A stretch of 43,247 bases of DNA from Elusimicrobiota bacterium (GTDB taxonomy: Bacteria > Elusimicrobiota > Elusimicrobia > Elusimicrobiales > UBA9959): NCBI GenBank assembly GCA_018829985.1, contig JAHJSU010000251.1, positions 1 through 43,247 on the forward strand, in the 5' to 3' direction. Position numbers and translations under genes: made by a program. Numbering within the stretch: position 1 is the stretch's first letter; the number at the start of each line of letters is the position of its first letter. The notes beneath the pieces are model-generated. The model did no database searches. It worked only from the letters and a program-made list of their open reading frames with translations, and had not been told where the DNA came from. Below, one piece after another: positions 1-43,247 of this stretch.

Positions 1-48
1 TATTCATCTGCGTCATCTGCGTTCCATGTATTACTGCTGAGCAGTTAC
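1..48. mobile_element. Right end of a MITE-like element cut by the window edge (core 'ATCTGCGTCATCTGCGTTC', end CTGAGCAGTTAC)
   Basis: Same core as the right arm of the element at 28441-28678; ends in the shared terminal repeat CTGAGCAGTTAC. Confidence 0.6.
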
Positions 49-76
49 CAATTTCCGGCAATTTTTTATGTAAGGT

Positions 77-185
77 TTCGGTGAACCCGTTGAACTATGC
101 AGGAGGGTTTGAGATAACATCTGGAAGTCGTAGTCTTTGGTAGTCGCAGGCTAAAGCCTGCGACTACCGGGATGGGTTCACCGAA
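77..185. repeat. Palindromic element with a different terminal inverted repeat, TTCGGTGAACCC...GGGTTCACCGAA, containing the hairpin GGTAGTCGCAGGCTAAAGCCTGCGACTACC (139-168)
   Basis: Perfect 12-bp inverted ends read directly; no convincing target duplication seen. Confidence 0.6.
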
Positions 186-193
186 TGTTTACG

Positions 194-210
194 GTCCGCT
201 TTAGGCGGAC
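194..210. repeat. Short hairpin GTCCGCTTTAGGCGGAC (GTCCGCC-type)
   Basis: Near-perfect inverted repeat; related copies at 25495-25511 and 37992-38008. Confidence 0.7.
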
Positions 211-824
211 GGGATTTGTTTTGCCGGGAATCGGCCGTGTTGTTCGCTTTTTAAGGCGTATTTTATTTCGCGGTAGTCCCATGCGGTGGAGCAGGTGTCG
301 GGCGTCGTGCCGTAAAAGGATTTTGTCCAGGGATCGGAAACGATCTTACCGCGCTCATCTATAAGTATGCTGAATTCTATGTAAGCGGCCTCCGCGGGGG
401 CGCAGACCTGGATCAGGGGCTTGCGCTCAAAAATGACCGCCGTGGCCTTGAAGAGTCCGTCGCACGGCGGGCCGAGTTTGATATCAAAGGTGCCGCTCAG
501 CACGGAGCCCTGCAGTTTAAGCTTTGGATTTTCGTGAATACCGCCGGTCATCGCCATTGAATTTATGCAGAACGTGGCGGGCATGCCCATGCGGTCGGCG
601 TTGAGCTCTTTTCCCCTGGTCCAGCAGAAGTCGCGCCTCCAGACAAAATCGTCGTTTTGCCGGACGGCGGCGGGCTCCGGGACCGCCAGGTTCAGCTCTC
701 CCGCCGGGGCGTTAATATCGACGGCGAAATTCTCAAAAGAGGCGGACCGCCTCATTTGCTCAAAATCGGAAGCCCCTATGGACTGGGCGCACGCTAACAA
801 TAAAAGTATACTTACTGCTCTCAT
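201..824 (-). CDS. Hypothetical secreted protein
   Basis: ORF with N-terminal signal peptide MRAVSILLLLACAQSIGAS; no family recognised. Confidence 0.6.
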   Translation of the reverse strand: MRAVSILLLLACAQSIGASDFEQMRRSASFENFAVDINAPAGELNLAVPEPAAVRQNDDFVWRRDFCWTRGKELNADRMGMPATFCINSMAMTGGIHENPKLKLQGSVLSGTFDIKLGPPCDGLFKATAVIFERKPLIQVCAPAEAAYIEFSILIDERGKIVSDPWTKSFYGTTPDTCSTAWDYREIKYALKSEQHGRFPAKQIPSA

Positions 825-912
825 CTATTCCCCTCCGGATCTCTAAAGTGCTAATTGTATTATACCATATGCCTGAATTTCCCGCTTTGACGTAAGTCAA
901 GGGGAAGGGAGA

Positions 913-1031
913 AGGGCTTTAGGGTTTAAGGGTCTTAGGTTTTTAGGGTAAGGCGGGCACTTTGTGCAGGGCTTCACTCTATCTCATCGTTGGGGTTCTC
1001 CACCCTAAAACCCTTAACACCTCAAACCCTT
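913..1031. repeat. Long imperfect palindrome, arms of GGGTTTAAGGGTCTTAGG type
   Basis: AGGGTTTAAGGGTCTTAGG... opposite CCTAAAACCCTTAACACCTCAAACCC; same family as 26145-26234. Confidence 0.7.
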
Positions 1032-2303
1032 TTGTTTTGCCGCGGCGGTTCCGGCAAGGAGGCCGGAGATCCAGGCGAAATGCAGGTTGTAACCGCCGCA
1101 GTCGCCGTCAATGTCAAGAAGTTCGCCTGTGATGAAAAGCTTTCCGGCCAGTTTGGATTCAAAAGTTTCCGGGCGGATTTCGGCCGTGTCAACTCCCCCG
1201 GCGGCGGCCATGGCGTCCTCAAAACCCAATGAGCCGGCGACCTCAAGGCGCCAGTCCTTTAAAAGCCCGGCAAACCCGGCAAGGAGCGGATCTTTGACCG
1301 AGCCCGCCGGGGCGGCGGGTTCTATCTTAAGCGCGGATGACAATAAATTAACCGTCCGTTCCTCGGCCAGGCCGCAGAGAAAATTCCTCCATGGACGCTT
1401 CGGGCCTGCGTCCCGCCTTTTCGCCAGCAGGGAAAAAAGCGTCTCCCGGGAATGATCGGGGAACAGATCTATCCGGCAGGTCACCGTGGAGGTTTCAAGC
1501 GCGGCGACGGCAGCCCTGCATAAGGAAAGGGCCGGCGGGCCGGAAACGCCGTAATCGGTAAAGAGCAGTTCCCCCCGCTCGCTGCCCATCAGCCTGCCGC
1601 CGGCATAAACGGAAAGAACGGCTTCCAGCCTTATTCCGTCGAGTTCCCGGACGGTTTTCTCCTTTATTTTAAGCGGCGTCATCACGGGCCTCGGATTTTT
1701 TACGGCGTGCCCCAGAGCGCGGGCCAGGTCCAGGCCGAGAGCCGAACCGCCTATCTGCGGATAAGCAGGGCCGCCGGCCGCCAGTATGACCGCGTCCGCC
1801 GTAAGGGTCCTGAGAGGCCCCGGCGCGGCTTTTTTGTCCCATTTGGGCGGAACCTGGCGGACCGTTATCTCAAAGCCGGAAAGTTTTTTTTTAACGCTTT
1901 GCGCGCAAGTGAGCAGCCTCATCTCCGCGCCTTTTTCCTTCAGCCGGTTGACCAGCACGTTTACCACGTCGGACGCTTTCATTGAGCGCGGGAAGATCCT
2001 GCCGTTCGGTTCCGCGCTCAAAAGAAGCCCCAGTTCCCCGAAAAAATCAAGGACCTTTCCCGGCGGCAGGGCCTTTAAAACGCGCGCCGCGAAGCTGGGC
2101 GTTCCCCCGTGATAATGCCCGGCGGTTATATTCGTGTTGGAAAGATTGCATTTGCCCGCGCCGGTGGAAAGTATTTTTCTGCCCGGCACATGGTTCTTCT
2201 CCACCAGGGTAACGCAGGCCCCCGCCCCGGCCGCGGCGCACGCGGCCGCCAGACCCGAGGCCCCGGCGCCGATGATTGTTATGTTTTTAACGTTGATAAA
2301 ATT
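1014..2303 (-). CDS. NAD(P)/FAD-dependent oxidoreductase, HI0933/BaiN-like flavoprotein; 5' end extends beyond the first ATG
   Basis: Upstream in-frame translation NITIIGAGASGLAAACAAAGAGACVTLVEKNHVPGRKILSTGAGKCNLSN gives the dinucleotide-binding motif; GRKxLxTGxGxCNLSN is typical of the family. Confidence 0.8.
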   Translation of the reverse strand, partial: NFINVKNITIIGAGASGLAAACAAAGAGACVTLVEKNHVPGRKILSTGAGKCNLSNTNITAGHYHGGTPSFAARVLKALPPGKVLDFFGELGLLLSAEPNGRIFPRSMKASDVVNVLVNRLKEKGAEMRLLTCAQSVKKKLSGFEITVRQVPPKWDKKAAPGPLRTLTADAVILAAGGPAYPQIGGSALGLDLARALGHAVKNPRPVMTPLKIKEKTVRELDGIRLEAVLSVYAGGRLMGSERGELLFTDYGVSGPPALSLCRAAVAALETSTVTCRIDLFPDHSRETLFSLLAKRRDAGPKRPWRNFLCGLAEERTVNLLSSALKIEPAAPAGSVKDPLLAGFAGLLKDWRLEVAGSLGFEDAMAAAGGVDTAEIRPETFESKLAGKLFITGELLDIDGDCGGYNLHFAWISGLLAGTAAAKQKGLRC

Positions 2304-2320
2304 GATAACCTCAAAGTTAA

Positions 2321-2395
2321 GGGTATAGGGGTTAGGGGTTAGGGTATAGGGTAAGGAGTTCCTTATAACTCTACCCTAACCCCTATACCCTGCTT
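2321..2395. repeat. Long imperfect palindrome, GGGTATAGGGGTTAGGGG arms
   Basis: GGGTATAGGGGTTAGGGGTTAGGGTATAGGG opposite CCCTAACCCCTATACCCTG. Confidence 0.8.
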
Positions 2396-3388
2396 TTACA
2401 CCCTGTTCGCCGAGCCGAGCACGGTCTGGTTTTTGTCCATATACATCTTGATTAACTCTTCCCGGGCGGGGCCCAGGTATTTGCGCGGGTCGAACTCACC
2501 CGGTTTCTCGGAGAACACTTTCCGGATAACGGCGGTCATCACAAGTCTGCCGTCGGAGTCTATGTTTATCTTGCAGACGGCCGATTTGGCGGCTTTCCGC
2601 AGTTGCTCGGCCGGGACGCCCACCGCGCCTTCCATCTTGCCGCCGTACTTGTTGATCATGGCGATATAGCCGTCAAGCACCGAGGAGGCCCCGTGCAGGA
2701 CTATCGGGAAGCCGGGAATCCTTTTCTCCACTTCTTCAAGGATGTCGAACCGCAGCGGAGGCACGCTCTCGCCGGGCTTGACCTTGAACTTGAAGGCGCC
2801 GTGGCTGGTGCCGATGGAGATGGCCAGGGAGTCCACCTGGGTGCGCTTCACAAAATCCTCGACGACGTTCGGGTCGGTGTAGTGGGATTTTTCGGAAGAA
2901 ACCTCATCCTCTATTCCGGCCAGCCGTCCCAATTCGCCTTCCACCGTCACCCCGGACTGATGGGCGTATTCCACGACCTGTTTCGTGATCCGGAGATTTT
3001 CTTCGTAGGGCAGGCCGGAACCGTCATACATGACGGAGGAAAAGCCGTTTTCTATGCAGGATTTGCACAATTCAAAAGAATCGCCGTGGTCCAGGTGCAG
3101 GGCGACCGGGATGGGTTTATCCGCCATCTCTTTCATCATTTCAATGCCGCCGCGGCCCATCCACCTCAGCAAAGTAGGGTTGGCATATTCCCTGGCGCCT
3201 TTGGAGATCTGCAGGATCACCGGCGAGCGGCTCCTGACGCAGGCGGTCAAAATGGCCTGCAGTTGTTCCATATTGTTGAAATTATAGGCCGGCACCGCGT
3301 AGCCTTCCTTGTTAGCCCCGGCGAACATTTCTTTGGTGTTCACGAAGCCCAGTTCCTTATAGGACACGGTCGTGACTGCGTTAGCCAT
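2396..3388 (-). CDS. fba: Class II fructose-bisphosphate aldolase
   Basis: VPAYNFNNMEQ, HLDHGDSFE, GFSSVMYDGSGLPYEEN, EGELGRLAG, LHGASS motifs. Confidence 0.93.
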   Translation of the reverse strand: MANAVTTVSYKELGFVNTKEMFAGANKEGYAVPAYNFNNMEQLQAILTACVRSRSPVILQISKGAREYANPTLLRWMGRGGIEMMKEMADKPIPVALHLDHGDSFELCKSCIENGFSSVMYDGSGLPYEENLRITKQVVEYAHQSGVTVEGELGRLAGIEDEVSSEKSHYTDPNVVEDFVKRTQVDSLAISIGTSHGAFKFKVKPGESVPPLRFDILEEVEKRIPGFPIVLHGASSVLDGYIAMINKYGGKMEGAVGVPAEQLRKAAKSAVCKINIDSDGRLVMTAVIRKVFSEKPGEFDPRKYLGPAREELIKMYMDKNQTVLGSANRV

Positions 3389-3615
3389 ATTTTCCTCCGT
3401 TGCAAAGCATAAAATCCCGTTAAGGCCTATTATAATAATTTTACTTCAGGAAAACCACAAAACCGCAAATGCAACGCGTAACGCACAACCAGGGAATGAG
3501 TTCCAAATATGCCCGTTACTTGTCACTCGTCACTTTTTTACGGCCTTTTCCTTTATAATACGCTCATTAATTTGCTAAAATTATTATTATAATCTTGATT
3601 ATCGGCGCATTTTTT

Positions 3616-6009
3616 ATGGGAAATCAAATCCTTTTTAACTGCGTAAAGCCCTCCAGATTCGCTTTAAACCCGCGCCGGGCCGATTATTACGATGTTTCGG
3701 ATATCATAATGAGCGGCCGGTACAAGGCGCCCGATGAGGATATAAAGGCGCTTGAAGATATAGACCTGATCTACAGAACGCTCGTCGCCGTGCTCTATAA
3801 TTTCGTTCCCGCCTCCGGCCATCCCGGCGGCAGCATCTCCTCGGGCAGGATAGTTCAGGCGCTGCTTTTCAGTTCGATGGATTATGATTTTTTCGAAGCC
3901 CAACGGGACGATAACGATATGATCGTCTACGCGGCCGGCCACAAGGCCCTGGGACTTTACGCGCTCTGGGCCCTGCGGAACGAACTCATCCGCGCGTCCG
4001 GCTCAAAGAACCTGCCGGAGCAGAAACTGCAGCTCAGGCTTGAAGATCTGCTGGGCTTCCGAAGAAACTCCGTAAACAATACCCCGCTTTTCAAAAAATT
4101 CAACGCCAAGGCGCTGGACGGACATCCGACGCCGCGGACCCCTTTTGTGAAGATCGCCACCGGAGCTTCAGGCGCGGGCGTGGGCGCCGGCGTCGGGCTG
4201 GCGTTCGCGGCCATGGACGCCTACGGCGGCCTCGCGCCGAAAGTAAATATCATCGAGGGCGAAGGCGGCCTGACCTCCGGCCGCGCGGCCGAGGCTATGG
4301 CATGCGCGGCGACCGCCCAGCTTTCAAACGCCGTTATGCACCTGGACTGGAACCAGGCGTCCATCGACTCCGACAGTGTCTGCCCTGAAAACTCCAGACC
4401 GGGAGATTATGTGCAGTGGTCGCCGGCCGAGCTGGCCTACCTCAACGACTGGAACGTCGTAAATGTTTCGAACGGTCATGATTTTTGTCAGATACTTACC
4501 GCCCAGAAATTCGCCGCCGACAGCGCCGCCAACAGACAGCCCACGGCCGTGGTGTACCGGACCGTCAAAGGCTGGAAATACGGCCTTGAAGGCAGGGCCG
4601 CCCACGGCGCCGGACACAAGTTCGCCTCCGACGGCTACTACTCCGCGACGGCCGAGTTTGAGCATGAATTTGGAGTTGCGATGCCCCGTGCGCGCCTTGA
4701 GGCGGACGCGCTCCTCCCCGACCCCGCTGCCGTCGAGAAATGTTTTTATGACACCTTGATGGCTGTAAGAAAAGCCGTTGAAAAAGCCCCGGCGCTGTCA
4801 AAATTCGCGCTGGGCAGGCTTGTTGCGGCCGCAGAAAGGCTTAACGCGCTGCGCAGGGCGCCCGGAGCCGGCGCCCCCAGGCCTGAAAAAGCCTATGCGC
4901 TGAAACCCGGCGAACCTCCGGCTGAGCTTAAATTCCCGCCCGGCGGAAAAATATCCCTGAGAGAAGCGCTCTCGCTGGGCCTTAATCATATCAATCGCGC
5001 CACCGGCGGCGCGGTCATAGCGCTGGCCGCGGATCTCTACGATTCCACCAGCGTGCGCCTTATCGGAAAAGGTTTCGGCGAGGGCTTCTACAATGCGGTT
5101 TCCAACCCGAAATCGCGGCTTCTCCCGGCGGGCGGCATCTGCGAGGACGCCATGGGCGCCGTCGCGTCCGGCATGGCGGGCTTCGGTCATCATATAGGCG
5201 TCACCTCTTCCTATGCCGCCTTTATAGCGCCGCTGGAGCATATTTCCGCCCGGCTTCACGTTATCGCTCAGCAGAACCGCGCGTTGCTGGATGGCCGGCC
5301 CTATAACCCGTTCATAATGATAAACGCCCACGCCGGCGCAAAGACAGGCGAGGACGGTCCGACGCACGCCGACTACCAGTCCCTGCAGCTTCTGGAAGGC
5401 AATTTTCCCGCGGGGTCGGTCATCACACTGACGCCCTGGGAACCGGCGGAACTATGGCCGCTGTTGGCCCGGGCCCTGGCTTTGAGGCCCGCTGTTATAG
5501 CGCCCTTTGTCACCAGGCCGCCCGAAAAGACCGTCGATCGCCGGGCCATGGGACTGCCCCCGGCCGAGGAAGCGGCCAAAGGCGTTTATTATATGCTCAA
5601 AGCCGGTCCAGGCAAACCCCGCCACGGCACCGTGGTGCTTCAGGGCAACGGAGCAGCAGCGGTCTTCGCGCACGAAATCCTGCCCAGGATACGGAAAGCG
5701 GGATTTAATCTGAACGTCCTGTACGTCGCCTCAAAGGAACTTTTTGAACTTTTAAGCGGCGGCGAGAGGGAAAAGATCTTTCCGGAAGAACTGGCCATGG
5801 AAGCCATGGGAATAACCGATTTTACCCTGCCCACCATGTATTACTGGGTCAGGTCCGGAGAAGGGATCGCCCGGACGCTTCACCCGTTTAAAAAGGGCCG
5901 TTACCCGGGCAGCGGCAGGGCTTCGGATGTGCTTAAAGACGCCGGCCTTGACGCCCGCGCCCAGTTTGACGCCGTAAAAGATTATGCGGAGTATATGGAG
6001 AAAAGGTAA
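3616..6009 (+). CDS. Transketolase-like protein (TPP-dependent)
   Basis: ASGHPGGSISSGRI, AAGHKALGLYALWA, TGASGAGVGAGVGLAFA, C-terminal pyrimidine-binding-like region GEDGPTHADYQSLQLL; ORF track starts at TTG 3595, ATG at 3616 preferred. Confidence 0.85.
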   Translation: MGNQILFNCVKPSRFALNPRRADYYDVSDIIMSGRYKAPDEDIKALEDIDLIYRTLVAVLYNFVPASGHPGGSISSGRIVQALLFSSMDYDFFEAQRDDNDMIVYAAGHKALGLYALWALRNELIRASGSKNLPEQKLQLRLEDLLGFRRNSVNNTPLFKKFNAKALDGHPTPRTPFVKIATGASGAGVGAGVGLAFAAMDAYGGLAPKVNIIEGEGGLTSGRAAEAMACAATAQLSNAVMHLDWNQASIDSDSVCPENSRPGDYVQWSPAELAYLNDWNVVNVSNGHDFCQILTAQKFAADSAANRQPTAVVYRTVKGWKYGLEGRAAHGAGHKFASDGYYSATAEFEHEFGVAMPRARLEADALLPDPAAVEKCFYDTLMAVRKAVEKAPALSKFALGRLVAAAERLNALRRAPGAGAPRPEKAYALKPGEPPAELKFPPGGKISLREALSLGLNHINRATGGAVIALAADLYDSTSVRLIGKGFGEGFYNAVSNPKSRLLPAGGICEDAMGAVASGMAGFGHHIGVTSSYAAFIAPLEHISARLHVIAQQNRALLDGRPYNPFIMINAHAGAKTGEDGPTHADYQSLQLLEGNFPAGSVITLTPWEPAELWPLLARALALRPAVIAPFVTRPPEKTVDRRAMGLPPAEEAAKGVYYMLKAGPGKPRHGTVVLQGNGAAAVFAHEILPRIRKAGFNLNVLYVASKELFELLSGGEREKIFPEELAMEAMGITDFTLPTMYYWVRSGEGIARTLHPFKKGRYPGSGRASDVLKDAGLDARAQFDAVKDYAEYMEKR

Positions 6010-6118
6010 CTACTCAGGTCTGTCGTCGTAGTGGCAGAGTTTACTCTGCCCAAAAAGGCAAAGCAAGCTTTGCCACTACAAAAAATACGTGAAAAATACG
6101 GAGAACCTGAGTAGTTAC
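6006..6118. mobile_element. MITE-like element E1 (113 bp), core type 'GTAGTGGCAGAGTTTACTCTGCC...GGCAAAGCAAGCTTTGCC'
   Basis: Ends GTAACTACTCAGG...CCTGAGTAGTTAC; perfect 8-bp direct repeat GAGAAAAG at 5998-6005 and 6119-6126; identical copy at 15209-15321. Confidence 0.92.
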
Positions 6119-6126
6119 GAGAAAAG

Positions 6127-6207
6127 ACTAAAGGATAAAGGCTGAAGGATGAAGGAAAAAACACAGGGAAACAAAGAGATTGTTCCGTCCTTTAGCCTTT
6201 ATCCTTA
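6127..6207. repeat. Long imperfect palindrome, AGGATAAAGGCTGAAGG family
   Basis: ACTAAAGGATAAAGGCTGAAGGATGAAGG opposite CCTTTAGCCTTTATCCTT. Confidence 0.8.
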
Positions 6208-6232
6208 ACGCTACCATGGAGGTCACACTATA

Positions 6233-6682
6233 ATGCAGATTCAGGAAAAGCCCTATCTAACCGGCCGGACTTTCATGTTCAGCATTCAAAAAGGCGAAGA
6301 TCTGCTGCAGGCCGTGCAGTATTTCTGCCATCATCATCAGCTCCGCTGCGGTCTGATAACCGCCATAGGGTCGGTTGAGAGAGCTACTTTCGGAGTTTAT
6401 GACCAGAAGGCGAAAAAATACGTGAAGATAAATATTGAAAAGGAACTTGAGGTGCTGTCGCTTTCCGGCAACGTCAGCCTGTTCGACGACAAACCCATGG
6501 TCCACGCCCATCTCATGCTCGGCGATATCGAAGGGAAGGCCTACGGCGGGCATCTGATGGCCGGCACCAGGGTCTTCAGCCTGGAGGTGTTCATCCAGGA
6601 GCTTACCGGCGAACTGAAGGTCCGCAAAATCGAAAAGGCCACGCAGCTCCCGCTCTGGACCAACCCGCTCGGCTCGAAATAA
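6233..6682 (+). CDS. PPC/DUF296 domain protein
   Basis: Single-domain protein with GLITAIGSVERATFGVYD, LSLSGNVSL, VHAHLMLGD, GGHLMAGTRVF. Confidence 0.8.
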   Translation: MQIQEKPYLTGRTFMFSIQKGEDLLQAVQYFCHHHQLRCGLITAIGSVERATFGVYDQKAKKYVKINIEKELEVLSLSGNVSLFDDKPMVHAHLMLGDIEGKAYGGHLMAGTRVFSLEVFIQELTGELKVRKIEKATQLPLWTNPLGSK

Positions 6683-6683
6683 C

Positions 6684-6815
6684 AGCAGGTAAAGGTACAC
6701 GTACGGGAACCGCAGATAAAGGTAAAGGCACAGGCAGGGTAAATTGAAGCTTCCTCACTCTACCTAAACCTCTACCTTTACCTACACCTTCACTTTCACC
6801 TTTACCTTCTCCTGC
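6684..6815. repeat. Long imperfect palindrome, GCAGGTAAAGGTACACG...CACCTTTACCTTCTCCTGC
   Basis: Inverted arms of degenerate GGTAAA(G/A) words abutting the era start. Confidence 0.65.
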
Positions 6816-6820
6816 ATCTT

Positions 6821-7738
6821 ATGGATAACGCACAAGCGTCGGAAACCTTCAGGGCGGGCTTCGCGGCTATCACGGGCCTGCCCAACACGGGCAAATCCAC
6901 TCTTTTGAACGCCTTTTGCGGAACCCGGCTTTCCATCATTTCCCCGAAACCCCAGACCACGCGGAACAATATCCTGGGCATCTTGAACACCCCCGGCTGC
7001 CAGGCGGTTTTCGTGGACACGCCGGGACTCCTGAACCCGCGCACTCTTTTTGAAAAAAGCATGTCCAACGCCATAAAAATGGCCGCCGCGGAAGAAGGCG
7101 ACCTGGTGATGCTGCTGGTCGAACCGCGTCTCCCCCCGCCGGAAAAAATGGAGTTTTTTGAGCGTTTCAGGAACGTCCGTGTCCCGCTCTACCTTGTAAT
7201 AAACAAGCTGGACCTGGCCGCGAAAGGTTCGTCCGAGGCCGCGAAGACGGCCGGGGTTTTCAGCTCGCTTCTGACGATCAAAAAGACTTTTTTCATCTCG
7301 GCGTTGGCGGGAACCGGCGTCAGGGAACTGAAAAAAGAGTTGCTCGCGGCTTTGCCGCTCCATCCGCCTTATTATCCCCAGGACCAGCTTACCGACCGCT
7401 GGGAGCGCTTCTACGCCGCCGAGATAATACGCGAGCAGATCTTCAACCTTTACTCGGAAGAGATACCTTACGCTTCAGCCGTGGAGATAGAGGTTTTCCG
7501 GGAAACGCCCGGCCTGCCGGATTATATTATGGCCGGCGTGCATGTGGCGAAAAAAAGCCAAAAGCCGATAATTATCGGCAAAGGCGGCCGGCAGATAAGG
7601 ATCTTGCGCGAGCATGCCCAGGCCGCGATAGGTAAATTCCTGGGCCGGCCGGTCAAGCTGGAACTGACGGTCAAAGTGACCGGGGACTGGCAGAACAACG
7701 CCGCATTCCTCAGGGAAATCTATGACAAAAAACAATAA
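6821..7738 (+). CDS. era: GTPase Era
   Basis: GLPNTGKSTLLNA, KPQTTRNNILGI, DTPGLLNPR, NKLDL, C-terminal KH region IIIGKGGRQIRILREHAQAAIGKFLGRPVKLELTVKV. Confidence 0.96.
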   Translation: MDNAQASETFRAGFAAITGLPNTGKSTLLNAFCGTRLSIISPKPQTTRNNILGILNTPGCQAVFVDTPGLLNPRTLFEKSMSNAIKMAAAEEGDLVMLLVEPRLPPPEKMEFFERFRNVRVPLYLVINKLDLAAKGSSEAAKTAGVFSSLLTIKKTFFISALAGTGVRELKKELLAALPLHPPYYPQDQLTDRWERFYAAEIIREQIFNLYSEEIPYASAVEIEVFRETPGLPDYIMAGVHVAKKSQKPIIIGKGGRQIRILREHAQAAIGKFLGRPVKLELTVKVTGDWQNNAAFLREIYDKKQ

Positions 7739-8255
7739 CCCGCCCCCTGCTCCAAAGGCGTGGGTTAACTTCGCGTACGCGCTTGTGCTTTATGCGGGTT
7801 TCTCGGCTTTTCTGATGTCCCTGCAGTTCTTTCTCTCGGGGACGCTCGTTTACGCGTTTTTCAGGACGCTGAACTTCGCGTTCGGGCCCGAGAGGCTGTA
7901 CTGGGTGAAGACGACGGGGTATGACGCGCTTGGTTTTGCCTTTCTTGCGGTCACGAACACGGTATTTCAGTATTATATGGCAAGCATGCTCTCGCGCGAT
8001 CTGAAGAACGGGCCGCGTCTTCTCCGTTCGCCCGGAGCGAACTTAGCGGGGCTTTTCGGCATTTTATTTCTTTCGTGCGGGATCTCGGCCCTGTTTTTTC
8101 TCAAACTGGCCGCGAAATCAAGTTTCAGTTCTTATGTGCTGGCCGCCTTTCCGCTGATAATATCTTATCTGCTGGGCGGGGTGCTGGGCCTTATACAGAA
8201 AGAGGAAGAAAACCCTTTCCGCAATTCCAAAGTGAAAATATTCAGGCTGGGCTGA
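7722..8255 (+). CDS. Hypothetical integral membrane protein
   Basis: Several hydrophobic helices; 17-bp overlap with era. Confidence 0.6.
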   Translation: MTKNNNPPPAPKAWVNFAYALVLYAGFSAFLMSLQFFLSGTLVYAFFRTLNFAFGPERLYWVKTTGYDALGFAFLAVTNTVFQYYMASMLSRDLKNGPRLLRSPGANLAGLFGILFLSCGISALFFLKLAAKSSFSSYVLAAFPLIISYLLGGVLGLIQKEEENPFRNSKVKIFRLG

Positions 8256-8308
8256 CCAAAAAAGATCAGGCCGCTTTTTATTTTTAAAAAGCGGCCCGGC
8301 CCCTTTCT

Positions 8309-9598
8309 TTAAAACTCCGTTTTGCTGACAAAGTTAAAATCCCGGACCGTTATCGGGGGGATCGAGGTGTAGATCATTTCCTTTTCCTTCCCTATCTCGG
8401 CCGTATTATGGAACAGGTCGAAAACGCTCTGGTTGAAGCGGAAGTTATTGACGCTCCCGGCCAGCTTCCCGTCCTTTATCCTGAAAACCCCGTCTCTCGT
8501 CATGCCGGTAAAAATGCCGTCCATCAGGTCGACCAGCCGGATATACCAGAAGCTGTTGACGTACAGTCCGTTTTCCACGTTTGAAACAAGCTTGCCGGCG
8601 GGTTTATCCGTGCCCTTGAAAATGACGTTCGCAGGGAATTTTCCCGTCGCCTGAACCCCCTTCTTCGCAGCGTAGAACCTTGAGTGCCAGGGGCGCGCGA
8701 GTTTTCCGTTCCTGATCATATCAAAACCGATATAAGGCATGGCGTCTTCCGGCGAGAAAGGCGACAGGCTGACCTTCTCGTGGTCCGGCTTTGAATAAAT
8801 ATGTATCGCTTCATCCGCGATGCGCTCGCCCGGCCTTTTTGAGAAAGCGGTCCGTCCCTCGTCTATCGCCTTCGCGTCCATGTTGTGCCAGAGGAACATC
8901 ATAAGAAGCTCTTCAACGGCCGGAGGCCCCAGCACGACGGTGTATTTGCCGGCTTCCAGGGAAGCGGGATCAGCGGAAAGCCGCGCGTTGCCGATAATAT
9001 TCGCGAGGAACGCTTCCCCGTCATAGTCGGAGAAGTCTTTTGAGACGTGAAAATCCTTGAACGAGGAGTTTCCCGTCATGGCCGTAAGGGCGAATGTGGA
9101 ATAGCAATTGTTGTGTGAAACGCGCACGCCTTTGTTATTGTATACCTCGACAGTATACGGGTTCGTGGAGAGGCTGCCGGCGGAGTTCAGACCGGCTTTT
9201 TTAAGCTCCCTGAACGCGTCCCGGAGGATGCCGTATTTTTTGCCGTCGGACAGTTCCCCGAAGGCGGGCTTGAAATGTTTTATGGCCTGCGCCTCCTCGT
9301 TCGTCACGGGAGGCATATATTCCGGGTCTTTCGGCAGGAGTTTCGCCGCCTCATACGCTTTTTTTACCGCGTGCGTTACGCCGTCTTCCGAAAGATCGTT
9401 CGTCCTGTATGACCCGATCCTGCCGTCATAACCTACTTCGACCTTCACTTCCTCCTCCAGTTTGAACAGGTTTTCCCTGTTCACGGAATTATTGGAGAAC
9501 CTTATGTGATGCGTCTCGCTTTTTCCGTAACAGACTACGACATGGTCCGTCACGGGCTTCTTCAATATTTTTTCTATGATCAAATCCGGTCTTTTCAT
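8309..9598 (-). CDS. TldD/PmbA family protein, PmbA/TldE-like (non-HExxxH partner)
   Basis: Adjacent to and overlapping the TldD-like gene; family architecture; lacks HExxxH. Confidence 0.82.
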   Translation of the reverse strand: MKRPDLIIEKILKKPVTDHVVVCYGKSETHHIRFSNNSVNRENLFKLEEEVKVEVGYDGRIGSYRTNDLSEDGVTHAVKKAYEAAKLLPKDPEYMPPVTNEEAQAIKHFKPAFGELSDGKKYGILRDAFRELKKAGLNSAGSLSTNPYTVEVYNNKGVRVSHNNCYSTFALTAMTGNSSFKDFHVSKDFSDYDGEAFLANIIGNARLSADPASLEAGKYTVVLGPPAVEELLMMFLWHNMDAKAIDEGRTAFSKRPGERIADEAIHIYSKPDHEKVSLSPFSPEDAMPYIGFDMIRNGKLARPWHSRFYAAKKGVQATGKFPANVIFKGTDKPAGKLVSNVENGLYVNSFWYIRLVDLMDGIFTGMTRDGVFRIKDGKLAGSVNNFRFNQSVFDLFHNTAEIGKEKEMIYTSIPPITVRDFNFVSKTEF

Positions 9599-11034
9599 TA
9601 TTTCGCCCTCCGTACCATGATCTTCCTGAACCTGGCCGGGCTTGCCCCGTGGGTCATCTGGGCCAGCTGCATGGGATCGCCTTTCCCGCAGGTTATGAAC
9701 CCCGCCCGTTTAAAAGACCTTTCATCGGCTATGGCGTCGCAGCTGCGCCAGAACTCGTAGGAGATCGCGTTATATACGACGTTTTTCAGCATGCCCGTGA
9801 GCTTCCCTTTTTTTATTTCCCAGAAAGCGTCCCCGCCGAACTGCATATTGAGCCGCATCTGGTCTATGCTGAACGAACCCATGCCTTCGATGTAGATCCC
9901 GTCATCGGTGTCCGCGATCAGTTCTTCAACCGAGAGAGGCTTCGCGCCGGGCGCCAGATAGAGGTTCGGTATCCTGGTAATAGGGACATCGCAGTACTTG
10001 GCGGCCCTTGTGGTGCCGTTCGCGCGCTCCATTTTCATCCTGTGGGCGAGTTCCCGGTTCACCCCGTATCCCGTAAGTATCCCGTTTTTTATCATGTGCC
10101 ACTTCCGGCATTCAACGCCCTCGTCGTCGTATCCGCAGCTCGCGAGCCCCCCCTCAAGGGTGTTGTCCGCGATAAAGTTGACGATCTCGGAACCGTATTT
10201 AAAATTATTAAGCTTCTCCATGGTCGCGAAACTCCTGCCGGCGCAGGACTCTTCATAGCCGAGAACGCGGTCAAGCTCCGTCGGATGCCCTACGGACTCG
10301 TGCATGGTAAGGGAAAGGTGCTCCGGATCAAGTATAAGCGTGGCAGTCCCGGTTTCGCAGGACCTGGCAAAACAGTGCTCGCGGGCCTGCGCGGCTATCC
10401 TTTCCGCGTTGGTCTTGAAATCTATCCCCCTGAAATATTCATAGCCGGCATTCATGGGAGCGGGCCAGTAATGCCGCGTTTTCACCTCGCCGCCGGCCCT
10501 GGCCGTGGCTTCGATCTGGGGGAGCACGGTGAAGACGTCGGTTTCTATTACAGAGCCTTCCGTATTGGCGTATTTCTTCTTCATGTTCCGGAACACAAGA
10601 TAGGAGCCCGCTTTGATAACATCCTTTCCTTTCAGTATCGTTTCGCCGGCCTGGAGGAGCACGCCGACGGCGTCGCTCACTTTCACGTCGAACGGGTCTT
10701 CCTTTATCGTCGTCGAGAATTTCGCGGTATGCCTGGGCTCTCCGGCCAGTTCAACGGCGCCTGCCGCGGATTTGTCCGCGCTTTTGGCGAGAGCCAGCGC
10801 CTTGTCGGCGGTTTTCCTGAGGGCGGCCGGGTCCGTCCTGCTTGTGGAGGCGTAACCCCAGCCGTTTTCCCAGAGCGCTTTTATACCGACGCCGGAAACG
10901 TTCTGTTCGGTTATCTGTTCCACGCGGGTGTCTTCCGTTGTAATTTCCCGCTCGCGGAAAAGATGTTCCCGCGCGTCCGCGAAACGGACCTTTTTTCCCG
11001 CCAGATAGCTTATGATCTCCCTGAGGTTGTCCAT
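9598..11034 (-). CDS. tldD: TldD-like metallopeptidase
   Basis: HESVGHPTELDRVLGYEESCAG (HExxxH motif), MKMERANGTTRAAKYCDVPITRIPNLYL. Confidence 0.85.
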   Translation of the reverse strand: MDNLREIISYLAGKKVRFADAREHLFREREITTEDTRVEQITEQNVSGVGIKALWENGWGYASTSRTDPAALRKTADKALALAKSADKSAAGAVELAGEPRHTAKFSTTIKEDPFDVKVSDAVGVLLQAGETILKGKDVIKAGSYLVFRNMKKKYANTEGSVIETDVFTVLPQIEATARAGGEVKTRHYWPAPMNAGYEYFRGIDFKTNAERIAAQAREHCFARSCETGTATLILDPEHLSLTMHESVGHPTELDRVLGYEESCAGRSFATMEKLNNFKYGSEIVNFIADNTLEGGLASCGYDDEGVECRKWHMIKNGILTGYGVNRELAHRMKMERANGTTRAAKYCDVPITRIPNLYLAPGAKPLSVEELIADTDDGIYIEGMGSFSIDQMRLNMQFGGDAFWEIKKGKLTGMLKNVVYNAISYEFWRSCDAIADERSFKRAGFITCGKGDPMQLAQMTHGASPARFRKIMVRRAK

Positions 11035-11078
11035 ATATTCCTTATTTTCTTATTTGAGCTGGTTTGCATCCTTAAATT

Positions 11079-11186
11079 GTTACTACTCAGCCACAAAGTC
11101 ACAAAGACACGAAGGAAATCAGACAATAAACCGTTTGATCCATAAACTTTCTTTGTGCCTTGGTGTCTTAGTGGCTGAGTAGTTAC
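11079..11186. mobile_element. MITE-like element E3 (108 bp), core type 'CCACAAAGTCACAAAGACACGAAGG'
   Basis: Ends GTTACTACTCAGCCAC...GTGGCTGAGTAGTTAC; perfect 8-bp direct repeat CTTAAATT (11071-11078, 11187-11194). Confidence 0.93.
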
Positions 11187-11224
11187 CTTAAATTATAATA
11201 CAAAAATAGGCGAAATCAGACTCT

Positions 11225-12283
11225 TTAAGACCAGACGCCCGCTATGTCCGCGGAACAGCCGGGGCATGCCCCCGTGCCGCGTCCGGAGCTCCTGACCGCG
11301 TTTTCCAGCACCTTGAAACCGCGCCGCCGCACCAGCGCCCTGCCGCAGGCCGGACAGCAAGTGTCCTCGAACCCGCGCCCCGGGATATTTCCGGTATAGA
11401 CGTATTTCAGGCCTTTCCTCAAGCCTATCTCCCTGGCTTTTACCAGCGTCGCGGGGGACGTGGCGTCCCGGTCCGTCATCTTGTAGGCGGGATAAAAAGC
11501 CGTGACATGCCAGGGAATGTCGCCGGAGAGGCCGGCGATGAAGCCCGCCAGAGCCTCAAGTTCGGCGGTTCCGTCGTTAAAGCCGGGTATAAGCAGCGTT
11601 ACTATCTCAAGCCAGAAGCCCTTGGCGTGTATCATCTCCAGCGCCTTCAGGACCTTACCCAGTTTTCCTCCGGCCGTTTTCCGGTACTTCTCGTCATCGA
11701 AAGTCTTGAGGTCCGCCTTATAGAGATCGACGTGCGGCCTTATATAATCCAGGACTTCGGCCGAGGCGTAGCCGTTCGAAACATAAGCGGCCCTGATGCC
11801 GTATTTCCGGGCTTCCCTGAAAACGGCCGCGCTCCACTCTGCGGTTATCAGCGGCTCGTTATAGGTGGAGACTATCAGGCCTGCCTCCGCTGTGCGGGCG
11901 GCGGAAGCGAGTTCTTCCGGCGTTACCGGCTCAAGGCTCCCGGCAAGGCAGGCGGGGTCTCTGAGAACCTGTGAAGTGCGGTGGTTCTGGCAGAAAGCGC
12001 ATTTAAAATTACAGCCGAGCATTCCGAACGAGAGGGTAACGGCTCCGGGCAGGACGTGAAAAAAAGGTTTTTTTTCCACGGGGTCCGGCGCGGAACCCGA
12101 GATGTAGCCCCAGGGGGCCTTCAGGGTTCCGCCTTCATTAAAGCGCACTTTGCATACGCCCGCGCCGCCGGCGGCTATGACGCATTTGTGGGCGCAGGCA
12201 AGGCACCGGCAGGCGTTGCCGGGCATTTTTTCGGCCAGCGCGGCCGGGGCGGAATATTTACGCAGCTGTTCAAAAAGAGTCAT
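11225..12283 (-). CDS. amrS: AmmeMemoRadiSam system radical SAM enzyme
   Basis: GMLGCNFKCAFCQNHRTSQ (Cx3Cx2C), VSTYNEPLI, HVTAFYPAYKMTD, C-terminal CxxC zinc-ribbon-like CCPACGRALV. Confidence 0.88.
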   Translation of the reverse strand: MTLFEQLRKYSAPAALAEKMPGNACRCLACAHKCVIAAGGAGVCKVRFNEGGTLKAPWGYISGSAPDPVEKKPFFHVLPGAVTLSFGMLGCNFKCAFCQNHRTSQVLRDPACLAGSLEPVTPEELASAARTAEAGLIVSTYNEPLITAEWSAAVFREARKYGIRAAYVSNGYASAEVLDYIRPHVDLYKADLKTFDDEKYRKTAGGKLGKVLKALEMIHAKGFWLEIVTLLIPGFNDGTAELEALAGFIAGLSGDIPWHVTAFYPAYKMTDRDATSPATLVKAREIGLRKGLKYVYTGNIPGRGFEDTCCPACGRALVRRRGFKVLENAVRSSGRGTGACPGCSADIAGVWS

Positions 12284-12290
12284 AAAATAG

Positions 12291-12411
12291 GGAAGGCTTA
12301 AGGCTAAAGGATAAAGGCTAAGGGAAGATTTTTTTTGTTTTCCAGTGTCTTTACCCTAATCCTTTAGCCTTCATCCTTTATCCTTCCAGAAATTGCCATG
12401 GCAATTTTCGG
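12291..12411. repeat. AGGATAAAGG-family palindrome followed by mini-hairpin CAGAAATTGCCATGGCAATTTTCG
   Basis: GGAAGGCTTAAGGCTAAAGGATAAAGG opposite CCTTTAGCCTTCATCCTTTATCCTTCC. Confidence 0.8.
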
Positions 12412-12412
12412 G

Positions 12413-13285
12413 CTAGGGCGCAATGACGTTAAGAACCTGATGCAGGACTGAAAATCTCAAGTTCCCGTCGCTTTCAAAATCCTCACCGTCCAGATGATAC
12501 GGGGATCCGGCCGGGCAGCTGAGCTCGACCGTGCGGGCGGTGAAAGTCGTGACCAGGTCCGTATGCCTGGGCAGGGTGCCGTTAAAAAGGTCCGGGACGG
12601 CGCGCAAGGTCCGCAAAATGCCGGCTTTTTTCACCACCACGACGTTCAGTATGCCGTCGTCGATATAGGCGTCAGGCGCGATCACGGCCCCCCCGCCGTA
12701 TTGGCGGCCGTTCAGGATAGCGGTGACCATTGGCGAAAACTCATAGCGCCGGCCGTTCATTACGATTACGACGGGCCCGGGCCTGTACCGTAAAAATGTG
12801 ACAGCGGAATGATAGACATAAGGCAATATGCCTCTGCGGCAGCCGCTATTGAAGATCCGGGCCACCTCGGCGTCAAGGCCCACGCCCGCCGCGCAGAAAA
12901 ACGGTTTACCGTTCGCCAGCCCCGCGTCTATTTTCCGCGGACGCCATTGGAGCAGCCCGTTAAGGGCTTCCTCTATTTTCAGCGGGATATAGAGGTTCCT
13001 GGCCAAGCCGTTGCCTGAACCGCCGGGCAGTATCCCCAGCGCCTGGGTCCTGCCTATCAAAGGTTCGGCGGCCTCGCGGATGGTCCCGTCTCCGCCGGCT
13101 GCGACCACATGGAAAAACCCGTTTATGACGGCTTTTCTTGAAAGCTCGGCGGCATGGCCGCGCCGTTCGGTAAAGGCCAGCTCATAATGCAGGCGCCGCC
13201 CCTTAAAAAAATCATGTATAAGTTCCGGCAGTCGCGCGGCGCCGGCTTTACCGGCGGCGGGGTTTATAATGAAGAAATAAGACAT
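12413..13285 (-). CDS. Diacylglycerol kinase family (YegS/DagK-like) lipid kinase
   Basis: INPAAGK, AAGGDGTIREAAEPLIG, LGILPGGSGNGLARNL, C-terminal YHLDGEDF. Confidence 0.9.
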   Translation of the reverse strand: MSYFFIINPAAGKAGAARLPELIHDFFKGRRLHYELAFTERRGHAAELSRKAVINGFFHVVAAGGDGTIREAAEPLIGRTQALGILPGGSGNGLARNLYIPLKIEEALNGLLQWRPRKIDAGLANGKPFFCAAGVGLDAEVARIFNSGCRRGILPYVYHSAVTFLRYRPGPVVIVMNGRRYEFSPMVTAILNGRQYGGGAVIAPDAYIDDGILNVVVVKKAGILRTLRAVPDLFNGTLPRHTDLVTTFTARTVELSCPAGSPYHLDGEDFESDGNLRFSVLHQVLNVIAP

Positions 13286-13300
13286 AAGAGTAAAGGAAGG

Positions 13301-13411
13301 CTAAAGTGTAGAGTCTAGAGTGTAAAGTAAACAATACAAGTCGCGAGTGGAGAGGTTAAAGTAATAACGGAATGTTTTAATACTCTACACTTTAGACTGT
13401 AGACTTTCGAC
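13301..13411. repeat. Long imperfect palindrome, CTAAAGTGTAGAGTCTAGAGTGTAAAG family
   Basis: Opposite arm CTCTACACTTTAGACTGTAGACTTTCGAC. Confidence 0.7.
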
Positions 13412-13416
13412 TTTTA

Positions 13417-14157
13417 TTATTCTACCGCGCTTACTCCGGTGGCCCAGGAGGCTTTTTTGCCGCTTGGATTTATCCCAAGCAGTTTATTGCCGGAGCTTAA
13501 GTCTCCTTTTACGCATTTGAAAATGATATTGTAAAAATAGCCGATTTTAAGCTCCGGTTTTTCACCCAGCAGGAAATCGTCTTCTATATAGACATAATCC
13601 ACGTTTTTGCCGCCGCGGGCGTATACAAAATTAAGCGTCCAGCCGTTCTGCGTTTTCTTGGCCAGGATCATCTGGAGCTCCATCCCAAGGTCCTGCCCGG
13701 CGTAGCGCGCCGGATTTTTAAAGAAACCATCTTCAGCGCCTCTGACTACGGAGTCTTTATTCTCCGCTTTATCAGCCCTGGCCGGCTGCCCGTCTGCGGG
13801 CCCGGGGCCGGTCTGAGACTCGTCTCCGCCATAGGTTATCTCATAATCCGCTTCGGGCGCGGGCTTGACCGGCAGGGCGAAATCCTCCCCGGTCCCATCG
13901 GTTTTCGCCCGGGGTGAAACAGCCAGGCTCCTGGTTGAGGCGGCCCCCTCCCCGCCGGCGGCCGCCGGGCCTTTTGCGGCCGGGGTCTCAGGATTATCGT
14001 CCGGAGCCGGTTTAGCGGCAGTATAGCCGCGGGGATATCTGGCGACATAACGGTCCGCTTCTTTCCCGCCCAGGCGTTCTTTTATGATATAGCCAAGGAT
14101 GACGCCTATAAGCAGGACCAGCAGCGTGTTTATTATTCGCAATCTGAAAAAGTTCAC
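13417..14157 (-). CDS. Hypothetical membrane-anchored protein
   Basis: N-terminal TM helix INTLLVLLIGVILGYII, Pro/Ala/Gly-rich linker, globular C-terminus. Confidence 0.6.
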   Translation of the reverse strand: MNFFRLRIINTLLVLLIGVILGYIIKERLGGKEADRYVARYPRGYTAAKPAPDDNPETPAAKGPAAAGGEGAASTRSLAVSPRAKTDGTGEDFALPVKPAPEADYEITYGGDESQTGPGPADGQPARADKAENKDSVVRGAEDGFFKNPARYAGQDLGMELQMILAKKTQNGWTLNFVYARGGKNVDYVYIEDDFLLGEKPELKIGYFYNIIFKCVKGDLSSGNKLLGINPSGKKASWATGVSAVE

Positions 14158-14250
14158 TTAGGAGCCTCCGCAGAATAACTTGAACATTTGGCTGACCGAT
14201 TTTGCGGCGAAACGAGGAACGAGGAGCGCGTCGTTATTTCATTAACGTTC

Positions 14251-14397
14251 GTAACTGCTTAGGTAGCTAGGCTGCTGGACAGCTAAACTGCTAGACAGCT
14301 AGACAGCTAGGCTGCCAGAAAAATATTTTTTGTTTCTTCCTCTGCGAAGCTGCCTCGCCGTCTAGCCGCCTAGCCGCCTCGCTACCTGAGTAGTAAC
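14251..14397. mobile_element. MITE-like element E8 (147 bp) with GCTAG-type palindromic core
   Basis: Ends GTAACTGCTTAGGTAGC...GCTACCTGAGTAGTAAC; flanks TAACGTTC / CAACGCTC match 6/8. Confidence 0.75.
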
Positions 14398-14461
14398 CAA
14401 CGCTCCATATATTGTATATTTTAGTGGTATGAAGAAAACATTGATTTTTTTAGGAGGTACG

Positions 14462-15199
14462 ATGAAAAGAGTATTAACCGCTCTTATCCTGACGGGGTTT
14501 TTGACGGGTTTGTCATGGGGTGAAACAGCGTGCGTCTATGAATACAGCGGCGAAGTGTTCCTGCTTGAGCCGGGTTCCGCCGTGTGGCAGACACTGGTCA
14601 AACCGACGCCGCTTAAAGAAGGCTCGCGCGTAAAGACCGGTCCGAAAGGTTTCTGCAAAATCCTCGCCGGAGACGGCACTTTGATAGATATTGACGAAAA
14701 CTCCGAAACCGTGGTGGAAACGCTGAAACTTGAAAAAGCCAGTCGGGATTACAGCTTCAATCTGATAAAAGGCAAAATAATGTGGCTGTTCGCCAAGGCA
14801 AAAGCAAGACTCTCCAAACTTGTGGTAAAGACCCCCCGCGCCGTGTGCGCCGTCCGCGGGACAAGCTTTACCATTTTGGTCTCGTCGGATACTTCCGAGA
14901 TAGGCCTTTTTGAGGGCGCGCTGGACATAAAGGCGGGCGGCAAAGAAACGGCGCTCACTCCCGGGAAGGAGGCGCTGGTGGGCTCCGACACCGAAGTAAA
15001 AGTGAACGAGCAGCTGTCGAGATTCATGCGGGCGGAACAGCGGCGCTATCTCAAGCTTCAGAAATACGCCGACACACTCCGTAAAAAATTGGCGGCCCGG
15101 GAAGGATATATAGACGATTTTCTTAAGGTCCAGGATAAAAAGCTAAAGGCCCGTGAAGAACGGCTGAAGAACAGGCTTGAAAAGCGCGGAAAGAAGTAA
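14462..15199 (+). CDS. FecR-domain secreted protein
   Basis: SD-like AGGAGG before ATG 14462; signal peptide MKRVLTALILTGFLTGLSWG; FecR-like VKTPRAVCAVRGTSFTILVSSD. Confidence 0.8.
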   Translation: MKRVLTALILTGFLTGLSWGETACVYEYSGEVFLLEPGSAVWQTLVKPTPLKEGSRVKTGPKGFCKILAGDGTLIDIDENSETVVETLKLEKASRDYSFNLIKGKIMWLFAKAKARLSKLVVKTPRAVCAVRGTSFTILVSSDTSEIGLFEGALDIKAGGKETALTPGKEALVGSDTEVKVNEQLSRFMRAEQRRYLKLQKYADTLRKKLAAREGYIDDFLKVQDKKLKAREERLKNRLEKRGKK

Positions 15200-15208
15200 C
15201 GAAAATTG

Positions 15209-15321
15209 GTAACTACTCAGGTCTGTCGTCGTAGTGGCAGAGTTTACTCTGCCCAAAAAGGCAAAGCAAGCTTTGCCACTACAAAAAATACGTGAAAAAT
15301 ACGGAGAACCTGAGTAGTTAC
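15209..15321. mobile_element. MITE-like element E2 (113 bp), appears identical to E1
   Basis: Same 113-bp sequence as 6006-6118; flanks GAAAATTG / GGAAATTG match 7/8. Confidence 0.9.
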
Positions 15322-15330
15322 GGAAATTGT

Positions 15331-15402
15331 AAGTTGACAAGTTGACTGGTTGATAAGTGTCGCAGCTTTCTTGCTTATCAACTGCCGTTCCCACTTATCA
15401 AC
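15331..15402. repeat. Long imperfect palindrome, AAGTTGACAAGTTGACTGGTTGATAAG family
   Basis: Opposite arm CTTATCAACTGCCGTTCCCACTTATCAAC; same words as 35531-35733. Confidence 0.7.
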
Positions 15403-15420
15403 GGGGTTTTTTAACCAGCC

Positions 15421-16494
15421 TTACTTCCCCGGAGCCATTTGAAGTTCGGCCTCAAGGTCGTATGACGAGGTTCTGTTTATCTTAACCGGGAACCGCGCAT
15501 TCTTCATCAGCAGCTGGGAGAGATCCGAGGCGTTGCCTTTGCGCAGCCCCACGTCGATGGAGGCCGTATCCCCCGTCAAAGACCTCAGCCAGCACCCCCG
15601 CACCATGGGAATGTTCCTGAGGGATTTTAAAAAATCGCTCAGTTGGTTCATGCCTTCAACTTTTAAGAGAGAAAGCCGTACCATTGATTTTTCCCGCAGG
15701 CCCTTAAGAACTTTCTCTTTCAGTTCCTCGCCGGTTCTTTTGGCCGCGTTGATAATGGCGGCCTTGGCGGCGGCCGATTTGTTCAGATCTATGCCGCCGG
15801 CTGTTTCCTGGAGCGCGGCAAGCGTTTCTCCCGAGCCCTGCTTGACGGCAGCTACCGACAACGCCGCCCTGTATGAAATAAAGCCGCCCAGGCCATCCCC
15901 GGTGTTAAACTGGGATTTGACGGAGCCTTTTATAAGGATGTCGGCCTTCTCTTTTTCGCCCGTCATAAACCCGGCGTCCGCGAAAGTGTTCTTGAGTTCC
16001 AGTTCCGCGTAATTGGTTTTCTGGGCTTTTCCGTCCATGTCCTCCGCTATGTCAAAGCCGATGACGGGATTACCCAGTTTCTGGGGCTCGCTTTCAAGGT
16101 TTTTAAGCTTGGCGGATAAATCCTCTTTGCGCACATGGGCCCTTATTCTGGTCTTATAGAACTCGCCGGCAGTCTCTTCCTTGAGTATTTCGTATTTCTC
16201 GATGTAGCCCTCGGTCTGCGAAGTGATGGTATCGTTTATCAGGATGGCTTTCGCGACCATGGCCTCCTGCGAAACATAGATGCCGACCACCAGGCCCAGG
16301 GCGTTCTTCATCGCCTCGTGCAGCGCCGTCTTCTTCGCCCCCACGACGTCGCCGTTGACTATCGGAGCCTGGCCTTCCGCCTCCACAACCTCGGTTTCGT
16401 ACGCGCTGTTAAGGGCGGACCTGCGGGCGCCCGAGCAACCGCCGCTAAGGAGGGCAAAAAAAACAATACACAAGATATTCAGATATCTTTTCAT
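15421..16494 (-). CDS. Hypothetical lipoprotein
   Basis: Lipobox-like LSGGCSG; co-directional with a small lipoprotein gene downstream in this window's coordinates. Confidence 0.6.
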   Translation of the reverse strand: MKRYLNILCIVFFALLSGGCSGARRSALNSAYETEVVEAEGQAPIVNGDVVGAKKTALHEAMKNALGLVVGIYVSQEAMVAKAILINDTITSQTEGYIEKYEILKEETAGEFYKTRIRAHVRKEDLSAKLKNLESEPQKLGNPVIGFDIAEDMDGKAQKTNYAELELKNTFADAGFMTGEKEKADILIKGSVKSQFNTGDGLGGFISYRAALSVAAVKQGSGETLAALQETAGGIDLNKSAAAKAAIINAAKRTGEELKEKVLKGLREKSMVRLSLLKVEGMNQLSDFLKSLRNIPMVRGCWLRSLTGDTASIDVGLRKGNASDLSQLLMKNARFPVKINRTSSYDLEAELQMAPGK

Positions 16495-16517
16495 TTTGGA
16501 AACCTTTAACGCCGGCG

Positions 16518-16967
16518 CTAGTCCTGGATCTTTATGCCGGCGTCTTTAAGAACTTTTTTGGGAAGCTTTAAGATCACCACGCAGCCGTCGTCCGAAGTCC
16601 ATTCGCTCCGGACCACCTGCGCGCCTTTGATGACGGAGTCTATTTTGGTGGCGAGCACGGAATCGGTTTCTATGGCTTTTTCGACCGTTATGCCGCCCTC
16701 AAGGCCGACGCCTTTGACAAAAGACAGCATACTGTGCTGGGCGCCGACTATGGCGGCGTTTCTGGAGGTGGCCATGCGCTGGGTCTTGTTTTCCAGCGTC
16801 TGATCGGCGGCGCCTATGCCGCGGGCGAAGATCGCGGTTTTGGTGATGCCTTCCTCTATCCATTCCCTTTCTATTTCGCCGCCCTTTGAGACCGTGCCTT
16901 TTTCGGACGAAGAAGCGCAGCCCCACGCCAGTACCGCGAAAACCAATATCGCCGTCGTTTTTTTCAT
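16518..16967 (-). CDS. LPP20-like lipoprotein
   Basis: Lipobox-like LAWGCASS; ARGIGAADQTLENKTQRMATSRNAAIVGAQ resembles LPP20-type domains. Confidence 0.6.
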   Translation of the reverse strand: MKKTTAILVFAVLAWGCASSSEKGTVSKGGEIEREWIEEGITKTAIFARGIGAADQTLENKTQRMATSRNAAIVGAQHSMLSFVKGVGLEGGITVEKAIETDSVLATKIDSVIKGAQVVRSEWTSDDGCVVILKLPKKVLKDAGIKIQD

Positions 16968-17052
16968 AATCGTTCCCTCCCTGGATGGTCCGCCCAGTGC
17001 GGATACCTGCTCTTATTCTATAAATAAGGCGTTTACCTGTCAAATGAATAAA

Positions 17053-17203
17053 CCGGCAATCGCTATAGCGATTAGCCGGAAGGCTAAAGGATAAAGGCTA
17101 AAGGATGAAGGAAAAGATAAGGGAAATATAAGTTTTTTTCTGCCCTTTAGCCTTTATCCCTCATCCTTTATCCTTCCTGGAAAATTTACCTAAATTTTCC
17201 AGG
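17053..17203. repeat. Composite repeat: mini-hairpin, AGGATAAAGG-family palindrome, mini-hairpin
   Basis: CCGGCAATCGCTATAGCGATTAGCCGG + AAGGCTAAAGG...CCTTTATCCTT + CCTGGAAAATTTACCTAAATTTTCCAGG. Confidence 0.85.
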
Positions 17204-18403
17204 TTAGTACAGCATGAAGAAATCGGAATCTTTCTTCTGACCGGGTTCCTGCGCCTTTTTCGGCCGGGCAGGCTCTTTTTTGGCGGGTTTTTTAGCTTTT
17301 TTCTGCGGCGGCGCTTTTTCGTCCTGGTTACGGTAGTGTACGGCCTTTTTATAGTCCCTGATGCGCCAGCCCGCGAATTTATAGCTGAAGGACACCTGCG
17401 AGGAATTGAAGACTTCATTGGCCAGGGACATGGCGAAATCCAGGGCGAAGCCCTCGTGATGCACGCCGACGCCCATGGTCAGGCCTTTATTGTCATCCAC
17501 GGCCTTGTAACCGAGACGCGCGTTGAGAATCTTCTGGAAATGGTATTCAAGTCCGCCCTTGAAATTTTTAAGACCCTCATTGGTATAGATGTCGTATTCC
17601 AGGGCCAGCAGGACGGACTGGTCCATTATGGTGGGCCGCTGCCAGGACAGGCCCAGCCGCATTACGGACGGCAGGGGATAGGTTTCCTTCAGATAGGTCA
17701 TGCCGCCGCCGTAATTTGAAAGAGAAGCGCCGCAGGCGAGCCCGAGCTTAGGTTCCACAAGGAGCCAGCCCGCGTCGAAAGCTATGGCCGAAGCGGAGTA
17801 TGTTTCCAGCAGTTCGGATTTTACGTACTTGGCCGAAAGGCCCAGGTATTGATCTATCCTGGCTTCATAACCTTCGATTTTCATTTCCTGGGAATATACC
17901 CTTTCGCCGTAGCTCAAAGAAAATACTTTTGTGCCTTCGGCGTCCATGCTCCTGGAAAAAATGGTGCCGTCGTCATTTATGCGGCGGTACGTGAAATCAC
18001 CGCTCTGCGAGAATATGGCCGAAACCGCGATGCCGGGTTTGTCAAGGCCGATAAGGCCGTTGATCGGCAGAGGCATGCCAAAACCCAGGAATTGGAGCTT
18101 TGCGTCGGCAAAGCCGGAAAGATACGTCGCCGAAATCTCGGGGAGATAAAGCCGGCCCAGGCCGGCCGGATTATAAGTCACGGAATAAATATCGTCCGCC
18201 ACCGACACGAAACCGCCGCCCATGCCCATGGCCCTGGGGCTGATATCGGTCTTTAAGACCTGGACGGCGGTGGAACCGGGCCCGCCCGCAAAGACAGGGG
18301 CCAGGGGATAGAGGATAGAGGCGAGGGCGAAGACAATAGAAAGCGCTGCGCGAACGCTTTCCCCTCTTCTGTGTTGACTGTTGTTCATATAGCTGCCATG
18401 CAT
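17204..18403 (-). CDS. PorV/PorQ family outer-membrane protein
   Basis: PRAMGMGGGFVSVADDIYSVTYNPAGLGRL; beta-barrel-like periodicity; C-terminal Lys/Pro-rich tail. Confidence 0.82.
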   Translation of the reverse strand: MHGSYMNNSQHRRGESVRAALSIVFALASILYPLAPVFAGGPGSTAVQVLKTDISPRAMGMGGGFVSVADDIYSVTYNPAGLGRLYLPEISATYLSGFADAKLQFLGFGMPLPINGLIGLDKPGIAVSAIFSQSGDFTYRRINDDGTIFSRSMDAEGTKVFSLSYGERVYSQEMKIEGYEARIDQYLGLSAKYVKSELLETYSASAIAFDAGWLLVEPKLGLACGASLSNYGGGMTYLKETYPLPSVMRLGLSWQRPTIMDQSVLLALEYDIYTNEGLKNFKGGLEYHFQKILNARLGYKAVDDNKGLTMGVGVHHEGFALDFAMSLANEVFNSSQVSFSYKFAGWRIRDYKKAVHYRNQDEKAPPQKKAKKPAKKEPARPKKAQEPGQKKDSDFFMLY

Positions 18404-18414
18404 TTCTGACGCTG

Positions 18415-18457
18415 CCCTAACCCCTATCCCCTAGCCCCTAGCCCCTAGCCTCTATCT
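18415..18457. repeat. CCCCTA-type repeat arm; possible partner arm GGGGCCAGGGGATAGAGGATAGAGG near 18297
   Basis: CCCTAACCCCTATCCCCTAGCCCCTAGCCCCTAGCCTCTATC. Confidence 0.7.
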
Positions 18458-21400
18458 CACCACCGCTATCTTCTCCACCGTGTTCAGGCCCGCGCCGGAT
18501 ACTTTCAGGAAATAGATGCCGCTGGCCGCTTTGGCGCCGTTATTATTGGTCCCGTCCCAGTCGACGGTGCCTTTGCCCGCCGGCACGGGGCCGTCGTAGA
18601 CCGTTTTTACCAGCGTGCCGGCTACGGTATATATTTTTATGGACAAAGACCCGGCCGATTGTACGTCATATTTTATTATGGACCTTGAGTTGGCCCCCGT
18701 TATGATGTTATTGTAAGCCGTCGCGGCGGATTTATTGGTGGAAAGATTTATGGCGTTTGAAACGCCCATTGACATGATCTTACCCAGATGATTGCGGCCG
18801 AATATTTCAAGATAGACCGTTCCGACGCCCGGATAGCGGCTGGCGAAACCCGGTTTAAGTTTTACCTTGCCGGTGAGGACATCGCGCAAATTCTCCGTTG
18901 TGTAGAGCAGGGTGCCGACGAGCAGTTCAAGATAACTGCCGGCCAGGTTGGTCCTGGCCAGGGCCAGCGGAACGTAGTTGTGATCGCGCAACTGGGCGTA
19001 TTCAAACGCCGTTTCCGCCCCCGGCGGGATGTCCACGGTCGGGGAAGACGGGTGAAGCGCCATCGGGGCCTTAAGATACGGCACGGTAAAACTTATCGTG
19101 TCATTATCGTAAACGGGTGTGGCTACTACCGCGGTCGCGGAACCCCTGGGCGTATAGGAAAGGTTCAGCCTGTACGGAACCTGGGAACTGGCCTGGGAAT
19201 TGCCGCCGTATTGATTAAGCGCGCCCGCGACCACCAGGTAATAGCGGCCCGCCGCGGTAATATTATAGTCAAGCGTAACGCCGGACTTTTCCGTATAGCA
19301 GTCGCCGTAATCGGGGCAGGCGTAGTCCACGGGCGCGCAATCCGTGACATGATTCCTTAAAGCATCAAAAAGGAACAGGGAGTAGGCGTGGTAGCGGTAA
19401 GGATCGCTCGCGGGCAGGTCCAGGCGCGCGGAGAAGTTGCCGGCCGCCAGCGGTATCGAATAATAATCCGTATCGCCCATCGGCGAAATGGTGGCCGAAA
19501 GAGAAGACATGGTGCTTATATCGGTGGCCGATTCCGGGCCGTTATTTCCCTCAAAGGCGTCGCCGCCGGCCTGTATGCCCGCTATGCCGTGCACGGTAAA
19601 GGCGGTGGTTATCTTATTCTTCATGGCCGCGTCGCAGCCGGGCAGCTGTTTGCAGGCCTCGAGCATGGCGTCATAGAAATTGGCGAAATTATCCGGAAAA
19701 TAAAACAGCGAGACATAAGCGTACACGTCTGACCGGGGCAGATCCGCAAAAGTGCCTGAAGTGAACTTGCCGAGGTCCGTGCTGGTCGTCGGTGTGGTGC
19801 TGTTTTTTAACGCCCATAAGGCCTGGGATAAGATCAGGCTGTCGTCGTGCACTTCCCCGGTCCAGTTCGCAGGCATGACCCTTACGCCGGACGGCGCGCC
19901 GCCCGACAGATTGCGGGCGGAGGAATCCCCGCCGGCGACGAAATTACCGGAAATGTCCGGCAGGTTGTTTATGCCTATACTAAGCCCGTCGCGCCGGAAA
20001 GACGCCAGGGAAAAATAATCCGCCATCGCCTCGGAAACAGCCCCGAATTCGCCGAAATTGATGACAGGATAGATCCGGTTGACTACCAGATGCGTGTATT
20101 CATGACGGACAATGGTGCCGTCCAGCGCGAAAGAGTGGTAATTGCCGGATGTGTTCATCTGGCCGTCGCCGAAGACGATATTGTCGCTTTCCGAGTCGTA
20201 CCAGGCGTTAAGCATTCCGCCGACGCAATCCCCGCCGCTGATGTCGAGCGGCGGGCAGACATCGTCCGCGTCGCCGTGCGCGTGCACCATTACCGATACC
20301 TGTTTTGAAAGGTCGGCCGCCGCTGCGCCGCCGTTGTTCGGGTCTTTATTCACCATGCCGAAATAATCGCGCATTTTGGTCAAATGGTAGAAAGCGTTTA
20401 CTTCGTCCAGAGCGTTTTCCACGCCCATGCTCGTGTCCAGCATTCCCGCGGTTGCGGTGGACCAGACGACGGAGCCGGTGAGATTATCGCTGGCGCCCGG
20501 CAGGTCTTTCAGCACCAGGTATCTTGAGCTGTTAACGGAAAAGCCGTTATAGACGCCGCTTTCATCGGTCTTGAGATTAATGCTGTATGCAGGGCCTTCA
20601 ACCGCCGCGCCATAGAACGGTTTGGTCCTTAGGCCTATATAATTACCCACTGCTTCACCCGCCGCGTTTTTGATGGTAAGCTGATCCCCGTCGGTTATCG
20701 TGCCCCAGATATCGAGCCCCCCCACCTGGAATGGATTGAGGGCGGAAGCGGCGAAGTACGGCATCACCTTGGCAAAAGTATATCCGGGGTCTGTCCAGGT
20801 ATCGGGAATAGTCACTTCATAGGCAGGATACGTATACGAATTTTCATACGGGTGCGGGCTTTGTTTCGAGGTGGGGTCATCAGACCAGACCCCGCCGCCG
20901 TTGTCGAAATGGGCGCTTTGGCCCCTGAAATTGGTAACGGCGAAATACGGGCCTTTAAGCGAGGCGAACACCTTGCCTTCTACAGCGCCGCTATATGAGC
21001 CATCGTTCGCGGTGGTGACCCTGGTGGCGGGGTCATAGCTTCTTATCCAGACATACTGGTCCTTTATGGATTTTGAAACCGGTTTGGTCCAATAAGGGGC
21101 GTCCTCTGTTACTCCGGCCGGCCAGGGCGAGATCTCATAGACCGTGCCGGTGACCGTGCCGGCAGCGTTTGCATAGCGCAAATCGTTGTATTTAAAAAGA
21201 ATGCCGCCGTTTGAGGCGTTCACATAATAGATCCAGACGCCGCTGGCCGTATCCGCCGCCCTGACCTTAAGCTTCCAGGCCAGTTTCAAGGCGCCGTCCG
21301 CGTCAGCATCCGGAAATATTACCAGCTCCGGTTTCTCAGCCCTGGCCTTAAAGCCGGAGTCGGCTGACGCGGCTCCGGCGGCGGCCGCGGCCGCAATGGC

Positions 21401-21952
21401 AGGCAGTACGGCGATATTTATATCCGGCTCAAATTTGGACTGGCAGCCCGTCACCTCGCCGGAGGCGTTGACGTGCACCCTGACATAGGCGAATTCAACC
21501 GGCAGGGAATTGTAGAGCTGGGCATACTGCAGGTGGGTTACGCCCATAAAGGTCCTGGAGAGCGCGAGCTTAAGCTGGGAGACGTCCACTTTGAACAGGT
21601 TTTTATTATCGTTTAAAAAAGCCAGAGCGGCGGCCTCGGGGCCGCCCGGATATTTACGCGTTTTCCCGCCCACCACGGCTTCGGGGAGGGCGGTTTTCGG
21701 ATTATAACGCACGCGCCAGGCGGAATTGCCGGTTTTTGAAACGAATTTCCGGAAAGCTTCCCGGGCGGAGCGATCAGGCGTTTTGTTCACTTTCCGGAGC
21801 GAATCGGACAACGGCGAGATTCTGCGCGCGCTTTTATTGCGCGGCCCGGCCGCAAAGACAGGGTAGAGGGTAGAGGGTATAGGGGAGAGGGTAAAGGCAA
21901 ACAGACATGTTAAGATAAAAGCGCGTTTTCTGTTACACTTTACGGTATTCAT
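18452..21952 (-). CDS. Secreted M4/M36-like zinc metalloprotease with PPC-like and FlgD/T9SS-like C-terminal domain
   Basis: HEYTH...GAVSEAMADYFS zinc motif; NGPESATDIS...DTDYYSIPL PPC-like; SLSIKIYTVAGTLVKTVYDGPVPAGKGTVDWDGTNNNGAKAASGIYFLKVSG C-terminus. Confidence 0.85.
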   Translation of the reverse strand: MNTVKCNRKRAFILTCLFAFTLSPIPSTLYPVFAAGPRNKSARRISPLSDSLRKVNKTPDRSAREAFRKFVSKTGNSAWRVRYNPKTALPEAVVGGKTRKYPGGPEAAALAFLNDNKNLFKVDVSQLKLALSRTFMGVTHLQYAQLYNSLPVEFAYVRVHVNASGEVTGCQSKFEPDINIAVLPAIAAAAAAGAASADSGFKARAEKPELVIFPDADADGALKLAWKLKVRAADTASGVWIYYVNASNGGILFKYNDLRYANAAGTVTGTVYEISPWPAGVTEDAPYWTKPVSKSIKDQYVWIRSYDPATRVTTANDGSYSGAVEGKVFASLKGPYFAVTNFRGQSAHFDNGGGVWSDDPTSKQSPHPYENSYTYPAYEVTIPDTWTDPGYTFAKVMPYFAASALNPFQVGGLDIWGTITDGDQLTIKNAAGEAVGNYIGLRTKPFYGAAVEGPAYSINLKTDESGVYNGFSVNSSRYLVLKDLPGASDNLTGSVVWSTATAGMLDTSMGVENALDEVNAFYHLTKMRDYFGMVNKDPNNGGAAAADLSKQVSVMVHAHGDADDVCPPLDISGGDCVGGMLNAWYDSESDNIVFGDGQMNTSGNYHSFALDGTIVRHEYTHLVVNRIYPVINFGEFGAVSEAMADYFSLASFRRDGLSIGINNLPDISGNFVAGGDSSARNLSGGAPSGVRVMPANWTGEVHDDSLILSQALWALKNSTTPTTSTDLGKFTSGTFADLPRSDVYAYVSLFYFPDNFANFYDAMLEACKQLPGCDAAMKNKITTAFTVHGIAGIQAGGDAFEGNNGPESATDISTMSSLSATISPMGDTDYYSIPLAAGNFSARLDLPASDPYRYHAYSLFLFDALRNHVTDCAPVDYACPDYGDCYTEKSGVTLDYNITAAGRYYLVVAGALNQYGGNSQASSQVPYRLNLSYTPRGSATAVVATPVYDNDTISFTVPYLKAPMALHPSSPTVDIPPGAETAFEYAQLRDHNYVPLALARTNLAGSYLELLVGTLLYTTENLRDVLTGKVKLKPGFASRYPGVGTVYLEIFGRNHLGKIMSMGVSNAINLSTNKSAATAYNNIITGANSRSIIKYDVQSAGSLSIKIYTVAGTLVKTVYDGPVPAGKGTVDWDGTNNNGAKAASGIYFLKVSGAGLNTVEKIAVVR

Positions 21953-21969
21953 AGAATCAACCCTGTTCC

Positions 21970-22077
21970 GTAACTACTCAGCCACTAAGACACCAAGGCA
22001 CAAAGAAAGTTTATGGATCAAACGGTTTGTTGTCTGATTTCCTTCGTGTCTTTGTGACTTTGTGGCCGAGTAGTAAC
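21970..22077. mobile_element. MITE-like element E4 (108 bp), core type 'CACAAAG', inverted relative to E3
   Basis: Ends GTAACTACTCAGCCAC...GTGGCCGAGTAGTAAC; perfect 8-bp direct repeat CCTGTTCC (21962-21969, 22078-22085). Confidence 0.93.
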
Positions 22078-22089
22078 CCTGTTCCGCAT

Positions 22090-22131
22090 GTCTATTCTCA
22101 CTATTCACTAACCACTATTCACTAATCACTG
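22090..22131. repeat. Unpaired repeat arm of TTCACTA(A/T) words
   Basis: CTATTCTCACTATTCACTAACCACTATTCACTAATCACTG. Confidence 0.5.
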
Positions 22132-23409
22132 CCCTTTGCCGCTCTGTGTCTGTTGTCTGGCGAATCTTTTTAATATCTGCAGGGCCGCGGCCAGTCTCAC
22201 ATTTACGCTGGAATCGCTTAAAGCATCCCGCAGGTATGGCTTGACTTCAGCTTCAGCCATGCTTTCAAGCACTTTCAAGGCTTCGGTTTTCACGTCCGGG
22301 TTGGCGGAGGCGAAAGCCCGGTCAAGCAGGTCCTTGTCCGGCGCCTGGCCCCCGCTCATAAGTCCTTTGAGCATCGCGATTTTCAGATTTAAATCGGTTG
22401 TCTCGCCGTATATTTCCTTCAGTTTTTCAAAAGCTTTTTTATTCCGTATGGCGCTTAAAACCCCTACCGCTTTGAATCGGATGGAGGGGTTCGCGTCATC
22501 CGCGAGCTTCAGCAGTTCCGCTATCGCATCCTTCCTGGCGTCCATGCATTTCAGGGCGTCAAGCGCCGCTATTTTAACGCGGCTGGACGTCTCTTTCATA
22601 AGCAGGGCGCCAAGCGGTTTCACGGCGCGGGAATTGCAGATCCTGGCGAACACTTTTACGCTCGCATACCTTATTGCTTCGTCCTCGCTTTCCAGCGCGT
22701 ACAGGAACTGCGCCATCTCGCCGGAGTAACCAAGCCTGGAAAGCTCCCTGGCCGCCACATCCCGGATGGAACCGTAAGCATCGTTCTTAAGCTTGAAAAG
22801 GAACTCCGACGCTTTTTCCCCTTTTATCCGCGCGTACGCCTCTATAGCGTGCTCGCGTATTTTGTTCTGGGAAATTATTTTAAGCTCGACCAGCGCGGTA
22901 TTTCCCACGGGGCCCTGCGCCGGCACATCGTTGATAATGGAGTAAATGATACGCAGTCCGCCCGTCTCTCCCAGTTTCCACAGCGACTCGGCCGCCGCGA
23001 TGCGCGTATGCTTGTCCGGGTCCGCGAGCAGTTTTTTCAAGAGGCCCGCGGCGGCCTTATTGCCCGTCCGGCCCAGAACCCCGGCCGCCAGCGCCCTGAT
23101 ATCGGAATCCGGACTTTTGACATATGTCACCGCGGTTTCAAGCGCCTTGCGCCCCAGGTCCCGATTGGATATCTCCTGGGCGCCGAGGCCTGCCTGCGCC
23201 GCAAGCGTCGCGGCGGGCAGGGGCCCCGCCATAAAAAAGGCTATGACCAGAACCGGCCACAAACTGTGGGTAAATTCCCCGGGAAGGGGTCCCGCCAAAA
23301 GCCGCAATTGCCCGCCTGCCAAATGTCCGAACCAGCGCAAGTTGACCATTTGGCGGGCAGGCAGCCCAAAAGTAGTTTTTGCGGCCAGTTCTAAAGCTTT
23401 CCCCTGCAT
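22126..23409 (-). CDS. HEAT-repeat protein (start uncertain)
   Basis: Repeated ~31-aa helical units (DIRALAAGVLGRTGNKAAAGLLKKLLADPDKHTRIAAAESLWKLG ...). Confidence 0.8.
   Translation of the reverse strand: MQGKALELAAKTTFGLPARQMVNLRWFGHLAGGQLRLLAGPLPGEFTHSLWPVLVIAFFMAGPLPAATLAAQAGLGAQEISNRDLGRKALETAVTYVKSPDSDIRALAAGVLGRTGNKAAAGLLKKLLADPDKHTRIAAAESLWKLGETGGLRIIYSIINDVPAQGPVGNTALVELKIISQNKIREHAIEAYARIKGEKASEFLFKLKNDAYGSIRDVAARELSRLGYSGEMAQFLYALESEDEAIRYASVKVFARICNSRAVKPLGALLMKETSSRVKIAALDALKCMDARKDAIAELLKLADDANPSIRFKAVGVLSAIRNKKAFEKLKEIYGETTDLNLKIAMLKGLMSGGQAPDKDLLDRAFASANPDVKTEALKVLESMAEAEVKPYLRDALSDSSVNVRLAAALQILKRFARQQTQSGKGQ
23300..23355. repeat. Palindrome GCCGCAATTGCCCGCCTGCCAAATG...CATTTGGCGGGCAGGC inside the 5' part of the HEAT ORF
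   Basis: Inverted arms read directly. Confidence 0.75.
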
Positions 23410-23470
23410 ATGTATAGCATCTACTATATGTTTGTCAATAACATTAAGGATTAATTACGAAAATGTTGCG

Positions 23471-23544
23471 CGCCCCCTGCAGGACTCGAACCTGCAACCT
23501 ACTGCTCCGAAGGCAGCCGCTCTATCCAGTTGAGCTAAGGGGGC
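23471..23544 (-). tRNA. tRNA-Arg(UCG)
   Basis: Reverse complement GCCCCCTTAGCTCAACTGGATAGAGCGGCTGCCTTCGGAGCAGTAGGTTGCAGGTTCGAGTCCTGCAGGGGGCG folds as a cloverleaf; anticodon loop CTTCGGA. Confidence 0.93.
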
Positions 23545-23549
23545 AAAAA

Positions 23550-23733
23550 CCGAAAATTGCGGTTAACGTCTCCCCCCCAAGTTTTGAGGGTAGCCATAGC
23601 AATTTTCGGAAGGCTAAAGGATAAAGGCTTAAGGATAAAGGAAAAACACTGGAAGCCAAAGAGATTATTCCGCCCTTTAGCCTTTATCCCTCATCCTTTA
23701 GCCTTCCCGAAAAATTCAACTAAATTTTTCGGG
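23550..23733. repeat. Composite repeat: mini-hairpin, AGGATAAAGG-family palindrome, mini-hairpin
   Basis: CCGAAAATTGC...GCAATTTTCGG + AAGGCTAAAGG...CCTTTAGCCTT + CCCGAAAAATTCAACTAAATTTTTCGGG. Confidence 0.85.
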
Positions 23734-23814
23734 TTAGCTGCCGCTTGTGAAAGAGCTTGTATTATTATAGAATTTATTTTATCAGCCGGGTAATTTAAGT
23801 TCAGGACGCCGTTA

Positions 23815-24040
23815 CCCCGAAAATTGCAGTTGGAGTCGTTTTTACAGAGAAACCAATGGATTGAAATATCTATGGCAATTTTCGGAAGGCTGAAGGATGA
23901 GGGATGAAGGATGAGGTAAAAAGCGATTCGGAAACAAGGATTGTTTTCTCCTCCCTTCCGCCAAACAACCGGCGGACCCGCCAGCTTGTTAGGCGGGCAG
24001 CCCTCATACCTCATCCCTCCGAATTCCAACTAAGGAATTC
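23815..24040. repeat. Composite repeat with the same three-hairpin layout plus an embedded CCGCCAAACAACCGGCGGACCCGCC hairpin
   Basis: CCCCGAAAATTGC...GCAATTTTCGG + AAGGCTGAAGGATGAGGG...CCTCATCCCTCC + GAATTCCAACTAAGGAATTC. Confidence 0.8.
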
Positions 24041-24057
24041 GACTTAAGGAGCCGACT

Positions 24058-24810
24058 ATGGGTGGACATTCTCACTGGGCGGGAATAAAGCATAAAAAGG
24101 CCATCACCGACGCGAAGAAAGGTAAAATCTTCACCAAGATCATCAAAGAAATAGCCATAGCCGCCAAAATAAGCGGGGGCAAACCGGAGGAAAATCCGCG
24201 CCTGCGCAAGGCCATGGAAGACGCCAGGAACGCCAATATGCCCATCGACAACGTGAAGCGCGCCATCATGCGCGGCACGGGCCAGCTGCCGGGCGTGAGC
24301 TATGAAGAGATAATGTACGAGGGTTACGGCCCCGGCGGCATCGCGGTCCTGGTGGAAGTCACCACCGACAACCGGAACAGGGTATTCAGCGAAATACGCA
24401 AGATCTTTGAAGTCTCCGGCGGAAACCTGGGCAGCACCGGCTGCGTGGCCTGGATGTTCAAGCCGAAAGGCTGTATTACCGTTAAAAAAGCCGCCGCCAG
24501 GGAAGAGGAGCTGATGACGCTCGCCCTTGATGCCGGCGCCGAGGATTTTAAGTCGCCGGACGGCTCCGATGAGTACGAAATCATCACCGCGCCCGCGGAC
24601 TTTGACACCGTCAGGAAAAAGCTGGAGGAGCGCAAGATCCCGATAGTCCAGGCGGAACTCGCGATGCTGGCCGAGAACGAGGTCAATGTGGGAGTAGACA
24701 AGGCCCAGCAGGTCGTGAACCTGATGAACGCCCTGGAAGACCACGACGATGTGCAGAAAGTGCACTCTAACTTCAACATTCCGGATTCTATTCTGGCCAA
24801 GCTGGAATAA
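24058..24810 (+). CDS. YebC/PmpR family regulatory protein
   Basis: MGGHSHWAGIKHKKAITDAKKGKIFTKIIKEIAIAAK; EGYGPGGIAVLVE; FKPKGCI. Confidence 0.96.
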   Translation: MGGHSHWAGIKHKKAITDAKKGKIFTKIIKEIAIAAKISGGKPEENPRLRKAMEDARNANMPIDNVKRAIMRGTGQLPGVSYEEIMYEGYGPGGIAVLVEVTTDNRNRVFSEIRKIFEVSGGNLGSTGCVAWMFKPKGCITVKKAAAREEELMTLALDAGAEDFKSPDGSDEYEIITAPADFDTVRKKLEERKIPIVQAELAMLAENEVNVGVDKAQQVVNLMNALEDHDDVQKVHSNFNIPDSILAKLE

Positions 24811-24815
24811 AAACA

Positions 24816-24895
24816 GGGTATAGGGTAGAGGGGATAGGGTATAGTGAAGAGGGTAGGAACTCCTTAACCCTTTACCCTAACCCCTATACCCTGCG
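24816..24895. repeat. Long imperfect palindrome, GGGTATAGGG family
   Basis: GGGTATAGGGTAGAGGGGATAGGG opposite CCCTTTACCCTAACCCCTATACCCTG. Confidence 0.8.
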
Positions 24896-24903
24896 TTAAA
24901 CTT

Positions 24904-25437
24904 ATGAAAATATTCGGCATTGACCCCGGGCTCGACAGGACCGGCTGGGCTGTCGTTGAAAAAACCGGAAGCGGTCCCCTGAAACTTGCCGCCTCGGGTC
25001 TGATCCATACTGAAAAAGGGAAAAACCTGGGAAAAAGGCTTCTTGAAATATTCGACGCTATAACGGCGGAAATGCGGCGTTCGGCGCCGGATGAGATTTC
25101 CATAGAGGAAGCGTTCTTTTCCAAGCGCGCGGACACCCAGGCCAATACCACCCACGCCAGGGGAGTGATACTGCTCGCCTGCGAGAAAATGGGCCTGAGG
25201 ATAAACGCTTACAATCCGAAGACCATAAAAGCGAACTTGAGCGGCAACGGCAACGCGGACAAAAGGCAGATGCAGCGGATAGTGCAGCTCCTCCTGAATC
25301 TGAAAGAAATCCCGAAGCCCGACGACGTGGCTGACGCCATGGCCGCCGCCGTCTGCCACATAAGGCTGGGCCCTTTCCGGGCGGCTATGGCAAAAGCCGG
25401 CAGCAAAATGCGAGTAAGGATGAAAGATGAGGGATGA
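24904..25437 (+). CDS. ruvC: Holliday junction endonuclease RuvC (C-terminus runs into a repeat)
   Basis: MKIFGIDPGLDRTGWAVVE; EEAFFSKRADTQANTTHARGVILLA; DDVADAMAAAVCH. Confidence 0.96.
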   Translation: MKIFGIDPGLDRTGWAVVEKTGSGPLKLAASGLIHTEKGKNLGKRLLEIFDAITAEMRRSAPDEISIEEAFFSKRADTQANTTHARGVILLACEKMGLRINAYNPKTIKANLSGNGNADKRQMQRIVQLLLNLKEIPKPDDVADAMAAAVCHIRLGPFRAAMAKAGSKMRVRMKDEG

Positions 25438-25511
25438 AGGATGAGGCAAAAGACGATGAAAAACAAAAATTATTTTTTCATCCCTCATCCCTCCGTCCGC
25501 CTGAGGCGGAC
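25417..25511. repeat. GGATGAGGGATGAAGG-family palindrome followed by GTCCGCCTGAGGCGGAC hairpin (25495-25511)
   Basis: AGGATGAAAGATGAGGGATGAAGGATGAGG opposite ATCCCTCATCCCTCC. Confidence 0.75.
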
Positions 25512-25520
25512 GAGTTATTT

Positions 25521-26138
25521 ATGATCGCTTATCTCAAAGGGAAACTGATCGTTAAATCGGAAGACCGCGCGGTCATAGAGACCGGCGGCATAGGGTATGA
25601 AGTGTTTTTCTGCGCCGAGTCCCTTAAGTCCATGGGGGCTCAGGGAACCGAGACGACGGCGTTCATAGCGGAATCCGTCAGCATGTACGGCGGCACCTCT
25701 CTTTACGGTTTTTTGAGCGCCGAGGAAAAAAACCTGTTCGAGCTTTTCCGGGAAGCCGTGCCCAATACCGGCGCGAAAAAGGCTCTCGACTACCTGGGAA
25801 AGGCCCTCAAATCCCTGCCCGATTTTAAACAGTCCGTCATAAAGAACGATCTCAAGCTTCTGGTCACCATATTCGGCTTTACGGCAAAAACGGCGGAGAA
25901 GCTCATTGCGGCGCTGAAGTACAAAATGCCTGATTTTGAAACTTCCGGCGAGGAAAAGATCCGCCGCGCGTGGAAATCCGGCGCTTACGCCCAGGTGCTG
26001 AGCGCGCTTGCCACGCTCGGTTTTAAGGCGGGAGAGGCCAAAGCGGCGCTTGACGCGGCCGAGGCTGAAGACCCGGCAGGCCCGGAGAACGCGGAACAAC
26101 TGTTAAAAAGGACGCTGAAGCGGCTCTCGCCGAAATAA
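25521..26138 (+). CDS. ruvA: Holliday junction branch migration protein RuvA
   Basis: MIAYLKGKLIVKSEDRAVIETGGIGYEVFF; start at ATG 25521, not the repeat-spanning ORF start 25434. Confidence 0.92.
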   Translation: MIAYLKGKLIVKSEDRAVIETGGIGYEVFFCAESLKSMGAQGTETTAFIAESVSMYGGTSLYGFLSAEEKNLFELFREAVPNTGAKKALDYLGKALKSLPDFKQSVIKNDLKLLVTIFGFTAKTAEKLIAALKYKMPDFETSGEEKIRRAWKSGAYAQVLSALATLGFKAGEAKAALDAAEAEDPAGPENAEQLLKRTLKRLSPK

Positions 26139-26144
26139 CGGAGA

Positions 26145-26234
26145 GGGTTTAAGGGGTTTAGGGTCTTAGGGTTTTAGGGTAAAAAAATTCACCTTTACCC
26201 TTAGCCCCTCAAACCCTTAACACCTTAAACCCTA
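26145..26234. repeat. Long imperfect palindrome, GGGTTTAAGGGG family
   Basis: GGGTTTAAGGGGTTTAGGGTCTTAGGGTTTTAGGG opposite CCCTTAGCCCCTCAAACCCTTAACACCTTAAACCC. Confidence 0.85.
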
Positions 26235-26275
26235 AACTCCAGACGAATATTAATGGCTCTGAACTCTGCTTCCTT

Positions 26276-27301
26276 ATGACCAGTAAAGACGACATATTAT
26301 CCGCGAAGCCCACGGGCGAAGAGCTTAAATATATGGACGCGAGCCTGAGACCCCGGAATCTCGGAGAATTCGTGGGACAGGATAAGCTCAAAGACAATCT
26401 GCGTGTTTTTATAGACGCCGCTAAAGGCAGGAAAGAGCCGCTTGACCATTGTCTTTTCTATTCCCCCCCGGGCCTGGGAAAAACCACGCTCGCGCATATC
26501 CTGGCCGTGGAAATGGGAGTGAACATTAAGATCACTTCGGGGCCGGTCCTGACCAAGCCCGGCGATCTGGCCGCCATGCTCACCACGGAACTGGCCGAAG
26601 GCGACATCCTTTTTATAGACGAGATACACCGCCTAAACGCCGCGGTGGAAGAGGCCTTATACCCGGTAATGGAGGACTTTTTATTTTTTATAAGCACCGG
26701 AACCGGTCCCGGCTCCACTACGCTTAAACTGGCGGTGCCGCGGTTCACCCTGGCGGGCGCCACCACGAGAAGCGGGCTGCTGACCGGGCCGTTAAGGGAC
26801 CGCTTCGGCATAGTGTTCAACCTCGGCTTTTACTCGCAGTCCGACATAGAAAAAATACTGGCGCGGTCCGCCGGGATACTTAAAGCCGAGGCCAGGCCGG
26901 AGGGCTTAAGCCATATAGCCAGGCGCTCCCGCGGCACGCCCAGGATAGCCAACCGGCTCCTTAAGCGGGTCCGCGACTTCGCGCAGGTAAAGGCCGACGG
27001 CGTCATTACGCGGGAGGTTACGGTCGACGCCATGGATTCCCTTGAAATAGACCCGGAAGGCCTTGACCAGCTTGACCGCAGGCTTTTACTGACCATAGCC
27101 GAGAAATTCGGCGGCGGGCCCGTGGGCCTGGAAACGCTCGCCGTAAGCGTCAGCGAAGAAATAGACACTTTGACCGACGTAATAGAGCCTTACCTCATGC
27201 AGATCGGCTTTCTTCAGCGCACCGCCCGGGGCAGGACGCTGACCCCAAAAGCCTACAAGCACCTCGGGCTGAAGCCGCATCCGCAGGAAAAACTCTTTTA
27301 A
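26276..27301 (+). CDS. ruvB: Holliday junction helicase RuvB
   Basis: [81 protein letters not shown]. Confidence 0.97.
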
Positions 27302-28437
27302 TGCTACGGTTTCTGGTCTCCGTCCTTCTCTCACTTTCCTTCCCCGCCTCGGCCGCGGATTCCGGCGACGGGAACGGCGCCGTCATAAGAGTGGCAATCG
27401 CCAGGAATACGCCGCGGTTCACGCTCAAGACCTCGAACAGGGTGTACGCGATCGAAATCAGAACCGGGCAGAAATACATGCTGCTTGAAAACTCCTCTTA
27501 CGAGATACGGTATATCGATCCTTCCCGGCTGGCGCTGGCGGGGACTACGCTTGAGTCCCCGGTAAAGCTCCTTTCCTCCGACGGCGGCGAGAAAGTGAAG
27601 CTTAACGGCCGCTTCTATAAAGGCGACATTTTCATTAAGACCGCGCCGGTCGAAAAGCTGGAGGTCATAGAACAGCTTTCCATTGAGGATTATCTTTGCG
27701 GAGTGCTGGGGGTGGAGATGAGCCCGGACTGGCCTCTTGAAGCGCTTAAGGCGCAGGCGGTGGCCTCGCGCACCTACGCCCTTAAGAACATAAATCCGAA
27801 AAAGGATTATGACCTCACGGACGGCGCGGAGATGCAGGTTTATAGCGGCGCCGCCGCCGTAAATTCAAGGATTATCAAAGCCGTAAATTCCACCAGGGGC
27901 GAAGTGCTCACCTATAAAAGGAAACTGATAACCGCTTTTTTTCACGCCTGCTGCGGCGGGCACACGACAAGCGCCGGCGCCGCGTGGAGCGGAGCCAGCA
28001 TTAAACCCCTGGCCGGCGTTAGGGACCCTTTTTGCTCGAATTCACGGCATTTCCGCTGGGATTTCTATATCACGGCCAGAGACCTGCTGGCTTTTATACA
28101 GAAACGCGGCTCCACGGCGCTGAAGATAAAAGGCGTGCGGATATATAAAAAGGACCGCTCCGGCCGCGCGCGGACTTTGCGGTTCACGACAGATGCCGGC
28201 TCCGTTACCGTTCCGGCTTCCGACCTGCGCAAACGCTTCGGCGCCTCCGACATAAGGAGCACGTTCATTACCCGCGTAACTCGGGCCGGCGGCGGCTATA
28301 AATTCAAAGGCAAAGGCTGGGGGCACGGCGTGGGCATGTGCCAGGACGGCGCCAGACAAATGGCGCTGAACGGCAAAAACTATAAAAGGATACTCAAACA
28401 CTATTATCCGGGCGCCGCAATAGACGATGTAAAATAA
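27301..28437 (+). CDS. SpoIID/LytB domain protein
   Basis: IEDYLCGVLGVEMSPDWPLEALKAQAVASRTYAL; GWGHGVGMCQDGARQMALNGKNYKRILKHYYPG. Confidence 0.92.
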   Translation: MLRFLVSVLLSLSFPASAADSGDGNGAVIRVAIARNTPRFTLKTSNRVYAIEIRTGQKYMLLENSSYEIRYIDPSRLALAGTTLESPVKLLSSDGGEKVKLNGRFYKGDIFIKTAPVEKLEVIEQLSIEDYLCGVLGVEMSPDWPLEALKAQAVASRTYALKNINPKKDYDLTDGAEMQVYSGAAAVNSRIIKAVNSTRGEVLTYKRKLITAFFHACCGGHTTSAGAAWSGASIKPLAGVRDPFCSNSRHFRWDFYITARDLLAFIQKRGSTALKIKGVRIYKKDRSGRARTLRFTTDAGSVTVPASDLRKRFGASDIRSTFITRVTRAGGGYKFKGKGWGHGVGMCQDGARQMALNGKNYKRILKHYYPGAAIDDVK

Positions 28438-28440
28438 AAA

Positions 28441-28678
28441 ACAGCTGCTCAGCTATTAAACCATAGAACGCTGATAACGCTGATTTTTAGTAATTACTCA
28501 GCCACTAAGACACCAAGGCACAAAGAAAGTTTATGGATCAAACGGTTTATTGTCTGATTCCCTTCGTGTCTTTGTGACTTTGTGGCTGAGTAGTAACGAT
28601 TTTTATGATTAAACATGATCTGCGTCCATCACATTCATCTGCGTCATCTGCGTTCTGGTATTGCTGTTGAGTAGTTAC
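28441..28678. mobile_element. Outer MITE-like element E5b, core type 'GAACGCTGATAACGCTGAT / ATCTGCGTCATCTGCGTTC', split by E5
   Basis: Degenerate left end ACAGCTGCTCAG, right end TTGAGTAGTTAC; flanks AATAAAAA / AGTAAAAA match 7/8. Confidence 0.75.
28490..28597. mobile_element. MITE-like element E5 (108 bp), CACAAAG core, nested in E5b
   Basis: Ends GTAATTACTCAGCCAC...GTGGCTGAGTAGTAAC; perfect 8-bp direct repeat GATTTTTA (28482-28489, 28598-28605). Confidence 0.93.
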
Positions 28679-28692
28679 AGTAAAAACAAGAA

Positions 28693-29745
28693 ATGCCTAA
28701 TCGGAACTTATCGGAATTCTCAAAACTCGATATCGAACCGCTTATAGCCGCAAAACCGGCCGAGCCGCGAGACTCCTCGCGGCTTCTGGTCGTGGACCGG
28801 AAAAGCGGGACAATAACGCATAAAGCCTTCAGAGACCTGCCGGACCTCCTGGCGCCTTCCGACATCCTGGTTCTTAACCGAAGCAGGGTCTGGAAAGCCG
28901 GGCTCCCGGCCGCGCGGCCGGCCGGCGGGAAAACGGAACTGCTGCTTATGAAGCCCGCTGATCCGGGGCTGAAGGCCTGGAAAGCCCTGGCCCGCAAGAT
29001 CCGGCCGGGACAAAAACTTGTCTGCCGGGGAGGCGCCGAGGCCCAATGCCTGCGCCGGGAGCCGGACGGCAGTTTTCTTTTTGAATTTTCGGCGGCGCTC
29101 GACTCCGCCTACCTTGAAAAAAACGCCGAGGTCCCGCTTCCGGGATATATTTTGAAGGCCAGAAAAAAAGCCGGCTTCAAACCGGCTTCGGGCGAGGATG
29201 AGCGGCGCTATCAGACGGTGTTCGCGAGCGAGCCGGGTTCCATAGCGGCGCCCACCGCGGGTTTTCATTTCACCCCCGGTTTGATGGAAAGGCTGAAAGC
29301 CAGGGGCGTCAAGGCGGTTTATGTGACCCTTCATATAGGCTGGGGCACATTCAAACCCGTCAGAAGCGGCGATCCCGAACGCCATGTAATGCTGGGCGAG
29401 GATTGCTCCCTCTCCGGGGAAACGGCGGACGCAATTAACGCGGCAAAAAGAAGCGGTTCAAGGATAGTCGCCGTCGGCACTTCCTCTATGCGCGCGCTTG
29501 AGACCTTTGCCGGCGAAAACGGCCTGCTCGTTCCCGGCGCCGCGCTTGCGGAGCTTTTCATCCGCCCCGGACACCGGTTCAGGGCGGCGGACGCTTTCTG
29601 CACCAATCTGCACGTGCCCTCTTCCGCCCCCCTTTACATGACGGCCGCTTTCGCCGGCAGGGAACTGCTTTTCAGCGCCTACAGCCGCGCCGTGGAGAAT
29701 AAATACCGGTTTTACTCGTATGGCGACGCGATGCTGATTCTGTAG
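28693..29745 (+). CDS. queA: S-adenosylmethionine:tRNA ribosyltransferase-isomerase QueA
   Basis: AAPTAGFHFTPGLMERLKARGVKAVYVTLHIGWGTFKPV; VGTSSMRALE. Confidence 0.95.
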   Translation: MPNRNLSEFSKLDIEPLIAAKPAEPRDSSRLLVVDRKSGTITHKAFRDLPDLLAPSDILVLNRSRVWKAGLPAARPAGGKTELLLMKPADPGLKAWKALARKIRPGQKLVCRGGAEAQCLRREPDGSFLFEFSAALDSAYLEKNAEVPLPGYILKARKKAGFKPASGEDERRYQTVFASEPGSIAAPTAGFHFTPGLMERLKARGVKAVYVTLHIGWGTFKPVRSGDPERHVMLGEDCSLSGETADAINAAKRSGSRIVAVGTSSMRALETFAGENGLLVPGAALAELFIRPGHRFRAADAFCTNLHVPSSAPLYMTAAFAGRELLFSAYSRAVENKYRFYSYGDAMLIL

Positions 29746-29768
29746 AGGATATTATTGCTGGTATGCCG

Positions 29769-31022
<1,254 letters not shown>

Positions 31023-31128
31023 CCCGATACCATAGGAATTTCCTTTTTTGGTTGTTGCAGCGGCGGGATTACTATCCCGCAATCGGGGTTAAGGCATTTG
31101 CCGTAAAAAATTTGTTAGAATATTAAAC

Positions 31129-31236
31129 GTAACTATTCAGCCACTAAGACACCAAGGCACAAAGAAAGTTTATGGATCAAACGGTTTGTTGTCTGATTTC
31201 CTTCGTGTCTTTGTGACTTTGTGGCTGAGTAGTTAC
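31129..31236. mobile_element. MITE-like element E6 (108 bp), CACAAAG core
   Basis: Ends GTAACTATTCAGCCAC...GTGGCTGAGTAGTTAC; perfect 8-bp direct repeat TATTAAAC (31121-31128, 31237-31244). Confidence 0.93.
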
Positions 31237-31293
31237 TATTAAACAGTAAAATCCGGCAAGAGGTGATTTTGCCGGTTACATAAAGGAGCCGCG

Positions 31294-31566
31294 ATGAATC
31301 AGAACGCTTTAATGCAGTTCGTGCCGTTAATTATAATAATGTTCATATTTTATTTCCTGCTGATAAGGCCGCAGCAGAAACAGATGAAAGAAAGGAACGC
31401 CATGCTTGCGAACCTTAAAACCGGCGACAAGGTGCTTACCAACGGCGGGATTATCGGGCTGATCATCGGCATCAGGGAAGACGAACTGGAAGTGGAAATC
31501 GCCAAAAGCGTCAAAGTCACCATGGTAAGGTCCTCGGTGGCCGGCCTTGCAAATCAGAAAAAATAG
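31294..31566 (+). CDS. yajC: Preprotein translocase subunit YajC
   Basis: FVPLIIIMFIFYFLLIRPQQKQMKERNAMLANLKTGDKVLTNGGIIG; SD-like AAAGGAG upstream. Confidence 0.95.
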   Translation: MNQNALMQFVPLIIIMFIFYFLLIRPQQKQMKERNAMLANLKTGDKVLTNGGIIGLIIGIREDELEVEIAKSVKVTMVRSSVAGLANQKK

Positions 31567-31596
31567 TCACCGGCGGAGCCGCCTCTAAGGAGATTT

Positions 31597-33030
31597 ATGA
31601 ACACCTTGCACTGGAAATTAGGCCTTGCGCTGGGCCTCCTGATACTTTCGGTCTGGCTCCTGTACCCTACCGTGGAATGGTACACAAAGCCGGCGGATGA
31701 AAGGAGCAAGCTTGAAGCCATCAAAATGCGCCCCAAGAAACTGCTCAATCTGGGCCTGGATCTGCGGGGCGGCACCCACATGCTGCTGGAACTGGACGTC
31801 GAGAAACTTGATAAGAAAACGGATTTAGCCGACGCCCTTGCCCGCGCCATCGAGATCATCCGCAACAGAATAGACCAGTACGGCGTGGGGGAAACCCCCA
31901 TCTCCAGGCAGGGCGAACGCTGGATCTCCGTGGACCTGCCCGGCATCTCCAACACCGAAGAAGCTGAAGATCTTATAGGCAGGACCGCGCTGCTTGAATT
32001 CAGGCTGGTGAATACCAGTCCCGAAGCGGAGAATGCCCTGACCAGGGTCGCCGAACTTAACGAATCCCCTTTCGCCAAAGACGGCGCGCTTAACCCGGAA
32101 ATAGCCAAACTGATGCCGAAAGGCGCCCGGCTGTTCAGGGCCTCCAGCGACGAAGACGGCGCCCGGACGAAATATTATGTTCTGGAATCTACCGTCTCCA
32201 TCACCGGCGCCTATCTTGAAAACGCCAGGGTTCAGACCGACAATCAGTTCGGCACTCCCAATATCGCGTTCACCTTTAATAAGGAGGGCGGCAAGATTTT
32301 TGAGAGTTTTACCGGAAATAATGTCGGCAAATACCTCGCCATCGTGCTTGACGATGTGGTGCATTCCGCCCCGGTCATAAAATCCAGAATAGGCGGCGGC
32401 TCCGGGGTCATAGAAGGCTCTTTCACCATAGAGGAAGCCAGAAACCTTGCGATCGTGCTGCGCGCGGGCGCCCTGCCGGCCCCGGTGAGGATAATAGAAA
32501 AAAGAGTCGTCGGCCCCGATTTGGGAGAAGACTCCATCAAAAAAGGCCTGACCGCTTCCGTGGTCGGCTTTCTGGCGGTCGTCCTGTTCATGATGGTCTA
32601 TTACAAGGCCGGCGGCCTTGTCGCAAATATCGCCCTCGGCATGAACTTCGTGCTGCTGATAGCGGCAATGAGCTATTTCTCGGCCACGCTTACGCTGCCC
32701 GGCATAGCCGGCATGATCCTAAGCCTGGCGATGGCCATAGACGCGAACGTTCTTATCCTTGAGAGAATGCGCGAGGAACTGGCGTTGTCGAAGCCTATTC
32801 AGCTGATCATCCCTACCGCCTACGACAAAGCCTGGAGCGCGATCCTGGATTCCAACGTCACCACCTGGATAGCGGCCATTTTCCTGTTCCAGTTCGGTTC
32901 GGGTCCCGTCAAGGGCTTCGCCGTCACGCTTACCATCGGCCTGTTGTGCGGTATGTTCACTTCGGTATTTATCACCAGGGCCATTTATGAATTCTGGCTT
33001 ACTTCCAACCCCAAGGAGCTTAGCGTATGA
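31597..33030 (+). CDS. secD: Protein translocase subunit SecD
   Basis: LGLDLRGGTHMLLELD; IVLDDVVHSAPVI; AGMILSLAMAIDANVLILERMREEL. Confidence 0.96.
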   Translation: MNTLHWKLGLALGLLILSVWLLYPTVEWYTKPADERSKLEAIKMRPKKLLNLGLDLRGGTHMLLELDVEKLDKKTDLADALARAIEIIRNRIDQYGVGETPISRQGERWISVDLPGISNTEEAEDLIGRTALLEFRLVNTSPEAENALTRVAELNESPFAKDGALNPEIAKLMPKGARLFRASSDEDGARTKYYVLESTVSITGAYLENARVQTDNQFGTPNIAFTFNKEGGKIFESFTGNNVGKYLAIVLDDVVHSAPVIKSRIGGGSGVIEGSFTIEEARNLAIVLRAGALPAPVRIIEKRVVGPDLGEDSIKKGLTASVVGFLAVVLFMMVYYKAGGLVANIALGMNFVLLIAAMSYFSATLTLPGIAGMILSLAMAIDANVLILERMREELALSKPIQLIIPTAYDKAWSAILDSNVTTWIAAIFLFQFGSGPVKGFAVTLTIGLLCGMFTSVFITRAIYEFWLTSNPKELSV

Positions 33031-33917
33031 TGATCCTCATCGGAAAGACAAATATCAATTTCATAGCTAAGCGGCACATATTTTTTGCCGTTTCAGGCCT
33101 CGCCCTGGCCGTGGGCATCGTTTCCGTGGCGGTCAAAGGCGCGAACCTGGGCCTTGATTTCACCGGCGGAACGCTTCTTCAGGTGAAGTTTGACAAGCCG
33201 ATAACCATTTCGGAGGTCAGGCGGGCCGTAAAAGCCGCCGGCATAGAAGCCGGCATTCAGACCTTTATCGGCCGGAACGCCTTCGCCTTAAAAGTCAAAG
33301 GCAGGCAGGAAAACGTTAATGAGATAGCCGATAAGCTCCTTCAGAGCCTTAAGTCCAATATCCAGGGCAATACTTTTTCGGAAGAAAGAAGGGATTATGT
33401 CGGGCCGGTGGTCGGCAGGGACCTTAGCAAGAAAGCCCTGTTCGCCATAATACTTTCCCTGTTCGGCATCATCATTTACGTGGCGTTCAGGTTCTCGAAC
33501 CCCGTCTGGGGCGCGGCGGGCGTTATCGCGCTGCTGCATGACGTGTTTGTGACCTTCGGCGCCATGTCCATAACCAACCGGGAAGTGGACCTGGTGGTCG
33601 TGGCGGCGCTTTTGACCATAGCCGGCTATTCCATCAACGACACGATAGTTATCTTCGACCGGATGCGCGAGAATATAAGAAAGTTTCCCAAAATGCTGCT
33701 CGGCGAGCTGATCAACGTCAGCGTCAACGAAACGCTCTCAAGGACCCTTATCACGAACATGTCGGTTCTGGGCATAGTGCTGATACTTTTCATATTCGGC
33801 GGCGACGTCATAAACAACTTCGCGTTCGCCATGCTGGTGGGCAGTATTGCCGGCACTTATTCCACCATAGCCATCTCCACCCCGCTGGTCTATCAGTGGG
33901 AGCGCCGGAGGAAGTAA
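33027..33917 (+). CDS. secF: Protein translocase subunit SecF
   Basis: NLGLDFTGGTLLQVKF; TIAGYSINDTIVIFDRMREN; overlaps the secD stop. Confidence 0.96.
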   Translation: MMILIGKTNINFIAKRHIFFAVSGLALAVGIVSVAVKGANLGLDFTGGTLLQVKFDKPITISEVRRAVKAAGIEAGIQTFIGRNAFALKVKGRQENVNEIADKLLQSLKSNIQGNTFSEERRDYVGPVVGRDLSKKALFAIILSLFGIIIYVAFRFSNPVWGAAGVIALLHDVFVTFGAMSITNREVDLVVVAALLTIAGYSINDTIVIFDRMRENIRKFPKMLLGELINVSVNETLSRTLITNMSVLGIVLILFIFGGDVINNFAFAMLVGSIAGTYSTIAISTPLVYQWERRRK

Positions 33918-34018
33918 GCAGCCCGCTGGACAGCTAGACAGCGTGACAGCTGGACAGCTTTTTAAAGGAATTATAGACCTTATAGCTGCCCAGCCGTCTA
34001 GCTGCCTAGCCGTCTAGC
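33918..34018. repeat. GCTAG-family palindrome without GTAACTACTCAG ends
   Basis: GCTGGACAGCTAGACAGCGTGACAGCTGGACAGC opposite GCTGCCCAGCCGTCTAGCTGCCTAGCCGTCTAGC. Confidence 0.8.
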
Positions 34019-34039
34019 TTACCCACATATGGAGCGACA

Positions 34040-34750
34040 GTGCGCAAGATAAAAAAGTTCAAGATTCCCATCTACAGCTACGACATCTTGCGCAAGGCCA
34101 AAAAGCGTAAAATAGATCTGTTCGCTTTAGGGCTGTCCGCGCAGGAAAGCGCCAAAGAATATATAGCCTCGATTGCCGCCGCCATAGAGCCCGCCGTTGT
34201 TTTTGATTTCCTGGGACCGGAAGACCCGCTTGCCAAAGGTCCGGGGCCTCTTGAAGGCGGGGCGCTCACCCTGGGCGTCATCACTTTAGGCGCCGCTTTC
34301 GCGGACAAGCTAGGGGGCATTAAGGAACCCGGCCTTTTCAGGCTGGCGGAAACGGCCGCGCTGGTATTCGGCGACACGGGCCTTAAAGTCATAACCGAAC
34401 TTATAGCGCAGGAAACCGGAATGGAAGGCTTTGAACCCGGCGGCGCCGAGTACCTGTACGCCTGCCCGGAGCCTGAAGCGGAAAACCGGCCGGCGGCCTG
34501 CCCGCCTCCGCCAAACAGTCCGGCGGATCCGCCTCCGGCGGAAAGCGACCAACCGGCGCCGGTTTGCACACCCGGCAGACGGGCCGGCACGAACCCCGGG
34601 ATCATAGCGTCGGCATTAGCAAGGCTCCAGGCCGATAAAATAGGGGTCAGATTTGAGAACGGAGCGCTCAGCCCGAAATATTCCTTCCTTTTCGCCATCC
34701 CCTGGCTGTCCAGGAAAAAGAAGAAAATATCCGCCGCTCCCCGGAATTGA
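34040..34750 (+). CDS. Hypothetical protein with repeat-derived Pro-rich segment
   Basis: GTG-start ORF; segment ACPPPPNSPADPPPAESD encoded by a palindrome. Confidence 0.55.
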   Translation: MRKIKKFKIPIYSYDILRKAKKRKIDLFALGLSAQESAKEYIASIAAAIEPAVVFDFLGPEDPLAKGPGPLEGGALTLGVITLGAAFADKLGGIKEPGLFRLAETAALVFGDTGLKVITELIAQETGMEGFEPGGAEYLYACPEPEAENRPAACPPPPNSPADPPPAESDQPAPVCTPGRRAGTNPGIIASALARLQADKIGVRFENGALSPKYSFLFAIPWLSRKKKKISAAPRN

Positions 34751-34865
34751 AAGGCTAAAGGATAAAGGCTGAAGGATGAAGGAAAAGATACAACGGTTTT
34801 TTCGCCCCTTAGCCTTTATCCCTAATCCTTTATCCTTCCCGAAAAATTCAATTGAATTTTTCGGG
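34751..34865. repeat. AGGATAAAGG-family palindrome plus mini-hairpin CCCGAAAAATTCAATTGAATTTTTCGGG
   Basis: AAGGCTAAAGGATAAAGGCTGAAGG opposite CCTTAGCCTTTATCCCTAATCCTTTATCCTT. Confidence 0.85.
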
Positions 34866-35534
34866 TTTATCCACCGCCTGGCGGCTCTGGCCGTGTGTCT
34901 TTACCTGAGGCTGGTGGGGTTTACTACTTCCATTAAGTTCCACGGCGCGTCCGTTCCTCCGCCTCAGGCTGACGCTGAAGCCGCGGAGGCCGCGCCCTCG
35001 GGAGTTGGGCAGGTCATATACGTCATCTGGCACTGCCAGCAGGCCTTCCTGATTTACGCCCATCGCGGCCGGGGCATAACCGCGCTGGCAAGCAGAAGCA
35101 GGGACGGGGAATATGCGGCGGAGCTGCTGAAGCGTTTCAATTATGTCCTGGTGCGCGGCTCCACCAGTTCCGGCGGCCTGCGGTCCCTGATCCAGCTTAT
35201 CCAATGCGCCCGGGACGGCCGCACGCTGGCCATCACGCCGGACGGCCCGAAGGGCCCGGCCCGCAAAGTGCAGAAAGGCGCGGTTTACCTGGCCCGGAAA
35301 ACGGGCCTGCCTGTAATAGCCATAGCCGGCGCTCTGACTAATAAGATTTCGGCCCGCTCCTGGGACCGGTTCCAGATACCCCTCCCGTTCGGCAAAGCCG
35401 TTATCGCCTATTCGGCGCCGTTTTACGTCGCGCAAGCGTCCAGCCTTGAAGAAAAGGCGGCGGAGCTTGAAAAGATCCTGAATGAAACCGAACTTAAGGC
35501 CGAAGAACTGCTTAAGGCCGGGAACAACAGTTGA
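34776..35534 (+). CDS. Lysophospholipid acyltransferase-like protein (DUF374)
   Basis: IYVIWHCQQAFLIYAHRGRGITALASRSRDGEYAAELLKRFNYVLVRGSTSSGGLRSL; TPDGPKGPARKVQKGAVYLARKTGLPVIAI; first ATG lies in a repeat, start uncertain. Confidence 0.88.
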   Translation: MKEKIQRFFRPLAFIPNPLSFPKNSIEFFGFIHRLAALAVCLYLRLVGFTTSIKFHGASVPPPQADAEAAEAAPSGVGQVIYVIWHCQQAFLIYAHRGRGITALASRSRDGEYAAELLKRFNYVLVRGSTSSGGLRSLIQLIQCARDGRTLAITPDGPKGPARKVQKGAVYLARKTGLPVIAIAGALTNKISARSWDRFQIPLPFGKAVIAYSAPFYVAQASSLEEKAAELEKILNETELKAEELLKAGNNS

Positions 35535-35733
35535 TAAGTGGGGAACGGCAGGAGATAAAGTTGTTAGAGTAAATACTCTCTTACTTAGTTACTACTCAGC
35601 CACAAAGTCACAAAGACACGAAGGAAATCAGACAACAAACCGTTTGATCCATAAACTTTCTTTGTGCCTTGGTGTCTTAGTGGCTAGTTACCTTACTTAT
35701 CAACTTGTCAACCAGTCAAATTATCAACTCCTG
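35531..35733. repeat. TTGATAAGTGG/CAACTTGTCAACCAGTC-family palindrome interrupted by E7
   Basis: Same words as 15331-15402; E7 with perfect 8-bp flanking repeat lies within it. Confidence 0.7.
35588..35691. mobile_element. MITE-like element E7 (104 bp), CACAAAG core, 4-bp deletion in right terminus
   Basis: Ends GTTACTACTCAGCCAC...GTGGCTAGTTAC; perfect 8-bp direct repeat CTTACTTA (35580-35587, 35692-35699). Confidence 0.92.
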
Positions 35734-35740
35734 CGCTACT

Positions 35741-37123
35741 ATGGGAACGATCCTCTTTTTTTTCTACAACCTCCTTACCCCATTCATAGCATTGCTATAT
35801 CTCGTCTTTTTTATTTTTTCGCCGCGCCGGAGATTGTTGAGAAGTTTTCTTTCCGAACTGGGCGAAAGATTCGGGGTTTCCGGGGCGGCTCTGCCGGAGA
35901 AGCCGATCTGGCTTCACGCGGCGTCCGTGGGCGAAGCTAAAGCCGTTAAAAACCTGGCGGCAATCCTTAAGGAGAAATTCCCGGCGGCCGCCGTTATGAT
36001 AACCACCTCCACCTGGGCCGGACGGACGGAGGCGCTGAAACTCACCCCTCACGCGAGACTCTTGCCGCTTGATTTTTATCCGTTCATGAAAAAGTTCATA
36101 ACCAGGGCCAGGCCCGGGATACTGCTGATAGCCGAAACGGAGATCTGGCCCAATATGCTCGTCTGCGCGGCCGCGGCCGGGGTTAAAATCTGCATAATAA
36201 ACGGGCGCATGTCGCAAAAAACGCTCATCCTTTACCGGATCTTCTTTCCGCTGACGGCCAAAATCTTCTCGGGCGTGGAAAAGATACTCGCGGCTAGCGT
36301 CCCGGACGCCGCCAACTACGCCAAACTCCTGAAAGACGACTCAAAAGTCGCCGTCACCGGGAACATGAAATATGACGCACTGGATACCGGGCCGGATAAA
36401 CTTGAAGGGATAAACGTCTTTCTGAAAAAAATATCCTGGACGGGAAAAACCGTCTGGACCGCGGCCAGCACCCACCGGGGCGAAGAAGAAGCGATATTGG
36501 ACTCCTACCTGGCTCTCAAAAAAACCAGCCCCGGTTTAAAACTGGTCATTGTCCCCCGCCACCCGGAGCGGGCCGGGGAGACACGGGCGCTGCTGGCCCT
36601 TAAAAACATCCCCTTTATCGTCTGGAGCGATAGAGCTAGAGGGATGTTTCCATACTCCTCCCCCTTTATGGGGAAGGGCGAGGGTGGGGGCAGTCCCGAC
36701 TGCCTGCTGGTAGATGAAATTGGCTGGCTTATAAATTTCTATTCTCTTTCCGCCGCCGCGTTTGTGGGCGGGACGCTGGTGAACGTGGGCGGCCATAACC
36801 TGCTTGAACCGGCTTCTTTTTCAAAGCCGGTCCTGTTCGGACCTTATGTGCAGAACACCAGGGAAGCCGCTGAAATGCTTTTAAAAACGCGCGGCGGATT
36901 CATGGTTGAGGACGGAGAGGAATTGCGCGCGAGGCTCGCCGTCCTGCTGAAAGACCCCAAGCTCTTAAAAACCGCCGGCGGCAACGCCAAAAAAGCCCTT
37001 GAAAACCTCCAGGGCGCCACAGCCAAAACGATCGCGATAATAGAAAAATATGTAGCTGCTCAGCAGCAAGAAAACCACGGAGACACAGAGAACACAGAGA
37101 AACACGGAGGAAAAACTCCGTGA
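35741..37123 (+). CDS. kdtA: 3-deoxy-D-manno-octulosonic acid transferase
   Basis: WLHAASVGEAKAVKNL; LLIAETEIWPNML; INGRMSQKT; AASTHRGEEEAIL; FVGGTLVNVGGHNLLEPASFSKPVLFGPYVQN; ATG 35741 preferred over TTG 35705. Confidence 0.93.
   Translation: MGTILFFFYNLLTPFIALLYLVFFIFSPRRRLLRSFLSELGERFGVSGAALPEKPIWLHAASVGEAKAVKNLAAILKEKFPAAAVMITTSTWAGRTEALKLTPHARLLPLDFYPFMKKFITRARPGILLIAETEIWPNMLVCAAAAGVKICIINGRMSQKTLILYRIFFPLTAKIFSGVEKILAASVPDAANYAKLLKDDSKVAVTGNMKYDALDTGPDKLEGINVFLKKISWTGKTVWTAASTHRGEEEAILDSYLALKKTSPGLKLVIVPRHPERAGETRALLALKNIPFIVWSDRARGMFPYSSPFMGKGEGGGSPDCLLVDEIGWLINFYSLSAAAFVGGTLVNVGGHNLLEPASFSKPVLFGPYVQNTREAAEMLLKTRGGFMVEDGEELRARLAVLLKDPKLLKTAGGNAKKALENLQGATAKTIAIIEKYVAAQQQENHGDTENTEKHGGKTP
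36626..36705. repeat. Repeat-like insertion in kdtA (CTCCTCCCCCTTTATGGGGAAGGGCGAGGGTGGGGGCAGTCCCGACTG)
   Basis: CCCC-TTTAT-GGGG and CAGTCCCGACTG self-complementary; encodes MFPYSSPFMGKGEGGGSPDC at a position where the family normally continues into the conserved D(E/T)xG region. Confidence 0.6.
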
Positions 37124-37161
37124 AACTCCGTGCTTTCTGTGCCTCTGTGGTGAGCAGTTAC
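37052..37161. mobile_element. MITE-like element E9 (110 bp), core type 'CCACGGAGACACAGAGAACACAGAG', overlapping the kdtA stop and the next start
   Basis: Ends GTAGCTGCTCAG...GTGAGCAGTTAC; flanking 8-mers AAAAATAT/AAGGAATT do not match convincingly. Confidence 0.65.

Positions 37162-43247: not shown

What the first reader, a model, noticed from the sequence alone, without database searches (positions are those of the whole stretch)
28441..28678. Nested element: E5 inserted into the older E5b
E5 has a perfect 8-bp duplication (GATTTTTA) lying inside E5b, whose own flanks are 7/8 and whose left end is degenerate (ACAGCTGCTCAG). This gives relative ages and shows different core classes moved at different times with the same ends.
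Basis: seen in the sequence. Interest (0 to 1): 0.72.

Follow-up and report, generated by a model that had tools for sequence, protein, structure and literature searches.

The report
Nested mini-transposon multiplied as one unit
A tiny jumping DNA element really did land inside another with the same ends, but long ago in an ancestor: the pair has since been copied to about 30 places as one unit, and the inner element is a shrunken, gene-deleted version of a cassette that carries a widespread nuclease-like gene (GxxExxY).

Summary
E5 (28490-28597) has a perfect GATTTTTA duplication and lies inside E5b (28441-28678), whose flanks match 7/8. The implied history is only half right. The same E5/E5b junction occurs 31 times in this genome, and ten copies are identical over 136 nt with ten different right flanks. 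So the nesting happened once, in an ancestor, and the compound then multiplied. The perfect inner duplication is inherited and does not date this locus. Four uninterrupted E5b copies with their own duplications, and a second nested type at GATTAAAC, show that nesting did occur. Hybrid units (one E5 end plus one E5b end) with perfect 8-bp duplications suggest the ends are interchangeable. E5 is an internally deleted GxxExxY (PDDEXK_3) gene cassette: 101 of 108 bases align to the intact cassette at C15. Across 62 GxxExxY loci from many phyla, 55 carry inverted arms of short tandem units. The only coding elements with the same 12-bp ends that contain a transposase are IS66-family elements in a same-genus genome. 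IS66-type mobilisation in trans is therefore the best model, but it is inferred; no IS66 gene was found in this assembly.

The parts
28441..28678 (+). Compound element: E5b interrupted by E5
   Evidence: full compounds (both junctions) also at C10, C133, C166, C343; right junction in 31 places
28490..28597 (+). E5: 108-nt miniature element, internally deleted GxxExxY cassette
   Evidence: 101/108 identities to cassette C15:902-1376 with one large internal deletion
28482..28489 (+). Inner 8-bp duplication, left copy GATTTTTA
28598..28605 (+). Inner 8-bp duplication, right copy GATTTTTA
28441..28489 (+). E5b left half, with degenerate end ACAGCTGCTCAG
   Evidence: intact left ends in C343, C166
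28606..28678 (+). E5b right half, ending TTGAGTAGTTAC
28433..28440 (+). Outer flank left AATAAAAA
   Evidence: 7/8 match to the right flank
28679..28686 (+). Outer flank right AGTAAAAA
   Evidence: 7/8 match to the left flank
11079..11186 (-). Solo E5, TSD CTTAAATT perfect
21970..22077 (+). Solo E5, TSD CCTGTTCC perfect
31129..31236 (+). Solo E5, TSD TATTAAAC perfect
35588..35691 (-). Solo E5 with one damaged end
1..48 (+). Right-half fragment at the contig start, variant of the amplified compound
6006..6118 (+). Other core class, same ends, TSD GAGAAAAG perfect
15209..15321 (+). Same class as 6006-6118, TSD 7/8
14251..14397 (+). Other core class (period-8 AGACAGCT arms), same ends, TSD 6/8
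38365..38544 (+). Core class of the second GxxExxY cassette (C92: GCGCAAAG arms), same ends, TSD 7/8

Best explanation
28441-28678 is one copy of a compound miniature transposon. In an ancestor, an E5 element (a miniature made by internal deletion of a GxxExxY gene cassette, or a less deleted form of it) inserted at GATTTTTA in the loop of an E5b element. The compound then multiplied as one unit by transposition events that make 8-bp duplications. Because all four ends carry the same 12-bp signal (GTAACTACTCAG), a transposase can pair any two inverted ends, which also yields hybrid units running from an E5 end to an E5b end. The transposase is most likely an IS66-family enzyme acting in trans. 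Shown: nesting, recurrence of the junction, shared ends, 8-bp duplications, hybrid units, derivation of E5 from the cassette. Inferred: identity of the transposase, direction of evolution, mechanism of the internal deletion.
For: 31 identical junctions genome-wide, control 0; 10 loci identical over 136 nt across the junction with different flanks. Compounds with their own outer duplications: C166 AAAAATGA perfect, C343 6/8, window 7/8. Uninterrupted E5b with duplications: C110 GATTTGTA, C283 AAAATATG, C241 GAATTTAA. Second nested type at GATTAAAC in C64 and C301, with perfect outer duplications. Hybrid units with perfect duplications: C90:4938-5127 TATATATT, C277:1619-1791 CTTCAATC. E5 is 101/108 identical to the C15 GxxExxY cassette with one large deletion, and the C343 inner element is a less deleted form. 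IS66 plus DruA element with the same ends in the same-genus genome (G214:C92, 2436 nt), IS66 remnants with the same ends at C84 and C9, and a DruA relative beside the left end at C36; IS66 makes 8-bp duplications (PMC3281130).
Against: No IS66 gene in this genome's assembly or in the Dehalococcoidia, Desulfobacteraceae and other genomes with related cassettes; multi-copy IS elements often drop out of MAGs, but absence is not proof of dropout. The G214 IS66 elements themselves show no clear 8-bp duplication. Many compound copies are cut by contig ends inside E5, so only six own-genome loci show the left junction under a strict pattern, plus three more read from fetched stretches (C28, C36, C59). 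Some hybrid units (C21, C36) lack duplications.
Confidence: 0.8

Rival explanations
1. Simple local nesting: E5 inserted into an older E5b at this very locus, so inner and outer duplications date two events here.
For: Perfect inner and imperfect outer duplication; uninterrupted E5b exist elsewhere.
Against: The same junction at the same base and orientation in 31 places; identical 136-nt stretch in 10 loci with different flanks.
Confidence: 0.04
2. Hotspot: GATTTTTA in the E5b loop is a preferred target and E5 inserted there many times independently.
For: The second nested type at GATTAAAC also lies in the E5b loop; another class is nested inside a different element (L278, TSD AAAAAAAC).
Against: E5 and E5b sequence variants travel together (10 identical, 4 identical in a second group); same orientation throughout; C166 has its own perfect outer duplication.
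Confidence: 0.06
3. The GxxExxY nuclease itself, not an IS66 transposase, moves the cassettes and their miniatures.
For: Apart from the IS66/DruA elements of one relative, the only coding elements found with these ends are the GxxExxY cassettes; the gene is kept next to inverted arms across phyla.
Against: Elements with quite different cores (6006-6118 and others) share the same 12-bp ends and 8-bp duplications; GxxExxY loci elsewhere mostly lack these ends and show no duplication beyond their arms; IS66 elements with the ends exist in the same genus.
Confidence: 0.1

Closest known systems
Bacterial MITEs (miniature inverted-repeat transposable elements)
   Same: Short (about 80-300 nt), non-coding, terminal inverted repeats, target duplication, high copy number, internally deleted from a larger element.
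   Different: The larger element is not the IS itself but a passenger cassette (GxxExxY gene with arms); nested compounds and hybrid-end units are themselves mobile.
MIC (mobile insertion cassette, as IS231-MIC231)
   Same: IS-type ends flank a passenger gene without a transposase: C15 (475 nt) and C92 (544 nt) GxxExxY cassettes.
   Different: Inferred IS66-type ends rather than IS231; passenger is a PDDEXK_3 protein bracketed by period-8 inverted arms.
IS66 family
   Same: 8-bp duplications; an IS66 TnpC gene (NF033517 equivalog) lies between GTAACTACTCAG-type ends in G214.
   Different: That element carries DruA beside TnpC; E5/E5b carry no recognised IS66 sequence beyond the 12-bp ends.
REP/BIME palindromic repeats with RAYT
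   Same: Dispersed intergenic palindromes in high copy number.
   Different: Clear 8-bp target duplications, which Y1-type RAYT elements do not make (own knowledge).

Membership tests
Bacterial MITE | Terminal inverted repeats and short non-coding body | tested here: met
Bacterial MITE | Fixed-length target duplication | tested here: met
   8 bp, 38 perfect pairs at span up to 400 nt
Bacterial MITE | Derived from a larger element by internal deletion | tested here: met
   Met for E5: 101/108 to the C15 cassette. For E5b no parent was found
Bacterial MITE | Shares ends with an autonomous element in the same genome | tested here: inconclusive
   Not found in own genome; found in the same-genus genome G214
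IS66-mobilised element | 8-bp target duplication | tested here: met
   IS66 value in PMC3281130
IS66-mobilised element | Ends begin GTAA | tested here: met
   GTAACTACTCAG; that IS66 ends start GTAA is own knowledge, not confirmed in a held paper
IS66-mobilised element | Transposed by an IS66 transposase | not testable with these tools
   Needs an experiment
GxxExxY (TIGR04256 / PF13366) cassette | Intact parent encodes a GxxExxY protein over the cut-off | tested here: met
   C15 128.2 bits, C92 120 bits, cut-off 35
REP/RAYT | No target duplication | tested here: not met
   8-bp duplications present

The most novel reading that the evidence does not exclude
GxxExxY genes flanked by inverted arrays of 8-10-nt units form a cross-phylum class of selfish cassette, and its deletion products are the source of many dispersed palindromes (CACNAAG and similar) in unrelated bacteria. 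In this genome they have been captured by IS66-type ends, which lets them, and nested compounds of them, spread.
Probability: 0.45. Interest if true: 0.75.

Novelty: new variant of a known kind. Interest (0 to 1): 0.55.

Why it matters
It corrects a tempting inference: a perfect inner duplication inside a decayed outer element does not mean local, recent nesting once the compound itself is mobile. It also gives an origin for one of the palindromic repeat families: deletion of a gene cassette whose gene (GxxExxY, uncharacterised PD-(D/E)XK superfamily) keeps inverted arms of short tandem units in most loci tested across phyla. That makes the function of a common orphan family, and the source of such repeats, testable.

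Tried and rejected
IS66 gene in own genome by PF03050: none. Parent gene of the E5b (ATCTGCG) core: 341 phylum genomes gave hits only in the own genome and in gene-less palindromes of G018; 80 viral-contig loci with the motif held no GxxExxY gene; unresolved. Relatives of the GxxExxY protein in viral contigs: none. Solved structure of a GxxExxY relative by sequence: none. Target duplication outside the arms of GxxExxY loci in general: not convincingly above mispaired controls. Literature on GxxExxY, PF13366 or these repeat sequences: nothing relevant in the held library; no held paper joins DruA and IS66.

Full report
Observation. E5 occupies 28490-28597 with a perfect GATTTTTA on both sides; E5b occupies 28441-28678, with flanks AATAAAAA/AGTAAAAA (7/8) and a left end ACAGCTGCTCAG that departs from GTAACTGCTCAG at three of its first four bases. 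The end GTWACTRCTCAG (up to 1 mismatch) occurs 627 times in the 3.53-Mb genome against 10 for the reversed control. In 0.69 Mb of it, 51 inverted end pairs have an 8-bp duplication of at least 6/8, 38 of them perfect at spans up to 400 nt. The elements are real.

Is the nesting local? No. The E5-to-E5b right junction (GTRRTAAC|GATTTTTATGATTAAAC) occurs 31 times, control 0. Of 29 copies read in full, 10 are identical over 136 nt across the junction and have 10 different right flanks; 4 more form a second identical group. The left junction is also present at C10, C133, C166, C220, C343 and C360, and left junctions are visible at C28, C36 and C59. C166 has its own perfect outer duplication AAAAATGA, C343 6/8, the window 7/8. 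The compound therefore moved as a unit after a single nesting event.

Did nesting happen at all? Yes. Uninterrupted E5b with their own duplications exist at C110, C241 and C283 (perfect) and C1 (6/8). A second nested arrangement, E5 at GATTAAAC a few bases further on, is present at C301 and C64, both with perfect outer duplications; these two share site and orientation and may be one event. A different class is nested inside yet another element at C50 (L278:2615-2727, inner TSD AAAAAAAC perfect).

Interchangeable ends. C90:4938-5127 runs from the E5 left end to the E5b right end with perfect TATATATT; C277:1619-1791 runs from a compound left end to the E5 right end with perfect CTTCAATC. The simplest reading is that a transposase paired one outer and one inner end. 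Other hybrids (C21, C36) lack duplications.

What E5 is. The own genome has two GxxExxY genes (TIGR04256; PF13366). At C15:902-1376 the gene lies between GTAACTACTCAG-CCACTAAGACACCAGGGCACAAAG and its inverted counterpart, duplication CGCAATTG/CGTAATTG 7/8; at C92 a second gene lies between GCGCAAAG-type arms with the same outer ends and perfect CCGGCTTT, the core class of window element 38365-38544. E5 aligns to the C15 cassette at 101 of 108 bases with one large deletion that joins the start-codon region to the last codons; the C343 inner element is a less deleted 148-nt form (139/148). The near-identical cassette and deletion derivatives of several sizes (about 107 to 259 nt) also occur in a MAG labelled Dehalococcoidia, with one perfect duplication (TGTCAGAT, L179), and an intact cassette with a 7/8 duplication in another MAG (L124). 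MAG contamination cannot be excluded, so horizontal transfer is not claimed.

Generality of the arms. In 62 GxxExxY loci from the own phylum and many others, 55 have inverted flanking arms scoring above the 99th percentile of 539 shifted controls (medians 35.5 and 17; Mann-Whitney p about 2e-33). The arms are periodic, mostly at 8-10 nt (individual arms). The unit sequence differs by locus (CACNAAG, CGCAGAG, GATTACACA, CACGGAT and others). Caveats: the loci are related genes, not independent draws, so the p-value overstates the evidence, and the shifted windows come from the same contigs. Outside the few loci with GTAAC-type ends, no duplication beyond the arms stands out convincingly from mispaired controls.

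Which enzyme. Among 59 family genomes only G214, the same-genus genome searched, has IS66 genes. At G214:C92 an IS66 TnpC (NF033517 equivalog) with a DruA-like gene lies between GTAACTACTCAG and GTAACTGCCCAG (2436 nt). C84 carries a 1202-nt deletion form with both ends, C9 a remnant with the right end, and C36 a DruA relative beside the left end. G214 also has gene-less elements with these ends, one with a perfect 8-bp duplication (L228). IS66 elements make 8-bp duplications (PMC3281130). Against: no IS66 gene in the own assembly or in four other cassette-bearing genomes, and no clear duplication around the G214 elements. The step is inferred.

Unresolved. The parent of the E5b core was not found; the ATCTGCG palindrome occurs without a GxxExxY gene in one distant relative and in phage contigs. 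Why C343 holds a less deleted inner element at the same site is also open (later deletion or gene conversion). The confidence of 0.8 is for the compound-unit history; for IS66 as the mobiliser alone I would put it at about 0.65.

Noticed in passing
window 6006-6118 and 15209-15321: A 113-nt element class (GTCTGTCGTCGTAGTGGCAGAG core), 98% alike, with the same ends and 8-bp duplications; one of the commonest classes in the stretches sampled.
   Followed up: partly
window 12290-12390, 17078-17207, 23591-23737, 34732-34869: Intergenic inverted arrays of period-7 units (AAAGGCTAAAGGAT), similar in build to the GxxExxY arms; a parent gene was not sought.
   Followed up: no
window 905-1030 and 26144-26241: Period-8 TTAGGGTT/CCCTAAAA inverted arrays in intergenic DNA.
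   Followed up: no
C241:17835-18095 (L208): A 113-nt class element and an uninterrupted E5b sit side by side sharing three copies of GAATTTAA, as if one inserted at the duplication of the other.
   Followed up: partly
L123-L181 (MAG JAUYDP01, labelled Dehalococcoidia): Many cassette fragments of the same GxxExxY element with a graded series of internal deletions.
   Followed up: partly
L362:1490-2290: Phage contig with CGCAGATGACGCAGAT/ATCTGCGTCATCTGCG palindromes between genes, same motif as the E5b core.
   Followed up: no
window 38850-43103: A 1417-aa open reading frame on the minus strand with internal repeats (spacings of 117 to 240 nt).
   Followed up: no
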